Shown here in pieces: positions 1 to 64,000 of a stretch of 64,000 bases of DNA. Origin of the DNA: Gammaproteobacteria bacterium (lineage in GTDB: Bacteria; Pseudomonadota; Gammaproteobacteria; JAJPIJ01). The notes beneath the pieces are model-generated. The model saw only the letters and a program-made list of their open reading frames with translations, searched no databases and was not told where the DNA came from. The first letter of the stretch is position 1. Each line of letters begins with the position of its first letter. The translations under genes were made by a program, and so were the position numbers. Location: the NCBI GenBank assembly GCA_022071965.1, contig JAJVIQ010000021.1, positions 216,423 through 280,422 on the forward strand, given 5' to 3'.

Positions 1-332
1 ACGCCGCCCTTGCCGGAGGCGACGGCGATGACGTTCTTGACGTTCGGCAGTGCCTGCACACCCTTCTGCACGGCGTGAGCGGTGATGACCGAGCGTATGT
101 GGATTTCGGGATCGGTGGCGCCGGTCTGCTCGCCGAGCGCGCGCGCCAGCGCCTCTGCGAGGGGGGCGGCGTAGGTGCGGCTCGGGAATCCCAGTTCGAG
201 GTCCACGCTCACCTTGCCGCCGTCGACGGTGATCCCGCGCACCGCCTTGGCCGAGACGAGATCGGAGCCGAGATAGGGGTCGACGTAGCTGGCCAGCACG
301 GCCTCGACGGTTTCCTTGGTTGGGGGGGGCAT
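1..332 (-). CDS. apbC: Mrp/ApbC-family iron-sulfur cluster carrier ATPase (N-terminal part, cut by window edge)
   Basis: Only the first ~110 codons are present; the gene runs off the left edge. The visible part starts MPPPTKETVEAVL and covers a MIP18/DUF59-like domain. It reaches the segment VKNVIAVASGKGG, which is the start of the deviant Walker A P-loop of Mrp/ApbC ATPases. The family binds and transfers [4Fe-4S] clusters to apoproteins in the cytoplasm. The gene is divergent from metG with ~160 bases between them, the same pairing as mrp/metG in enterobacteria. The start is the ATG complementary to 330-332; a run of eight G lies just inside it, so a sequencing slip would shift the frame here. 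Confidence 0.9.
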   Translation of the reverse strand, partial: MPPPTKETVEAVLASYVDPYLGSDLVSAKAVRGITVDGGKVSVDLELGFPSRTYAAPLAEALARALGEQTGATDPEIHIRSVITAHAVQKGVQALPNVKNVIAVASGKGG

Positions 333-494
333 GGCGTATCGTTCGGATTGCGGATGACGGGTGGATCTCGGATCGATCGGAATCATACACCGAATCGGCG
401 TGCCTTGCGGCGTTCCCGGGCGCCGCCGCCGGTGCCGTGACAGGGGTCGTCCCATGGGTTACTTTACGCGGCATTTCGCCATCAGGCTCGCCAC

Positions 495-2585
495 ATGACA
501 GAGTCCAAGCGCCGCATCCTGGTCACCAGCGCCCTGCCGTACGCCAACGGCAGCATTCACCTGGGGCACCTCGTGGAGTACATCCAGACGGACGTCTGGG
601 TGCGCTTCCAGAAGATGCGCGGTCACGAGGTGCATTACGTCTGCGCCGACGACAACCACGGCACGCCGATCATGCTGCGCGCCGATAGCGAGGGGATAAC
701 GCCCGAGCAGCTGATCGCCCGGGTTTATGAGGAACACAAGCGCGACTTTGCCGACTTCCTGGTCGAGTTCGACAATTATCACCAGACGCACTCACCGGAG
801 ACGCGTGCCTACGCCGAGGACATCTACCGCAAGCTGCGCGATCGCCGGCCGAGCCTCATCGCGACCCGCAGCGTCGAGCAGTTCTATGACCCGGTCAAGG
901 AGATGTTCCTGCCGGACCGCTACATCAAGGGTGAGTGCCCAAGATGCGGCGCCAAGGATCAGTACGGCGATTCCTGCGAGGTCTGCGGCGCGACCTATGC
1001 GCCCACGGATCTGAAGAATCCGTACTCCTCCGTGTCCGGCGCGGCCCCGGTGCGCCGCGAGTCCGAGCATTATTTCTTCAGGCTCGGTGATTGCGAGGCG
1101 TTCCTGAGGGGATGGACACGCTCCGGCACGCTGCAGGAGGAGGCGGCCAACAAGATGCAGGAATGGTTCGCCGCCGGCCTGAACGACTGGGACATTTCGC
1201 GCGACGCGCCCTATTTCGGCTTCGAGATACCGGACACCGGCGGGCGCAAGTACTTCTATGTCTGGCTCGATGCCCCGATTGGCTATTTCGGCAGCTTTCG
1301 TCATTACTTCGAGCGCATCGGCCGGGCGGGCGAGGTGGACGATTTCGTCGACAAGGAGCGGGCGGCGACGGCGGGCACGGAGATGGTCCATTTCATCGGC
1401 AAGGACATCCTTTATTTCCACGCCCTGTTCTGGCCGGCGATGCTCGAGCACTCCGGCTATCGCACCCCCACCAGGATCAACGCCCACGGCTTCCTGACGG
1501 TGAACGGCGAGAAGATGTCGAAGTCCCGCGGCACGTTCATCACCGCGCGCAGCTTCCTGGATCACGTCGCGAACCCGGAATACCTGCGGTATTATTACGC
1601 CGCCAAGCTCAACGGCACCATGGAGGACGTCGACCTCAACCTCGAGGATTTCGTCGCACGCGTCAACAGCGATCTGATCGGCAAGTACATCAACATCGCC
1701 TCGCGCTGCGCGGGCTTCATCACCCGGCGTTTCTCGGGTCGGCTGGCGGGCGTGGTTCCGAACCCGATGTTGAACGACCTGCAGTCGGCGGCAGACTCGA
1801 TCGCGCGGCATTACGAGGCGCGCGATTATGGGCGGGCATTGCGCGAGATCATGCTGCACACCGATGATGCCAATCAATTCATCGACCGGGTCAAACCCTG
1901 GGAACTCGCAAGGAGACCGGAGACGGAGCGCGAGTTGTTGCGGGTCTGCAGCGAGGGCCTGAATATCTTCCGGTTACTGACCATCTACCTGAAGCCGGTG
2001 CTGCCGGGGCTGGCCGCGTCGGTGGAGTCCTTCCTGAGCGTGCCTGCGCTGCGATGGCCGGACGCCAGGGTGTGGCTGCCGGCCGATCACCGCATCCAGG
2101 AGTACAAGCACCTGATGACGCGCATCGATCCGAAGGCCGTGGCGGCCATGGTGGCGGCTAACCGGGAGACGCTCGCGCCGCCGAAGGAAGGCCACTCCCG
2201 GCAGCGGCATGCCGAGCACCAGGCCCATACCGACGGCAATGCCGTGAACGAGGTGGGCCACGTCTCCATCGAGGACTTCGGAAGGCTAGACCTGAGGGTG
2301 GCGAGGATCCTCGACGCCGAACACGTCGAGGGCGCCGACAAGCTGCTCAAGATCACGGTGGACGTCAACGAGGGTCGCACCCGGACGATCTTCGCCGGTA
2401 TCAAGTCGGCCTACGACCCGGCGACGCTGATCGGTCGGCTCACGGTGATCGTTGCCAATCTCGCTCCGCGCAAGATGAGGTTCGGGCTCTCGGAGGGCAT
2501 GGTGCTGGCCGCCTCCGGCAACGGGCCCGGCATCTTCATCCTGAGTCCCGACAGCGGTGCGGAGCCCGGCATGAAGGTCAGGTAG
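495..2585 (+). CDS. metG: Methionine-tRNA ligase with C-terminal tRNA-binding domain
   Basis: Charges tRNA(Met) with methionine in the cytoplasm. The 696-residue product has the class I HIGH-type motif (HLGH, residues 22-25) in the N-terminal Rossmann fold. A zinc knuckle has cysteines at about 148, 151, 161 and 164, and the KMSKS loop is near residue 340. An anticodon-binding helical domain follows. The last ~105 residues form an EMAPII/OB-fold tRNA-binding domain ([11 protein letters not shown] onwards), as in the dimeric E. coli type enzyme of 677 residues. A Pro/His/Arg-rich linker precedes that domain. The ATG at 495 is the only good start before the HLGH motif. sixA follows after 38 bases and may be co-transcribed. 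Confidence 0.97.
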
Positions 2586-2623
2586 GGGTCCGCGGGACGC
2601 ATCTCGCGCCGCGCCGCCAGAGT

Positions 2624-3142
2624 GTGAACCGACTGCTCGTCATCATGCGCCACGCCAAGTCCGACTGGGCCTCGGGCGCCATCGCGGACTTCGATCGGCC
2701 CCTGAATCGTCGCGGCCGGCGCGATGCGCCGCGCATGGCGCGTTGGCTGCGCGCAAACCGTTTCGTTCCAGATGAGATCATCAGTTCGCCGGCGGTCCGC
2801 GCCGGCGAGACGGCGCGGTCGGTGATCCGGGAGCTGGATTTGGACGAGGCGGTGATCCGGTGGGATCAACGCGTCTACGACGCGGATCTCGATGACCTGC
2901 TGGCGGTGCTCGCCGACCATCAGGCCGCGGTCCCGGTGCAGATGCTCGTGGGCCACAACCCCGGTCTGGAACGGCTCACCGGCTACCTGGCCCGCGCGGC
3001 GACCCTGCCGCGGGAGGAGAAACTCATGCCGACGGCCGGCGTGATGGTGCTGGAGATCCCTGCCGGCAGGGGCGGCATCGCGCGCGCGGCCGGCACCTGC
3101 GTGGCGCACATGCGCCCGCGATGGTTGGCGGGCGGGGATTAG
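2624..3142 (+). CDS. sixA: Phosphohistidine phosphatase SixA family protein
   Basis: Histidine-phosphatase (RHG) superfamily protein of 172 residues, close to the SixA size. The phosphate-accepting motif is at the N-terminus (LLVIMRHAKSDW, with the RH pair at 9-10). The second conserved histidine is in the segment MLVGHNPGLERL. SixA proteins remove phosphate from histidine residues of phosphotransfer proteins, such as the HPt domain of ArcB and nitrogen-PTS components. The start is a GTG 38 bases after metG; no closer ATG keeps the RHG motif. Assignment to SixA rather than another RHG phosphatase rests on the size, the RHAKS motif and the GHNP segment. Confidence 0.85.
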   Translation: MNRLLVIMRHAKSDWASGAIADFDRPLNRRGRRDAPRMARWLRANRFVPDEIISSPAVRAGETARSVIRELDLDEAVIRWDQRVYDADLDDLLAVLADHQAAVPVQMLVGHNPGLERLTGYLARAATLPREEKLMPTAGVMVLEIPAGRGGIARAAGTCVAHMRPRWLAGGD

Positions 3143-3189
3143 GTCTGCGCGCGATCTTCCCCGCGCCGGGGCGTGAGCAGGGCGTGGGG

Positions 3190-3339
3190 CTAGAGAAACA
3201 GGACGGCGGGAAAGACCGCGACTGCCAGTACGTACAGCAGCCACTCGATGTTGTATTCCTCCAGTGTGCCGTTGAAATGCAGGATCAGCACGACGATGGC
3301 GAACAGGTAGAAAAGAATAAAGCCTATATGCTCCATCAT
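3190..3339 (-). CDS. Small two-helix membrane protein, 49 residues
   Basis: A short frame beginning MMEHIGFILFYLFAIVVLIL and ending in a second hydrophobic stretch (LLYVLAVAVFPAVLFL) before TAG. The two predicted membrane helices are joined by a short acidic loop (NGTLEEYNIEW). A purine-rich GGAGAA lies about ten bases upstream of the first ATG, a proper ribosome site. The regular hydrophobic pattern and clean start and stop argue for a real gene. It lies 309 bases downstream of the UPF0114 gene on the same strand and could be the last gene of that transcript. I do not recognise the family and assign no function. Confidence 0.7.
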   Translation of the reverse strand: MMEHIGFILFYLFAIVVLILHFNGTLEEYNIEWLLYVLAVAVFPAVLFL

Positions 3340-3572
3340 GCTGCTGTTCTCCGGCGGGTGGCTGTCGTGACCGCGCTCAATGACTGTCAGTGATTCGTTT
3401 GCCTTCCGCGGCAGTTCGCAGACCGGCGCAGAGGATAGGCGCCCAACCGCGGCACGGCTCCCGGCGCGTACCGCAAACCGCCCGGTTCTTCCCCAATCGA
3501 AAGCAAATGGTAAGCCAGATCGACACGCCAGAATAGCGTGCTGGTGGCGCCGGTTCCTCGATCCGGGTCGCC

Positions 3573-3588
3573 GTGTGACGGGTCACAC
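3573..3588. promoter_or_regulatory. Perfect 7-bp inverted repeat, possible operator
   Basis: GTGTGAC-GG-GTCACAC lies in the 309-base stretch between the UPF0114 gene and the 49-residue membrane protein gene. It resembles a CRP/FNR-family half-site pair (TGTGA/TCACA), but the spacing is four bases instead of six. The rest of 3340-3648 shows no convincing gene. It may carry the promoter of the small membrane protein gene, which reads leftward. Confidence 0.35.
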
Positions 3589-3648
3589 AGGCATCGTGCG
3601 CGATGGGGAGGTCGGCTGCACGCGGGGCCCGGCGACAGTCGTGGAGCG

Positions 3649-4191
3649 TCAGTGCGGGCGCTTGCCGAAGACTATTCTGTCCAGTATCCCGAGCAGGAGC
3701 GCCGAGAGCACGAACGCCAGGTGCATGATCGTGTACCACATCAGCTTGTCATTCGGGACCTGCGGGGCGTTCATGAAGGCCCGCAGCAGGTGGATGGATG
3801 AAATGGCGACGATGGACGCGGCGACCTTGATCTTCAGCGTTCCGGAATCGAGCTTGCCCAGCCAGTCCAGACCGGCCTTGCCCTGTTCGATGTCGATCTG
3901 CGAGACGAAGTTTTCGTAGCTCGACAGCATTACCATCAGCAGCAGGCTCGCCACGAGGGCGAGATCGACGAGGCCGAGCACCGTGAGCACCATGTCGGCC
4001 TCCTTGATCCCGAAGACATACGGCAGCAGGTGGAAGATCTCCTGGAAGAACTTGATCGCGATGGCGAGAATGGCGAGGCCCAGGCCGAGGTAGATCGGCG
4101 CGAGCAGCCAGCGGCTGGCGAACAGGACCTTCTCGAGGCTGCGCTCCAGGGCGGTTCCGGTACCCGCGGGCGTGGCCGATTTCTCGCTCAC
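3649..4191 (-). CDS. UPF0114 (YqhA-like) integral membrane protein
   Basis: A 180-residue protein with three to four hydrophobic helices: about residues 30-50, 65-88, 115-135 and 150-172. The segment [17 protein letters not shown] and the later [11 protein letters not shown] are typical of the UPF0114/YqhA family, whose biochemical role is unknown. The start is a GTG, four bases after the stop of the large iron-sulfur flavoprotein gene, so the two are almost certainly co-transcribed. This tight coupling suggests a functional link to that redox enzyme, but nothing in the sequence shows what it is. Confidence 0.88.
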
Positions 4192-4195
4192 GGGA

Positions 4196-7100
4196 TCAAT
4201 CGTCTCCGGCCGCCATCTCCCAGGCGGCCTTCCTGGCCATCAGGTGATCCAGCCACAGGTCCGCGATCTTTTCCTGCACCGTGTTCTGGCGCAGCCGTGC
4301 ATTCAGGTTGGGGAAGTCGACGGCGTCCAGATCCTGGTCCTGGTTGTTGCAGGAGTACACGAAGAACTCCTCGCCGGTGTTCGGGTCGACGTGCTTGCAC
4401 AGGCACTGCGCGCACACGCCCTTCATCATGCATTGCATCGGCGAGTTGATCGATCCGATTGCGTGGTGTTTCTGCTTGAGATAAGGCTTGAGCACGCCGT
4501 GCCGCGCCTCCTTGACCGCCGCCATCATGCGATCCGAGCCGATGACGATCATATGGTCGACGTCGTCCAGGTGGATGGGCGTGTCGCCGAGCGCACCCTT
4601 TGCATAGGCAATGATGGTCTCGAGAATGTTGCCGACATGGGTCTTGTCCTGCGGACGGCGCGGCGGTATGGCCATCGCATTGGTGCTCTTGTCGACCGCC
4701 CAGACCACCACGTCCGCGGCCGCCTCGATGTCTTCCCGCTTGAACACATCCTGGCTGTTCTTGTAGCCGGCGAAATAGATGACGTTGTTGCCCGCGGCGC
4801 GCAGCGCGCGGCCGATGGAGAACAGCACGGCGTTGCCCAGCCCGCCGCCCACGAGCATCGCGGTGCGGCCTGAGGGGATGTCCGTCGGCGTGCCGGTGAC
4901 CCCCATCACCACGATCGGGTCGCCGGGCTTCAGTTGCGCGCAGATGCGGGTCGAGGCGCCCATCTCCAGCGCGATGAGCGAGATGAGCCCCCTCTCCTTG
5001 TCCACCCAGGCGCCGGTGAGGGCCAGACCCTCGGCGGTCAGCACCGTGCCCTCGATGCGATCGGCATAGCTCTCGAAGTTCTGCACGCGGTAGAACTGGC
5101 CTGGCGCGAACTTGCGCGCGGCGCGCTTGGCGCGCACCACCACGTCGATGATGGACGGCGTCAGGCGCTTGACCTCCACGACCGTGGCCAGCAATTCGTC
5201 GTCGAGCTTCGACTGCAGCTCGGCGAGCGCGGCGTCGCGCTCGCGCTGGCGGTTCGGATCGAGCGACCGAAGCTCGGATTCGAAGAGCTTCACGACGTAG
5301 GGGTAACCGTCCTTGGCGCTGGCCATGGCCTTGACGACATTGCCGGCGTAGACGGGGTGATTGTCGCCGTAGAAGCTGATATGGCGGCCGTCACGCTGGT
5401 AGGAGGTCAGCGGCGCGGGCTTGCCCAGCTTCGGCATGGCCGTGTCGTGCATCGGTTCGAGGGTGAACTGGCCGTTCTCGACCGCCGGCTCGCAGCGCTG
5501 ATAGAACTTCCCGTCCATCTCGAAGGTATCGGGATACTCGGTCTGGTAGATCGTGTTCGGCGAGGTGCCGGCGGCGATGAACAGGCTGCGCAACGGGACC
5601 TCCGGGTCCCCGCCGGAGTCGACCCACCGGTTCTCGACGTGCGCGTACTTCTTGAACCTCACCGCCCGCAGGTGACCGTACTCATCGCTCAGCGCCTCGC
5701 GGGGGTCCATGCCCTCGGCGAAGGCGATGCCTTCCTCGAAGCCCTTGTGGACCTCCTCGTGGTTCTGACGGTAGGCCGGTGAGTCCTTCATGCCCTTGCG
5801 GTAGAACAGCGTGACCCCGCCCCAGCTGTCGAGCAGCGGCTGGAAGTTCGGCAGTTCGCCGGCCTTCTCGGCGCGTTCGCGCTCGGCGCGTATCGCGCGC
5901 CCGTGCGTCAGGAACTCCTCCAGTATTCCCCGTTCCTCCTCGTCGAAACGGGCCACCACCTTCTCCTCGCCGAGTCCCGCACACAGGGCTTCGTAACGGT
6001 GCAGGAGCTTCTCGACCTGCACCGGGTAATAGGCCATCAGCTCGGTGGCGGTGTCGATGGCGGTCAGCCCCCCGCCGATCACGCCGGCGGGCAGCCGCAC
6101 CTGCAGGTTCGCGAGCGAGGACTCCTTCGCAGCGCCGGTCAGCTGCAACGCCATGAGAAAGTCGGAGGCTTTGCGGATGCCGCGGATGAGGTTGTTCTTC
6201 AGGCCGATGATGGTGGGTTTGCCCGCGCCACTGGCGATCGCGATGTGGTGGAAGCCGAGATCCCAGGCCTCGTTGATGGTCAGCGTGCCGCCGAAGCGCA
6301 CGCCGCCGTACACGCGGAAGGAATGGCGGCGGGCAAGCGCGAGATAGATGACCTTGAGGAAGTTCTTGTCCCAGCGCACGGTGATGCCGTATTCGGCGAC
6401 GCCGCCGAAACCGAGCATGATGCGCTTGTCGAGATCCTCGTACAGTTCGCGGAAGTCGCGTATCGGCTGCGGCGGACGATTCGCGTCGCCGGTCAGCTCC
6501 TTCGGCAGCGGTTCGATCTTCAGTCCGTCGATACCAACCACGCCGAAGCCCTCGTTCAACAGGTAATGCGACAGCGTGTAGCCCGCCGGCCCCATGCCCG
6601 CCACCAGCACGTTCCTGCCGTTGTATGGCAGGGCGTGCGGGCGCTTGACGTTCAGCGGGTTCCAGCGCGTCAGCAGGCTGTAGATCTCGAAACCCCAGGG
6701 CATGAACAGGACATCGGTCAGCGTGTTGGTCTCGACCTGGGGGATATTGACGGGCTCGGTCTTCTGGTAGATGCAGCCCTTCATGCAGTCGTTGCAGATG
6801 CGGTGGCCGGTGCCCGGGCACATCGGGTTGTCGATGATGATGAGCGCCAGGGCGCCGATATTGTCGCCGCGGCGCTTGACCAGATGCATCTCGGAGATCT
6901 TCTCCTCCAGCGGGCAGCCGGTCACCGTGACGCCGAGTGCGTTGACCTTGTAGGTGTCGTCCTTCTTCTGCCGCATTCCCTTGGAGCAGGAGTCGGTGTC
7001 GCGGTCGTGGCAGTAGATGCAGTGATCGGTCTCATACAGCGCCTCGCGGCGCTCGGCGCGCCTATCGGTGAGCGCGAAGCCGTCACGGCGACGGCGGTGG

Positions 7101-7945
7101 TGGAGCGGCCCCTTCAGGGTGGTGTAGCTGCCGCGATCCTCGGGCTCGACGGGAACGAGGTCGTTGAAGTCGGTCTTGGCCGGCGACTTGAAGGTCATCC
7201 AGTGGCCGATGCGCGCCCGCAATCGCGGCAGATGCATGGCGGCGTAGCAGAACTGCTGCAGTGGCGCGAGCAGGGCGCCGGAGAAGGCGGCGGGGTCGGC
7301 GAGCGCGAGGGCCTCGGAAAAGAGGGCGCGGGCCTCCTCGTGGGCGGCGATCGCCGCGCGCAGACGCGCGGATTCCTCATCCGCGTGCGGGTGCTCGCCG
7401 GGTTTGCCCCTGGCGATGAGTTCGTAGTGATTCACCAGCCGCCACAGCGGGGCGCCGACGCGGGCGAGCGAGCGCTCCTCGTCGCTGTCCAGCGCCGCCG
7501 CCGCGAAGGCGGTCTGTTTGAGTGCGGCGATCTGCCGCTCGATGCGATTCAGATCGAGAGTCGCGGCATCCACACCCTTGAACTTGGCGCCGACCTTCAT
7601 GGCGACCTCGGCGCGGAACAGGAAGACGGTGTCCATCTCCTCCTTGATGGCGACGATCTGGCGGTCCCGTTCGCCGCCGACGTCGAAGAGCTTCGCCACG
7701 AAGCGGCCGACGTGCGGCGCCATGCGCACCAGCAGATCGCTGATGGCCTCGGGCGCCATGCCGGCGCCCTGGCACGCCCGGTAGGCCTCGAAATCGTGAT
7801 GCAGCGCGGCGTCGTCGGCCTCGACCTCGGCGTTGAAGACGCGCAGCAGGTCTGCGAGCCGTGCGGGGTGATAGAGATCAGCGTAGGTGAAACCGGGCAG
7901 GCCGGGCGTCAGGCTCGGCGCGGGAGCGGCACTTCGTTCTGTCAT
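4196..7945 (-). CDS. Large iron-sulfur flavoprotein: GltD-like FAD/NAD(P) module fused to a PyrK/NfnA-like reductase module
   Basis: The 1249-residue cytoplasmic protein has four visible parts. Residues 1-290 are helical and unrecognised. Residues 309-391 hold cysteine clusters (CIYCHD..C, then a second set [13 protein letters not shown]) fitting [4Fe-4S] centres like those at the N-terminus of GltD/NfnB. Residues ~445-830 are an FAD/NAD(P) pyridine-nucleotide reductase with dinucleotide folds at GMGPAGY (~451) and [11 protein letters not shown] (~621). Residues ~915-1215 resemble ferredoxin reductase/PyrK, with GGGLGN near 1033 and cysteines at 1172, 1178, 1181 and 1199 for a [2Fe-2S] cluster. 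The domain content equals NfnB plus NfnA in one chain, which suggests NAD(P)H-linked electron transfer, possibly bifurcation; that role is inference. The ATG at 7945 is chosen because upstream codons lack family-like sequence. The gene is followed at four bases by the UPF0114 gene. Confidence 0.85.
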
Positions 7946-8104
7946 GGGCGGGGACCTGGCTGGCAATGTCGCGACGCGAAGCGGACTATCGATGGTAAAG
8001 CCTGGCGCGGGCCGACGCAAACCGTGGCGCCGTGAACTCGGGGGATTTTCCCGCATTACCCGCCGGTGAACGGGACCCGCCGACGCGCCTTCGACGGGGG
8101 ACCC

Positions 8105-8132
8105 CTTGAAACCCCGCGTGATGGCCCCAGAT
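8105..8132 (+). promoter_or_regulatory. Sigma-32 (RpoH) heat-shock promoter of hsp20
   Basis: CTTGAAA at 8105-8111 and CCCCAGAT at 8125-8132, separated by 13 bases, match the RpoH consensus (CTTGAAA, 11-16 bases, CCCCATnT) almost perfectly. The element lies ~50 bases upstream of the hsp20 start codon. Confidence 0.85.
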
Positions 8133-8184
8133 TCCTTGTACAACGCGCCGCCGGCGCCGATCGAATTTCACAGGAGACAAGACC

Positions 8185-8631
8185 ATGAGCCTTCTTCGGT
8201 ACCAGCCCTGGGATGCGTTTTCCCAGGTTCGAGACGAGATGAATCGCCTGCTCAAGGCGCAGGTGGACGAGCAGGACAGCGACAACTCCCGGGTCGTGAC
8301 CAGCCACTGGGCGCCGGCCGTCGACATCAGGGAGGAGCAGAGCCGTTTCGTCATCTACGCCGACCTGCCGGGCGTGAAGGTCGACGACATCGAGATCACC
8401 ATGGAAAAAGGGGTGCTCACCGTGCGCGGCGAGCGCAGTCTCGAGAAGGAGGAGGACAGGAGCGGCTTCCGCCGCATCGAGCGGGCGCGCGGTACCTTCT
8501 ATCGCCGCTTCAGCCTCCCCGATTCCGCCGATGCCGAGCGCATCCAGGCGAAAAGCCGCGACGGCGTGCTCGAGATCGTCATTCCCAAGCAGGAGAAGAG
8601 TCAGCCGCGCAAGATCGCCGTGCAGGCCTGA
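8185..8631 (+). CDS. Small heat-shock protein, Hsp20/alpha-crystallin family
   Basis: ATP-independent holdase chaperone of 148 residues that binds unfolding proteins in the cytoplasm. The alpha-crystallin domain spans about residues 40-140. It contains the conserved APAVDIREE strand, the ADLPGVKVDDIEI segment, and the A-x-x-x-x-GVL motif near the end (KSRDGVLEIVIPK). A C-terminal I-x-V-type tail (KIAV) supports oligomer contacts. An AGGAGA ribosome site precedes the ATG. The sigma-32 promoter just upstream indicates heat-shock control. The gene diverges from the large flavoprotein gene and lies upstream of the DegQ-type protease gene. Confidence 0.95.
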   Translation: MSLLRYQPWDAFSQVRDEMNRLLKAQVDEQDSDNSRVVTSHWAPAVDIREEQSRFVIYADLPGVKVDDIEITMEKGVLTVRGERSLEKEEDRSGFRRIERARGTFYRRFSLPDSADAERIQAKSRDGVLEIVIPKQEKSQPRKIAVQA

Positions 8632-8693
8632 GTCTCGCCGCTCCCCGCTGCGTCGTGCCGTCGATCCCGGCATGGCGAAGCGGGGGCGGCATT

Positions 8694-8721
8694 GAACTTT
8701 TTCCGGCAGCGCGCGTTCTTA
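8694..8721 (+). promoter_or_regulatory. Putative sigma-E/AlgU-type envelope-stress promoter of the degQ-like gene
   Basis: GAACTT at 8694-8699 and TCTTA at 8717-8721, with a 17-base spacer, match the RpoE/AlgU consensus (GAACTT, 16-17 bases, TCtgA). The element lies ~70 bases before the protease start codon. DegP/MucD-type proteases are classic members of this regulon, which strengthens the call. Confidence 0.6.
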
Positions 8722-8789
8722 ACGGCTAACCGAATCCGACCGGTTCGTGTCGCCGGACACAGGGTCCGGAATCACGGGAGAGATCGAGG

Positions 8790-10232
8790 ATGGATCTTGA
8801 GGGACGAGGGGCATGGCCCGTCGCGGCGCGTGCCGTGCGCGCAGGTCCGCGCGTGGCCGCGTTCACCGCGGCCGCCATCGCGGTCGGGGCCCTGCTCGCG
8901 ATGACTCGCACGAGCGAGGCGGTGCTGCCGGCGGCCGTGGACGGCCAGCCGATGCCGTCGCTCGCGCCGATGATCGAACGCGCGACGCCGGCCGTGGTGA
9001 ATATCGCGACCGAGGGCCACGTGCAGATGCGGCTGAACCCGCTGTTCAACGACCCGTTCTTCCGCCGTTTCTTCAACATCCCCGATCAGCTGCCCGAACG
9101 CAGGACGCAGGCGCTCGGCTCCGGGGTCATCATCGACTCCGCCCGGGGGCTCGTGGTGACCAACAATCACGTCATCGCCAACGCCGACCAGATCAGGGTC
9201 AAGCTTCGCGACGGGCGTGTGCTCGAGGCCGATCTCGTCGGCAGCGACCCGGACACCGACGTGGCCGTCATCAAGATCCCGCCGAACGGTCTGACGGCAC
9301 TGCCGCTGGCGGACTCCGATGCGCTGCGGGTCGGCGATTTCGTCGTCGCCATCGGCAATCCCTTCGGTCTCGGGCAGACCGTCACCTCCGGCATCGTCAG
9401 TGCGCTCGCGCGCAGCGGGCTCGGCATCGGCGAATACGAGGACTATATTCAGACCGACGCCTCCATCAATCCGGGCAATTCCGGCGGTGCCCTGGTCAAC
9501 CTGCGCGGCGAGCTCGTGGGCATCAACACCGCGATCTTCTCGCAGAGCGGCGGCAACATCGGCATCGGCTTCGCCATCCCCGTGAATAACGTTCGCCAGG
9601 TGGTCGATCAGCTGGTGAAGTACGGGCAGGTCAAGCGCGGATATCTGGGCGTGGAGTTGCAGAATCTGAACCCGGAACTCGCGCAGGCATTCGGCATCAC
9701 GCAGACCGAGGGTGCCGTCATCGTCTCCGTCGCGCAGGATTCGCCGGCCGAGAAGTCCGGGCTGCGCCAGGGCGACGTCGTGGTAGCGGTGAACGGCCGC
9801 GCCGTCCGCAGCGCCTTCGACGTGCGCAACCAGATCGGCCTGACCCGCGCCGGCGAAAGGCTGGAAATGGAGGTCGTCCGCGCCGGCGGCCGCAAGAAGA
9901 TCACCACCCAGGTCTCCGAGCGCGAGAGCGGGAAGGCCAGCGCCGGCGGTGTCGCCGGAGTCCGCAACCCGGCGCTTTCGGGCGCGACCTTCAGCGACAT
10001 CCCCGACGGCATCCCGGAGTACCAGGGCGAGAGCGGCGTGTTCGTGGCCGACGTGGAGCGCGGCAGCCGCGCCTGGCGCAGTGGTCTGCGTCCGGGCGAT
10101 CTCATCACTTCGGTGCAGCGGCAGCGCGTGGAGAGCCTGGACCAGTTTCTTGAGCTCGTGCAGGCAGAAAGCGGTCAGCTGCTGGTCGGCGTAAGGCGCG
10201 GCAACGGTGCCGCCTTCATGGTTCTGAAGTAG
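8790..10232 (+). CDS. degQ: DegP/DegQ-family periplasmic serine endoprotease (HtrA)
   Basis: Envelope quality-control protease and chaperone of 480 residues. An N-terminal hydrophobic segment (about residues 20-37) would serve as signal peptide or anchor. The trypsin-like domain has the catalytic triad His127 (TNNHVI), Asp157 (DPDTDVAV) and Ser231 (NPGNSGGA). Two PDZ domains follow at about 285-375 and 400-480, the second ending in the LLVGVRRGNGAAFMVLK strand. Two PDZ domains and the length fit DegP/DegQ/MucD rather than DegS. A GAGG ribosome site precedes the ATG. A sigma-E-like promoter upstream predicts induction by envelope stress. Confidence 0.95.
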   Translation: MDLEGRGAWPVAARAVRAGPRVAAFTAAAIAVGALLAMTRTSEAVLPAAVDGQPMPSLAPMIERATPAVVNIATEGHVQMRLNPLFNDPFFRRFFNIPDQLPERRTQALGSGVIIDSARGLVVTNNHVIANADQIRVKLRDGRVLEADLVGSDPDTDVAVIKIPPNGLTALPLADSDALRVGDFVVAIGNPFGLGQTVTSGIVSALARSGLGIGEYEDYIQTDASINPGNSGGALVNLRGELVGINTAIFSQSGGNIGIGFAIPVNNVRQVVDQLVKYGQVKRGYLGVELQNLNPELAQAFGITQTEGAVIVSVAQDSPAEKSGLRQGDVVVAVNGRAVRSAFDVRNQIGLTRAGERLEMEVVRAGGRKKITTQVSERESGKASAGGVAGVRNPALSGATFSDIPDGIPEYQGESGVFVADVERGSRAWRSGLRPGDLITSVQRQRVESLDQFLELVQAESGQLLVGVRRGNGAAFMVLK

Positions 10233-10326
10233 CCGCCGTCGGCGTGATCCGACTCCCCATCCGGCCCTCCGACGGATCGGGTCGCGCCGCGTGGGACCCC
10301 TCCTGCGCGGCGCATGTTTTTCGGCC

Positions 10327-11478
10327 TCAATCCAGCAGGGCAGGCAACTCGCGACTGAGCTTCTGCCGTTCCGCGGTGGCGCTGCCAAGCAGCGCGAACC
10401 CCTCGATGCGGTCATCCTCGGTGCGGTACAGCGCGCGCATGCCGCCATCGAGACGTTCGATGCTCCAGTTTCCGGTGACCCCCGGCCGCGGGGGGGCGAC
10501 CACCACCGGGAAACGGCTGGTCTTCACCAGCACCGGCATGGGGGGATACGCGACGTCGGTCGGCCTGCCGGCCAGTGTGGGTGCCAGCGCCCGGGCGGCC
10601 TGCATGATGGGGGCGACGTAGGGCAGCGCCAGCCCGTTCACCTCGGCGCAGTCACCCAGGGCGTAAGCGCGATCGCCGGAGGTGCGCAGCTGCCGGTTGA
10701 CGACTATGCCGTGGTTGACGTCCAGCCCCGCGGCGCGCGCGAGCCCGGTCCTGGGCCGCAGACCGATCGCGCTCAACACCGCGTCGGTGACGATGGCCTC
10801 ACCGTCGGAGAGCGTGACCCGCAGGCGCGTGCCCTCGTGGTCGACACGCGCAACGGTGCGGCCGAAGCGCCAGTCGACGCCGAGGCCGGCATATGCATCG
10901 GCGAGCGCCTCGCCCGCCTCGGCCGGCAGCAGGCGGCTGAGCGGGAAGGCCGCGGGGTCGATCACGGCGCTGGCGATGCCGCCGCTCAGCAGGTCGCTCG
11001 CGAATTCACAGCCGATGAGACCGGCACCGATGATCGTCACGTGACGCGCAGCCGCGATGGCGGCGCGAAAATTCGCATAATCGGCGAGGTCATTGACGGA
11101 CATGACACGCTCCGCGGCATCACCCCCGACGGGCACGTATATCGGATCCGCGCCGACTGCCAGCACCACGTTCGAATAGGCGTGCACGACCCCCTCGACG
11201 CGCACCGTGCCCGCTGCGACGTCCAGTTCCTCCGCCGTCACCCGGGTGCGGATCCCGGCATTGAGCTGACTCGCCATGACGGCCGCATCGCTGAGCGCGA
11301 TCGCGTCGGGCGGCTTGCTGCTGGTGTATGCGCTCGACAGCATGGGCTTGGAGTAGTAGCGCCCGTCGTCGCGCGTGACGATGAGCAGCGGCGTGGTCGC
11401 ATCGAGCTTGCGCCATTCGCGCGCGAGGGTGTAGCCGGCAAGTCCCGAGCCGATGATGACGAGTGGATCCGTGGCCAC
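10327..11478 (-). CDS. Rubredoxin-NAD(+) reductase, FAD-dependent
   Basis: A 383-residue pyridine-nucleotide-disulfide oxidoreductase without a redox-active cysteine pair, as expected for rubredoxin reductases (AlkT/RubB type). The FAD fold is at residues 6-12 (IIGSGLAGY), the NAD fold at about 147-153 (IIGAGLIGCE), and the second FAD contact is the YALGDCAE segment near 290. It passes electrons from NADH to rubredoxin in the cytoplasm. The rubredoxin gene lies 21 bases upstream on the same strand, which confirms the partner and indicates an operon. The pair could feed an oxygen-reducing or hydroxylating partner, but no such partner gene is adjacent. Confidence 0.93.
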   Translation of the reverse strand: MATDPLVIIGSGLAGYTLAREWRKLDATTPLLIVTRDDGRYYSKPMLSSAYTSSKPPDAIALSDAAVMASQLNAGIRTRVTAEELDVAAGTVRVEGVVHAYSNVVLAVGADPIYVPVGGDAAERVMSVNDLADYANFRAAIAAARHVTIIGAGLIGCEFASDLLSGGIASAVIDPAAFPLSRLLPAEAGEALADAYAGLGVDWRFGRTVARVDHEGTRLRVTLSDGEAIVTDAVLSAIGLRPRTGLARAAGLDVNHGIVVNRQLRTSGDRAYALGDCAEVNGLALPYVAPIMQAARALAPTLAGRPTDVAYPPMPVLVKTSRFPVVVAPPRPGVTGNWSIERLDGGMRALYRTEDDRIEGFALLGSATAERQKLSRELPALLD

Positions 11479-11499
11479 GATTGGTGCTGTCCCGGTCTG

Positions 11500-11670
11500 T
11501 CAGGCGATCATTTCGATCATCTCGAAATCCGACTTGGGCGCCCCGCAGTCGGGGCAGACCCAGTCCTCGGGAACGTCCTCCCAGCGGGTGCCCGGCGCGA
11601 TCCCGGCTTCGGGGAGTCCCAGCGCCTCGTCATAGATGAAGCCGCAGATCAGGCAGTACCAGCGTCGCAT
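11500..11670 (-). CDS. rubA: Rubredoxin
   Basis: A 56-residue electron carrier with one Fe(Cys)4 site. Cysteines are at 6 and 9 ([15 protein letters not shown]) and at 39 and 42 ([14 protein letters not shown]). The length and spacing are canonical for a single-domain rubredoxin. It acts in the cytoplasm and is reduced by the reductase encoded 21 bases downstream. The ATG is at 11668-11670. The intergenic region towards slp (about 140 bases) must carry the promoters of both divergent units. Confidence 0.95.
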
Positions 11671-11808
11671 CGTTGGTTCCCTCGAACGGTTGTTCAGCGG
11701 CGTACAATAGGAAAATGTGGAGATCGGTGCAAACCCGCAGGGGGTGTCCTGCGAACCAAAGCGGCGCCGGCGGCGTCGAAGTAATCGGTGACCTGATAGG
11801 GAACGGCC

Positions 11809-12408
11809 ATGTCAAGAAACCTAGCCTTCGTACTGATTGCATGGCTGTTGCACGGATGTGCCAGCAACGTGCCGGTGGAGATCCGCCAACCAGTGGCCGG
11901 CTCGCCCAGCCTGCTGTCCGTTTACACGAACCCCGGTTCATTCATCGGCCAGACGGTGCGCTGGGGCGGCGTGATTGCCAATGTCGAGAACCGCGAAAAC
12001 CAGACGTGGCTGGAGATCGTCGCGCGTCGCCTCGATGCCTACGGTGAGCCTGTGGCCACCGACCGGACCGAGGGCCGGTTTCGCGCCCGCGTCGAGGGAT
12101 TCCTCGACCCCCAGGTGTTTGCGAAGGAGCGGCTCGTGACGGTTTACGGCAAGGTGGAGGGGACGGAAAACGGCAAAGTGGGCGAGCAACCCTACAGCTT
12201 TCCGGTGGTGCGGGCGGAGAAGACCTACCTGTGGCCGCAGCGCGCGGACTGGCGCGATGACCCCTGGTGCCGCGACTACGCGTGGCGTTATTCGCTCTTT
12301 TACCGCTATCACTATCCGGGGTTCTACCACCGCTACTGGTGGGGATACCCGTATGGGTTTTACAGCCCGTTCTGGGGGCCTTACTGGGGCTCCGCCTACT
12401 GCCGCTAG
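11809..12408 (+). CDS. slp: Slp-family outer-membrane lipoprotein with aromatic-rich tail
   Basis: A 199-residue lipoprotein. The signal peptide ends in LLHGC, with lipidated Cys at about 17. The Slp domain covers about residues 35-145: a [15 protein letters not shown] strand, [14 protein letters not shown] and the later [16 protein letters not shown]. coli Slp is induced by starvation and sits in the outer membrane; its mechanism is unknown. Unlike typical Slp, the last ~46 residues are dominated by Tyr, Trp and Phe (about 21 of 46) with interspersed Gly, Pro and Arg. The gene is divergent from the rubredoxin operon. Confidence 0.88.
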
Positions 12409-12468
12409 CGCCCGGGCGCCGGCAGCGGCCATCGACAAGGATGTCGCGGGCTGGCGACGCGGGCTGGC

Positions 12469-13287
12469 CTAGCGCGCGCTGGCCGACGCCGCGCAGGGCG
12501 AACGGAAGCGGGTGGTACGCCCGCTCCTGCTGCCGCTCTGGATGATCTCCTTCAGCAGGCCAAGGGTCACATAGCCGACGTCGGGCTGCACCCCCGCCAG
12601 CCGGCGGAACGGATGGTCGGGCTCGCCCAGATGAGTGACGACCAGGGCGGCCCCCGGAAAGCGGTGATTGCGGGTGAAATAGTGTGTCGTCACCACGGTC
12701 TTGATGCCCGCGGCGGTCGCCGCGGTCAGGCCGTTTTCCGTGTCCTCGAAGGCGATGCACTGATCCGGCGCCAGCCGCATCTCCTGCAGGACGTAGTTGT
12801 AGACCGCCGGTGAGGGCTTCTTGGCCTCGATGATGTTGCAGGTGGCCACGACCTCGAACATCTCGCGCCAGTCGGAACCCAGGTTGATGTCCAGCAGGGT
12901 CTTGACGTTCGAGTATGCCGAACTCGTGGCGATCGCGAGCCGCATCTTCTGGGCATGCGCCTCACGCAGCAGCCGGCGCACGCCGACACGCAGCTGGATC
13001 TGTCCGGCGATGAGCATGCGGGCATAATGGCCGGTCTTCACCCGGTGCACGTCGCTGGCGAACTCCGCCAGTGTGGCGCGGTCGTGATACAGGCCCTGCT
13101 CGACGGCGTAATGCGCGATGCGCTCGCGCCCGCCGGAGATGGCGAGGAGCGCCTCGTAAAGCTCCGGTGTCCATTCCCACTCCAGGCCGAAGTCGTAGAA
13201 GGCGGCATTGAAGGCAAGCCTGTGGATTTCCTCGGTGTCCGCCAGTGTGCCGTCCATGTCGAAGATCAAGGCCCGCAGCTGATGCAT
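12469..13287 (-). CDS. HAD-IA hydrolase, CbbY/beta-phosphoglucomutase-like
   Basis: A 272-residue cytoplasmic HAD phosphatase. Motif I is DMDGTLAD (residues 10-17), motif II the TSS segment (IATSSAYSN), motif III the lysine in EAKKPSP, and motif IV FEDTENG. The large helical cap between motifs I and II is the CbbY type. In autotrophs CbbY dephosphorylates xylulose-1,5-bisphosphate, a Rubisco inhibitor; other members are sugar-phosphate phosphatases. No Calvin-cycle genes are adjacent here, so the substrate is open. The last ~25 residues (rich in Ser and Arg) look unlike the family and may be a non-conserved tail. Confidence 0.85.
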   Translation of the reverse strand: MHQLRALIFDMDGTLADTEEIHRLAFNAAFYDFGLEWEWTPELYEALLAISGGRERIAHYAVEQGLYHDRATLAEFASDVHRVKTGHYARMLIAGQIQLRVGVRRLLREAHAQKMRLAIATSSAYSNVKTLLDINLGSDWREMFEVVATCNIIEAKKPSPAVYNYVLQEMRLAPDQCIAFEDTENGLTAATAAGIKTVVTTHYFTRNHRFPGAALVVTHLGEPDHPFRRLAGVQPDVGYVTLGLLKEIIQSGSRSGRTTRFRSPCAASASAR

Positions 13288-13355
13288 TTACACTTTCCCG
13301 GATGATGACTCTGGTTGGAGCCGATGCAAGCAATTATCGTTCCCCGCAGCCGAAC

Positions 13356-14786
13356 CTAAGCTGAACCACCCCGTGGCTCGTCGTCGGCCTCCTCCGGAAG
13401 CATATCGGTCTCGGACGCCTCGAATTCAACCCGTTCGATCCGGGCGAATCGCTCGCTGATCTTTCTTGCGGAGGTGTTCACCTTCTGCACGTCGTCGTGG
13501 GCCTGGGCGATGTGGCGGGAGAGGGCATCCATGCGCTCCTTGAAGCGATCGAAATCCCTGGCGAGCAGGCCGAGGTGTTCCTGGATGATGTTCACCTGCT
13601 CGCGGGTGGCGGCGTCCTTCAGCACCGCGCGCGCGGTGTTCAGCACCGCCCACAGGGTTGTCGGCGAGACCATCCAGACCCTCATGGCATGGGCCTCTTC
13701 GACGAGGTCGGGGTGGTGGGCCTGGATCTCGGCGAAGACGGCCTCCGCGGGGATGAACATCACTGCCCCGTCGGCGGTGGTGCCCGGGATGATGTATTTC
13801 TCCGCGATATCGTGCACGTGCTTGCGGATGTCCTGCTTGAAGGTGCGCTCGTGCTGCCGGCGCTCCGCCTCCGGCCGGGTGGCGTCGATGAGCAGCCGGT
13901 AGGTGTCGAGCGGGAATTTCGCATCGATGGGCACCATGCCCGTCGGGCTGGGCAAAAACAGCACGCAGTCCACGACGCGACCATTGGGCAGGGTGTATTG
14001 CAGCGCGAAGTTGGCCTCGGGCATCACGTTGCGTACCAGGGCCGCGAGCTGCACCTCTCCGAAGGCGCCGCGCGAGCGCTTGTCGGAGAGCACCTCCTGC
14101 AGGCTGACCACGTTGCTCGAGAGCTCCGTGATGCGCTTTTGCGCCTCGTCGATCACCGCCAGCCGCTTGAGCACGTCGGCGAAGGTCGCGGTGGTCTTCT
14201 CGAACCCCTCCGCGAGGCGTTTCTCGACCTGACCGCTGATCTCCACCAGTCGCTTGTCGGTCGTCTGCGTCAGCGCCTCCAGACGCCTGCCCAGGTCCTC
14301 GGCGTAGCGCAGCAGGGCCGAGGCCACCTGCTGCTGCACCGCGGTCATGCCCGTGCTGAGGCCGTCCTGCATGCTGCGGCTGGTCTCCAGCTGGCGCTGC
14401 TCGAACCGGGTGCGGTGCTCGGCCAGATGACTGCGCAGTTCCTCGCGCAGGTCCATGAGCGATCGGGTGGACTGGTTGCGGCCGTCGGCAAGTGTCTCGG
14501 CCACGCCGTGCCGCAGGCGCTCGAGGCGCTCGACGACGTCGCCGCGCAGGTCCCCGCCGGCGCGGATCTGCTCGGTCATGACCTCGTCGAGCCGCTGTTC
14601 CACCCCGTCCATGCGGCGCAACTGGTCCTCGATCCGGGTGTCCAACCGGATGAGCCGGTCGCGGTCACGGGCCGACAGCCGCGGTCTGAGCAGCAGCCAC
14701 AGCAGGGCGAGAAGGATCAGGCCCAGAACGATTAGAATGTAGTCCTGAGAGCCCAGCGCGGCGAAGTAGCGGTCGACTTCCTGCAT
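13356..14786 (-). CDS. rmuC: DNA recombination protein RmuC
   Basis: A 476-residue protein with an N-terminal membrane helix (about residues 17-33). A long coiled coil (about 45-200) follows, then the conserved RmuC domain (about 215-420) with GAFGEVQLAALVRNVMP and the IDAKFPLDTYRLLIDA segment. RmuC limits inversions at short inverted repeats in E. coli and is thought to be a nuclease-like protein. The start at 14784-14786 gives the membrane anchor in the right place. It diverges from the sirB1-like gene with 76 bases between. Confidence 0.95.
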   Translation of the reverse strand: MQEVDRYFAALGSQDYILIVLGLILLALLWLLLRPRLSARDRDRLIRLDTRIEDQLRRMDGVEQRLDEVMTEQIRAGGDLRGDVVERLERLRHGVAETLADGRNQSTRSLMDLREELRSHLAEHRTRFEQRQLETSRSMQDGLSTGMTAVQQQVASALLRYAEDLGRRLEALTQTTDKRLVEISGQVEKRLAEGFEKTTATFADVLKRLAVIDEAQKRITELSSNVVSLQEVLSDKRSRGAFGEVQLAALVRNVMPEANFALQYTLPNGRVVDCVLFLPSPTGMVPIDAKFPLDTYRLLIDATRPEAERRQHERTFKQDIRKHVHDIAEKYIIPGTTADGAVMFIPAEAVFAEIQAHHPDLVEEAHAMRVWMVSPTTLWAVLNTARAVLKDAATREQVNIIQEHLGLLARDFDRFKERMDALSRHIAQAHDDVQKVNTSARKISERFARIERVEFEASETDMLPEEADDEPRGGSA

Positions 14787-14862
14787 GGATGCGCAGGCTA
14801 ACGGCTCGCCGCCGATTTGTCATGGGCCATCGGGGCAATCGGGCCGATCCGGAGTCGAAGCG

Positions 14863-15711
14863 ATGAATGGCGCCGTGACAAAGCAGTTTCGCGATCTGGT
14901 CGCCGCCGGGGACGACGGGCTGGACCTCGCGCGCGCGGCGTTGCAGGTCGCCCGTATCCAATACCCGTCGATGGACGTGGACGACTATCTCCTCAAGCTC
15001 GATCAGATGGCGGCGCTCGTCGGCGGCCGGCTACACAAGGACGCCTCGCAGGAGGACGTCCTGCGCGCCATCAATCGCCACCTGTTCGCGGAACTGAAGT
15101 TCGCCGGCAACAGCGAGGAGTACTACGACCCGCGCAACAGCTACCTCAACGACGTGCTCGAGCGCCGGCTCGGGATCCCGATAACGCTCTCCATCATCTA
15201 CCTGGAGATCGGCTGGAGGCTCGGCCTGCCGCTCGAAGGCGTGTCCTTCCCGGGGCACTTCCTGGTGAAGCTCTCGGTCGAGGAGGGCGAGATCGTGCTC
15301 GATCCATACGCCGGCGGCATCTCGCTCGGCAAGGAAGAGCTGGAGATGCGGCTGATGGGGATGACGCTGCCGAACCGCGCGCTTGGCCGCGCGGTGGACG
15401 TGGCGCAGTTCCTCGAGTCGGCCCCGCGCACGGAGATCCTGCACCGCATGCTGAGGAATCTGAAGGCGATCCATCTCAACGCCAAGGACGACGAGAAGGC
15501 GCTCGCCATCATCGAACACATGCTCTGCGTGCGGCCCGAGGACGTGGAGACCGTGCGTGATCGCGGGTTCGTCTTCAGGCGGCTGGGTTGCTTCCGGCTG
15601 GCGGTGGAGGATCTCAATCGCTATCTCGCCGCGCGCCCGGATGCCGATGACATCGACGACGTCCGGGGCCAGCTGATGGAGTCGCAGCGCTCGGCGGCCC
15701 GCCTGCACTGA
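14863..15711 (+). CDS. sirB1: SirB1 family protein (transglutaminase-like and TPR-like)
   Basis: A 282-residue protein. The N-terminal transglutaminase-like domain includes NRHLFAELKFAGN and the hallmark YDPRNSYLNDVLERR followed by GIPITLSIIY. A helical repeat part follows from about residue 190, with ALAIIEHMLCVRPED and the segment LAVEDLNRYLAARP. SirB1 proteins are widespread in proteobacteria; their biochemical role is not settled. I chose the ATG at 14863 over an upstream in-frame one, because the upstream residues overlap the divergent rmuC start and look non-conserved. Confidence 0.88.
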   Translation: MNGAVTKQFRDLVAAGDDGLDLARAALQVARIQYPSMDVDDYLLKLDQMAALVGGRLHKDASQEDVLRAINRHLFAELKFAGNSEEYYDPRNSYLNDVLERRLGIPITLSIIYLEIGWRLGLPLEGVSFPGHFLVKLSVEEGEIVLDPYAGGISLGKEELEMRLMGMTLPNRALGRAVDVAQFLESAPRTEILHRMLRNLKAIHLNAKDDEKALAIIEHMLCVRPEDVETVRDRGFVFRRLGCFRLAVEDLNRYLAARPDADDIDDVRGQLMESQRSAARLH

Positions 15712-15771
15712 TGCCCGCTGTCGGGCGGAACGCATGATCACGCAAACCCGATCGATGCGAGACCGGCGGCC

Positions 15772-16845
15772 GTGAAGAGGGATCCGTTGCCGCGCAAGGG
15801 CCGTGGCGCGTCGCTCAGTCCCGACCCGCGCTACCTCGAGACGACCCGCGAGGACTTCGACGACGGCTGGGAGGCCGATACCGAACCACCGGCGCCGCTG
15901 CGCACGACGGTGAAGGAGGAACGTGCGCGCAGCATCATCGCCCACAACGACTCTCCGGACATCCCGTTCAGCGCCTCCATCAACCCCTACCGCGGCTGTG
16001 AGCACGGGTGCATCTACTGCTACGCGCGCCCCACCCACGCCTACCTCGATCTCTCGCCCGGCATCGACTTCGAGAGCCGGCTGTACGCCAAGACGAATGC
16101 CCATGAGTTGTTGCGCGCCGAGCTCGGCCGTCCGGGGTACAGGCCGCAGCTGATCGCGCTCGGCGCGAACACCGATCCGTATCAGCCCATCGAGCGCCAG
16201 CGGATGATCACCCGCCGGATCATCGAGGTGCTCGCCGGATGCGGCCATCCGCTTGGCATCGTCACGAAGTCCGCCCTGGTGGAGCGCGACATCGACCTGC
16301 TCGCGCCGATGGCGGAGCGCAACCTCTTGTACGTGTTCCTTTCGGTCACGACGCTGGACCACGAACTCGCCCGCCGCATGGAGCCCCGCGCGACGGCGCC
16401 GCGACGGCGCGTGGAAACAGTGCGGCGGCTGAGCGCCGCCGGCATCCCGGTGGGGGTGATGTTCGCCCCTGTCATCCCGGCGCTCAACGACAGCGACATG
16501 GAGCGCGTGCTGGAGGCCGCGGCGGCGGCCGGGGCGCGGCATGCGGGCTACGTGATGCTCCGCCTGCCGCTGGAGATCAAGGATCTTTTCCGCGACTGGC
16601 TCGACAAGCACTATCCCTTGAAGGCGGGCCACGTCATGCGCGTCATCCGCGATCTGCGCGAGGGCAGGGACAATCGCGCCGATTTCGGCACACGGCAAAC
16701 CGGCACGGGACAGTACGCGGTGCTGGTTCAGAGGCGGTTTCGCCTGGCCTGCGAGCGGCTGGGTCTGAACAGCGGGGATCCGCGGCCCACCACCGCGCTG
16801 TTCACGCCGCCGCCGGTCAATCGTGATCAGCTCCCGCTGTTCTAG
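15772..16845 (+). CDS. PA0069-family radical SAM protein
   Basis: A 357-residue radical SAM protein of the PA0069/Rv2578c group. The [4Fe-4S] motif is CEHGCIYCYARPTH (C-x3-C-x2-C), located near residue 78. It is preceded by the family-typical ASINPYRG and followed by YLDLSPGIDFESRL. The family is related to spore photoproduct lyase by sequence, but its substrate is unknown. Translation starts at a GTG, 60 bases after sirB1. The C-terminus ends in QLPLF, common in this family. Confidence 0.9.
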   Translation: MKRDPLPRKGRGASLSPDPRYLETTREDFDDGWEADTEPPAPLRTTVKEERARSIIAHNDSPDIPFSASINPYRGCEHGCIYCYARPTHAYLDLSPGIDFESRLYAKTNAHELLRAELGRPGYRPQLIALGANTDPYQPIERQRMITRRIIEVLAGCGHPLGIVTKSALVERDIDLLAPMAERNLLYVFLSVTTLDHELARRMEPRATAPRRRVETVRRLSAAGIPVGVMFAPVIPALNDSDMERVLEAAAAAGARHAGYVMLRLPLEIKDLFRDWLDKHYPLKAGHVMRVIRDLREGRDNRADFGTRQTGTGQYAVLVQRRFRLACERLGLNSGDPRPTTALFTPPPVNRDQLPLF

Positions 16846-16946
16846 GCCGATCCGTGCGCCGGCTGACGTCGATCCGGCGCGTGGGCCTCGGCGCGGGAAG
16901 TGCGGGTTGAGAGTTCAGGGGCCAGTCGATAAACTGCGCGTCCCAC

Positions 16947-17036
16947 GGAGAGGTGGCAGAGCGGTTGAATGCACCGCACTCGAAATGCGGCATACGGGTA
17001 ACCGTATCGGGAGTTCGAATCTCCCCCTCTCCGCCA
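16947..17036 (+). tRNA. tRNA-Ser (anticodon CGA)
   Basis: A 90-nt class II tRNA with encoded CCA. The seven-base acceptor stem pairs GGAGAGG with CCTCTCC. The anticodon loop reads CT-CGA-AA, the long variable arm is CATACGGGTAACCGTAT, and the T loop is GTTCGAATC. The CGA anticodon decodes UCG serine codons. An IS3-family remnant begins within about ten bases of the 3' end, so this tRNA marks the border of the accessory region. Confidence 0.96.
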
Positions 17037-17042
17037 GACAAT

Positions 17043-17290
17043 AAGTCCAACGCCATGGCCGAGAGCTTCTTCGCCACCCTGGAACGGGAAGTGCTCAATC
17101 GCCGACGCTTCCGCAGCCAGGCCGAGGCCCGTATGGCGATCTTCCAGAGGCTGGAGGGCTGGTACAACCCGCATCGGCGTCACTCATCCCTCGGCTACTT
17201 GTCACCCATCAACTTCGAGAGGAGGATGTTACCCAGAGCCACTTGGCTCCCAAGTCCAAAACCGTCCACGGACGCGGGGCAACTCCAGCG
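17043..17290 (+). mobile_element. IS3-family transposase remnant (C-terminal part of OrfB)
   Basis: The frame reads NAMAESFFATLEREVLNRR and then the IS3-type rve tail FYNP-like segment GWYNPHRRHSSLGYLSP. These residues belong to the end of the DDE integrase domain, including the last catalytic glutamate region. Everything upstream (OrfA, first two-thirds of OrfB, left inverted repeat) is missing, and the break is within a few bases of tRNA-Ser. The right end runs into a truncated metallo-beta-lactamase gene. The element is not mobile by itself. The exact right boundary is uncertain by about 20-30 bases. Confidence 0.85.
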
Positions 17291-17512
17291 CGCGAGCTTT
17301 GGCAGCAATCCGCTGTGGTCGATGTGGGCATGGGTGAGCAGGACGAAATCGATGGATGCCGGGTCGAACTCGAATGGCCTGCGGTTGCGCGTCGGTGCCT
17401 CTCGCCCGCCTTGCACCATGCCGCAGTCCACCAAGAAGCGGACGTTGGCGGCTTCCACCAGAAAGCACGAGCCCGTGACTTCGCGCGCCACACCAAAAAA
17501 ACTCAATTTCAT
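17290..17512 (-). pseudogene. Metallo-beta-lactamase-fold hydrolase, N-terminal fragment
   Basis: About 75 codons remain: MKLSFFGVAREVTGSCFLVE and on to the metal-binding signature LTHAHIDHSGLLPKLAR. This matches the start of the RNase/YSH1-type beta-CASP family (mRNA 3'-end processing-like nucleases, ~450 residues). After LPKLAR the frame enters the IS3 remnant and ends in non-family residues. Hence the metal-site C-terminal half and the beta-CASP domain are lost and the gene is dead. It is 7 bases downstream of the DUF2892 gene and was probably once the last gene of the exporter operon. Confidence 0.82.
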
Positions 17513-17519
17513 GATCCGC

Positions 17520-17723
17520 TTACTCTGGCTTACGCACGGGACAGGTGCTCAGACCCAGCAGGCGGTAGCCTGGACAGCGGCCAGCCAGGCCGGTGGCCAA
17601 CGGCATCAGGCCAATCAGGCCGAACCAGCGCCACGGTGTATCGAGCCAGAATGGCAGGCTCAGAAGCACCAAGCCAACGACGATACGGACAAGGCGGTCG
17701 ATACTTCCAACATTGATTTGCAT
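17520..17723 (-). CDS. DUF2892 (YgaP-like) small membrane protein
   Basis: A 67-residue protein with two membrane helices separated by a short loop. It has the family signature MQINVGSIDRLVRIVVG at the N-terminus and GLAGRCPGYRLLGLSTCP at the C-terminus. The two cysteines in that C-terminal block are conserved in the family. In rhodanese fusions such as YgaP this domain anchors the protein in the inner membrane. An AGGAA ribosome site precedes the ATG. The gene lies 71 bases downstream of the ABC ATPase gene on the same strand and likely travels with it. Confidence 0.88.
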   Translation of the reverse strand: MQINVGSIDRLVRIVVGLVLLSLPFWLDTPWRWFGLIGLMPLATGLAGRCPGYRLLGLSTCPVRKPE

Positions 17724-17794
17724 GGTGGTGTTCCTCGCTAGGCGGTGGGGGTGGGTGTCATGGCTCCTATCGGGGCGGCTCCTGCTTGCGCAGG

Positions 17795-18505
17795 TCAGTC
17801 AAAACCGCGCCCTTCGCCGGCTTCCTCATGGGTCACGCCGTCACGGATGTGGTAGATACGCTTGAAGGTCGGGATGATCTTTTCGTCGTGGGTGACGACG
17901 ATGATCGCGGTCTCGAATCGCCTGGCCATGTCGTTCAGGATGCGGATCACGGCCATGGCGCGCTGCGAGTCCAACGGCGCGGTCGGTTCGTCGGCCAAGA
18001 TCACCGGCGGCCGGTTGACCAGGCCGCGGGCGATGGCCACGCGCTGTTGTTCGCCACCCGACAACTGCGAGGGCATGGCCTGGGCGCGATGCTGCACGTC
18101 CAGCGCAGTCAGCAATTCCAACGCACGCTGGCGCGCGTCGTCATTGGGCACGCCGGCCAGCATCGGCAGCAGCGCCACGTTGTCGGTCGCGTCTAGGAAC
18201 GGGATGAGATACGGCGCCTGGAATACGAAGCCGATCTTGTCGCGGCGCAAGGCGCGCAGGTCGCGCACCTTCCAGCCATCGTCATAGATCACCGTGTCGT
18301 CCAGGATCATGCGGCCGGACGTCGGGTCGATCACCGCGCCCAGGCACTTGAGCAGCGTGCTCTTGCCCGAGCCGGAAGGGCCGATCAAGCCGACCACTTC
18401 ACCCGGCGCCACCTGCATGTTCACGTCCTTCAAGGCAAGGGCGGCGGTGTCGCCTTCGCCAAAGCGCTTGCTCAGATTTTCGATGCGGATGCCTCTTGCG
18501 CTCAT
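17795..18505 (-). CDS. ABC transporter ATP-binding protein (MacB/LolD/DevA type)
   Basis: A 236-residue nucleotide-binding subunit that powers the adjacent permease. Walker A is GPSGSGKST, the ABC signature is LSGGEQQRVAIARGL, Walker B is VILADEPTAPLD (proline in place of the usual glycine or serine), and the H-loop is VVTHDEK. The start at 18505 (MSARGIRIENLSKRFGEG) fits the family, and the stop of the permease gene is four bases upstream. The system resembles the cyanobacterial DevBCA exporter by composition (adaptor, permease, ATPase). The substrate cannot be told from sequence. Confidence 0.93.
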   Translation of the reverse strand: MSARGIRIENLSKRFGEGDTAALALKDVNMQVAPGEVVGLIGPSGSGKSTLLKCLGAVIDPTSGRMILDDTVIYDDGWKVRDLRALRRDKIGFVFQAPYLIPFLDATDNVALLPMLAGVPNDDARQRALELLTALDVQHRAQAMPSQLSGGEQQRVAIARGLVNRPPVILADEPTAPLDSQRAMAVIRILNDMARRFETAIIVVTHDEKIIPTFKRIYHIRDGVTHEEAGEGRGFD

Positions 18506-18509
18506 TCTC

Positions 18510-19709
18510 TTATCCAATGGCTTCGGCCGGATCGACCGTGAGCGCCATGCGAATGGCGACGACGCTGGACAGCACACAGATCACGAGCACCGCGAAGAAG
18601 CCCATGACCGAGTCGATTGGCACCAGCAACACGTACTTCGGGAATAGGGGCGCAGCGAATGTGGCCGTGATCTTGCCCACGACGAAGCCGATCACGCCTA
18701 GCACCAGCGCCTGCTGCATGATCATGGCGGCGATCGTTCGGTTGCGCGTGCCGATGAGCTTGAGCACGGCGATTTCACGGATCTTGTCCATGGTCAGCGT
18801 GTAGATGATGAAGGCCACGATGGCCGCGCTCACCAGCGCCAGGATTACCAGAAACATGCCGATCTGCCGGGCCGACGTAGCGATCAGTTTGCCGATCAGG
18901 ATGTCTTCCATCTGTGTGCGGTCGTACACCGTGAGCCGTTTCCAACGGCGGATCGGTTCTGCCACTTCCTGCGACGTGAACTCGAGCCGGATGCGCACCA
19001 GGACGGCGTTGACGTAACTGTTGCTGGTCTGCGAGTCGATCACCGCGTCCAGCAGGTCCGGCGCGCCGGGGCGATTGAAGGCTGGATTGGTCTCAGTGCG
19101 GCGGCGCTGCATCAGGATGGCGTCGTTGTCCTTGAGGAACTGGGCCTCCTGCGCGTCCTTGAGGGGAATGAACACCATCGGGTCGCCGTTTGACGACACC
19201 ATGCGGCGCGTCAAGCCGACCACGGTGTAGCGGTTGCGGCGGATTTGGAGCACATCACCGAGTTGGAAGCCGGTGGCGAGGTCGGCTACGGCCTCGTAAT
19301 GTCCGCGGGTGATCTGGCGTCCGGCGACGAGATGGGGCGGCCAGCCCGGAACGCCGGGTTCGCCCGCAGTGATGCCCACCACCATCGCTCTGACGTCTTC
19401 ATCGCCCTTGCCGACCTGCATGGTCAGATAGGTGACGTTGGCCGCCTGCGCCACGCCGGGCATGGCGCGGACGCTGCGCCATAGATCATCGGGGATGCTG
19501 GAAGATTCGGCGTAAGGGCCGAGAGTGTCTTTCTGCACCACCCAGAGATCGGCGCCGCTGTTGTCCAGCAGGACCTTGCCGTCGTCCACCATGCCGCGGT
19601 ACACGCCGGCCATGGTCAGCGTCACACCAATCAAGAGGCCCAAGCCGATGCCGGTGAAGATGAATTTTCCCCAGGCATGCAGGATGTCGCGTCCGGCCAG
19701 ACTAATCAT
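18510..19709 (-). CDS. ABC transporter permease, FtsX/MacB fold (DevC-like)
   Basis: A 399-residue inner-membrane permease. There is one N-terminal helix (about residues 15-37), then a large periplasmic MacB-like core domain (about 45-265). Three C-terminal helices follow (about 280-310, 330-355 and 365-390) with the FtsX-type segment DKIREIAVLKLIGTRNR. This is the DevC arrangement for exporters that work with a HlyD-type adaptor. The ATG overlaps the adaptor stop by four bases (ATGA), so translation is coupled. An upstream in-frame extension inside the adaptor gene was rejected because it carries Arg-rich shadow sequence. Confidence 0.92.
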   Translation of the reverse strand: MISLAGRDILHAWGKFIFTGIGLGLLIGVTLTMAGVYRGMVDDGKVLLDNSGADLWVVQKDTLGPYAESSSIPDDLWRSVRAMPGVAQAANVTYLTMQVGKGDEDVRAMVVGITAGEPGVPGWPPHLVAGRQITRGHYEAVADLATGFQLGDVLQIRRNRYTVVGLTRRMVSSNGDPMVFIPLKDAQEAQFLKDNDAILMQRRRTETNPAFNRPGAPDLLDAVIDSQTSNSYVNAVLVRIRLEFTSQEVAEPIRRWKRLTVYDRTQMEDILIGKLIATSARQIGMFLVILALVSAAIVAFIIYTLTMDKIREIAVLKLIGTRNRTIAAMIMQQALVLGVIGFVVGKITATFAAPLFPKYVLLVPIDSVMGFFAVLVICVLSSVVAIRMALTVDPAEAIG

Positions 19710-20857
19710 GGCGACACCCCGGGAAGGCGATTGACCACGTGGATGCGGCTGCGCGCGGTGAGTGCCATTTCGCTGTACACGACAAGCTGATCGCCGGCGG
19801 CCAGGCCCTTTTCCACTTGTACACGCCCATCGAGATCGGAGCGACCGAGTACGACTGGCATGAACGCGAGCTTTCCGTCGGTGAGCTTCCACACGCCGCG
19901 CTTCCCATCGACCGTGCGGATGGCAGCGTTGGGAATCGTCGGCACGGCGGGCAGTTCAGGCAGTCGCACGGTGACTTCGGCCAGTTCCCCCACCGGCGGC
20001 AGCGGTGAGAGCGGCGTGTTGAAGACGATTTTGGCCAGCGTTTCTTCTGTCACCACGTCGGCCTGGGGCTCGACCCGCAGCACGCGGCCTGGCTGGTTCT
20101 GGCCTCGCCGCGAGCGCAGCACGATTCGGACAGGCAAACCGGCGGCCAGTCCCTCGGTGCTGATCTGATCGAAGCGCGTATCGACCCACAGGCTTGCAGG
20201 GTCGATGAACTCGACCACCGCTTGGCCGGCGACCATGGTGGTGCCGGGGTCAGCGTTGCGCGCGGTCACCAATCCGGCAACGGGGGCGACCAGCCTGAGA
20301 TCGCCACGCTGCGCGCGCAGGACCTCCAGTTCGGCGCGCATTCGGCTGGCATCCTCGCGCGCGGCCTCCAGCGCGGCATTGGCCACCGCCAACTCTTGCC
20401 GCTTGATGGCTGTGTTTTCTTCGCTCGTGCCACGCACGGCCTGGAGTTGCTCGTAGCGGTTCGCCTGCGTTTGCGCGAAGGTTTGCTTGGCTTCGGCTTG
20501 CCGCAAGGCGGCTTCGGCGCCCTTGATCGCGGCCTGCTGTGCGCCAATGCGCGCGTCCAGGTCCACCGGGTCCATCTCTCCCAGAACTTGGCCCGCCTTG
20601 ACCGCATCGCCCACATGCACGTCCAGCCGCTTGACCCGTCCGGCGTAGGTCGGGCCGATCTTGTACGTGTAGCGTGCCTGCACCGTGCCGATTCCCGACA
20701 ATGCCGGCGCAATCGCCCGCGGCTCGGTGGTGGTCACCGTCACGGCCACTGGCGCGAGCGGACCCGAACGCAGGGCGACATAGATGAATAACACGACGAG
20801 CGGCGCAATGACCGCAATCAGCGCGAGTGTGCGGCGCTGCAGGCGAGGAAATTTCAT
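19706..20857 (-). CDS. HlyD/RND-type periplasmic adaptor of the ABC exporter
   Basis: A 383-residue membrane-fusion protein. It has an N-terminal membrane helix (about residues 11-30) and a biotinyl-lipoyl-like half-motif (GRVKRLDVHVGDAVKAGQ, ~73-90). An alpha-helical coiled-coil hairpin spans about 95-190, followed by the second lipoyl half and beta-barrel (from LRLVAPVAGLVTARN). It links the inner-membrane permease to an outer-membrane channel; no TolC-like gene is in the window. Its stop overlaps the permease start, and its own start overlaps the TetR gene stop (20854-20857), so all four genes form one operon. Confidence 0.92.
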   Translation of the reverse strand: MKFPRLQRRTLALIAVIAPLVVLFIYVALRSGPLAPVAVTVTTTEPRAIAPALSGIGTVQARYTYKIGPTYAGRVKRLDVHVGDAVKAGQVLGEMDPVDLDARIGAQQAAIKGAEAALRQAEAKQTFAQTQANRYEQLQAVRGTSEENTAIKRQELAVANAALEAAREDASRMRAELEVLRAQRGDLRLVAPVAGLVTARNADPGTTMVAGQAVVEFIDPASLWVDTRFDQISTEGLAAGLPVRIVLRSRRGQNQPGRVLRVEPQADVVTEETLAKIVFNTPLSPLPPVGELAEVTVRLPELPAVPTIPNAAIRTVDGKRGVWKLTDGKLAFMPVVLGRSDLDGRVQVEKGLAAGDQLVVYSEMALTARSRIHVVNRLPGVSP

Positions 20858-21462
20858 CGGATGCTCCCGATACCGCGGCGATAGATGGCGAACACGCCCG
20901 GTGCGTCGCGGTGGATGCGTGCCACATCGCCCGCCAGCAGCGACTGCATCACCAACCCCTGGATCGTGCCGATGAACAGGACGGCGGCGGCATCCACATC
21001 CAGTCCCGCATCCAGTTCGCCCTGCGCCTTGCCGACTTCGAGCAGGCGACGCAGCCGCTCGCCGTAGTCGTGAATCAGGGTCTGCACCATTCGCTTGGGC
21101 AGGGTCTCTCCCGGCCGCTGCAATTCGCCGAAAAGCATCCTCGGCACACCCGGGTGCTCGGACACAAAGTCGATATGCGTCATGAATACCGCCTCAAGGG
21201 CGGTGACCGGGGACGCAGTGCTTTCTGCCGCCTTGTCCACCCGGGCCAGCAGGCGTTCCGTGACCCAGGACATCACCGCTTGCAGGATCGCGTCCTTGGT
21301 CGGGAAGTGACGAAACAGGGCCCCCTGGGTCAGCCCCATGCGCTGCGCGATGGCTGTGGTCGTTATGTCGCTGGGGTTCTGCTCGGCGGCCAGGTTGACT
21401 ACTGCCTGGACTGTGGCCGCGCGCCGCTCGTCGGCCGGTAGATGCTTGGGGTGTCCACTCAT
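20854..21462 (-). CDS. TetR/AcrR-family repressor of the ABC exporter operon
   Basis: A 202-residue one-component regulator. The N-terminal helix-turn-helix is at about residues 25-60 (TTAIAQRMGLTQGALFRHFPTKDAIL, in which the TQGALFRHFPTK part is the recognition region). The variable C-terminal domain would bind a ligand. It is the first gene of the exporter operon (overlapping the adaptor gene by four bases), so it probably represses the operon and is relieved by an exported compound. A perfect palindrome 20 bases upstream of its start is the likely operator. Confidence 0.92.
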   Translation of the reverse strand: MSGHPKHLPADERRAATVQAVVNLAAEQNPSDITTTAIAQRMGLTQGALFRHFPTKDAILQAVMSWVTERLLARVDKAAESTASPVTALEAVFMTHIDFVSEHPGVPRMLFGELQRPGETLPKRMVQTLIHDYGERLRRLLEVGKAQGELDAGLDVDAAAVLFIGTIQGLVMQSLLAGDVARIHRDAPGVFAIYRRGIGSIR

Positions 21463-21482
21463 TGCTTACAGGTCCGGAAGTG

Positions 21483-21496
21483 AGTAATTTATTACT
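21483..21496. promoter_or_regulatory. Palindromic operator upstream of the TetR gene
   Basis: AGTAAT-TT-ATTACT is a perfect inverted repeat in an AT-rich island of otherwise GC-rich DNA. It starts 21 bases upstream of the TetR start codon and 56 bases before a divergent small ORF. Position and symmetry fit a TetR-family autoregulatory site. Confidence 0.6.
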
Positions 21497-21551
21497 ATCT
21501 TATCACTGCGCACGCTTACCGCAAGAGGGGAAGCGCGAAAAGGAGACTGCG

Positions 21552-21803
21552 ATGGACAACAGAACCGTTATATCAAACGACCAACAACGGTTGATTTCGG
21601 GCGGGCGCAAACGTCGCTCTCCGCGCCTCATTGGCAGAGGAGAGCCGGCACATCACAAGGGGATGGACCATGGGCCTCCGATGTCGGAGCTGGAGGCGGC
21701 CGTGGCCTGTCCTGAGGCTCCGCTACAACACATCAGGGATCATGCGGCGGCCGTCAGCCAGCTACGCGAGTCGGTGTTGGCCCCCCTGCGTAGCGATCAG
21801 TAG
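21552..21803 (+). CDS. Hypothetical 83-residue protein divergent from the TetR gene
   Basis: Starts MDNRTVISNDQQRLISGG and ends with VSQLRESVLAPLRSDQ. An AAGGAG ribosome site lies eight bases before the ATG, which is better than expected by chance. The product is hydrophilic, with a basic middle part and a helical C-terminus. I recognise no family. It shares the TetR operator region and could be controlled by it, or could be the leftover of a longer gene at the island edge. Confidence 0.35.
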   Translation: MDNRTVISNDQQRLISGGRKRRSPRLIGRGEPAHHKGMDHGPPMSELEAAVACPEAPLQHIRDHAAAVSQLRESVLAPLRSDQ

Positions 21804-22326
21804 CGGCTCCCCTCTACGCCAGTCATCTTGCAAGACATGTCGATATCATGGGCGAAATTCGCCCGGCAGTCCCTGCCACCCCACATTCCAGCCGTCCCTC
21901 GGTTCTGAATTCCGCCCGGCCGGTTCTGCTGCCGGGCGAGTCGGGCCGTACCCGCCTGCCGGGCAGAAGGACTTTGCCATTGGCGTCAGCGGCGGCGCTT
22001 CTCGCGGGATGTGCGGTGGACGGCGGCAGCGGCGGCGCCTGCCAGGCCGCATACCAGAGGGACTGCCGCGACCGCGCCGGTACGCCCGACCGCCATGCCC
22101 TCCACGCCAGCTACGACACCTACCATGCGAGGCGGGGCGAGGAACCGGGGATTCACTAGCTCATCTCCTGCGTCTGTCGCGCGCCATCGCAAGTGCGCTC
22201 GGGACTGGTGCTGACGATACGCATCCCGTCCGGGTTCTCCGTCCAGGACTGCCCGGGCCGCGCGACCGCCGGCCGACGGCGGGCGCGCGAGAGCCACGGC
22301 GCGGTCAGTCCCGGCCGATGCGGCGA
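21804..22326. other. 523-base stretch without a confident gene
   Basis: The best frame is on the plus strand (21848-22159). Its second half looks like a lipoprotein signal (LPLASAAALLAGC) followed by a short Cys- and His-containing tail, but there is no good start codon or ribosome site just before that segment. The stretch separates the exporter island from the ebo genes. It may contain the island end, but I found no repeat of the tRNA-Ser 3' end here. Confidence 0.3.
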
Positions 22327-23193
22327 TCAGGTCCCGGGCACGCGGCGCTGCAGCCACAGCGTCGCCGCAAACGCGGCAACGGCTGCTCCCGCCCAGGCGA
22401 TCTGGCCGCTCGCGGCGATCAGCACGGCGTCGAGCAGCGAGATCCCGGCAATCAGACATCCGATCGCACGGCGGATGTTGCGTGCCCGCCCGATGATCAG
22501 CCGCACCGCGGCGATCACCCAGCCCAGAAACAGGACGAGAAGGACGGCCGTGCCGGGATTTGCTGTCGACGGCGCCATCGCGACGAATGGCACGGCGAGG
22601 AACAGCAGCGGCCAGTAATGCGTCAGTGGCTGTCCGCTCTCATGCTTGGCAGCGTAGGTCAATCCAATCAGGTAGCAGAGCAGCAGCACGGCGGCAAAGA
22701 GAACCTGCGCCGCCAGCGTGCCCGACACGCACAGCGCCGAGGTGAAGTAGACGAGCGCGCGGCAGGCCCCCATCAGCAGGGGACTCAGCGGATTGTTCTT
22801 GTGAAAGAGATCGTAACCGACGATCGCGAGCGCCAGCGCGATGCCGGAGGCGATGGGCGCCCAGGGCCGCCCCGTGGCGGCGTTCGTCGCGACCGCGGTG
22901 ACGAGACCGATCGCCATCACCAGTGTCGTGAATCCGGCAGCGAACACGGTGCCGGCGGAGATGTCGCCCCGCGGGATCGGGCGGTCGGGGCGCTCGCGGC
23001 GGTCGATGCCGGCGTCGCAGGCATCATTCAGAAACATTCCGGCTTCGTAGTACAGCGTCATCGCGAGCAGGAGCAGCAGGACGGTGCCGGCCCGCGGCGC
23101 GGCATCGCTGAGCACGACGGCGGCGAGTACGTTCGACCATACGGTCGGCAGATTGGATACCCGGCCGAGCCGGAGGAGGGTCCTCGGGTTCAC
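22327..23193 (-). CDS. eboC: EboC: UbiA-family membrane prenyltransferase of the ebo cluster
   Basis: A 288-residue polytopic membrane protein with about eight helices. The first UbiA aspartate motif is clear (NDACDAGIDRRERPDRPIPRG, residues ~57-77, in the cytoplasmic loop). The second motif is the weaker YDLFHKN near 145 with no second aspartate. UbiA enzymes attach prenyl chains to aromatic or other acceptors; in ebo clusters the acceptor is unknown. The start is a GTG whose GTGA overlaps the eboE stop, so it is translationally coupled. It is the last gene of eboD-eboE-eboC. Confidence 0.9.
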   Translation of the reverse strand: MNPRTLLRLGRVSNLPTVWSNVLAAVVLSDAAPRAGTVLLLLLAMTLYYEAGMFLNDACDAGIDRRERPDRPIPRGDISAGTVFAAGFTTLVMAIGLVTAVATNAATGRPWAPIASGIALALAIVGYDLFHKNNPLSPLLMGACRALVYFTSALCVSGTLAAQVLFAAVLLLCYLIGLTYAAKHESGQPLTHYWPLLFLAVPFVAMAPSTANPGTAVLLVLFLGWVIAAVRLIIGRARNIRRAIGCLIAGISLLDAVLIAASGQIAWAGAAVAAFAATLWLQRRVPGT

Positions 23194-24392
23194 TGGCGCA
23201 ATTGAGCCCTTACCCAGCGCAGCTCACGGGCCAGGGCGGCGGGCAGATGCGGCGCCCGCAACGACGCGGGCAGCACGTTCCAGGTATAGGTCTCGACTTC
23301 CAGGTGCGTGCAGACGCACTTTTCCAGGTGCATCGCCAGATACTCCTCGATCTCGCGCCGCGTGCTCGACAGCTGGCCGAGGTCGTCGGCGAACACCGGC
23401 ACGTGGAAGTGGATGCGCCATTCGCGAGCGGCGCCCATCGGCCGGAAACCGGCCAGGGCTTCGCCGAGGTCGAGGTAACGGGTCAAACCGTCGTCGCGGC
23501 GCTCGACGACCTGATGCAGGTAGATCCCGTCATCGAATGCCGACAGCCGCTCGCAGATGGAGGCGTCGACCCTGGGCACCCGCAGCCCCGCGCTGATTTG
23601 GATCTTGCCGATGGCGATACCGGCCGCCGAAAGTTGCGCCATCGCCTCACGCGGTGTCTCGAACTCCACGGCCAGATGACAGAGATCGACGCACACCGTG
23701 AGATGCCGGCGTACGATGCGTTCGGCCTCATCAGCGGTCACACCGGCAAACCGCATCAGTTGCGCGCGCGCTGCCTCGCAGAACAGCCACTGCTCGAAGA
23801 ACGCCACGGTCTCGGGGATCGTTTCCAGGTGACAGCAGGGCTCCGGCTCCAGGGCCAGGACGATGGTCCTGCCGGTGGCGTTGCGGAGACTGGCAAGCCC
23901 GGCGGCCGCCTGCAGCAGGTTCGTCGCGACGCTAGCGAGGACGTCATCGCCCGCCAGATCCCGGTGAAAGCCGCAGGGCACGGTGCTGATCGAGCCGTAG
24001 TCGACGTCATCGGGCAGCACCGACGCCAGCAGGCGCGCGAGCGCGATCGTATATCGCAGGCGCTGCGCGTCGCGCCAGTCGGGACGGTAGACCCTCTCCT
24101 TGACGCTGCCGCGGTGGAAATCGCCGTACGGGAATCCGTTGATCGTGTAGACGTAGAGATCGTTGTCGGCGAGGGCCTGTCGCAGCGTCTCTACCCGGCG
24201 GTCGTCCTGGAACTCGAGAGCGGCCCGTGCGGCGACGCGCAGACCCACGCCCATCGTCTCATCGGGAACGACCGCCGCCTTGACCTGCGGCACCAGCGTG
24301 GTGACATGGTGAAGTACGTCGTCTGCGCTTTCGCCAGGGTGGACATTGGTGCAGTAGCCGAGGTGGCCGGAGGCCGCGCCGGTCAGCCTCAT
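23190..24392 (-). CDS. eboE: EboE: xylose-isomerase-like TIM-barrel protein (metabolite traffic protein)
   Basis: A 400-residue protein. It starts MRLTGAASGHLGYCTNVHPGE, the family-typical opening. Conserved acidic and histidine residues occur in LALEPEPCCHLE, VCVDLCHLAVEFE, the KIQISAGLR strand, RIHFHVPVFAD and HLEVETYTWNVLP; this is the metal-site layout of xylose-isomerase-like barrels. EboE is assigned to the Ebo set that in cyanobacteria is needed to deliver the scytonemin monomer to the periplasm; the reaction is unknown. The ATG overlaps the eboD stop by four bases. A longer upstream frame was rejected as shadow of eboD. Confidence 0.9.
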   Translation of the reverse strand: MRLTGAASGHLGYCTNVHPGESADDVLHHVTTLVPQVKAAVVPDETMGVGLRVAARAALEFQDDRRVETLRQALADNDLYVYTINGFPYGDFHRGSVKERVYRPDWRDAQRLRYTIALARLLASVLPDDVDYGSISTVPCGFHRDLAGDDVLASVATNLLQAAAGLASLRNATGRTIVLALEPEPCCHLETIPETVAFFEQWLFCEAARAQLMRFAGVTADEAERIVRRHLTVCVDLCHLAVEFETPREAMAQLSAAGIAIGKIQISAGLRVPRVDASICERLSAFDDGIYLHQVVERRDDGLTRYLDLGEALAGFRPMGAAREWRIHFHVPVFADDLGQLSSTRREIEEYLAMHLEKCVCTHLEVETYTWNVLPASLRAPHLPAALARELRWVRAQLRQ

Positions 24393-25597
24393 GCGCCGGC
24401 TCCGCGCAGCTTCAGCCAGTCGACCGCCTGTTGCATCCGCTGATGGTCGATCTCGTGAACATCGCGGGAACTGCCGATACCCGTCAGCATCGTCACCGTC
24501 AATCGCCCGCCGAGGTGCTCGCGGAATTCCTGCAGCCCGGCCATCAGTGCGAGGCCGCCGTTGTCGCTTCGCGACTCGAGCGCCGGGTGCCAGAGCTCGA
24601 AGCCCAGGGCGTCCATCAGCGCAACGAGTCGTTCGACGTCCGCAGCGGGCAACAGGCCGATCAGCGCGGCGTAGCGGGCGTCGAGCGACATACCAATCGC
24701 GACGGCCTCCCCGTGGCGAACGTCGTGCTGCGACAGTGCCTCGAGCTTGTGCGCGGCCCAGTGGCCGTAGTCGAGCGGCCGCGCGCTGCCCGTCTCGAAC
24801 GGGTCGCCGCAACTGGCGATGTGCTGCATGTGCAACTCCGCGCAGCGACGGATCAGGTGCTCGACAGCGGCATCGTCGAACGCGCGCAGGCGCTGCGCGT
24901 TCGACTCCATCCAGTCGAAGAAGTCCGGGTCGCGTATCAACGCCACCTTGACAGCCTCGGCCATGCCGGCGATCCGGTCGCGCACCGACAACGTGCGCAG
25001 GAAAGAGAAATCGCTGATCACGGCGTGGGGCGGAGCGAACGTTCCGAGCAGATTCTTCATCCCGAAGGCGTTGACACCGTTCTTGACGCCGATCGCCGAG
25101 TCATCCTGCGCCAGTACGGTTGTCGGCATGCGTATCAGGCGAATGCCCCGGTGGGTCGTCGCCGCGACGTAGCCGACGAGGTCCAGGAATGCACCGCCGC
25201 CAATGGCGATGACAAACGAATGCCGGTCAATCCCCAGATCGATCAGGCGCCGCTGAAGACGCATGACCAAGGCGGGATCGTTCTTGCAGTCCTCGCCGCC
25301 GGCGACGATCCCGGGCGGGCAGGCGAGCCGCATCCGCGTCGAATGATGGTTCGCGTAACACTGGATCATTCCGCCGAGCAATGGCCATGCGGCAGCGACA
25401 CCGGCGTCGATGAGGACGCAGACACGGTGCGGTCTGTCCGGCACGCCCTCGGACATGGTCCGCGCAAGGATCGGATTGCACACGCTGAAGACATCACGGC
25501 TGAACCAGACCGGGTAGTCGGTCGTCACCGAAAAGCGCTGCCGATAGACCTGCGGCGCCATCTCGATGACATGAATGCTTTCGCCGGGTGAAGACAT
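24389..25597 (-). CDS. eboD: EboD: 3-dehydroquinate-synthase-like sugar phosphate cyclase
   Basis: A 402-residue member of the DHQS/sugar phosphate cyclase family. NAD-binding residues are in IAIGGGAFLDLVGYVAATTHRG and RMPTTVLAQDDSAIGVKNGVN. The metal ligands are the glutamate in GMAEAVKVAL and histidines in LDYGHWAAHKLE and VRHGEAVAIGM. All are kept, so the enzyme should be catalytically competent. It differs from AroB (GHTFGHAIE replaced by GHWAAHKLE), so it is not the shikimate enzyme. It is the first gene of the minus-strand ebo block and diverges from the cytochrome c gene across ~296 bases. A second possible start is the ATG 36 bases further in. Confidence 0.9.
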   Translation of the reverse strand: MSSPGESIHVIEMAPQVYRQRFSVTTDYPVWFSRDVFSVCNPILARTMSEGVPDRPHRVCVLIDAGVAAAWPLLGGMIQCYANHHSTRMRLACPPGIVAGGEDCKNDPALVMRLQRRLIDLGIDRHSFVIAIGGGAFLDLVGYVAATTHRGIRLIRMPTTVLAQDDSAIGVKNGVNAFGMKNLLGTFAPPHAVISDFSFLRTLSVRDRIAGMAEAVKVALIRDPDFFDWMESNAQRLRAFDDAAVEHLIRRCAELHMQHIASCGDPFETGSARPLDYGHWAAHKLEALSQHDVRHGEAVAIGMSLDARYAALIGLLPAADVERLVALMDALGFELWHPALESRSDNGGLALMAGLQEFREHLGGRLTVTMLTGIGSSRDVHEIDHQRMQQAVDWLKLRGAGA

Positions 25598-25893
25598 GTG
25601 CGAGGAGCCTCTTGACGGGCAGTGCGTTGCGCATGCGCTTGCGGCGATTATGCGTCAGCCCATGGCAATGTGCGATAGGGCTGGTGGTTTGCTGGAAACG
25701 AAGGAGAATTTCCTGCTCGGTAGAGGGAAAAGTTGACGATCGGTGTCGAGTGCACCAGGTGAAGCGCGCCGGTGTCGGGTGCGCAGCGCCGTGCAACGTT
25801 GTCGTGCCCGGCGTGTCTGAGGTACCGTGTGCGGCGGCCGGCGAAAATGAAATGCAACGAAAAACGACCACTGAAGAACCTGGAGAGACAAAG

Positions 25894-26382
25894 ATGCTCA
25901 GGACATGGTGGAAGAACCCGACGAACACTTGCACCGCCGCGGTCATCGTCCTGGGCGTGTCGATGGCCGTTGGCGCGAGTACTCATGCCGGGGAAAACTC
26001 GACGCCGCTGACCTTCACAAACACCTTCAGCGGCGAACCGCTCGATGTGACTCCGCCGGATGGAGAGATCGCGACCGAGGCGACGACGCATTTTCTCCGG
26101 ACCGCCGAGAATATCTATGTCGGCGACGCTGCTGCCATCGGCAAGGGCAGCGAACTGTTCCTGAAGCAATGCGCGGTCTGCCACGGCATCAATGCGACGG
26201 GGCGCATGGGACCGAGCCTCGTCGACGATGAGTACGTCTACAGCAGGAACGCGAGCGACAAGGGGATCTTCGAGACGATCTATGGCGGGGCCGGAGGATT
26301 GATGGCGCCGCTGAAAGGACGCATCACGCAGGACGAGATCCTGAAGATCATGGCGTACCTCAGGAGCCTGAGGGCGAAGTAG
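25894..26382 (+). CDS. Secreted monohaem c-type cytochrome
   Basis: A 162-residue protein. The N-terminal signal peptide (about residues 1-33) is MLRTWWKNP, then a hydrophobic core ending VGASTHAGE. A single CAVCHG haem-binding motif sits near residue 91. The distal region LMAPLKGRITQDEILKIMAYLRSL supplies the axial methionine and the typical C-terminal helix. The GRMGPSLVDDEYVY segment resembles cytochromes that accept electrons from PQQ dehydrogenases. A GGAGA ribosome site precedes the chosen ATG. The nearest downstream gene is a PQQ-dependent dehydrogenase, so an electron-acceptor role in the periplasm is likely but inferred. Confidence 0.9.
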   Translation: MLRTWWKNPTNTCTAAVIVLGVSMAVGASTHAGENSTPLTFTNTFSGEPLDVTPPDGEIATEATTHFLRTAENIYVGDAAAIGKGSELFLKQCAVCHGINATGRMGPSLVDDEYVYSRNASDKGIFETIYGGAGGLMAPLKGRITQDEILKIMAYLRSLRAK

Positions 26383-27226
26383 CCGGCGGTCGTTTCGCGC
26401 GTCGCCGTCCGACCGTGGGAAAGGCGGCGCAAGGCGCGAACAGCGGGCCGGGCGCGCGGATGGCGGCTCATGTGCCGGGGCTCGTCCCGTCGGCGAGATC
26501 CGCAGACTTGTGATGCGGCGGCCGTGTCATCGCCGCCGCAGCGAGCCGGAAGTTGGCTTCAAAGTCGAGGACCAGCATGGCCGGCGCCGCTGATCGCCGA
26601 CACGTCTCCAACGCGGCGGCTGCCGTGATCCCCGTGCGGGATCCGCAGACTGCGATCCGGGAAACGGCGTCGTAATGGTCGTGCCGCACTGCCGTGATTC
26701 AGGCCAGGGCGGCGACAAACAGCGCGTTCAGAAGTCGGGACGGCATGGCGTGATCCGCGACGCCCATGGGGCGTGACGTCGCACGCGTCGTTGTTCGGCA
26801 CCGCTGTCGCCCGCATTGCGGACCGGCTGATCGCGCTGAGTATCCGCCGGACGGGACCGAGAAGAAGGACGGAGACTTCGTCGGAATCTCATCCGTTCAT
26901 CGTTATGACATCGTCCCGACTATCAGCCGAAATCCTCCCGCAAATGTACGCATCACTGCCGGATTCGAGCACGGCGCCATCGCAGGAAATTCCCGCAAGC
27001 TTCTAATTACACGCGGCATGTTGGTGTTCAACGAGAGCGCCGATAGCGCCAATGGTGCAATGCAGTTGGCTGTATTGACAGTGCAGGCGGCAAGCGCCTC
27101 AATGCCGGTCACGTCCTCGCGGCGCGGTCCCGCAGTCGGCGGCGAACGTTCGCGACGGAGCGCACAGGTCGAGTAGAGGGGCAGGACAAATCGTCGATAG
27201 CCACATCAACGTGGGGGAGAAGAGCA
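26383..27226. other. 844-base stretch between the cytochrome c and PQQ dehydrogenase genes
   Basis: No frame here has family-like sequence, a good ribosome site and sensible codon use together. The middle part (about 26880-27060) is visibly less GC-rich than its surroundings. Small hairpins occur, such as AGGCG-GCAAG-CGCCT near 27085. The right end should hold the promoter of the PQQ dehydrogenase gene, which has a strong GGGGAGAAG ribosome site. The stretch may be a decayed gene or regulatory spacer. Confidence 0.4.
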
Positions 27227-28615
27227 ATGCAAAAGAGGTCCTCATCGCTTGCAATCATGTTGTGCGCCTTTGCGCTGCCGGTCAGCGCAGGGCAGGTCGC
27301 CAAGTCTGTCGACGAGGTCGGACAGACGGGCGGCGCGCTTCCGGGGCAACCGAAGATTCAACTCGTCAAGGTGGCGGATGGTTTCAACGATCCGGTCAAT
27401 GTCACCAATGCCGGCGACGGGTCGGGGCGGCTGTTCGTCGTCGAGCGCGTCGGGCGTGTCAAGGTCGTCGACAAGGGCGGAAAGGTGTTGCCCGAGCCGT
27501 TCCTCGACCTGACGACCATCAATCCCATTGGTGGGGACGTGCTCAGCCAGTTCATGGAACAGGGGCTGTTCGACATCGTCTTCCATCCGGAATACGAGAA
27601 GAACGGCTATTTCTACGTTCACTACATCTCGCTGCCGTACGCGGGCGACGCGATGATCGTGCGATTCAACGTGTCGAAGGACGATCCGAACAAGGCCGAC
27701 CCGAAGAGCTCGAAGGTTATCATGCACATCGAGCAGCCCTACTACAATCACCTCGGTGGCGGCATGGCCTTTGGCCCGGATGGATACCTGTACATCGGCA
27801 AGGGTGACGGCGGCTGGGAGGGCGATCCGCTGAACGCGGGTCAGGATCTCGGTCAGCTGCACGGCAAGATCCTCCGCATCGACGTCAACACGCCGGACAG
27901 CGTGCCGTACGCGATCCCGGCATCGAACCCGTTCGCGGACAATCTCAGGGCCAAGCCGCGGTTGATGGAGTTGTTCGGGATCACGGAACCGGAGTTCGCG
28001 AAACTCCACACGTATGCAAGGCCGGAGATATGGGCATACGGGTTGCGCAACCCGTACGAGTTCGCGTTCGATCCGAAGACCGGGGATCTCTTCATCTCCG
28101 ATGTCGGCCAGAATCACTGGGAAGAGATCGATTTCCAGCCCGCCAAGAGCACTGGCGGCGAGAACTACGGATGGGACTCGAACATGGGCACGCGCTGCCA
28201 TCCGCTGCAGGAGGACAACAAGACGGCGCAGGCCGGAAAGGACTGCAGCCAGGTTGGTGTGCTGCCAGCGGCCGAGTATCCACATGACACGGGGTGCTCG
28301 GTGATGGGCTTCGGCGTCGCCAACTACGGCGGCATGGACGGTGTGTACCTGACCGGCGACTGGTGCAGCGGACGCGTGTTCGGTACGGGCCACGATGGCA
28401 AGAAGTGGCAGCTTCAGGAGTTGCTACATACGTCGCTCCAGTTCACTGCCGGTGGCTACGACGAGGAGGGCAACGTGCTGGCGGTCAACTGCAACTGTTT
28501 CTACACGACCGACAAGGGCCCCCTCGGCAACCCCCCGGGTGCCGTGTGGCGGGTCGTCGCGGCCGATGCGGTGCCGGCCGGTGCAGAGGTCGCGCCCGTC
28601 GCCGCCAAGCAGTAA
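27227..28615 (+). CDS. Secreted PQQ-dependent sugar dehydrogenase (soluble glucose/sorbosone dehydrogenase fold)
   Basis: A 462-residue beta-propeller oxidoreductase with a signal peptide (residues ~1-22, cut after VSAG). Family motifs are DGFNDPVNVTNAGDGSGRLF, QGLFDIVFHPEYEKNGYFYV, the HLGGGMAFGPDGYLYIGKGD block with the catalytic histidine, GQLHGKILRIDV, GLRNPYEFAFDP and DVGQNHWEEID. Several cysteines (RCHPLQ, DCSQ, GCSV, WCSG, CNCF) probably form disulfides, consistent with export. Such enzymes oxidise sugars or other polyols and aldehydes with PQQ and pass electrons to a cytochrome; a candidate cytochrome is encoded just upstream. The ebo genes eboABF follow 71 bases downstream. No PQQ biosynthesis genes are in the window. 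Confidence 0.93.
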   Translation: MQKRSSSLAIMLCAFALPVSAGQVAKSVDEVGQTGGALPGQPKIQLVKVADGFNDPVNVTNAGDGSGRLFVVERVGRVKVVDKGGKVLPEPFLDLTTINPIGGDVLSQFMEQGLFDIVFHPEYEKNGYFYVHYISLPYAGDAMIVRFNVSKDDPNKADPKSSKVIMHIEQPYYNHLGGGMAFGPDGYLYIGKGDGGWEGDPLNAGQDLGQLHGKILRIDVNTPDSVPYAIPASNPFADNLRAKPRLMELFGITEPEFAKLHTYARPEIWAYGLRNPYEFAFDPKTGDLFISDVGQNHWEEIDFQPAKSTGGENYGWDSNMGTRCHPLQEDNKTAQAGKDCSQVGVLPAAEYPHDTGCSVMGFGVANYGGMDGVYLTGDWCSGRVFGTGHDGKKWQLQELLHTSLQFTAGGYDEEGNVLAVNCNCFYTTDKGPLGNPPGAVWRVVAADAVPAGAEVAPVAAKQ

Positions 28616-28686
28616 CGCGCCCGTTTCCGCGGTGAGGACACCCCGTGGCGCAGCCATGCGTCACGGGGTGTCGCGCGAGGAGAGAC

Positions 28687-29400
28687 ATGCGAGGCCGACC
28701 GGTTCGGACCATTGGAGGTGTGGGGCTCACCGACCTCATCGACGCGGTCGACCGACTGCTGCGCGAGCTATCGGGTGCAGAGGTCGCCAGGTGGATCGCC
28801 GGTCGCATGCCGCCGACCCCTGGACTCGAAGGCTACCGCCTGGGCGCGCATTACGCGGCGGCCGGGCGGGTGCTGGACGATGCGCCGGCGGGCGAGGGAA
28901 TGGACGCCGGCCTGTGCGCTGCGATGACCGACGCGGGCGTCGAGCAACCGGCACGGTGGACGCTGCTGGATCTCTACCGGTACAGGCTGCTCGCGGACGC
29001 GCTGAATCAGGTCTCGCCAGATGAGCATCTCGGTGTCGTGCGGTCACTCTTTTGCAAGGGCGGCATTGGCGAGCAGCGCTCGCTGGTGCGCAGCCTCATC
29101 CTGCTGCCGGAGCCGGCTGCGTTTCTGCCGGTGGCCATCGAAGCCTGTCGCGGCAACGTGCTCGACGTCTTCATCGCGATGACCTGCGAGAACCGGTATC
29201 CCGCTTACTTCTTCCCGGACCTGAACTTCAACCAGATGGTCATGAAGGCGTTGTTCAACGGGGTGGCACTTGCGCGGATCGCGGGGCTGGCGCGGCGACG
29301 AACGAGGGAGCTCGCGCGCATGGCGGCGGACTATGCGACGGAGCGCCGCGCCGCGGGCCGTTCCATACCGAACGACATCGATATGATCATTGAGAACTAA
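28687..29400 (+). CDS. eboA: EboA-domain protein
   Basis: A 237-residue, mostly helical protein of the EboA family. Recognisable segments are RWTLLDLYRYRLLADAL, RSLFCKGGIGEQRSLVRSL, LPEPAAFLPVAIEACR and the strongly conserved MTCENRYPAYFFPDLNFNQMV (ENRYPA with FPDLNFNQMVLK-like continuation). No catalytic motif is known for the family. The start is the ATG right after GAGGAGAGAC, which is a strong ribosome site; an upstream in-frame ATG lacks one. It follows the PQQ dehydrogenase by 71 bases and precedes eboB by 13 bases. Confidence 0.9.
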   Translation: MRGRPVRTIGGVGLTDLIDAVDRLLRELSGAEVARWIAGRMPPTPGLEGYRLGAHYAAAGRVLDDAPAGEGMDAGLCAAMTDAGVEQPARWTLLDLYRYRLLADALNQVSPDEHLGVVRSLFCKGGIGEQRSLVRSLILLPEPAAFLPVAIEACRGNVLDVFIAMTCENRYPAYFFPDLNFNQMVMKALFNGVALARIAGLARRRTRELARMAADYATERRAAGRSIPNDIDMIIEN

Positions 29401-29413
29401 CGGGGAGACACCG

Positions 29414-30304
29414 ATGAGGATGTTCGACCATCACATTCATATGACGTCCCGTACGACGGATGACTACCAGGCGATGGCCGCAGCGGGCATCGTCGCCATC
29501 ATCGAACCGGCGTTCTGGGTGGGGCAGCCACGGCGCAACGTCGGCACCTTCGAGGACTATTTCCTCTCGCTCGTTGGCTGGGAACGCTTCCGCGCCGGGC
29601 AGTTCGGCATCCTGCACTTCTGCACCATCGGGCTGAATCCCAAGGAGACCAACAGCACCGAGATCGCCTCGGGCGTAATGGAACTGCTGCCGGATTTCCT
29701 GGAAAAGGAATCCGTTGTCGGCGTCGGCGAGGTCGGCTTCGACGACCAGACGCCCGAGGAGAAGCGATTCTTCGAGCAGCAGATGGATCTGGCGGTGGAG
29801 TTCAACCTGCCGGTGCTGATCCATACCCCGCATCGTGACAAGAAGGCCGGGACCAGGGTGACGCTCGACATCGTCCGGGCAAGCGGCATCGAACCGCAGC
29901 GCGTGCTGGTCGATCACAACACCGAGGATACGATCGAAATGGTCCTCGACGCCGGCTGCTGGGCCGGGCACTCGATCTATCCGCACACGAAGATGGACGA
30001 GCCGCGGATGGTCGCACTGCTGAGGAAGTACGGTACCGAGCGGATCACGATCAACAGTGCCGCCGATTGGGGGATCAGCGATCCCCTCAAGGTCCCCAAG
30101 ACCGCGCAGGCCATGCGCGAGGCCGGCTTCCCGGAGCGCGACATCGAGACGATCGTCTGGAGCAATCCGGTGGCGTTCTTCAGCCAGAGCGGGCGCCTCG
30201 ACCTCGGCGAGCATGCCGGGGATCAGCCGATCGACCAGCGGCAGCTGTGGGAGGGGAACTCGGTACTTCGCGGTCAGACACCGGTCGTCAAGATCGCCAG
30301 CTGA
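29414..30304 (+). CDS. eboB: EboB: TatD-like metal-dependent hydrolase
   Basis: A 296-residue TIM-barrel amidohydrolase. Metal-binding residues are the HxH of MFDHHIHMTS (residues ~5-8), the glutamate in GVGEVGFDDQ, histidines in LIHTPHRDK and LVDHNTEDT, and the aspartate in INSAADWGISD. All are intact, so it should be active. The substrate in the ebo pathway is unknown. The ATG follows a GGGGAGA ribosome site and lies 13 bases after eboA. eboF follows after 27 bases, so eboA-eboB-eboF is one transcript, perhaps led by the PQQ dehydrogenase gene. Confidence 0.92.
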   Translation: MRMFDHHIHMTSRTTDDYQAMAAAGIVAIIEPAFWVGQPRRNVGTFEDYFLSLVGWERFRAGQFGILHFCTIGLNPKETNSTEIASGVMELLPDFLEKESVVGVGEVGFDDQTPEEKRFFEQQMDLAVEFNLPVLIHTPHRDKKAGTRVTLDIVRASGIEPQRVLVDHNTEDTIEMVLDAGCWAGHSIYPHTKMDEPRMVALLRKYGTERITINSAADWGISDPLKVPKTAQAMREAGFPERDIETIVWSNPVAFFSQSGRLDLGEHAGDQPIDQRQLWEGNSVLRGQTPVVKIAS

Positions 30305-30331
30305 CGGCCGTCAACCGGCGAGAACGACAAT

Positions 30332-31747
30332 ATGCGGCCATTGCTGGTGCTGAATGTCGTCGGCCTGACGCCGTCGCTCATCGGTGCCGATACGCCTAAC
30401 CTGCAGTCGCTGATGGTCCGCGGCGGGATGCGTCCGCTGCGGACGGTTACGCCGGCGGTGACCTGCACGGTGCAGTCGACGTTTCTGACGGGACTGCCGC
30501 CATCGGGGCACGGCGTCGTCGGCAACGGATGGTACTTCCGGGACCTGTCGGAGATCTGGTTCTGGCGGCAATCCAACCGTCTCGTCGCCGGCGAGAAGCT
30601 GTGGGAGTCCGCGCGCGCCATCGACCCGGCATTCACCTGCGCGAACCTGTTCTGGTGGTACGACATGTACTCCTCGGCGGACATCGCCGTCACGCCGAGG
30701 CCGATGTATCCGGCCGACGGACGCAAGATCCCGGACATCCATACGACGCCGGCCGACTTGCGCGACGAGCTCAATGCTCGGCTGGGGATGTTCCCATTGT
30801 TCAACTTCTGGGGCCCGAAGGCCGATGTCGTCAGCAGCCGATGGATCGCCGACTGCGCCCGCCACATTATCGACAGCCGGCGTCCGACGCTGGCGCTGAT
30901 CTACCTGCCGCATCTCGACTACAACCTGCAGCGTCTCGGGCCCGACGCCCCCCGGATCGCCGCCGATGTACGGGCGATCGATGCGCTGTGCGGCCAGCTC
31001 ATCGACTGCGCCAATCGTCACGGCGCGGCGATCATCATCCTGTCGGAGTATGGCATCACGCCGGTTGATCGCCCGGTGCACATCAATCGCGCGCTGCGTG
31101 CGGCCGGGATGCTGGCCATTCGCGAGGAACTCGGGCGCGAGCTGCTCGACGCCGGGGCCTCGACCGCATTCGCGGTCGCCGATCATCAGGTGGCGCACAT
31201 CTACGTGAACCGGCCGGACCGGGTCACGCAGGTCAGGGAGATCGTCGAATCGCTGCCAGGCGTCGAGAAGGTGCTGGACGCGCACGCCAAGGCCTTGCAT
31301 GGCCTGGACCACCCACGCGCCGGCGAACTCGTGGCAATCAGCGACGCGCGCAGCTGGTTCACCTACTACTACTGGCAGGACGACGCCCGTGCGCCGGACT
31401 TCGCCCGTACCGTTGACATCCACCGCAAGCCTGGCTACGACCCCGTCGAGCTCTTCATCGATCCCACCATGGCGGTGCCCGTGGCGAGCATCGCGTGGCG
31501 GCTGATGAAGAGGAAGCTCGGCTTCCGAACGCTGATGGACATCATCCCGCTCGACGCGACGCTGGTCCGCGGATCGCACGGTCGCCTTACCGACGATGCC
31601 GACAAGGGGCCGCTGTTCATGTCATCGGAGCGCGACCTTCTGCCGAGTGGGGCGGTCGACGCATCCGCAGTCCGGGACCTGCTCCTGGCGCACGTATTCG
31701 GCGAATCACTCGCCGGCGGGGCGGCCGTCGGCGTGGGCTCGGGATGA
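30332..31747 (+). CDS. eboF: EboF: alkaline-phosphatase-superfamily (nucleotide pyrophosphatase-like) protein
   Basis: A 471-residue phosphodiesterase/pyrophosphatase-fold protein. The N-terminal LLVLNVVGLTPSLIG carries a residue set slightly unlike the usual DG-type metal motif. The nucleophile region is TPAVTCTVQSTFLTGLPPSGHGVVGNGWY with a central threonine. The YLPHLDYNLQRLGPDAP segment and ILSEYGITPV supply the second metal site, and FAVADHQVAHIYVN precedes the last part. The family hydrolyses phosphodiester or pyrophosphate bonds; its ebo substrate is unknown. It is the last gene of the plus-strand ebo block. Confidence 0.88.
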   Translation: MRPLLVLNVVGLTPSLIGADTPNLQSLMVRGGMRPLRTVTPAVTCTVQSTFLTGLPPSGHGVVGNGWYFRDLSEIWFWRQSNRLVAGEKLWESARAIDPAFTCANLFWWYDMYSSADIAVTPRPMYPADGRKIPDIHTTPADLRDELNARLGMFPLFNFWGPKADVVSSRWIADCARHIIDSRRPTLALIYLPHLDYNLQRLGPDAPRIAADVRAIDALCGQLIDCANRHGAAIIILSEYGITPVDRPVHINRALRAAGMLAIREELGRELLDAGASTAFAVADHQVAHIYVNRPDRVTQVREIVESLPGVEKVLDAHAKALHGLDHPRAGELVAISDARSWFTYYYWQDDARAPDFARTVDIHRKPGYDPVELFIDPTMAVPVASIAWRLMKRKLGFRTLMDIIPLDATLVRGSHGRLTDDADKGPLFMSSERDLLPSGAVDASAVRDLLLAHVFGESLAGGAAVGVGSG

Positions 31748-32506
31748 TCCGCCCGAGCCGGCACGCCGCCGAAGCCTTGCCCGTACGCTCCTCGAGGCCC
31801 TGGAGCTGCCCGACGAGAGTCCACGAGGTGATCGACAAATCGAGTCGGGATTGGGCAGATCATCCCGCAGTACCGGTTCTTGACGACTTGCAGGAGCCGC
31901 CGGCCGCATCGGTCTGCGGGCGCGCCGCGTGCTCCATGTGCGCGGAGTCCTGCCTTGCCGTCGCAATGTGACTCGGCACGTTGCCCGCCGACCTGGCGTG
32001 GCACCGGGGCGATCCCGCCACATATTCGTTGCGGGCTGTAACGACATACGAGTTCGCATGCCGAGTGAAAATACGGGAAAAACATTGAGGTGCTGCTGGG
32101 AATTGGGGGTCGTCCCGACTGCGCAGCCCCTCACGGAATGCCTGGCCATCCTGTGTGCCCGGCGTGATCACCCTCAACGCCCGAGACGGTGCAAATGTGT
32201 GTCCATCCCGACTCGCGTGGGCCATCTCCTCGTCCCGGTGCACACGCGCACATGACATGTTCATGCATGCGGAGCCCCCGGGAGCTGCCTTGCCAGGGGC
32301 GCATTCCCGGTGTTCCGCCTCGCCGCTTGAGCGGCGACTCTGCCGGGCCCCCTGGCGGTTGCGCTGGCGCGCGGGATCAATACGTCGCCCGAGGGCGTCG
32401 CAATCTGCGACACAAACTCAATATTCCTGGCGGGACTGCCGATAACGGCCCTGGAGTGAAGCCGTACCAGACCGAGTTTCATGCCCGGATTTCAGGAGGA
32501 GCCAAG
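31748..32506. other. 759-base stretch without a recognisable gene
   Basis: Frames on both strands here are short or compositionally odd (Arg/Pro-rich) and lack ribosome sites. The last ~15 bases hold an AGGAGGA ribosome site for the HDOD gene. The promoter of that gene must lie in this stretch, but I cannot pick a convincing -35/-10 pair. Confidence 0.4.
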
Positions 32507-33352
32507 ATGGCCAGTTCCGCAGCCGCCGTAGCCGAATCCATAGCCTCGCAGATCAAGATCCCGCCGCAGCCCGAGATCTTGAGGGTCGCGAAGCAGGAGG
32601 CCGCGAAGGAATTCCCCAACCTGCTCGCCATCGCCAAGGCCGTCCGGAAGGACCTGTCGCTGTCCGCGGGCGTCCTTACGATCGTCAACTCGCCGCAGTT
32701 GGCCCTGCCGACCAAGATCGCGTCGATCGCGCAGGCGGTGAGTTACCTCGGTCTGGAGCCGATGATCAGTCTGATCGCCACCGTGGAGCTGCGGCGCGCG
32801 TTCAGGCAGGTCGCCGGGTTGTCGATGGAACGCTTCTGGGACACGGCCACGGACGAGGCACGGCACGCCGCTTCAATCTCGCGGACTCTCGGCATAGGAA
32901 AGGCGGAGGAGATGTACACGGCCGGCTTGTTTCACGATTGCGGCATCCCCCTGCTTGCGCAAAGGTTCCCGGACTACAAGGCCGTGCTGCAGGAAGCGAA
33001 CGCGGCAGAGCGCTTCACGCAGGTGGAAGAGCGGGTGTACCAGACCAATCATGCTGTCGTGGGCTACTACCTGGCGCGCGCCTGGAATCTGCCGCCGGAC
33101 ATCTGTGAGGCGGTGCTGCATCATGACGACATCGAGGAGATCCTCGGCTGCGAGACCCGCAAGCGCGGCGCGCTCGCCTCGACCATCGCGATACTGAAGC
33201 TCGCCACGCATGTGAACGATCTCTACCGCCGGCGTCCGGAGCCTTCCTGGCAGAAGGTGAGGGAACTGGTCCTGGATTGCCTCGGGATCACGGAGTTCCA
33301 GTGCGAGGAGATCACCGCGGAGCTGATCGCGACGCAGGCCTCCTACAACTGA
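32507..33352 (+). CDS. HDOD-domain protein
   Basis: A 281-residue protein that is essentially one HDOD domain. Residues ~15-210 cover KIPPQPEILRVAKQEAAKEFPNLLAIAKAVRKD, then LSAGVLTIVNSPQL and the degenerate HD motif AGLFHDCGIPLLAQRFPDY. HDOD proteins are non-enzymatic signalling or scaffold proteins linked to c-di-GMP, twitching and chemotaxis control. The start was chosen for the perfect AGGAGGA at 32494-32500; longer upstream frames lack this. A dead GGDEF-EAL gene lies 240 bases downstream, hinting at a former c-di-GMP signalling locus. Confidence 0.92.
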   Translation: MASSAAAVAESIASQIKIPPQPEILRVAKQEAAKEFPNLLAIAKAVRKDLSLSAGVLTIVNSPQLALPTKIASIAQAVSYLGLEPMISLIATVELRRAFRQVAGLSMERFWDTATDEARHAASISRTLGIGKAEEMYTAGLFHDCGIPLLAQRFPDYKAVLQEANAAERFTQVEERVYQTNHAVVGYYLARAWNLPPDICEAVLHHDDIEEILGCETRKRGALASTIAILKLATHVNDLYRRRPEPSWQKVRELVLDCLGITEFQCEEITAELIATQASYN

Positions 33353-33592
33353 TCGGCCGGAACGGACCGGAATCATCGCGGATCGACGCGTCGCGGACGC
33401 CAGCTCACGAGTGACGCGGCGTCCCGCACGCTCTCCTTGCGGGCCCCGTTTCCGGGCATGTGAGAGACAGTCGACTCCTTGCGGGCTCACGATGGAGCAG
33501 GCGGCGCCTCGAGCATGCGTGCATCCGTGAACGATCCGAAGATCGCTGCGGTGATGGGGCGCCCGTCATCGCCGACGATGGCGCGTGGCGGG

Positions 33593-33880
33593 ATGACGAG
33601 AGATTTCCTTGTATATCGACATGACCGTCACGACGCGCGGACGCTGCTCCAGCACGCCGATTCAGCCATGAACGGGCCCAGGGAAACGGCGTGGAAAAAT
33701 GTCAGGTCCTTCACGGCGGAGCTAAACGGCGGCGCCGCCGTGCGCCGGGGGATGGCATCACGCCGGTGCCCGGAGCCGGATGAGAATGTGGAGACGGAAC
33801 GGCGGCTCGAGACGCTGCGCGACTGCCGTCGTGACGAGGTGCAGGGTCATCTCTGCCGCAGAGCGCCGCTGCACGGGGAC
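33593..33880 (+). pseudogene. GGDEF-EAL diguanylate cyclase/phosphodiesterase relic
   Basis: One short frame preserves two separate pieces of a GGDEF-EAL protein. The first is the end of the GGDEF domain: DARTLLQHADSAMN, then KNVRSFTAELNG, equivalent to the family's LL-HAD-AMY and Y-FFT-ELN blocks. It runs straight into the end of the EAL domain: NVETERRLETLRDCRRDEVQ followed by GHLCRRAPL, equivalent to GVETE-Q---L---GCDEVQGYLFSRP. Roughly 200 residues between these blocks are missing, and the signature GGDEF and EAL residues are gone. No start or stop fits a functional protein. Confidence 0.8.
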
Positions 33881-33932
33881 ATCGGCGTCATCGTGTCAGA
33901 GGACCAGCCGATGCCGGCATCGCGTGCGGAGA

Positions 33933-34658
33933 CTAAGGGAGATAATAGACGGGATTCGGCAGCTTGAAGGCCCGCTCGCAGTGTCCGCCGGTGAGATCGC
34001 TCAGTTGATCACCCATGCAGAGCACGATCCTCAACCCCCCGGCCGCCAGGCGCGCCCTCTCGGCCGCCTTGAACCGTGCGGCGCTCGTGAGCTTCGCCTC
34101 GCCGTCGGGATGAAGGATCAGTCCGTCGAAGCGGAATCCCGCCTCGCGCAGGTTCCGGGCAGTCGTCGCCCGCATCCGCTCACTGCGCCCCGAGAGGAAA
34201 TACACCTTCAACCCCAGTCGATTGGCGGCGCGAACCAGCTCCAGGGTAGGTTCGATGCCAGGTGAGACGCCCAAGGCCTGGTAGGCGAAGATGCCGCACG
34301 GCCCGTCGTGCAGATCGCAGGGACCGTGCAGAATGCGAGAGTAGTTGTTGAGCTTGTAGGCCGGCCAGTTCGACAGGGCCGTCTCGTCGATATCGAGGAC
34401 CACGGCGAGGTTCTTCGCCCCGCTTTCCGCCCGCGTCGCGATGTGGATCCGCGCCTCCGCGACCACCGCTTCGACGTCGCGAAGGTACATGCCGCTGTCG
34501 ATGTAGTCCGCGACCGCCCGCTCGGCCTCGTACAGCGGCATCGGCCGATGCGCGCAGCCCGGCGCCACGACAACCGCCGCCGTCACGACGGCGTGCATGA
34601 CGTAGCGCCGGAACAGGGCGAGCACCCGCAACGGCCCGGCACCGGGCTCAGCGGTCAT
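33933..34658 (-). CDS. HAD-family acid phosphatase (class B-like), secreted or membrane-anchored
   Basis: A 241-residue protein with an N-terminal hydrophobic segment (YVMHAVVTAAVVVAPGCAHR), a signal peptide possibly ending at a lipidated cysteine (APGC is a weak lipobox). The HAD nucleophile motif is VVLDIDETALSN (DxDxT). The later motifs are YFLSGRSERMR and LCMGDQLSDL. Plant and bacterial acid phosphatases of this group hydrolyse phosphomonoesters outside the cytoplasm. The chosen ATG overlaps the cupin gene end by 11 bases; an internal ATG at 34598 would remove the charged N-region but keep the signal. Confidence 0.8.
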   Translation of the reverse strand: MTAEPGAGPLRVLALFRRYVMHAVVTAAVVVAPGCAHRPMPLYEAERAVADYIDSGMYLRDVEAVVAEARIHIATRAESGAKNLAVVLDIDETALSNWPAYKLNNYSRILHGPCDLHDGPCGIFAYQALGVSPGIEPTLELVRAANRLGLKVYFLSGRSERMRATTARNLREAGFRFDGLILHPDGEAKLTSAARFKAAERARLAAGGLRIVLCMGDQLSDLTGGHCERAFKLPNPVYYLP

Positions 34659-35001
34659 AGATGGCGTAGAGCTTGCGCACCGGTTCGACGGTTTCCCAGG
34701 TGCCGGTGAACCCGGCCGGGATGACGAACGCATCGCCAGGGCCGAAGGCCTCGGCGTGGCCTTCTTCATCGGTGAGCACGATCCTGCCGGAGAGGATCAC
34801 GCAGAACTCCTCTTCCGTGTAGACGACCTCCCACTTGCCGGGGGTGGATTCCCACACACCGGTGAAGAAGTGATCGTCGGCGTCCGAGTGGTAATTGTAG
34901 AGCGTCGTTACCGGCGAACCGGCGAGGACACGCGTGGGCAGCGAGACCTCTGCCAGGGGCGTGTCGCGATCGAAGCGAATGATTCGGGCAGCCATGGTCA
35001 T
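34648..35001 (-). CDS. Cupin-domain protein (DUF861/EutQ-like)
   Basis: A 117-residue single cupin. The core is TGVWESTPGKWEVVYTEEEF with the conserved GKW motif, then CVILSGRIVLTDEEG, the GDAFVIPAGFTGTWET strand and a final KLYAIYD. This W- and E-rich variant belongs to the (S)-ureidoglycine aminohydrolase/EutQ-like cupin group, in which many members have no known function. It overlaps the downstream phosphatase gene, so the two are co-translated. Confidence 0.88.
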   Translation of the reverse strand: MTMAARIIRFDRDTPLAEVSLPTRVLAGSPVTTLYNYHSDADDHFFTGVWESTPGKWEVVYTEEEFCVILSGRIVLTDEEGHAEAFGPGDAFVIPAGFTGTWETVEPVRKLYAIYDR

Positions 35002-35481
35002 GCGCGCCTTGCGCGTGTCCTCCTTGGTCCTCGGCGAGCGCGCCGCAGCCGGTTTGACCGTCAGCTCCGCGGCCGTCGCGGCCGCGCATGCCGGCAGTCA
35101 CCCGAACTTCACGGCAACTACGCTCAACCGTAACGACACGGGCCTGCAAACCTGTCGGCGACTATCGTAGGACAGACGGACCGGCATGCAAAGGCAACGT
35201 ACCCGCACAGCCACGCGGGGATGGCTGGGGCCTGCCCGCCTCGAGGCGCTGGACGCGGTCCCACGCGTGTTGGCCCGATGGCGGGGCAAGGCGGGAGTTC
35301 GGGAGTTTCCCGACTGCCATCGTCGCGAGGGTCGCCAGCCGGCCGCTTGAGCGGAAGCCACAGCCGCGGCCGGGCCTGCCGTCGCGGAGCTCCGGACCCA
35401 CGCCGTGGTCCGGTGGCATCGGCTGGCGGCCGCGTGCGGGCTGCGGTAACGTCGCTGGCACCGACGACCGGGAGCGGCGCC
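35002..35481. other. 480-base divergent intergenic stretch
   Basis: Separates the cupin-phosphatase pair (minus) from the FAD oxidoreductase gene (plus). No frame looks like a gene. The left third (around 35070-35170) is less GC-rich and is the likelier promoter region. Confidence 0.4.
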
Positions 35482-37113
35482 ATGCCCGATCCGCACATCG
35501 AATCCGAAGCCCTTGCCGATCAACGCGTCATCGACCTGCTGCGGTCGCATGTCGCGGGCGACGTGCTGGGCGACGCGGGCTCGCGCGGCGAGTATGCACG
35601 CGATGCCTCCCCTTACCGTCAGATGCCGATGGCAGTGGTGCGCCCGCGCCATCGCGACGCTGTCGTCGCATTGCTGCAAATTGCCAGCGAGCATCGCCTC
35701 CCGCTCATACCGCGTGCCGCGGGCACGAGCCTGGCTGGCCAGTGCGTCGGCAGCGGCATCGTCGTCGACATGGGCGCTTATCAACAACGCATCATCGAGT
35801 TCGACCCGGTATCCCGGCGGATCAAGGTCGAGCCCGGTATCGTGCGCGACGCCCTGAATCGCCATCTGGCGAGCCATCGGCTGCAGTTCGCGCCTGACCC
35901 GTCGACGACGGATCGCTGCCAGGTGGGCGGCATGATCGGCAACAACGCCTGGGGCCTGCATGCCGTGAGCAGCGGGACCACGCGCGAACACGTGCAGGCG
36001 CTGGAACTGGTCCTGGCCGACGGCACGATCATGAACGCCGCCGCCGTCGACGCCGCCGGGCTCGGCGTGGTGCGCAGCCGCGACGACCGCGAGGGCAGGT
36101 TGTATGACGCGGTGATCGAGCCGATCGACCGACACGCGGCGGCCATCCGCAGTGGCTACCCGTCCATGCGCGGTATCGCCAGCAACAGCGGCTACGCGCT
36201 GGACGCCCTGTTGCGCGGGCAGCCGTGGCACGTCCAGGGAGCGTGTTTCAACCTGGCCAGGCTGATCTGCGGGTCGGAAGGCACGCTCGCCATCGTCACC
36301 GCAGCCACCCTCGGGCTGGTGGAAATTCCGGTCGCGGTGCGAGTGTGCTGCCTGCATTTCGCCGGAGTCACGCACGCGCTGCACACGGTGCCTGCGATCC
36401 TGGAGACCGGGCCCGCCGCGCTCGAGCTCCTCGATCGCGCCATACTGCGCGCCGCGGAAACGCACGCCGACCACCGCGGCAGCAGCTTCTGGCTGCGGGG
36501 TGATCCGGGTGCCGTGTTGCTCGTGGAGTACGCGGGCGCTTCGCCCGATGAGTTGGAGGTGCGGATCCGACACCTTTTGCGGATGCACGCACCGCGCACC
36601 GCGACCGTGGTCGGCGCCGGGGATATCGAGCGTGTATGGGCGTTGCGGCGGGCCGCGCTGAAGATGCTCATGCAGGCCGAGGGTGGCCTGCGGGCGTTCA
36701 CCGGCATCGAGGACGCGGCCGTCCCGGTCGACGAACTGGCGGACTATTATTCGGAGGTGCAGGCGCTGCTCGCCGCCAGGGGTCTGGCACATTACGCCTA
36801 CGGGCCGGTGGGCATGGGATCCCTGCACGTCCGTCCGGAGGCCGGGAAAGGGCGCGAGTATGCCCCGGCGGAATTCGAATCCCTGCTCGATTCGGTTGCC
36901 GCCATCGCGGTTCGACATGGCGGCTCCTTCTCCTGCAAACATGGTGACGGACGCATGCGGGGCAAGTACCTGGAGGCGGTGCTGGGGTCGGAATCGCTGG
37001 CGGCGATGCGCCAGGTCAAGACTGCATTCGATCCGACCGGGATCCTCAATCCCGGCAAGATCCTCGACTGTCCTCCGCTGACTGGTGATCTCCTCCTGCA
37101 AGCTCCGCGCTGA
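35482..37113 (+). CDS. FAD-binding oxidoreductase, GlcD / D-lactate dehydrogenase-like
   Basis: A 543-residue flavoenzyme of the VAO/PCMH fold. The FAD-binding domain (about residues 45-280) has PMAVVRPRHRDAVVALLQIA, the IPRAAGTSLAGQCVGSGIVVDM loop, VGGMIGNNAWGLHAVSSGTT and ICGSEGTLAIVT. The C-terminal cap (about 290-525) ends with the family close KTAFDPTGILNPGKI. Members oxidise D-2-hydroxyacids such as D-lactate or glycolate. Many relatives of this subgroup carry a C-terminal iron-sulfur domain, which is absent here, so a separate partner may be used. The gene ends convergently, overlapping the next gene by 68 bases. Confidence 0.88.
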   Translation: MPDPHIESEALADQRVIDLLRSHVAGDVLGDAGSRGEYARDASPYRQMPMAVVRPRHRDAVVALLQIASEHRLPLIPRAAGTSLAGQCVGSGIVVDMGAYQQRIIEFDPVSRRIKVEPGIVRDALNRHLASHRLQFAPDPSTTDRCQVGGMIGNNAWGLHAVSSGTTREHVQALELVLADGTIMNAAAVDAAGLGVVRSRDDREGRLYDAVIEPIDRHAAAIRSGYPSMRGIASNSGYALDALLRGQPWHVQGACFNLARLICGSEGTLAIVTAATLGLVEIPVAVRVCCLHFAGVTHALHTVPAILETGPAALELLDRAILRAAETHADHRGSSFWLRGDPGAVLLVEYAGASPDELEVRIRHLLRMHAPRTATVVGAGDIERVWALRRAALKMLMQAEGGLRAFTGIEDAAVPVDELADYYSEVQALLAARGLAHYAYGPVGMGSLHVRPEAGKGREYAPAEFESLLDSVAAIAVRHGGSFSCKHGDGRMRGKYLEAVLGSESLAAMRQVKTAFDPTGILNPGKILDCPPLTGDLLLQAPR

Positions 37114-38080
37114 TGGCCGCTACAACGCGCGGGTGCCATTCCGGGCTCGCGCACAGTATCCCTCCATTGCGTTCCAGGCGCCGGCCGACGCCAAAGTCGA
37201 ACGGACGGCCGCGCATGTCGCTGACCCGGGCACCGGCCTCCACGGCGATGATCTCACCGGGAGCGTGATCCCAGATGTACTCGCGGTCGTCGGTGCGCAC
37301 CGGCATGCGCAGGTAGCAGTCGGCCTGGCCACGGGCGACGACGGCGTACTTGGCCTGGCTGTCCAGGTGGTAGCGCCGTGCTCCGCCCAGCGCCTCGACG
37401 ACGCGCCCGACGGCCCGCTGATCGGAATGACCCGAGGCGGCGGACTCACAGAGTCGGAACTGCCCGTCGGCGGGCGGCGCATGGCGGACGGGCTGCGGCA
37501 CGCATGCGGGATCGTCCGCAGCGATGCTCCAGCACCCGCCGCCGCGGCGCGCGTGGATGATGAGGCCGTGCGCGTCAGGCTCCGCGAAAGGCCGCGCGAG
37601 ATCGGCGGACAGGTTCGGGCAGCCCAGGACTCCGAATTCGACCCTGCCATCGACAATCCAGGCCAGCGAGATGGCGTACTGGCCGTTGCGCACGAAGCCC
37701 TTGGTGCCGTCGATGGGGTCGAGTGTCCAGAACGCCCGCGCCGGCTCCTGGCCGCCAATGTCGATCGCGGCGAGGGCGTCATCGATCGTGACGTCCGGCC
37801 AGGCCGGTCGCAGGCGCTCCTTCAGGACCCGGCGCAACTGGGCCTGATCATTGGCGCGCAGTATCGAGGCGCTTTCCTCCCCGACGATCACGACGGTCGG
37901 GTCGACGCTCGCCAGGCGACGCGCAATGAGCGCCTGGGCGGCGAAATCGGCCACGGTCACAGGGCTGCGGTCATCCTTGCGCAGGACGTCGCCCGTGCAA
38001 AGCTCGCGCTGTACCGCGCGCGTCACGGCACATGCCTCGCGTACGGCGGCAATGGCGCATTCGAAGGCGCTGGCGATCAT
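37046..38080 (-). CDS. 3'(2'),5'-bisphosphate nucleotidase, Hal2/SAL1-like
   Basis: A 344-residue inositol-monophosphatase-fold enzyme. Metal-binding motifs are VGEESAS, FWTLDPIDGTKGFVRNGQYA and EYIWDHAPGEIIAVEAG. The length and the wording of the DPIDGTKGF block fit the Hal2/SAL1 type (~350 residues) better than E. coli CysQ (246). It would recycle 3'-phosphoadenosine 5'-phosphate from sulfate assimilation. The 3' end overlaps the convergent FAD oxidoreductase gene by 68 bases. Upstream it diverges from phaE. Confidence 0.88.
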   Translation of the reverse strand: MIASAFECAIAAVREACAVTRAVQRELCTGDVLRKDDRSPVTVADFAAQALIARRLASVDPTVVIVGEESASILRANDQAQLRRVLKERLRPAWPDVTIDDALAAIDIGGQEPARAFWTLDPIDGTKGFVRNGQYAISLAWIVDGRVEFGVLGCPNLSADLARPFAEPDAHGLIIHARRGGGCWSIAADDPACVPQPVRHAPPADGQFRLCESAASGHSDQRAVGRVVEALGGARRYHLDSQAKYAVVARGQADCYLRMPVRTDDREYIWDHAPGEIIAVEAGARVSDMRGRPFDFGVGRRLERNGGILCASPEWHPRVVAAISAELAGGDHQSAEDSRGSCRD

Positions 38081-38142
38081 GGGCGTGCATTCTTGTGAAC
38101 GGGGCGCGCATTATATGCATGCGGGTCGCGCAGGCACGCATG

Positions 38143-38153
38143 TTGCAGTGCAA
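38143..38153. promoter_or_regulatory. Candidate PhaR operator upstream of phaEC
   Basis: TTGCA-G-TGCAA is a perfect palindrome of the form TGC-N3-GCA, located 83 bases before the phaE start. PhaR of Paracoccus binds TGC-rich sites with CTGC-N3-GCAG symmetry. A closely similar site lies upstream of phaA, and phaR is encoded in this window. Confidence 0.6.
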
Positions 38154-38235
38154 TATGACGCATGCTAGGCTTTCGTCAACAACTGGCTGTCGGGCCGATG
38201 GCAAGGGACCGACGGCCCGCCCCACACCAATCCGG

Positions 38236-39600
38236 ATGAACGACGCCATGAGCGAGAATCCCTCACAAGCATCATCCTCTCCACCGTGGAACGAACAATG
38301 GCTGCAGGCGCAGCGCGCCTACTGGGATGCGTGGCGCGTCGCCATGCCCGGTACGGGCGGCGCCGGCGGCGCGGCGATCAACCCCTGGGTGCAGGCCCTG
38401 GAGGGCTGGTGGAAATCCGTCGGCGGCATGAAGGGCGATAGTGCCGAGGTATTCGCGCGCATGATGGAGCAGGGCAAGGCCTTCTTCGACCTGGGGCAGC
38501 AGATGAACGAGTTGCTGCGTGCCGTGTCCGACAGCTCGGCGGCCGGGACTGAATGGCAGGAGGTGCTGAAGCAGCGCTTCGACGCCATGAAGGCCTCCAT
38601 GTCCATGCACCAGAGCAGCGAGTGGGCCGAGAGCGTCAAACGCATGGGCGCCTTCTTCGAGCTGCCGCTCGACATGTGGCGGCGCATGTGTTCGGGGGCC
38701 TCCATGCTTCCCGGCGATTGTCTGGAGGCATTTCGCTCGCAGGTGATCGAGGGTATACACGAGAAATTCCACGGCGACATGGACCGCTTCCTCTCGGTGC
38801 CGGGGGTCGGATACACGCGCGAGAGCCAGGCGCAGGTGCAGCAACTTGCGAAGCTGACCCTCGATTACCAGAAGGCGGCGCAGGAATATCTCAACGCGCA
38901 CACCAAGCTCGGTGCCGACGCGCTCGACAGGCTTTACCGGAAGATCATTGCGGTTACCCAGAAAGGCGAGCCGATCACGACGCTGCGCCAGCTCTATGAT
39001 CTGTGGGTGGACGCGAGCGAAGAGGTGTACGGCAGCTTCGCGATGTCGCCTGAGTTCCAGGGAGTCTACGCAAGGATGGTCAACGCGCTGATGCGGGTAA
39101 AGATGCAGACGCGCTCGATGGTGGATGAACTACTCGGTGCGTTCAACATGCCCACGCGGCGCGAGATGAATACCATCCTGAAGCGTCAGCAGGAATTGCG
39201 GCGGGAGATGCGCGCACTACACAAGGGGACGGGCGACTGGACACCGCCGCCACGCGGGCGGCGCAACGGTCCGGACACTGACGCCGAGGAAGTCGACATC
39301 CTCCGCGGCGAACTCGCCGCGCTGCGCGAACAGGTGGGTGCGTTGCAGGCGGCACTGGCCAAGGATCGTGCCGCGGCGGAGGAGCCGGGCGGCATCGCAG
39401 CGCCGGTGGTGGCCATGCGCAAGTCGCGGCGCCCGCCTTCGCAGCGCGCGGTGAAGGCCGAGACACCCAGAACGGCCGAGCGTGCGCAGCGCGCGAGGTC
39501 GACCGTCGCCAAATCGCGGCCGAGCTGGGACATCGGCAGCATCACCAACGATGCCACCGTCACGCCGCTGGCCACTCCCCGCAGCGGCAACCAGCGATGA
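38236..39600 (+). CDS. phaE: PhaE, class III polyhydroxyalkanoate synthase subunit
   Basis: The non-catalytic subunit that activates PhaC at the granule surface. The 454-residue product has the PhaE family core at about residues 10-330: NEQWLQAQRAYWDAW at the start, later LYDLWVDASEEVYGSFAMSPEFQ and the KRQQELRREMRALHK helix. A further coiled-coil segment (about 355-385, EEVDILRGELAALREQVGAL) and a Pro/Arg/Lys-rich tail of ~60 residues follow. Allochromatium PhaE is ~357 residues, so the tail is an extension. The first ATG (MNDAM) is used; the next ATG, 12 bases on, is also possible. phaC follows after 36 bases. Confidence 0.93.
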   Translation: MNDAMSENPSQASSSPPWNEQWLQAQRAYWDAWRVAMPGTGGAGGAAINPWVQALEGWWKSVGGMKGDSAEVFARMMEQGKAFFDLGQQMNELLRAVSDSSAAGTEWQEVLKQRFDAMKASMSMHQSSEWAESVKRMGAFFELPLDMWRRMCSGASMLPGDCLEAFRSQVIEGIHEKFHGDMDRFLSVPGVGYTRESQAQVQQLAKLTLDYQKAAQEYLNAHTKLGADALDRLYRKIIAVTQKGEPITTLRQLYDLWVDASEEVYGSFAMSPEFQGVYARMVNALMRVKMQTRSMVDELLGAFNMPTRREMNTILKRQQELRREMRALHKGTGDWTPPPRGRRNGPDTDAEEVDILRGELAALREQVGALQAALAKDRAAAEEPGGIAAPVVAMRKSRRPPSQRAVKAETPRTAERAQRARSTVAKSRPSWDIGSITNDATVTPLATPRSGNQR

Positions 39601-39636
39601 CCCGTATACGACACACGCGTTGAGGAGCAGTGACAC

Positions 39637-40701
39637 ATGATGCCTTTTCAGATCAAGCCCGATGAGGCGCTCAAGGAGGTTCAGCAGGTCGGTGAGAAGC
39701 TCGCCAAGGGCTTCAAGACCCTGAGCGAACTCGGCGATATCGAGGTCGGTTGCACGCCCAAGGAGGCAATCTATCACGAGGACAAGGCGACGCTGTATCA
39801 CTTCATTCCCTTCGCAGAGATCAAGAACAGGACGCCGCTGCTGGTGATCTACGCGCTCGTGAACCGGCCGTACATGGCGGATCTGCAGATGGACCGCTCG
39901 ATGATCCGGGGCCTGATGCAGGGCGGCGAGGACGTGTATCTCATCGACTGGGGCTACCCCGACGGGGGCGATCGCTTCCTGACGCTTGATGACTACATCA
40001 ACGGCTACATCGACAACTGCGTCGACGTGCTGCGCAAGCGCCACGGCGTGGAGGCCGTCAACATCCTGGGTATCTGCCAGGGCGGCGCCTTCAGCCTTTG
40101 CTATGCCTCGCTGCATCCCGGGAAGGTCAGGAATCTGGTCACGACGGTCACGCCGGTGGATTTCCACACCGAGAAGGACATGTTGAGTCACTGGGTCCGC
40201 AACGTGGATATCGATCTCGTAATAGACACGATGGGCAACGTGCCCGGGGAAGTTCTCAATTTCACCTTTCTTTCGCTGATGCCGTTTCGGCTCTCGGGGC
40301 AGAAGTATCTGGACATGATCAACACGTTGGACGATCCGATCGCGGCAAGGAACTTCATGCGCATGGAGAAGTGGATATTCGACAGTCCGGATCAGGCCGG
40401 TGAGGCCTATCGGCAGTTCATCAAGGACTTCTACCAGGGCAACAAGCTCATCAGGGGCGAGGTGATGCTGGGCGAGAACCAGGTAAAACTCTCGAACGTG
40501 ACCATGCCGGTGCTGAACATCTTCGCGAGCGCCGATCACCTGGTACCTCCAGCGTCCTCGCGCGCGCTCGAGCGCTTCGTCGGCACCAGGGACTACACGG
40601 CGTTGGAGTTCCCGGGCGGCCATATCGGCATCTACGTCAGCGGCAAGGCTCAGAAGATGATCCCTCCCGCTGTCTGCGACTGGCTGGCCAAGCGTAGCTG
40701 A
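39637..40701 (+). CDS. phaC: PhaC, class III polyhydroxyalkanoate synthase catalytic subunit
   Basis: Polymerises 3-hydroxybutyryl-CoA into PHB. The 354-residue alpha/beta-hydrolase has the lipase-like box GICQGG with nucleophile Cys147, the acid Asp300 (FASADHLVPP) and His329 (FPGGHIGIYV). This corresponds to Cys149-Asp302-His331 of the 355-residue Allochromatium enzyme. Length and the presence of PhaE upstream define class III. Two adjacent ATGs start the gene. A strong terminator follows 54 bases after the stop. Confidence 0.97.
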   Translation: MMPFQIKPDEALKEVQQVGEKLAKGFKTLSELGDIEVGCTPKEAIYHEDKATLYHFIPFAEIKNRTPLLVIYALVNRPYMADLQMDRSMIRGLMQGGEDVYLIDWGYPDGGDRFLTLDDYINGYIDNCVDVLRKRHGVEAVNILGICQGGAFSLCYASLHPGKVRNLVTTVTPVDFHTEKDMLSHWVRNVDIDLVIDTMGNVPGEVLNFTFLSLMPFRLSGQKYLDMINTLDDPIAARNFMRMEKWIFDSPDQAGEAYRQFIKDFYQGNKLIRGEVMLGENQVKLSNVTMPVLNIFASADHLVPPASSRALERFVGTRDYTALEFPGGHIGIYVSGKAQKMIPPAVCDWLAKRS

Positions 40702-40754
40702 TCGCCCGGTTCTCCCCGGTACCCTGGGGCGGCGCGGCCTGACTCCCTTGCTCG

Positions 40755-40781
40755 ATGGGCCGCGATCGCGGCCCATTTCTT
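40755..40781 (+). terminator. Rho-independent terminator after phaEC
   Basis: A 22-base perfect palindrome (40755-40776, arms ATGGGCCGCGA/TCGCGGCCCAT) is followed by TTCTT. It lies 54 bases after phaC and ends the phaEC transcript. The palindrome would also weakly serve the leftward direction. Confidence 0.75.
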
Positions 40782-40833
40782 ATCCTAGCCGCCGTTTCTC
40801 GTTCCTCCGCCAGGCCGCCGCGCCGTGCGTCGC

Positions 40834-41763
40834 TCAGCCGCCGGTGCGTGCACGGCGCAGTTCGTACGCCTGCATGTGGGCGTGGGCGATTGCGAGCAGC
40901 GGCACAGACATGCCGGCTGAGCGCGCCCTCCGGACCATGTCGCCTATCACGTGATCGGCCTCGGTCGCTCCGCCGCGTTCGACGTCCCGAAGCATCGAGG
41001 CGGTGAGTGTGGAGTCCGGGTCGGTGAGAAGCTGCCGGTATTCGGCCAGTCGGCCGGCAGCCGGAGCATGACGGTTGGCGGCGGCGATCCGTTCGGATTC
41101 CGAGAGCAGTCCCGATATGAGCTGCTCGCCTCCCGCGGTCCTCACGATGTCGCCGATGCTGGCCCGCATCAGGCACGTCGCCGCCGCGAGTGTTGTAAGG
41201 AACACGAACTTCTCCCACATCTCCTGTTCGATGTCATCCGACAGGGAGAACTCCACACTGGTGTCCGCCAGCGTTTCCGTCAGCGTCGCGAGCGCCTCTG
41301 AAGCGTTGGCGCCGCGGCTGCCGAGGATGAACCGGTTGATATCGTTGAGGTGATGAATGGTGCCGTCGGGCAGGAGCGTGATGGCCATGTGTGCCAGGCC
41401 GCCATGGACCGCCTCGCGTCCGAAGCGCGCATCGAGCACGTCGAGGTGGGCGATGCCGTTGAGCAGGGGGATGACCGCCGTGCGGGGACCGACCGCCGGC
41501 GCGAGCGCTTCGACGGCGGCCGGCAGGTCGTAGGACTTGCAGGCCAGCATGACGGCGTCATAGCTGCCGCTCAGATCGCCGGCGATGACCACCTTGGGTC
41601 TGAGGCAGGTGTCGCCGAGCGGACTGGCTATTCGCAGACCATCATCGCGCAGCTGCCTGGCCCGGGCCGGGCGTACCAGGAAGGTGACCTCGCCACCGGC
41701 GTCATGCAGACGGGCGCCGAAGTAACCGCCGATGCCCCCGGCGCCCAGGATGAGTACACGCAT
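40834..41763 (-). CDS. 2-dehydropantoate 2-reductase family protein (PanE-like)
   Basis: A 309-residue NADPH-dependent ketopantoate reductase homologue. The Rossmann fold is at residues 2-13 (VLILGAGGIGGYFGA). The PLLNGIAHLDVL segment carries the conserved asparagine of the active site, and the catalytic lysine lies in EKFVFLTTLAA. C-terminal helices contain SMLRDVERGGATEADHV, typical of the family's substrate loop. It would make pantoate for CoA synthesis, but many genomes have several paralogues with other 2-oxoacid substrates. It is convergent with phaC. Confidence 0.88.
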   Translation of the reverse strand: MRVLILGAGGIGGYFGARLHDAGGEVTFLVRPARARQLRDDGLRIASPLGDTCLRPKVVIAGDLSGSYDAVMLACKSYDLPAAVEALAPAVGPRTAVIPLLNGIAHLDVLDARFGREAVHGGLAHMAITLLPDGTIHHLNDINRFILGSRGANASEALATLTETLADTSVEFSLSDDIEQEMWEKFVFLTTLAAATCLMRASIGDIVRTAGGEQLISGLLSESERIAAANRHAPAAGRLAEYRQLLTDPDSTLTASMLRDVERGGATEADHVIGDMVRRARSAGMSVPLLAIAHAHMQAYELRRARTGG

Positions 41764-41801
41764 GGATAACCGCGGCGCGGGCGCATTGGCAGCTGCGCCG
41801 T

Positions 41802-42014
41802 TCAGCCCTCCTTGACCAGCAGGACGTTGACAGCCTTGACGACCACCCGAACCGAATCGCCCTTCTTCAGTTTCAGATCCTTGAGCGAATCGATGGTCAT
41901 GACCGAGCTCGCCAGGCCGCCGGCATCGAGCATGACATCCACCTGGGACATGAGTTTGCCCTTCTTGATGCCCCTGACCTTGCCGATGAGCTGATTGCGT
42001 GCGCCGTAACGCAT
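41802..42014 (-). CDS. TOBE-domain molybdate/pterin-binding protein (Mop type)
   Basis: A 70-residue single TOBE domain: RNQLIGKVRGIKKGKLMSQV, then the TIDSLKDLKLKKGDSVRVVVKAVNVLL core. Mop proteins bind molybdate in oligomers and act as cytoplasmic stores. No molybdenum enzyme or transporter gene is adjacent. The gene lies 38 bases upstream of the PanE-like gene on the same strand. Confidence 0.9.
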   Translation of the reverse strand: MRYGARNQLIGKVRGIKKGKLMSQVDVMLDAGGLASSVMTIDSLKDLKLKKGDSVRVVVKAVNVLLVKEG

Positions 42015-42038
42015 GTGAACCCCCTGATGTGAATGCCG

Positions 42039-42064
42039 GTTGATGATGATTGTTGATGATGATT
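42039..42064. repeat. Tandem 13-bp direct repeat
   Basis: GTTGATGATGATT occurs twice back to back in the 95-base spacer between yceH and the TOBE-domain gene. It is the most AT-rich bit of the region and lies just upstream of the TOBE gene start (leftward), so it may sit in that gene's promoter. Confidence 0.6.
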
Positions 42065-42109
42065 TATGTGCGGGGCGTGGCCGGTTCGCCGTGCTCGCGG
42101 CTCGCGCCC

Positions 42110-42787
42110 CTAGCTAGAGGATAGCCCATCGCCGTGGCGGCGCTTCAGCGCCTCAATCTCGGCACGCAGTTCCCGCACTTCTGCCTCGAGGCGCGCGAGG
42201 CGATCCGCCTGCGGGGCGGACGGCGGCACGGCCGCCGGCGGCGGTTCCGGCTCCTCGCCGCCGACAACGGCGCCCGGCTCCTCGCCGAAAAGGTGGCCGT
42301 AGCGCGACTCGCGGCGGCCGGCTTCGCGCGTCAGCCTAAGCACGAAGGGTCCATCCTCGCGCACGGCAAGCCGCCGCAGTGTCGCCTCGATCTCGGTCAG
42401 GTCGGCGAACTCGGCCATTCGTCCGGCGTGCGTGCGCAACTCGCCGGGCGTCTGCGGCCCGCGCAAAAGTAGCTCGCAGAGGATGGCAAGTTCCTGGGCG
42501 CTGAGATCGAGCGAGCCATGCTCGGTGTTGCAGAAGCGGTGCTGGAACTTCGGAACCCGGCTGCCGAACCCCGATTTTTCCATTACCAGATGCCGCCGCG
42601 CCAGGTCCTCGAGCGCGCTCTGCACGGCGGCCGCGTCCAGGTTCATCACCGGATCGCGGTTGCTCTTCTGATTGCAGGCACTGACCAGCGCATTGAGCGA
42701 GAGCGGGTACTGCTCGGGGGTGGTGATCTGTTTCTCGAGGAGGCAACCGATCACGCGGGCGTCAATGGGACTGAGCCTGTCTGCCAT
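42110..42787 (-). CDS. yceH: YceH family protein (DUF480)
   Basis: A 225-residue protein with two winged-helix-like domains. The N-terminal part has [32 protein letters not shown] and NQKSNRDPV; the middle part has the invariant RVPKFQHRF and the [24 protein letters not shown] block. A Pro-rich linker and a short C-terminal coiled coil ([20 protein letters not shown]) follow. YceH is widespread in proteobacteria with no firmly known function. The ATG at 42787 is chosen; a GTG two codons upstream is possible. Confidence 0.92.
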
Positions 42788-42927
42788 CGGCACAGGATAG
42801 CACCACGGTCACGCGGGTCGAATGCGCGCGCATCGCGTGGCCGTCGGGGCGGATGGGACCCTCCCGTGGGCGCCGTCCTCCAGCCCACACCTGCCGGCGG
42901 CGAGACGGTGATCCCAGCCGCGGCGCA

Positions 42928-43188
42928 TCAGCCGCTTTTCTCCGCCTTCGTGCCGGTGCTCGAGAAGGCGCCCCAGAAATTCCTTTGCATGGCGTCGAAC
43001 AACTTCATCTGCTGGGCGAACGCCGGATTGAGCATCATCAGCGTCGTCGGATCCATCGCCTCCATGCCCTGTTTCAGGCCGGCCTGCACCTGCGCGAGCC
43101 ACTCCTGCTGCAGCGGGCCCAGGTCGGGCAGACCGAAAAACGTGCGCATCTCCTCGGGGGTGGTGTCGATGGTGACGATGATCTTCAT
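42928..43188 (-). CDS. Small cytoplasmic protein, DUF6489-like
   Basis: An 86-residue protein: MKIIVTIDTTPEEMRTFFGL, then LGPLQQEWLAQVQAGLKQGM and LMMLNPAFAQQMKLFDAMQR, ending in NFWGAFSS. The N-terminal strand followed by a TPEEMR helix is typical of a small family seen in PHA-forming proteobacteria, which I recall as DUF6489. A GGAG ribosome site lies upstream of the ATG. The amphipathic, Met/Gln-rich helices resemble phasin-like or PhaM-like granule proteins, but that is only a guess from composition and neighbourhood. Confidence 0.7.
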   Translation of the reverse strand: MKIIVTIDTTPEEMRTFFGLPDLGPLQQEWLAQVQAGLKQGMEAMDPTTLMMLNPAFAQQMKLFDAMQRNFWGAFSSTGTKAEKSG

Positions 43189-43554
43189 GGATGGCTCCGC
43201 AGGTCGGGGCGGCGGTCGTCGGCTGCGCCGCAGGCTCCACAGTATGGCACGTGCGACGGCGATCCCGGCCGGCGCGTGATCGCACCGCCCTGCCGGGCGC
43301 CGTCGGCGGCCACGGAGCGCGCGACCGTCCTGCTGCCCGGCCGCTGCGCGCGGCCAGAGAAAACACGTAGAATCAGCGAGATATCGGACAGTGCCCCGCT
43401 GCAATTCCAGGCGCGGGGCGGTCTGCATACGAGGGCCACAACGGTCGATCCGTGCCGCCCCCTCGCCGCTTGTTGGAAGCCGGTCCATTCGGTAAAGTGC
43501 AGAGCCCTTTAGACCCTAACCAGATCGATATCAAGAGTTCGGAGGCTCCTTCAC
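43189..43554. other. 366-base divergent promoter region (DUF6489-like gene / pckG)
   Basis: No gene-like frame. It must hold the promoters of both flanking genes. A TAGAAT hexamer near 43370 could be a -10 for pckG, but no convincing -35 stands at the right distance. The pckG ribosome site is CGGAGGC just before its ATG. Confidence 0.4.
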
Positions 43555-45402
43555 ATGGCAATTCAACACGACGGTCCCTCGCGGACCAAGAACAAGAAGC
43601 TGCTCAAGTGGGTAGATGAGATGGCGGCGCTCTGCAGGCCGGCCAGGATCTACTGGTGCAATGGCTCGCAGGAGGAGTATGACCGCCTCTGCAACGAGTT
43701 GATCGCGGGCGGCACCTTCATCAAGCTCAATCCCGCCAGGCGCCCGAACAGCTATCTGGCCCGTTCTGCACCCAGCGACGTGGCACGCGTGGAGGATCGC
43801 ACCTTCATCTGCAGCAAGAACAAGGACGAGGCCGGACCGACGAACAACTGGATGGATCCCGCCGAGATGCGCGGCATCCTCGGCAAGCTGTTCGACGGCT
43901 GCATGAAGGGCCGCACCATGTACGTGGTGCCCTTCAGCATGGGACCGATCGGCTCGCCGATCTCGCACATCGGTGTCGAGCTTTCCGACTCGCCGTACGT
44001 GGCGGTGAGCCAGCGCATCATGACCCGCATGGGTCAGGACGCGCTCGATGCCCTGGGTGCCGACGGCGATTTCGTGCCGTGCGTACACTCCGTGGGCGCG
44101 CCGCTCGAGCCGGGCCAGCAGGATGTTCCCTGGCCCTGCAACGAGATCAAGTACATCACCCATTTTCCCGAGACCCACGAGATCTGGTCGTACGGTTCCG
44201 GCTATGGCGGCAACGCGCTGCTCGGCAAGAAGTGCTTCGCGCTGCGCATTGCCTCGGTGATGGGACGCGAGCAGGGCTGGCTCGCCGAGCACATGCTCAT
44301 CCTCGGGGTGGAGTCGCCGCATGGCGAGAAGACCTACGTCGCGGCGGCGTTCCCGAGCGCCTGCGGCAAAACCAACTTCGCCATGCTGATCCCGCCGGTC
44401 GAGGGCTTCAAGGGCTGGAAGGTGACCACCATCGGCGACGATATCGCCTGGATCAAGCCGCATGCCGACGGCAAGTTCTATGCGATCAACCCGGAGGCAG
44501 GGTACTTCGGTGTCGCGCCCGGCACCTCGATACACTCGAACCCGAACGCGATCCTGACCCTCAGGGAGAACTGCATCTTCACCAACTGCGCGCTCACCGA
44601 CGATGGCGACGTGTGGTGGGAGGGCATGACCGACCAGCCGCCGGCGCACGCCATCGACTGGAAGGGCAAGGACTGGACTCCGGCCTCCGAGACGCCCGCC
44701 GCGCATCCAAACGCCCGCTTCACGGCGCCGGCCGGTCAGTGCCCGTCGATCGACCCGAACTGGGAGAATCCCGCGGGCGTGCCGATCAGCGCGTTCGTCT
44801 TCGGCGGCCGCGTAAGCAAGAACTTTCCGCTGGTCTTCCAGAGCTACTCCTGGGAGCACGGCGTGTACCTCGCCGCCACCATGGGCTCGGAGGCGACCGC
44901 GGCGGCCGTCGGGCAGGCAGCGATGCGCCGCGATCCGATGGCGATGCTGCCGTTCTGCGGTTACAACATGGCCGACTACTGGGCGCACTGGCTGAAAATC
45001 GGCCGCAGCAGGGTTGCCGCGCCGCCTCTCATCTTCCGCGTCAACTGGTTCCGCAAGGACGAGAACGGCAAGTTCATCTGGCCGGGCTTCGGCGAGAACA
45101 TGCGCGCCCTGATGTGGATCGTCGATCGCTGCCGAGGCCGCGCCGCCGCAGTCGAGAGTCCCATCGGCTGGCTGCCGCCGGCATCGGCGCTGAACTGGGA
45201 AGGTCTGAATTTCCCGATGGAAAAGTACTACGCGATCATGAACATCGACCGGGAGAAGGCGAAAGTCGAAGCCGAGGAGCAGAAGGAGTTCTTCGACAAG
45301 TTCGGCGATCGCATGCCGCGTGAGCTGCTGCTCGAGCGTGAATTGCTGCTGTCACGGCTGAATCGCTCGCCCGAAACCTGGGAGCTCAACAAGGCCGCAT
45401 AG
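43555..45402 (+). CDS. pckG: Phosphoenolpyruvate carboxykinase (GTP)
   Basis: Interconverts oxaloacetate and PEP with GTP. The 615-residue length and motifs are those of the GTP-dependent class. The P-loop with reactive cysteine is [14 protein letters not shown] (Cys ~270). The metal site region [14 protein letters not shown] and the substrate loop [23 protein letters not shown] follow, with guanine-binding Phe residues in the latter. It is monocistronic: a strong terminator follows 39 bases after the stop. It lies between the two pha blocks and connects TCA intermediates with gluconeogenesis. Confidence 0.97.
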
Positions 45403-45441
45403 CCCGGGATCATCGGCTTCGGGTCGTTGCCCGGAACCGCG

Positions 45442-45472
45442 AGCCCCGGCGGGAAACCGCCGGGGCTTTTTT
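45442..45472 (+). terminator. Rho-independent terminator of pckG
   Basis: An 11-bp perfect stem (AGCCCCGGCGG / CCGCCGGGGCT) with a GAAA tetraloop is followed by TTTTT. It starts 39 bases after the pckG stop codon. Confidence 0.9.
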
Positions 45473-45972
45473 GTTGCACGGCCGGCGCGGCGGGGTATCG
45501 AGCACTGTGACGGCCGGCAGGCCGGGGTGGAGCGGCATGGGTTTCGATACTCGGGCGACGCGACGATATGCTACGGCCACCGCATCCCGGGCGCGCTCGA
45601 GTCCCTGCAGACATTCGACCTGGCTGGTGTTCACCGATGCCGGCGCACAATGCCGGCGGACGGGAGCTGCGGCCCCGGCGCTTCCCCGGCGTCCTCCTTG
45701 AAGACGACGAGGTAAGCGGCGCCGAGGCCACGCTCCGCCTCCTGGACCATGTGGACCTGCTCGCCATTCAATTCAACAGCGCAATCTTCCACCGCCGACC
45801 CATCGCAGCCTCCTCCCGGGCTTGAACCGTTCAGCCGGATCGCGCCGGGCGCTGGTGTCAGGATGATTGACGCTCCCGCGGATCTCCATCGTGGTGCCCG
45901 GGTTCCCGGGTGGCGAGTTGGCGTTGCGCGGCAGCCGCGGTCCACGAGCGCTCGGCAATCTCGGCGCGCCCT
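45473..45972. other. 500-base convergent intergenic stretch
   Basis: Lies between the pckG terminator and the phaB2 terminator. A leftward frame at 45631-45945 has an acidic, protein-like second half (VEDCAVELNGEQVHMVQEA) but an Arg/Pro-rich first half and no ribosome site. I do not call it a gene. It may be a fragment of something older. Confidence 0.4.
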
Positions 45973-46003
45973 GAAAAGAACGAGCCCCGCGAAGGGCGGG
46001 GCT
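45973..46003 (-). terminator. Rho-independent terminator of the phaA-phaB-phaR-phaB2 operon
   Basis: Read leftward, AGCCCCGC pairs with GCGGGGCT around a short loop and is followed by CGTTCTTTT. It sits ~35 bases beyond the phaB2 stop and ends the minus-strand pha transcript. Confidence 0.8.
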
Positions 46004-46037
46004 GGCTCGAAGCGGGGACCACGGCCGGAAGCGCGAT

Positions 46038-47003
46038 CTACATCATGAAAAGCCCGCCGTTGATGGAGAGATCAGAGCCGGTGATGTAACCGCTTTCGTC
46101 CGATGCCAGAAAGGCCACGGCATGGGCGATCTCGGAGGGTTCCGCGAACCGTCCGACCGGGATCTTGGCGATGATGCCGTTGCGCACGTCTTCCGGCACC
46201 GCCATGGCCATCTTGGTGTTCACGTAGCCGGGCGATACCGTGTTGACGGTGATGCCCTGATCGGCCAGCTCGCGCGCCAGCGAGCGCGTGAAACCGATCA
46301 TGCCCGCCTTGGCGGCGGAATAGTTGGTCTGGCCGAACTGGCCCTTTTGACCGTTCACCGATGAGATGTTGATGACGCGGCCGAAATGCCGCGATGACAT
46401 TCCGTCGATGAACTGCTTGGTCACGTTGAATACACTGTCGAGGTTGGTGTCGAGCACCGCGTGCCAATGCGCCTCGTCCATCTTGCGCAGGGTGTTGTCC
46501 TTGGTGATGCCGGCGCAGTTCACGAGGATGTCGGCGCCGCCGTACTTCTTCTCGATTTCCCTGGCCATGTGCTCGCAAGAAACGAAGTCGGTGACGTTGC
46601 ACTCCACGACGTCTATGTCGAGGCCCTCGGCCTTTCGATCCTTCTGCCATTGCTTCGCGAAATCGGCCTCCGGAGCGATGTAGGTCGACACCACCTGGCA
46701 GCCGTTCCTGGCGAGCTTGCGGCAGATCTCCGTGCCAATCCCGCCGCAGCCGCCGGTGACGACCGCCACACGCCGCGTGGTTTTTTTCACCGCCGATCGG
46801 GCCGGGGCGGATCGCATCGCCAGGGCCGGGTTGAACATGCGAGTGCCGCTGATGAGATTGGCCGTCAGGTCGTTGATGTGCTTGATTGTCGCGCCATCGA
46901 TCACCTCCGCGGCAAATTCCGCCATCTGCATCATCGACTTGAATGCCGCCTCCATCGACTTCGTCCACTGCTCCATGATTTGCATCGGCAGGGGGTGGAT
47001 CAT
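46038..47003 (-). CDS. Acetoacetyl-CoA reductase paralogue with phasin-like N-terminal extension
   Basis: A 321-residue protein. Residues ~78-321 are a full short-chain dehydrogenase of the PhaB type. The NADPH site is VAVVTGGCGGIGTE and the Ser/Tyr/Lys set is in NISSVNGQKGQFGQTNYSAAKAG. The ending GSDLSINGGLFMM is typical of PhaB. It is about 60% alike by eye to the neighbouring phaB product. Residues 1-77 are extra: an amphipathic helical stretch (MEQWTKSMEAAFKSMMQMAE, then GATIKHINDLTANLISGT) and an Ala/Lys linker, like a short phasin. The ATG at 47003 has a GGAG ribosome site and lies 17 bases after phaR. The reductase would make (R)-3-hydroxybutyryl-CoA. Confidence 0.88.
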   Translation of the reverse strand: MIHPLPMQIMEQWTKSMEAAFKSMMQMAEFAAEVIDGATIKHINDLTANLISGTRMFNPALAMRSAPARSAVKKTTRRVAVVTGGCGGIGTEICRKLARNGCQVVSTYIAPEADFAKQWQKDRKAEGLDIDVVECNVTDFVSCEHMAREIEKKYGGADILVNCAGITKDNTLRKMDEAHWHAVLDTNLDSVFNVTKQFIDGMSSRHFGRVINISSVNGQKGQFGQTNYSAAKAGMIGFTRSLARELADQGITVNTVSPGYVNTKMAMAVPEDVRNGIIAKIPVGRFAEPSEIAHAVAFLASDESGYITGSDLSINGGLFMM

Positions 47004-47019
47004 GGGGAACAACTCCGCC

Positions 47020-47538
47020 TTACTTGTCGGACTGCTCGGCATCATCAGGCTCCTGTTGCGTATCGTCGGTCGGCGAGGCCGGCTTCTTGCTCATTCCGGT
47101 CGCCTTGAAGAACTCGTTCTGCATGCGCCGCCACAACTCCATGTTGCGCTCCGTCATCTCCTGCATCGCACCCAGGGGATTGCCGGCGACTGCGCGCGTC
47201 ATCTGCTGCTGGAAGGCCTGCTGCTGTTCGGCGAGCATTCCCAGGCTCTGCTGGATGAAATTGGACGCGGCTCCCTGCATGGACTTGCCATAGAAACCAA
47301 TCAGCTGCTGCAGCATGTCCGTGGAAAACACCGGCGAGCCCGCCTCCTCCTGTTCAATGATGATCTGCAGAAGGATGTTGCGGGTGATGTCCTCACCTGT
47401 CTGCTTGTCCGTCACCAGGAAAGGCACGCCCTCGAGGACGAGCTTCTTTACGTCGTCGAGGGTGATGTACTTGCTTTCCGTCGTGTCGTAGAGGCGGCGG
47501 TTCGGATACTTTTTGATAACGCGCTTTTCAATCGTCAT
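47020..47538 (-). CDS. phaR: PhaR, polyhydroxyalkanoate synthesis repressor
   Basis: A 172-residue regulator. The N-terminal PHB/PHA accumulation DNA-binding domain is MTIEKRVIKKYPNRRLYDTT and on to the SKYITLDDVKKLVLEG segment (residues ~1-60). A second domain from about 65 follows (ILLQIIIEQEEAGSPVFST, LQQLIGFYG). The Gln-rich helical end contacts polymer. PhaR binds nascent PHA granules and releases DNA, so pha and phasin genes are derepressed when polymer forms. The chosen ATG removes eight non-conserved residues. It lies between the two reductase genes in the minus-strand operon. Confidence 0.95.
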   Translation of the reverse strand: MTIEKRVIKKYPNRRLYDTTESKYITLDDVKKLVLEGVPFLVTDKQTGEDITRNILLQIIIEQEEAGSPVFSTDMLQQLIGFYGKSMQGAASNFIQQSLGMLAEQQQAFQQQMTRAVAGNPLGAMQEMTERNMELWRRMQNEFFKATGMSKKPASPTDDTQQEPDDAEQSDK

Positions 47539-47565
47539 GGGTTTCGATCCCTGGCATCTCAAACG

Positions 47566-48309
47566 CTACATCATATGCTGTCCACCGTTGGCGGCAATAT
47601 CCGCCCCAGTGATGAAGCCGGCCTCGGGCGCGGCGAGGAAGTCGACCACGAAGGCCACGTCCTCGACGGTACCGAGGCGGCCGACCGGGATCTGGGCGAT
47701 GATCTGCTTGCGGATATCCTCGGGCACGGCCATGACCATCTCGGTGGCGATGTAGCCGGGCGACAGCGTGTTGACCGTCACTCCCTTGCGCGCCACTTCC
47801 TGTGCAAGAGCCATCGTGAAACCGTGCATGCCGGCCTTGGCGGCCGAATAGTTGCACTGGCCGATCTGGCCCTTCTGCCCGTTTATCGACGAGATGTTGA
47901 TGATACGGCCGAAACCGCGATCGGTCATCCCCTGCACGACCTGACGGCTCATGTTGAATACGCTGTCGAGATTGGTGTTCAGCACCGTGTTCCACTGCTC
48001 CCAGGTCATCTTGCGCAGCGTCGTATCCATGGTGATGCCGGCATTGTTGACGAGGATGTCGACCGGCCCGAGCTCCTTCTCGACGGCAGCAACGAAATCC
48101 TTGCAGGCATTGAAGTCGGTCACGTCGCACTTGTGGGCGAAGAAGGACTGACCCTTGTTTTGCTCCTGCCAGTGCTTGAGCTTTTGATCGCTGCGGTAGT
48201 TGGTGGCGACCCTGGCGCCGGAATCGGAAAGCTGTCTGCAAATGGCCGTGCCGATGGCTCCTGTGCCCCCCGTTACGATGGCCACTTTATCTTTCAAACT
48301 GGTTTTCAT
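47566..48309 (-). CDS. phaB: PhaB, acetoacetyl-CoA reductase
   Basis: A 247-residue NADPH-dependent reductase making (R)-3-hydroxybutyryl-CoA. The cofactor site is VAIVTGGTGAIGTAICRQL. The catalytic Ser-Tyr-Lys lies in INISSINGQKGQIGQCNYSA followed by AKAG. The substrate region includes the family segment SPGYIATEMVMAVPE and the ending GGQHMM. Length and start are those of canonical PhaB. It follows phaA by 27 bases and precedes phaR by 27 bases. Confidence 0.97.
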   Translation of the reverse strand: MKTSLKDKVAIVTGGTGAIGTAICRQLSDSGARVATNYRSDQKLKHWQEQNKGQSFFAHKCDVTDFNACKDFVAAVEKELGPVDILVNNAGITMDTTLRKMTWEQWNTVLNTNLDSVFNMSRQVVQGMTDRGFGRIINISSINGQKGQIGQCNYSAAKAGMHGFTMALAQEVARKGVTVNTLSPGYIATEMVMAVPEDIRKQIIAQIPVGRLGTVEDVAFVVDFLAAPEAGFITGADIAANGGQHMM

Positions 48310-48336
48310 TTCTGGATCCTCGGGGTCTTGTCGTTG

Positions 48337-49515
48337 TTATCGTTCCACGGCCAACGCTACACCCTGGCCGCCGCCTATGCACAGCGTCGCGAGGCCCTTG
48401 TGCGCATTGCGTCGCTTCATCTCGTGCAGGAGTGTGACGAGCACACGGCAGCCCGAGGCCCCGATGGGATGACCGAGCGCGATGGCGCCGCCGTTGACGT
48501 TCACCTTGCTGGTGTCCCAGCCGAGATCGTGATCGACGGACATGGCCTGGGCCGCGAATGCCTCGTTGGCCTCGATGAGGTCGAGATCCCCGATCTTCCA
48601 CGTGGCCTTCTCCAGGCAGCGACGGGTGGCGGGTATCGGGCCGGTGCCCATGATCTTGGGGTCGACGCCAGCGCTCGCGTAAGCGACGATCCGAGCAAGG
48701 GGAGTCAGGCCAAGTTCCTTCGCCTTGCGCTCGCTCATCACGATGCACATGGCGGCGCCATCATTGATTCCGGAGGCATTGCCGGCTGTGACGGAGCCTT
48801 CCTTGTCGAAGGCGGGTTTCAGCTTGCCCAGGGACTCCGGCGTCGTGCCGGCACGGGGGTATTCGTCCTTGCTGAAGACCAGGGGGTCGCCCTTGCGCTG
48901 GGGGATCTCCACGGGAATGATCTCCTCGTCGAACCTGCCCGCCTTCTGGGCGGCCTCGGTCTTCTGCTGCGAGGCGGCGGCGAAGCGGTCCTGGGCCTCG
49001 CGGGTGAATTTGTACTTCTTGACGATGTTCTCGGCGGTGACGCCCATGTGGCAGCTGTTGAAGACGTCGGTCAGACCCTCGTTGATCATGTGATCCTTCA
49101 TCACCCAGTCGCCCATCTTGTTGCCGACGCGGGACTTGGGCAGGATGTGGGGAGACGTCGACATGCTCTCCTGGCCGCCGGCGACGATGATCTCCGCATC
49201 CCCGGCACGGATCGCCTGCGCCGCCAGTGCAACGGCCTTGAGTCCGGAGCCGCAAACCTTGTTGACGGTCATGGCCGGTACGGTGTCGGGCAGGCCGGCG
49301 TAGATGGCGGCCTGACGGGCGGGGTTCATGCCCACGCCGGCGGTCAGCACGTGGCCGATGATGACCTCATCAACCTGATCCGGCTTGATGCCTGCCTTCG
49401 CGAGCAGACCGGCAATGACCTTGGCCCCGAGCTGCGCCGCCGGGATTTCCGAAAGGGTGCCGCCGAAACTGCCGATAGCGGTGCGACCCGCTGCAACGAT
49501 TACCGCGTTTTCCAT
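48337..49515 (-). CDS. phaA: PhaA, acetyl-CoA C-acetyltransferase (beta-ketothiolase)
   Basis: A 392-residue biosynthetic thiolase condensing two acetyl-CoA. The acyl-accepting Cys88 is in [12 protein letters not shown]. The second site has [17 protein letters not shown] with the conserved histidine, and the proton-shuttling cysteine is in [12 protein letters not shown]. Ribosome site GGAGGAAAT lies right before the ATG. It is the first gene of the phaA-phaB-phaR-phaB2 operon. A palindrome fitting a PhaR operator lies ~85-100 bases upstream. Confidence 0.97.
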
Positions 49516-49598
49516 GAGATTTCCTCCACTGGGAGCGTTTGGAAGGAAAGCCGGCCCGTGCGTATGTCTCGCGCGTCGGGAGACTTGCCATCAAGGTA

Positions 49599-49617
49599 TT
49601 TTTTGCACTGCACAAAA
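49599..49617. promoter_or_regulatory. Candidate PhaR operator upstream of phaA
   Basis: An interrupted palindrome centred on TGCA-C-TGCA, flanked by TTTT and AAAA (only one arm position mismatches within 19 bases). It has the same TGC-N3-GCA form as the site upstream of phaE and lies ~85 bases before the phaA start. The remaining bases up to 49862 show no gene. Confidence 0.6.
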
Positions 49618-49862
49618 ACGCACGCGCATCCTAGCAAACCTGCGTTCGGCCGCCAAGCAATTCTCATGGCGGCGGCGCCCGTCTGACCCCTGAACGAGGG
49701 CAACACGCACAGCATATCGCCTGGGCAGCCGGTGAACATTATCCCCAACGGGATAGGCAGCGGCTTGAATATCGTCAGTCCGGCACCTGGTGGGTCCGTA
49801 CCGACCGGCCCCGGACGAGGAAGCGGGGCGGCGCCTGGAGAGCCCGGACCCAGGCTGGAGGC

Positions 49863-51278
49863 TCAGAAGTGAATGGCGCGCTGGGACACCGCCAGCGCGG
49901 CCTCGTGCATCGCCTCGGCCAGCGTCGGGTGGGCATGAACGGTCAGGGCGAGGTCCTCGCTGCTGGCGTCGAAGGCCATCGCCAGCGTGGCCTCGGCGAT
50001 GAGCTCGGAGGCGTTGGCGCCAAGTATGTGAACGCCGAGCAGCCGGTCCGTGGCGGCATCGGCGATCATCTTGACCATGCCGCTGGTCTCGCCCATGCCC
50101 TTGGCGCGGCCGTTGGCCATGAACGGGAACTGCCCGATGCGGACGTCGCGGCCCTCGGCCCGGAGCTCCGCCTCGTTCTTCCCCACCCAGGCGATCTCGG
50201 GCCACGTGTACATCACCCAGGGTACGTGGTTGAAGTCGACGTGAGGCCTCTGGCCGGCGATGCGCTCGGCCACCGCCACGCCTTCCTCGCTGGCCTTGTG
50301 CGCCAGCATCGGGCCGCGCACGACGTCGCCGACGGCGTAGATGTGCGCCTGCGCCGTGCGGCAATCGCTATCGACGACGATGAAGCCGCGCGGATCGAGT
50401 TGGACACCCGCGGCCTCGACGTTCAGCCCCTGCGTATTCGGCTTGCGGCCGACCGCGACGATGAGCCTGTCGAACTGCAACTCCTGGCTCGCCCCCTGCC
50501 ATTCGAAGCCGACGGCGACCCCCTCGGCGCCCTGGCGGGTGCCCGTCACCCTGGCGCCGAGCCTGATGTCGAGTCCCTGTTTGGTGAGCAGCTTGAACGC
50601 CTCCTCCGCAATCGTTCTGTCCACCGGTGCGAGGAACGTGTCGAGGGCCTCCAATACCGTCACCTGCGCGCCGAGGCGGCGCCACACGCTTCCGAGTTCC
50701 AGCCCGATGACTCCGGCACCTATTACCCCGAGGCGCGCCGGAACCGCGTCGAAGCAAAGCGCGCCGGTCGAGTCGACGATACGCCGATCGTCCACCGGAG
50801 CGGACGCGATCTTGGCGGGCACGGAGCCGGTCGCGATGATGAACCTGCCGGCGCTGACCCGCTGCGAGGCGCCGCCGGCCGAGACGACCTCGACCTCGGA
50901 GGAATCGACGAAACGGGCGTGGCCCGCCAGGGTATCGACCTTGTTCTTCTTCAGCAGCGACGCCACGCCCAGCGTCAAGGTCTGCACGACCTTGTCCTTG
51001 CGTTTCATCATCGTCGCCACGTCGATGCTCGCGCCGGACACCTTGATGCCATGTTCCGCGACGTGCCTGGTGAGGTGTTCGTAATAGTGCGAGGAGTCCA
51101 GCAGCGCCTTGGAGGGTATGCACCCGACGTTCAGGCAGGTTCCGCCGAGCGTAGGCTTGCCGCCGGCGGTAACCATGCTGTCGATACAGGCGGTCTTCAG
51201 ACCGAGTTGAGCGCAGCGGATGGCGGCGACATACCCGCCTGGCCCCGCGCCGATGACGAGGACATCGTATTGGCTCAT
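49863..51278 (-). CDS. lpdA: Dihydrolipoyl dehydrogenase (E3)
   Basis: A 471-residue flavoprotein that reoxidises dihydrolipoyl groups with NAD+. FAD fold: VLVIGAGPGGYVAAIRCAQLG. The redox disulfide is Cys48/Cys53 in GGTCLNVGCIPSK. The NAD fold is LGVIGAGVIGLELGSVW. The active-site His-Glu pair is in VHAHPTLAEAMHEAAL near the C-terminus. It is the last gene of sucA-sucB-lpdA, 11 bases after sucB, so it should serve the 2-oxoglutarate dehydrogenase complex. Confidence 0.97.
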   Translation of the reverse strand: MSQYDVLVIGAGPGGYVAAIRCAQLGLKTACIDSMVTAGGKPTLGGTCLNVGCIPSKALLDSSHYYEHLTRHVAEHGIKVSGASIDVATMMKRKDKVVQTLTLGVASLLKKNKVDTLAGHARFVDSSEVEVVSAGGASQRVSAGRFIIATGSVPAKIASAPVDDRRIVDSTGALCFDAVPARLGVIGAGVIGLELGSVWRRLGAQVTVLEALDTFLAPVDRTIAEEAFKLLTKQGLDIRLGARVTGTRQGAEGVAVGFEWQGASQELQFDRLIVAVGRKPNTQGLNVEAAGVQLDPRGFIVVDSDCRTAQAHIYAVGDVVRGPMLAHKASEEGVAVAERIAGQRPHVDFNHVPWVMYTWPEIAWVGKNEAELRAEGRDVRIGQFPFMANGRAKGMGETSGMVKMIADAATDRLLGVHILGANASELIAEATLAMAFDASSEDLALTVHAHPTLAEAMHEAALAVSQRAIHF

Positions 51279-51289
51279 GGTGGTTGTTC

Positions 51290-52498
51290 TTATATCTGCA
51301 ACAGAATGCGCGCCGGGTCTTCCAGCAGCTCCTTGACGTGCACGAGGAATTGTACCGCCTCGCGGCCGTCGATGATTCGATGATCGTAGGACAATGCGAC
51401 GTACATCATCGGCCGGATCACGACCTGTCCGTGCTCGGCGATCGGCCGCTCCTGCGTCTTGTGCATGCCCAGTATGGCGCTCTGCGGCGGGTTGATGATC
51501 GGCGTGGACATGAGCGAACCGAACACTCCGCCGTTGGTGATGGTGAAGGTGCCGCCGCTCAGTTCCTCGATGCTCAGCGTGTTGGCACGGGCCTTCTCGG
51601 AGAGACCACGGACCTGCCTCTCCACCTCGGCGAGACTCAGGTGCTCGACGTCACGAAGGACGGGCACGACCAGACCGCGCGGGGCACTGACCGCCACACC
51701 GATGTCGAAGTAGTTGTGATACAGGATGTCGTCGCCGTCGACGGAGGCGTTGACGACGGGAAACTTCTTCAGTGCCTCCATCGCCGCCTTGAGGAAGAAA
51801 CCCATGAATCCGAGCTTGACACCGTGCGTCCTCTCGAACGCATCGCGGTAACGCTCCCGCAGGCTCATCACCGGCTGCATGTTGATGTCGTTGAACGTGG
51901 TGAGGATGGCGTTGTCCCGCTGGGCGGCCAGCAGGCGCTCCGCGGCACGCCTGCGCAGGCGGCTCATGGGCACACGTTGCTCGCTGCGCGCCGGCGCGGA
52001 CTGCGGTTCGCCGACCATCGGCGGCAGTATCTGAGAGCTCTCCCCGTTGGTGAGCGTGAGCGATGAGGCGGCGGGAGCGTGCTTGAGATATTCCACCACG
52101 TCGGCCTTCGTGACCCGTCCTTCGCGACCCGTGGGCAGCCGGGTGGCATCGACTGCATGTTCGGCCGCAAGCTTTCGCACCGCCGGACTGAGCTTGGGCT
52201 CGGCGGCTTCGCGCCGCGGCGCGGGCTCGGCGGCAACCGGCGCAGACGCCGTAGCGGCGGCCTCGGTGTCGATGACCGCGAGGATCTCATTGCTGATCGC
52301 GGATTCACCGCTCTTCTTGCGGACCTCCTTCAGCACTCCGTCCTCCGGCGCCGCGAGCTCCAGCGTCACCTTGTCAGTTTCGAGATCGATGAGGCGATCG
52401 CCGCGGAGCACGCGCTCGCCCGGCTGCTTCTGCCATTCCATGAGCGTGGCATCGGCCACGGATTCAGCCAGGACCGGTACTTTCACTTCTACGAGCAC
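51290..52498 (-). CDS. sucB: Dihydrolipoyllysine-residue succinyltransferase (E2 of 2-oxoglutarate dehydrogenase)
   Basis: A 402-residue core enzyme. One lipoyl domain has Lys43 in [16 protein letters not shown]. An Ala/Pro linker is followed by the E1/E3-binding domain ([20 protein letters not shown], about residues 108-140). The catalytic domain from ~175 ends with the CoA-acyltransferase motif [17 protein letters not shown] single lipoyl domain and the neighbouring sucA identify it as the succinyltransferase rather than the pyruvate complex E2. It is 18 bases after sucA. Confidence 0.97.
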
Positions 52499-52516
52499 GG
52501 CAGTTCTCCTTGCGCC

Positions 52517-55357
52517 TCAGGCGCTCTTCTTCTGGGGTTGCTGCGCGCCGCGACGGGTCAGCCGCAGTGCCTCCGACACGAGCTGCTGCTGCTGTTCGAC
52601 GTGCTTGACGTGCGAACCCACCGCGGGCGATGCCGAGTAGGGCCGCGCGACGATCACGAGTTGCTGCGGTTCGTGCAGACAGCTGAACAGATGCAGGCCT
52701 TCGAGCAGGTAGGCGATTGCCCCCTGGTTGCGGGGCTCCTCCTGCACCCACACGACTTCCTGCGCGTTGGGATAACGTTCGATCGCCTGTTTCAGTTCCT
52801 CGCGCGGGAACGGGTAGAGCTGCTCGACGCGCACGATGGCAATATCGTCGATCTGCTGGGCGCGGCGCGCCTCCAGCAGATCGAAATAGACCTTGCCGCT
52901 GCAGACTAGTATGCGGCCGACGCGTTCGGCCCCGATTTGATCGACCTCCTCGATGACCAGCTGGAAGCCGCGATCCGTGACGTCCGCGAGCGTGGACACG
53001 GAGAGCGGATGCCGCAGGAGGCTCTTCGGACTCATCACCACCAGCGGCCTTCGGTACGGTCGCAGGATCTGCCGCTGCAGCATGTGGAACATCTGCGCCG
53101 GAGTGCTGGGGAAACATACCTGCATGTTGTCCTCCGCGCACAGTTGCAGATATCGCTCCAGCCGCGCGGAGGAGTGCTCGGGGCCCTGCCCGTCGTAGCC
53201 GTGCGGTAGCAGCATCACCAGGCCGCACAGCCGCCCCCATTTCGACTCGCAGGCGGCGACGAACTGATCGATGACGACCTGCGCGCCGTTGGCGAAATCG
53301 CCGAACTGCGCCTCCCAGATCACCAGCGCGTTGGGCTCCGAGGTCGCGTAGCCATATTCGAAGGCGAGCACCGCCTCCTCCGAGAGCGTGGAGTTTATGA
53401 CCAGGAACGGCGCCTGGCTGGCGCTCACGTTACGCAGCGGCAGGTAGGTCTCGCCGTCCTCCTGGTTGTGTATGACGGCATGGCGGTGAAAGAACGTCCC
53501 GCGCGCGCTGTCCTGTCCTGAAAGGCGTACAGGATGACCGAGATCGACGAGGTTGGCGTACGCCAGCGTTTCGCCGAAACCCCAGTCGAACGGGATCCCT
53601 CCGGTAGCCATCTCGCGGCGCGCCTCGGTGAGTTTCGCCACCGCCTTGTGGAGCTTGAAATGGGGCGGGTAGTCGGTGAAACGTGCGGCGAGTGCGCGGA
53701 TGCGCTCCAGCGGCAGCGTCGTGTCGGCGGGCGTGCGCCAGTTTCCGCCTTTGAACGGCTCGAAGCTGGTCCGGTTCCGATACTCGATATCGCAGGCCAG
53801 CGTGCGCGAGACCGGGATGTCGTTCTCGAGATTCTGCACATACTCCCGCGCCATGGTCGCGGCGTCGGTATCGGCGATGATCCCGTCGCGCAGAAGCTTC
53901 TCCGCGTACAGCGCCCTGATCCCCGGGTGCGCGCGCACTCGCTGGTACATGATGGGCTGCGTCGCGTACGGTTCGTCAGCCTCACTGTGGCCATGCTTGC
54001 GGTAGCAGACCAGATCGATGACCACGTCCTTGTTGAACTCCATGCGGAAGTCGAATGCGAGCTTGGCGATGAACACGACGGCGTCCGGGTCATCGGCGTT
54101 TACGTGGAATATCGGCGCCTGCACCATCTTGGCGACGTCTGTGGAGTACAGGGTGGAACGCGAATCCAGAGGGTCGGAGGTCGTGAAACCGATCTGGTTG
54201 TTGACGATGATGTGCAGGGTGCCGCCCGTGGTATACCCGCGGGTCTGCGAGAGATTGAACGTTTCCATCACCACGCCCTGGCCCGCGAACGCGGCATCGC
54301 CATGGATGAGCACGGGCACCACCTGGTCGCGGGCAATGTCGTTGCGGCGATCCTGACGCGCGCGTACCGATCCCTCCACCACCGGGTCGATGATCTCCAG
54401 GTGCGAGGGATTGAAGGCGAGCGTGACGTGCACCGGACCGGCGTCGGTGACGATGTCCGAGGAGTAGCCCATGTGGTACTTCACGTCACCGGAGCCGCTG
54501 CCGTTCTTCCGGCCCTCGAACTCCTGAAACAGCTCCGAAGGCATCTTGCCGACGATGTTGACCAGCACGTTCAGGCGGCCGCGATGGGCCATGCCGACGA
54601 CCACCTCCCGCACCTGTGACTGGGCGGCTACCTGGATAACCTCGTCGAGCAGCGGAATGAGTGTTTCTCCGCCTTCCAGCGAGAACCGCTTCTGCCCGAC
54701 GTACTTGGAGTGCAGGTACTCCTCCAGGGCGGTCGCCGCGATCAGCCGTTCGAGCACCTGGCGCCGCTTCGCGGGGCTGCTCAGGTCACGCACCGGGGCG
54801 GGCTCCAGGCGCTGTTGTATCCAGCGCTTCTGGGCGGTCTCGTTGATGTGCATGTATTCCGCCCCGATCGACCCGCAGTAGGTCTGTGCCAGCTGGGCGA
54901 TGATGTCTCGCAGGCTGGCCGTCTCCGAGCCGAACAGCGAACCGGTGTTGAACACCGTGTCCATGTCCGCTTCCGACAGTCCATGGAAGGCCGGGTCGAG
55001 CTCGGGAGCCTCCGGCCGCTCGTACTGGCGCAGAGGGTCGAGGTCGGCGGCGCGGTGGCCGCGGAACCGGTACGCGTTGATGAGCTGAAGGACCGCGACC
55101 TGCTTGCGGAACCGATCGTCGGTTGCGTTTGCGGGCGCCGCCGTCCGGGGCGCTCGGGTTGCCGGGTGCCGCAGTGCGGTCTGGATGCGGCTATGAATCC
55201 GGTCGGGCTGGCCGGGACGGATTTCCTGCTGCCAGGCGTCGAACTGCCGCCGCCAGGCCTCGGGCACGGCATCCGGGGACTCCAGGTAAACCTCGTACAG
55301 ACCTTCGATATAGGCCGTATTGGCGCTATAGAGAAAGCCAGGGCGCTCGTTTCCCAT
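52517..55357 (-). CDS. sucA: 2-oxoglutarate dehydrogenase E1 component
   Basis: A 946-residue thiamin-diphosphate enzyme. It opens with the E2-contact helix of the family (SANTAYIEGLYEVYLESPD). The first ThDP half contains VVGMAHRGRLNVLVNIVGK, FHVNADDPDAVVFIAKLAFD with the Mg/ThDP motif, and CYRKHGHSEADEPYATQP. The second half has the segment FEYGYATSEPNALVIWEAQFGDFA and VMLLPHGYDGQGPEHSSARLE. The end VWVQEEPRNQGA is typical. The start MGNERPGF after an AGGGG ribosome site is preferred over a codon 33 bases upstream. It diverges from gltA. Confidence 0.97.
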   Translation of the reverse strand: MGNERPGFLYSANTAYIEGLYEVYLESPDAVPEAWRRQFDAWQQEIRPGQPDRIHSRIQTALRHPATRAPRTAAPANATDDRFRKQVAVLQLINAYRFRGHRAADLDPLRQYERPEAPELDPAFHGLSEADMDTVFNTGSLFGSETASLRDIIAQLAQTYCGSIGAEYMHINETAQKRWIQQRLEPAPVRDLSSPAKRRQVLERLIAATALEEYLHSKYVGQKRFSLEGGETLIPLLDEVIQVAAQSQVREVVVGMAHRGRLNVLVNIVGKMPSELFQEFEGRKNGSGSGDVKYHMGYSSDIVTDAGPVHVTLAFNPSHLEIIDPVVEGSVRARQDRRNDIARDQVVPVLIHGDAAFAGQGVVMETFNLSQTRGYTTGGTLHIIVNNQIGFTTSDPLDSRSTLYSTDVAKMVQAPIFHVNADDPDAVVFIAKLAFDFRMEFNKDVVIDLVCYRKHGHSEADEPYATQPIMYQRVRAHPGIRALYAEKLLRDGIIADTDAATMAREYVQNLENDIPVSRTLACDIEYRNRTSFEPFKGGNWRTPADTTLPLERIRALAARFTDYPPHFKLHKAVAKLTEARREMATGGIPFDWGFGETLAYANLVDLGHPVRLSGQDSARGTFFHRHAVIHNQEDGETYLPLRNVSASQAPFLVINSTLSEEAVLAFEYGYATSEPNALVIWEAQFGDFANGAQVVIDQFVAACESKWGRLCGLVMLLPHGYDGQGPEHSSARLERYLQLCAEDNMQVCFPSTPAQMFHMLQRQILRPYRRPLVVMSPKSLLRHPLSVSTLADVTDRGFQLVIEEVDQIGAERVGRILVCSGKVYFDLLEARRAQQIDDIAIVRVEQLYPFPREELKQAIERYPNAQEVVWVQEEPRNQGAIAYLLEGLHLFSCLHEPQQLVIVARPYSASPAVGSHVKHVEQQQQLVSEALRLTRRGAQQPQKKSA

Positions 55358-55807
55358 TTGTAACCCCTCACCTCCGGGACCGCATGTCAATTCGACAACG
55401 GCGCCGGTTCCAGCGTGGAACTGCAGTGTTGCGAACGATAGTTGATACCGGCTCGCTGTTTCGCCCGTAACCCGATAAGTATGTTGCGCGCCAAGTACCG
55501 TTCGTTACAAGTGCTGCGTTGCACCAGAAGCAAGCATCGTACCGGGAAATCGCCCTGTTACAGCCAGTTGTCGCGAATCGCGACGGTGGGTCGGCCGAGT
55601 GCGCAGGCAGACGGACTCGATGGCCACGGATCGTCCTGTGCAGGCCTCGAAGCCGGTCATGCATTTTCTGTTCCGGCAGTGTCAATACAGGCTTGCTGCG
55701 ACGCGCAAGCCCAAGCTATCCTACGCGGCCGGGCGCAGGCGCCGCGGTCACGTTCGCCCGTGGCGCCGAAGAATCCGTAGCAAATACAACTGCAGCTTGG
55801 GGGCTTG
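55358..55807. other. 450-base divergent promoter region between sucA and gltA
   Basis: No gene-like frame. A TTGCTG and a TATCCT spaced 18 bases near 55690-55720 could be a gltA promoter, but the match is weak. The gltA ribosome site is GGGGG just before its ATG. The GC content is lower towards sucA (around 55430-55530). Confidence 0.4.
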
Positions 55808-57109
55808 ATGACCACACCAACCGTCACGATAACTGACAACATCACGGGCAAGACCTCGGAGTGTCCGGTGCTGGTGCCCACCTACGGGCCGCGCGTAATC
55901 GACACCAAGGACCTCTACAAAGACCTCGGCATGTTCACCCATGACCCGGGCTTCATGACCACCTCGGCCTGCCGCAGTTCCATCACCTACCTCGACGGAG
56001 ACGAGGGCAAGCTTTTCCACCGCGGCTATCCCATCGAGCAGTTGGCCGAGCACAGCAGCTATCTCGAGGTGTGCTACCTGCTGCTGTACGGCGAACTGCC
56101 CACCAGGACGCAGTTCGAGGAGTTCGAATACCAGGTGAAATTCCGCAGCAACGTCCACGAGCGCGTGAATCACATGTATTCGGGCTACATGTATGATGCA
56201 CACCCGATGTCGATCATGGTCGGCGTGATGGGTGCGCTATCCTCGTACTATCACGAGGCCCTCGACCTGAAGGATCCGGTGGACCGCGACCTGACCGCCA
56301 AACGCGTCATCGCCAAGATGCCCACGCTCGCGGCGCAGTGCTACAAGTACGCGATCGGTCACCCCTTCGTGTACCCAAACAACTCCCTGGGATATGTCGA
56401 GAATTTCCTGAACATGATGTTCTCGCATCCCATGAGCACCTACATCCCGGATCCGGTGGCCGTGAGGGCGTTGGAGGTCATGCTCATCTTGCACGCCGAT
56501 CACGAGCAGAACGCCTCGACCTCGACCGTGCGGCTTGCGGGCAGCGCCGGCGCCAATCCCTTTGCCTGCATCGCCGCCGGCATGGTGACCCTCTGGGGAC
56601 CCGCCCACGGCGGCGCCAACGAGGCGGTGCTGCACATGCTCAACGAGATCAAGACACCCGAGAACATCCCCAAGTTCATTGCCCGCGCCAAGGACAAGAA
56701 CGATACCTTCCGGTTGATGGGGTTCGGCCACCGCGTTTACAAGAATTTCGACCCGCGCTCACGCGTCATCCGCAAGGTCTGCCACGACCTGCTCGGGCAC
56801 ATGCCGGCCAACGTCAATACCAGGCTGTTCGATACCGCGATGACGCTGGAGGAGATCGCGGTGAAGGACGAGTATTTCATCGAGCGCAAGCTGTATCCGA
56901 ACGTGGATTTCTACTCCGGAATCATCCTCAAGGCGCTGGGCATCCCGGAGTCCATGTTTACCGTCATGTTCGGGTTGGGCCGCGCCGTGGGCTGGATCGC
57001 GCAGTGGCTGGAGATGATGCAGGACCCGGATTTCAGGATAGGCAGGCCTCGCCAGCTGTACGTGGGCTCCAGGCAGCGCGACTACGTGCCGATCGAGCAG
57101 CGGGGATAA
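55808..57109 (+). CDS. gltA: Citrate synthase (hexameric, type II)
   Basis: A 433-residue enzyme condensing acetyl-CoA and oxaloacetate. Family segments are [26 protein letters not shown] at the N-terminus and [19 protein letters not shown]. The active-site histidines are in [13 protein letters not shown] and [14 protein letters not shown], and a late catalytic aspartate is in the NVDFYSG segment. The length and N-terminal domain are those of NADH-sensitive type II enzymes. An in-frame TTG directly precedes the ATG; the ATG is preferred for its ribosome-site spacing. mdh follows after 161 bases. Confidence 0.96.
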
Positions 57110-57270
57110 CCCGCCGATGCCGTGGCAATGACGCGAATCCGAGGGGCAGCGCAACGCATTCCCGCCTTTTTTCTGGTTGCCCGGAAGGCTGGCATCCCCG
57201 CAGAATCACCCATGGCGCCACGGTGCCTGTTCCCCGAGACAGACGAGATCATCCTGATGGAGAATCCTTG

Positions 57271-58251
57271 ATGAAAGCCCCCGTTCGAGTTGCCGTTACC
57301 GGTGCTGCCGGGCAGATCGGCTATTCGCTGCTGTTCCGGATCGCCGCCGGCGAGATGCTCGGCAGGGATCAGCCGGTCGTACTGCAGTTGCTGGAGATCA
57401 CGCCGGCCATGAAGGCGTTGGAGGGAGTCGTCATGGAGATCGACGATTGCGCCTTCCCGCTGGTGCATCGCATGGAGGCGAGCGACGATCCGAACGTCGC
57501 GTTCAGGGATGCCGACTATGCCCTGCTGGTCGGCGCCAGGCCTCGCGGTCCGGGCATGGAGCGCAGCGATCTGCTGGCCGCCAACGGTGGCATCTTCAAG
57601 GTGCAGGGCAAGGCGCTGAACGATCACGCCAGTCGCAACGTCAAGGTCATCGTGGTCGGCAACCCGGCCAATACCAATGCGTGGACGGCGATGAAATGCG
57701 CGCCGGATCTGAACCCGCGCAACTTCAGCGCCATGATGCGCCTGGATCACAACCGTGCGGTAGCCCAGATTGCGCAAAAGCTGGGGGTGCCGGTCACGGC
57801 GATCAGAAAGATCATCGTCTGGGGCAATCACTCGACCACCCAGTATCCGGACGTCCACTACGCGCTGGTCAACGGCGCGTCCGTCAAACCGAGGATCGAT
57901 CATGGCTGGTATGACGGCTCCTACATCCCGAAGGTCGCCAAGCGCGGCGCGGAGATCATCGCCGCCCGAGGCGCCTCGAGCGCGGCCTCCGCCGCCAACG
58001 CCGCCCTCGAGCACATGCGCGATTGGGCGCTCGGCACGCCGGCGGACGACTGGACCAGCATGGCGGTCCCGAGCGATGGCAGCTACGGCATACCGGAGGG
58101 ACTCGTGTATTCCTTCCCGGTGACGTGCAGGAACGGCGAATGGAGCATCGTGCAGGGCCTGTCCATCGACGAGTACAGCCGCGCCAGGATGATCGCGACA
58201 CAGAAGGAGCTCGAGGAGGAGCGCGACGCCGTACTGAAGATCCTCGGCTAG
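57271..58251 (+). CDS. mdh: Malate dehydrogenase
   Basis: A 326-residue NAD-dependent enzyme of the cytosolic-MDH-like group. The NAD fold is [23 protein letters not shown]. Substrate arginines are in [15 protein letters not shown] and MMRLDHNRA. The Asn in [10 protein letters not shown] and the catalytic His in [13 protein letters not shown] complete the site. The ATG fits the family N-terminus; a longer open frame upstream overlaps gltA and is a shadow. It is co-directional with gltA. Confidence 0.96.
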
Positions 58252-58312
58252 GGTACCGCTGCAAGCGGTGCGTCGGATCGTGGTGGCCCGGCACGCCGGC
58301 CGCCGATGCCTC

Positions 58313-58969
58313 TCATTCCGTAAAGGAGATCACCTGCCAGCCGCGCTCGGCGGCCTCTTCCGCCAGCACCGGGTCGGGATGCACCGCCACGGGATTCTCG
58401 ACGCGTCGCAGCAGCGGCAGGTCGTTGTGTGAGTCGCTGTAGAACCAGCTGCCGGCCAGCGTGCCGCCGTGCTGCGCCATCCATCGCTCCAGGCGGCTCA
58501 CCTTGCCGGCGGCGTAGGAGGGGACTCCGGCGGCCCTGCCGGTAAAGCGGCCCTCGCGGATCTCCGCCTCCGTCGCGATCAGGTGGTCGACCCCGTACAG
58601 TTCGGCGAGCGGCTCGCTGATGAACCGGCTGGACGCCGTGATGATGATCGTCGTATGACCGCGGCGCCGGTGCTCGGCGACGGCCCCCCGTGCCTTGGGC
58701 AGCAGTATCGTTTCAATCTTCTCGCGGACGAATTCGGCTCGCAGTGCCAGCAGCGTTTCCATCGGATGCTGCGAGAGGAAATGCAGCTGAAAATCCAGGA
58801 ACTCGTTCATGTCCAGGCGCCCCGACTTGTACAGATCGAAGAATCGCAGCGCCTCGCGCCGATACTCCTGCGGCTCGACCCAGCCGCGTTCGCCCAGGAA
58901 CTCGCCCCACAGGACTTCGCTGTCGCCCGCGATGAGGGTGTGGTCGAGATCGAACAGGGCGAGGGTCAT
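58313..58969 (-). CDS. HAD-IB family phosphatase (SerB-like)
   Basis: A 218-residue phosphatase. Motif I is [16 protein letters not shown] (DxDxT at 7-11), motif II the TASS in [11 protein letters not shown], motif III the lysine in AAGKVSRLE, and motif [13 protein letters not shown]. This set defines subfamily IB, which includes phosphoserine phosphatase, CicA and several lipid-phosphate phosphatases. The substrate is not determined by sequence. It diverges from rppH. Confidence 0.9.
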
Positions 58970-59082
58970 GCAGTGACACCGGCACTGGGCGGGAGGATCG
59001 GGATCCGTTGCTGAACGGGGCGGAAATGTGGAAAAATTTCACCGCAATGACGTCCAACGCCTTCATCAGCGACGCCTCCGAC

Positions 59083-59556
59083 GTGATCGACGCCGATGGC
59101 TTTCGACACAACGTCGGCATCATATTGACCAATCCTCATGGGCGCGTGTTCTGGGCGCGCCGCGCAGGCATGGAGGCGTGGCAGTTCCCGCAGGGCGGCA
59201 TACGCGCGGACGAAACGCCGGAGCAGGCGCTGTATCGGGAGCTCGAGGAGGAGGTCGGTCTGACCCACGAGGACGTACAGGTCATGGGGTGCACGCGTGA
59301 CTGGCTCTTCTATCGTCTGCCCTCCCACCTCGTTCGCCGCCACAGCAGGCCGTTGTGCATCGGTCAGAAGCAGCGCTGGTTCGTGCTCAGGCTGACGGGG
59401 GATGAGAGCCGCGTACGCCTCGACGCCGGCAACAAGCCGGAATTCGACGCCTGGCGCTGGGTATACTACTGGCGGCCGCTGCGGGAGGTGGTGGCCTTCA
59501 AGCGCGCCGTCTACCGGCGGGCGCTGCGCGAACTGGCGCCTCACGCCCTTTGCTGA
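59083..59556 (+). CDS. rppH: RNA pyrophosphohydrolase
   Basis: A 157-residue Nudix hydrolase that removes pyrophosphate from 5'-triphosphate mRNA and starts decay. The Nudix box is [23 protein letters not shown] (G-x5-E-x7-REVxEExGL form, here RELEEEVGL). The RppH-specific [15 protein letters not shown] and [12 protein letters not shown] segments follow. The start is chosen at GTG 59083 ([13 protein letters not shown]), which aligns with the known MIDxDGYRxNVGI start. An ATG at 59047 would add 12 residues and cannot be excluded; neither has a strong ribosome site. Confidence 0.92.
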
Positions 59557-59565
59557 AGGCATTTC

Positions 59566-59958
59566 CTAGGGTTCTGCGGATCCGCCTGCGGCCGGTTCGG
59601 CCGCTCGGCGGGCCATCAGCTCCGGCAGCAATCGCCGCACGGAGGAGTTCTTCGTGTGCCGGACGAAGCCCATGCGGAAATCCTCTGCCAGACCTTGCGC
59701 TGCCAGTGCGGTGTCGAGCTCCGTCATCACGCTCTCGCATTCCTGCATCGCGGCGTCGGCGACCATGCGCACATCTTCCAATTTTGACATCAGCGCGCCA
59801 GCTTTTTCGTGCAGACAGCTGTTGTACGTGTTTGCGCTCTCCATCATCAGGGCCCGATCCGCATCGGTCACGTCATAACTCGTCGCGGATCCGTCGTTCG
59901 CGAGCGCAGCCATCGAGCAGCCCAGCAGCGACAGCAGGTAGAGGCACCTCGAGGTCAT
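59566..59958 (-). CDS. Small secreted helical protein, unknown function
   Basis: A 130-residue protein with a signal peptide (MTSRCLYLLSLLGCSMAALA, cut before NDGS). The mature part is helical and acidic, with two cysteines (YNSCLHEK and MQECESVM) that could form one disulfide across a hairpin. An RRLLPELMARRAAEPAAGG tail ends it. A GGGGG ribosome site lies before the ATG. I recognise no family; the arrangement suggests a small periplasmic protein. It is convergent with rppH (9 bases apart). Confidence 0.7.
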   Translation of the reverse strand: MTSRCLYLLSLLGCSMAALANDGSATSYDVTDADRALMMESANTYNSCLHEKAGALMSKLEDVRMVADAAMQECESVMTELDTALAAQGLAEDFRMGFVRHTKNSSVRRLLPELMARRAAEPAAGGSAEP

Positions 59959-60132
59959 GGACGTTTCCCCCTTTTGGTTGGCAGCGCGGCAAGACGATCC
60001 CGGACGCATCCTAGCACGGGCCTGGTGCATGGACAGATCGCCGCGCAAGAGATTCCATCCTGGCGAACTCCGATCCTGCGCCGGCACGTCGTGCAGACCC
60101 CCGTGGCCCCGTTGGGGCCGCGGGCAATGCGC

Positions 60133-61053
60133 TCAGCTCGACAGGCGCACGCCGGCCATCCACACGAACGCCGCACCGAAGACGAGGAACAGCGCCATAC
60201 CCGTCCAGAGGTTGGTGCGATAGCGCTTCACGAGGTGCGCCTGCGTCATCGCCGAGATGATGTAGGGCCGGTCAGGCTCCGGCGGATGCTGCACCGTGTT
60301 CAGCGGCGGATTCGCGGCTTCGGAGACCACGCGTGCCCCGACCTCGCGACCGGCGGCGGCGCGGGCCGCGTCCCACTCCGCGGCATCGATGTTGCCATCG
60401 CCATCGGCGTCGAATCGGTGGACCAGCGTGGCCTGATCGAGTTTCCATTCTCGAAGCAGCTCGCTGACCGCGGCATCGCTGCCGGCGCGCATGGATTCGG
60501 TGCGGAACGTCCCGAGTACGAAATGCTCCTCGCCCTCCTGCAGGCGTGCCTCGGTATAGCGATAGCGGCCGCTCCTGAACCAGCCCTGCCCCGGCGGCGG
60601 CCCGGCCTGCGGCAAGCGGGTGTCGCCGTACCACTGATCCTTGTGCACGGCGATGATCTCGGCTCCTTCCGGGTCGATGATGCAATCGCCGGTTTCGTCG
60701 TGGAGCTGGAAATGATCGGTACTGGTGCCCCGTTCCACGGTCACCCAGCTGGTCTTGCCGTTGCTGCCGCGGCGCCGCTCGGCAACCGCATAGCTGAACC
60801 AGACGCAGGACTTGCCCGAGAGCGGCGCGAGGATCGGTTCGCCCGGCAGCAGGCGGGCTGTCCCGTGCAGCTCGACGTAACCCTGTGCCGCCGATCGCAG
60901 CAGCGATCGCGGCATGTTCTCTATCAGCCGGTAGCGGTGCAGTGCCCGCATGTACTGCAGGAATCCGAAGCCCGCGAACAGGCCGCTGAATCCGATGAGC
61001 CACCAGACCCCCGGATCGGCGCGCGCCACGCCTTGTGCAAGACCGGCTAGCAT
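60133..61053 (-). CDS. GIDE-domain membrane protein with EF-hand-like loop
   Basis: A 306-residue protein with membrane helices near the N-terminus (about residues 17-35) and the C-terminus (about 282-300). The middle GIDE-like region includes GYVELHGTARLLPGEPILAP and then LSGKSCVWFSYAVAERRRG, as in the non-RING part of eukaryotic mitochondrial ligase MUL1 and bacterial relatives. A calcium-binding-like loop DADGDGNIDAAEWD follows at about 216-229. No RING finger is present, so no ligase activity is implied. It lies 52 bases downstream of lemA on the same strand; GIDE-LemA pairs are common in bacteria. Confidence 0.85.
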   Translation of the reverse strand: MLAGLAQGVARADPGVWWLIGFSGLFAGFGFLQYMRALHRYRLIENMPRSLLRSAAQGYVELHGTARLLPGEPILAPLSGKSCVWFSYAVAERRRGSNGKTSWVTVERGTSTDHFQLHDETGDCIIDPEGAEIIAVHKDQWYGDTRLPQAGPPPGQGWFRSGRYRYTEARLQEGEEHFVLGTFRTESMRAGSDAAVSELLREWKLDQATLVHRFDADGDGNIDAAEWDAARAAAGREVGARVVSEAANPPLNTVQHPPEPDRPYIISAMTQAHLVKRYRTNLWTGMALFLVFGAAFVWMAGVRLSS

Positions 61054-61105
61054 GTCTGTGGTACCCGGGCGGCGGAGCCGGAGCGCCTGTGACTGCGCGA
61101 GGGTC

Positions 61106-61678
61106 TCAGGCGAACAGCGCCTTGACGTCTACGTCTTTCCTCTCTTCCTCGGCGAATTGCAGTAGTTCGCGCGGCCGGGCGCCTGCCACGCCGGCGAGCA
61201 GCACGTCGGGGAACTGCTCGATACGCACGTTGTTGATGTTGACGCTCTCGTTGAAAAACTCGCGCCGGTCGGCGATGGCGTTCTCCAGCTCGGAGATGCG
61301 TGCCTGCAGATGCCTGAAGCTGTCGTTGGCCTTCAGGTCGGGGTAGGCCTCGGCGAGCGCGAAGAGCTGGCCGAGCCCCGCGCGCAGCGCCGTCTCGGCC
61401 TGCCCGAGGGCCTTGATGTCGCCGGCGCCCTGGGCCGCGGCCACCGACTGGCGGGCCTCGACGACCTTCTCGAGCGTGTCCTGCTCGTACTTCATGTACT
61501 GCTTGCAGGTCTCCACCAGCTTGGGAAGTTCCTCATGCCGCTGCCTGAGCAGTACGTCGATGTTCGACCAGGCCTTCTCGACGTTGTGTTTCACCGCCAC
61601 CAGGCCGTTGTAGACCGAAACACCGTAGACGGCGGCGATGATCAGTACGCCCAGTACGACGAAGATTCCCACGCCCAT
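61106..61678 (-). CDS. lemA: LemA family protein
   Basis: A 190-residue protein with one N-terminal membrane helix (residues ~2-22, VGIFVVLGVLIIAAVYG) and a helical-bundle extracytoplasmic domain. Family motifs are YNGLVAVKHNVEKAWSNIDVLLRQRHEELPKLV and LENAIADRREFFNESVNINNV; the ending is typical (FPDVLLAGVAGARPRELLQF). LemA proteins are membrane-bound and widely conserved without a settled function. The ATG follows a GGGGGG ribosome site. The frame is open upstream to a signal-peptide-like start at 61946, which is not used here. The gene precedes the GIDE gene. Confidence 0.92.
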   Translation of the reverse strand: MGVGIFVVLGVLIIAAVYGVSVYNGLVAVKHNVEKAWSNIDVLLRQRHEELPKLVETCKQYMKYEQDTLEKVVEARQSVAAAQGAGDIKALGQAETALRAGLGQLFALAEAYPDLKANDSFRHLQARISELENAIADRREFFNESVNINNVRIEQFPDVLLAGVAGARPRELLQFAEEERKDVDVKALFA

Positions 61679-62130
61679 GTCCAGCCCCCCAGTCCGTCCG
61701 TTGCCGCGCGCCGTCGAGTCTAGCAGACCGGCAATCGCCGGCGGCCATGGCATGTATCGACCGGCGGTCCGGGAACTGTACGCGGCGCGGCGAGTCTCCT
61801 CGGGCTGGCGGAAGACCCTCTGATCGCGCTTCGGCTGCCATGTGCACACGATCGCGCCGGGCGCCTTCAGGCCGTGGTCGCAACCCGGTTGTGCGGCGCA
61901 GGCAGCACTCGGCAATGACAGCAACATGGGCACGAATGCTCTCATCGTAGAGTCTTCGGTCGGGGAATGGGGCCGACACCTGCCGGCGTTGTACGGGTGC
62001 GGGGAACACTGGCGGAGGGCAGGCAAGTGAATCTTTTCGCCGCGATGGAGCACCTCGGACCTGCCGAACTCCATCCGGCCAGCTACCGGATTGCTGCCGC
62101 ACTGTGCGCGTGCGGCGGCCCGCGGCGGGG
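61679..62130. other. 452-base stretch between lemA and the antiporter gene
   Basis: No confident gene. A leftward frame from 61946 begins MRAFVPMLLSLPSAACAAQP, which looks like a signal peptide, but continues without a stop through Arg-rich sequence into lemA. It could be a small secreted protein whose stop was lost, or chance. The stretch should hold the lemA promoter. Confidence 0.35.
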
Positions 62131-63907
62131 TCAACGGGACCGCGACGCCTCCGGGTCGTGGCCGGGACGCCGGGCCTGTCCGGCCGCGACGCCGAAACGC
62201 GACAGCACGTGGCGCGTCATCCCGAGCGCGAGCTCATGCTCGCCCATGAACACCACCCCGATATTCTCCCTGCGCAGCAGCTCCGCTTCCTCCGCATTGT
62301 GAGTGCGCAGGACGACCTCGATCGGCGGGTTGAGGGTACGGGCGATCTGCACCATCCTGCGCACGCCCACCGTTTCGTCCGTGGCGATGACCAGCATGCT
62401 GGCGCGCGCGATGTGCGCCTGGATGAGCACGGCCGCCTCGGAGGCGTCGCCGGAGACCGCCGCGGTGCCGCGGGCGCGCAGCTTCTCGACCAGTTCCCGG
62501 TTCTGCTCGGCCACGACATAGGGTATGCCGCGCTCGTCGAGCGCCTGTGCGATGCGCCGGCCCACCCGCCCGTAGCCGACGAGCACGATCTGGCCGCGCA
62601 GCAGCGACTGGTCCACCGACATCAGCAACTCGGCGAGCGGGTCGTCGCGCAGTTCCAGGCGCCGCGCGAGCGGCGAGCGCGCCCGTATCCAGGCCTGCGC
62701 CGGCTCGATCGCGGTGAACAGCAGCGAATTGAAGGCAATGGATACCAGCGCGCCGGCAAGGATGAGACTCTGGCCGTCCGTCGGCAGCAGCCCCAGGGCG
62801 ACGCCGAGGGCCGCGAGGATGAAGGAGAACTCGCCGATCTGGGCCAGGCTGGCGCCCACCGTCAGGGCGGTGTTGAGCGGGTAGCGGAAGGCTAGCACCA
62901 GGGCGATCGCCGCGAGCGTCTTGCCCAGCATGACGATGGCCAGCACCGCGAGCAGCCTGAGGGGTTCGTCGATGATCACGAGCGGGTCGAACAGCATGCC
63001 GACCGAGACGAAGAACAGCACCGCGAACGCATCGCGCAGCGGCAGTGTTTCATCCGCAGCGCGATGGCTGAACTCCGATTCGCGCATCATCATGCCTGCG
63101 AAGAACGCGCCCAGGGCGAAGGAGACATCGAAGAGCTTGGCCGCGCCGTAGGCGACGCCGACCGCGGCCGCGACCACGCAAAGAGTGAAAAAGCTCGCGC
63201 GAGCCGGTGCGCGCGACGAGCCAGAGCAGGCGAGGGAACAGCCGCCGGCCGATCACCAGCATCAGCGCAATGAACGCGGCGACCTTGCCGAAGGTGAGCG
63301 CAACCGTGATCCAGAGTCCGCGGCCATGATCCTGCATCGCCGTCGAGCGGGCATCGCCTCCGAGCAGATCGCCCAAGGGCGGCAGGAGGACCAGTACGAG
63401 GACCGTTACCAGGTCCTCGACCACCAGCCAGCCGACCGCGATGCGCCCATTGACCGACTCTAGCAGGCCACGGCCCTCGAGCGCGCGCAAGAGCACCACC
63501 GTGCTTGCCACCGAGAGCGCCAGGCCGAAGACGAGTCCCGCGCCGGCGTCCCAGCCCCAGAGATGAGTCGTCAGCATGCCCAGTCCGGTGGCGACGGCAA
63601 TCTGGACGAGGGCGCCCGGGATGGCGATACGGCGCACCGCCAGCAATTCGTCCATGGAAAAGTGCAGGCCGACGCCGAACATCAGCAGTCTGACGCCGAT
63701 CTCGGCCAACTGACCCGTCAGGTGTACGTCGGCCACGAAGCCGGGGGTGGCAGGCCCGATGGCGATCCCCGCGAGCAGATAGCCCACCAGGGGCGGTATG
63801 CGCAGTCGCGAAACGATGAGACCCATGACCATGGCGAGGCTCAGCGCGGCGGCGATCGTGGTGATGAGGGTTATTTCATACGCATCCAGCGATCCGTTGT
63901 TGTTCAT
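62131..63907 (-). pseudogene. ybaL: YbaL/KefB-type CPA2 cation:proton antiporter, interrupted by a single-base frameshift
   Basis: Two adjoining frames give one ~591-residue antiporter. The first (63907 to ~63190) holds the N-terminal Na+/H+ exchanger helices, from ISRLRIPPLVGYLLAGIAIGP-like residues to LLWLVARTGSRELF. The second (from ~63190 to 62131) resumes with VVAAAVGVAYGAAKLFDVSFALGAFF, later the TrkA-N nucleotide domain (VLVGYGRVGRRIAQALDERG). In YbaL these are contiguous (ELFTLC-V-AAAV). Dropping one A from the A5 run at 63188-63192 restores RELFTLCVVAAAV exactly. Hence either a recent inactivating mutation or a sequencing error. Both halves are otherwise well conserved, with no further stops, which favours error or a very young mutation. 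The start is the ATG at 63905-63907. Confidence 0.9.
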
Positions 63908-64000
63908 TGATGATGACCCGCGGCGGTGCGGGCGCGAGGCCTGCCGATCATCGCCGCTCCCGGGAGCGGTTACAAATCCACTTTCCCGATTGCTGCGCCT

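Follow-up and report, generated by a model that had tools for sequence, protein, structure and literature searches.

The stretch of DNA analysed here (64,000 nt, in the following the window) encodes a reductase joined to part of a phasin. PhaB2, the product of the last gene of a phaA-phaB1-phaR-phaB2 operon, is composed of a phasin half, a flexible linker and an acetoacetyl-CoA reductase, and most likely, i.e., with a probability that we put moderately above even, is placed on the surface of PHB granules or in their phasin coat. Our computations support that the extension is translated, constrained and homologous to phasins and that the fusion arose once. From the sequences, we reasonably infer that tethering to PHB granules for local supply is the best explanation. 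The locus comprises the following features:

38032-39600, plus strand: ORF containing phaE, class III synthase subunit (PF09712)
39637-40701, plus strand: phaC, class III PHA synthase (TIGR01836)
45983-46003, minus strand: intrinsic-terminator-like hairpin, 34 nt past the phaB2 stop
46038-47003, minus strand: phaB2, acetoacetyl-CoA reductase with N-terminal half-phasin, 321 aa from the ATG at 47003
46041-46772, minus strand: SDR reductase domain of PhaB2, complete, residues 78-321 (TGGxGGIG, S215, Y228 and K232 present)
46773-46832, minus strand: linker of PhaB2, residues 58-77, constraint relaxed, mostly unstructured in the model
46833-47003, minus strand: half-phasin segment of PhaB2, residues 1-57, long amphipathic helix homologous to the N-terminal half of Phasin_2 (PF09361)
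47020-47538, minus strand: phaR, PHA synthesis repressor (TIGR01848)
47566-48309, minus strand: phaB1, acetoacetyl-CoA reductase without extension
48337-49515, minus strand: phaA, acetyl-CoA acetyltransferase

The class III phaE-phaC pair (38032-40701) lies on the strand opposite to the phaB2 operon, whose end is probably marked by the hairpin downstream of the phaB2 stop codon (46038-46040, minus strand). A PADLOC run found no system. Residues 78-320 of PhaB2 match TIGR01829 with 369.3 bits (cut-off 302.1) over profile positions 1-242 of 242, and the catalytic S215, Y228 and K232 as well as G84, G87 and G90 are invariant in the SDR alignment. Both profile and motif place PhaB2 in the PhaB family. 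Its best relatives in the PDB, i.e., solved PhaB chains, align to residues 75-320 only. The original prediction of two PhaB-type reductases flanking phaR, the second with about 77 extra residues before a complete reductase, thus agrees with the family matches of phaB1, phaR and phaB2 and with the start of the SDR domain at residue 78.

To quantify constraint along the gene, we used the congener G001, which is 94% identical to the window. Residues 1-57 show 14 synonymous and 4 nonsynonymous differences (dN/dS 0.051), which is in the range of the SDR domain (0.066), and the linker (residues 58-77) is relaxed with 1 synonymous and 4 nonsynonymous differences. Neither of the remaining reading frames of this DNA has such a pattern. 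Since dN/dS over residues 1-57 is as low as in the enzyme, and this in a frame-specific manner, the extension is a constrained protein segment and is translated, the latter as had been predicted. The accompanying term Ala/Lys linker applies to the last ~20 residues only.

To relate the extension to known proteins, we built a profile from six PhaB2 extensions (see below) and searched with it through 369 genomes. The ten best non-training matches (E 7e-7 to 4e-4) all read as phasin genes, i.e., hmmscan assigns eight of them to PF09361 (46-69 bits), the ninth coincides with a 72-bit PF09361 match and the tenth (L151) was judged a phasin by eye. For the reverse test, we took PF09361-selected phasins, removed the genes found by the extension profile and built a profile from the rest. 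All six extensions score against it above 1000/1000 shuffles, and each also beats its own reversal; the weakest score is that of the G031 extension (7 bits). The phasin profile also picks the fusion ORFs from the ORF sets of three loci (E 3e-6, 2e-5 and 2e-4). The match is colinear and limited to the N-terminal half of the phasin (profile about 4-58). That is, the predicted phasin-like character is exceeded, and the profile tests in both directions point to homology beyond mere resemblance.

Family databases give a more restricted picture of the segment. Pfam and NCBIfam do not recognise the extension alone, and PF09361 has no match to the PhaB2 of the window at E <= 1, i.e., its gathering cut-off of 24.9 bits is not reached. 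The best PF09361 score among the relatives is 12.5 bits (L003, E 0.17, profile 2-51). Phasin_2 is a two-helix domain of about 100 residues; PhaB2 lacks the second phasin helix, and its extension is homologous in register in both profile directions. Below the cut-off and with an incomplete domain, PhaB2 is by these profile comparisons not a phasin family member but carries a phasin-derived segment.

Some further comparisons were discarded. The C-terminus of PhaR as a source of the extension gave weaker and inconsistent scores, which were reached by 93-523 of 1000 shuffles for 3/6 extensions. Taken alone, a profile of eight phasins gives no more than a hint (0-42 of 1000 shuffles do as well, hhalign probability 34), and a 40-phasin profile that included extension-found matches was circular and was replaced by the profile without them. 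The tblastn match of residues 8-77 in Thioalkalivibrio sulfidiphilus (L060) passes a stop and continues in a distinct phasin gene.

The predicted amphipathic helix is also recovered, as the hydrophobic moment of the extension is reached by just 7/5000 shuffles. An AF2 model of PhaB2 places one helix at residues 6-55, followed by an unstructured linker and the SDR domain, with low confidence for the extension (pLDDT 34-51). The phasin homology ends at roughly the same place as the helix (residue 55) and the strong constraint (taken to drop at 57). In the PhaP of A. hydrophila, helix 2 covers residues 17-60 and helix 3 residues 66-109 (PMC5180188). Given these positions and the half-domain match, the fusion appears to keep helices 1-2 without helix 3. 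With the Phasin_2 phasins (A. hydrophila PhaP 5IP0 and the phaP products encoded beside phaB in Ectothiorhodospira, T. sulfidiphilus and Marichromatium), the extension shares the N-terminal helix with its '(F/M)(E/D/N)QW'-like motif, the amphipathic pattern and the pha-cluster context. In contrast to them, PhaB2 has just the first half of the domain, joined to an enzyme.

A search for the same segment on other PhaB proteins had been suggested, and the segment is found in five further genomes. The fusion is rare: extended PhaB2 occurs in 6/369 genomes of the class (window, G001, G142, G073, G202 and G031), which belong to four families. Within a 398-genome sample of the phylum, no fusion outside the class was detected at E 1e-85, and searching the families of G142 and G031 as well as the order of the window yielded no further members. 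All six extended phaB2 genes follow phaR. The full order phaA-phaB1-phaR-phaB2 with extension is present in the window, G001, G142 and G031, and the contig of G073 begins at phaR. The arrangement phaB1-phaR-phaB2 without extension is common among relatives.

We computed a tree on the SDR cores alone such that the extension has no influence on the topology. Therein, the six extended enzymes group together in a single clade (bootstrap 99, SH-aLRT 95) within the group of post-phaR PhaB2, with the unfused G014 as sister (97/86). One clade across four families looks like a single old fusion that has been kept since, and the simplest reading of the tree is thus that the half phasin was joined to PhaB2 once.

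A phasin gene in this neighbourhood, as predicted for Allochromatium-type clusters, is present in the relatives seen: phaP lies between phaR and phaB in Marichromatium gracile, Ectothiorhodospira mobilis, E. haloalkaliphila, T. sulfidiphilus and G018. G014 and G285 have a phasin gene (found by the extension profile) directly downstream of phaB2, and in G142 phaP follows the fused phaB2 at about 1 kb. The present fusion could have originated from an upstream phasin gene that lost its stop and its second half. We note that in most clusters with an upstream phasin the latter shares its frame with the next phaB. The stand-alone phasins L060:3794-4165, L054:3623-3991 and L064:3485-3847 stop a short distance upstream of phaB and share its frame, i.e., they are in a near-fusion arrangement. 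The genome of the window itself has two weakly scoring stand-alone phasins off the pha operon, namely L049:1447-1809 (26 bits) and L050:1447-1803 (23 bits).

With regard to function, we infer that PhaB2 sits on granules, gains avidity as a tetramer and supplies its product locally. The amphipathic phasin helix would anchor the reductase at the PHB granule surface or within the phasin coat. PhaB is taken as a tetramer; a PhaB2 tetramer would therefore present four helices and gain avidity. (R)-3-hydroxybutyryl-CoA would then be made beside the PhaEC synthase. The lack of a PF09361 match, the low score of the G031 extension, the low AF2 confidence, the absent second phasin helix and the rarity of the fusion were weighed against this explanation. 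A granule-anchored reductase is favoured because short phasin fragments reach granules and engineered phasin-enzyme fusions stay active: within another phasin family, a PhaF module 67% shorter than the BioF tag kept its granule affinity and short BioF fragments carried GFP to granules (PMC7267194), and engineered phasin-enzyme fusions remain active on granules (PMC5658603).

The main rival of granule anchoring is docking to other granule proteins. Here, the half-phasin helix would be a protein-docking module for the coiled-coil bundles of full-length phasins, for PhaE or for PhaR, and the enzyme would reach the granule only via its partner. Phasins do form coiled-coil tetramers (PMC5180188), and potential partners exist given the two stand-alone phasins kept elsewhere in the genome and the nearby phaP of G142. 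On the other hand, the helix is amphipathic like a phasin helix, and PHA binding is within reach of short phasin fragments (PMC7267194), so there is no need for a partner; we regard docking as rather unlikely. Still less likely is that the helix helps a soluble reductase to oligomerise or stabilises it and that its phasin origin is irrelevant to location. The self-association of phasin helices (PMC5180188) was counted in favour of this reading, as was the fact that most PhaB enzymes manage without an extension. Against it speak that the helix, across a relaxed linker, is constrained like the enzyme, that it derives from a family of granule proteins and that the fusion resides within the pha operon in the lineages examined. 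A mis-called start, i.e., a reductase that begins near residue 75 behind a frame open by chance, is very improbable: chance long open frames exist, e.g., upstream of reductases in L101 and L090, where the sequence is unrelated to the extension, but the extension studied here is under frame-specific purifying selection, recurs in four lineages that form one clade and is homologous to phasins.

Granule anchoring would also be compatible with a division of labour between the two reductases. PhaB2 has the complete SDR domain in common with PhaB reductases (TIGR01829, e.g., C. necator PhaB1) and differs from the C. necator PhaB1-type by the 77-residue phasin-derived N-terminus, its position in the post-phaR group and a cofactor loop without the PhaB1 Arg. 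This loop, which follows strand 2, is encoded at 46655-46702 (PhaB2) and 48175-48215 (PhaB1) of the window. PhaB1-type loops have the Arg in 'NYRNEE', while post-phaR PhaB2 are mostly without it (window PhaB2 'TYIAPEAD'). Since R40 of C. necator binds the NADPH phosphate (PMC8904767), PhaB2 may prefer NADH. That the half phasin holds a possibly NADH-using reductase at the granule beside PhaEC, with substrate produced and consumed on the polymer and the untethered PhaB1 serving the cytoplasm, is a tentative proposal to which we give slightly less than an even chance.

Engineered phasin tags (BioF, MinP and PhaP1 fusions) likewise use a phasin segment as enzyme anchor (PMC5658603, PMC7267194). 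PhaB2 differs from them in being a natural fusion that would anchor through half of a Phasin_2 domain and carries as cargo the very enzyme that supplies the monomer. None of the papers searched, a set with only a minority of the subscription literature, describes a phasin-PhaB fusion that occurs in nature. PhaB2 is probably anchored to granules by nature, whereas the other anchored enzymes encountered in this analysis are engineered constructs. It is difficult to find out by experiment where PHB monomers are supplied, granule or cytoplasm, since the location of an enzyme can usually not be separated from its activity; with a phasin helix joined to PhaB in a natural and conserved protein, the question becomes directly testable, as the helix can be removed and the enzyme kept. 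Furthermore, selection has preserved half a Phasin_2 domain by itself, which hints at a minimal granule tag of natural origin that biotechnology could use.

Two candidate ribosome sites precede phaB2:

47013-47019, minus strand: Shine-Dalgarno-like GGCGGAG, 9 nt ahead of the ATG at 47003, read from the sequence
47050-47054, minus strand: alternative Shine-Dalgarno-like AGGAG ahead of the ATG-ATG at 47045/47042, within phaR, conserved in G001

The predicted own ribosome site and start after the phaR stop are present, i.e., GGCGGAG and the ATG at 47003, 16 nt downstream of that stop (47020-47022). The choice of this start is less certain than predicted given the rival AGGAG inside phaR. Shine-Dalgarno-like sites also precede the extension starts in other lineages, and the site near the ATG is weaker in G001. 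PhaB2 may be 13-14 aa longer if started at 47042/47045; either start includes the half-phasin segment. The AGGAG and ATG-ATG overlapping the phaR end (47020-47054) could represent a translationally coupled phaB2 start. Finally, the post-phaR phaB2 of G166 (L046), a relative of G014, is apparently frameshifted near its start, due to either decay or an assembly error.
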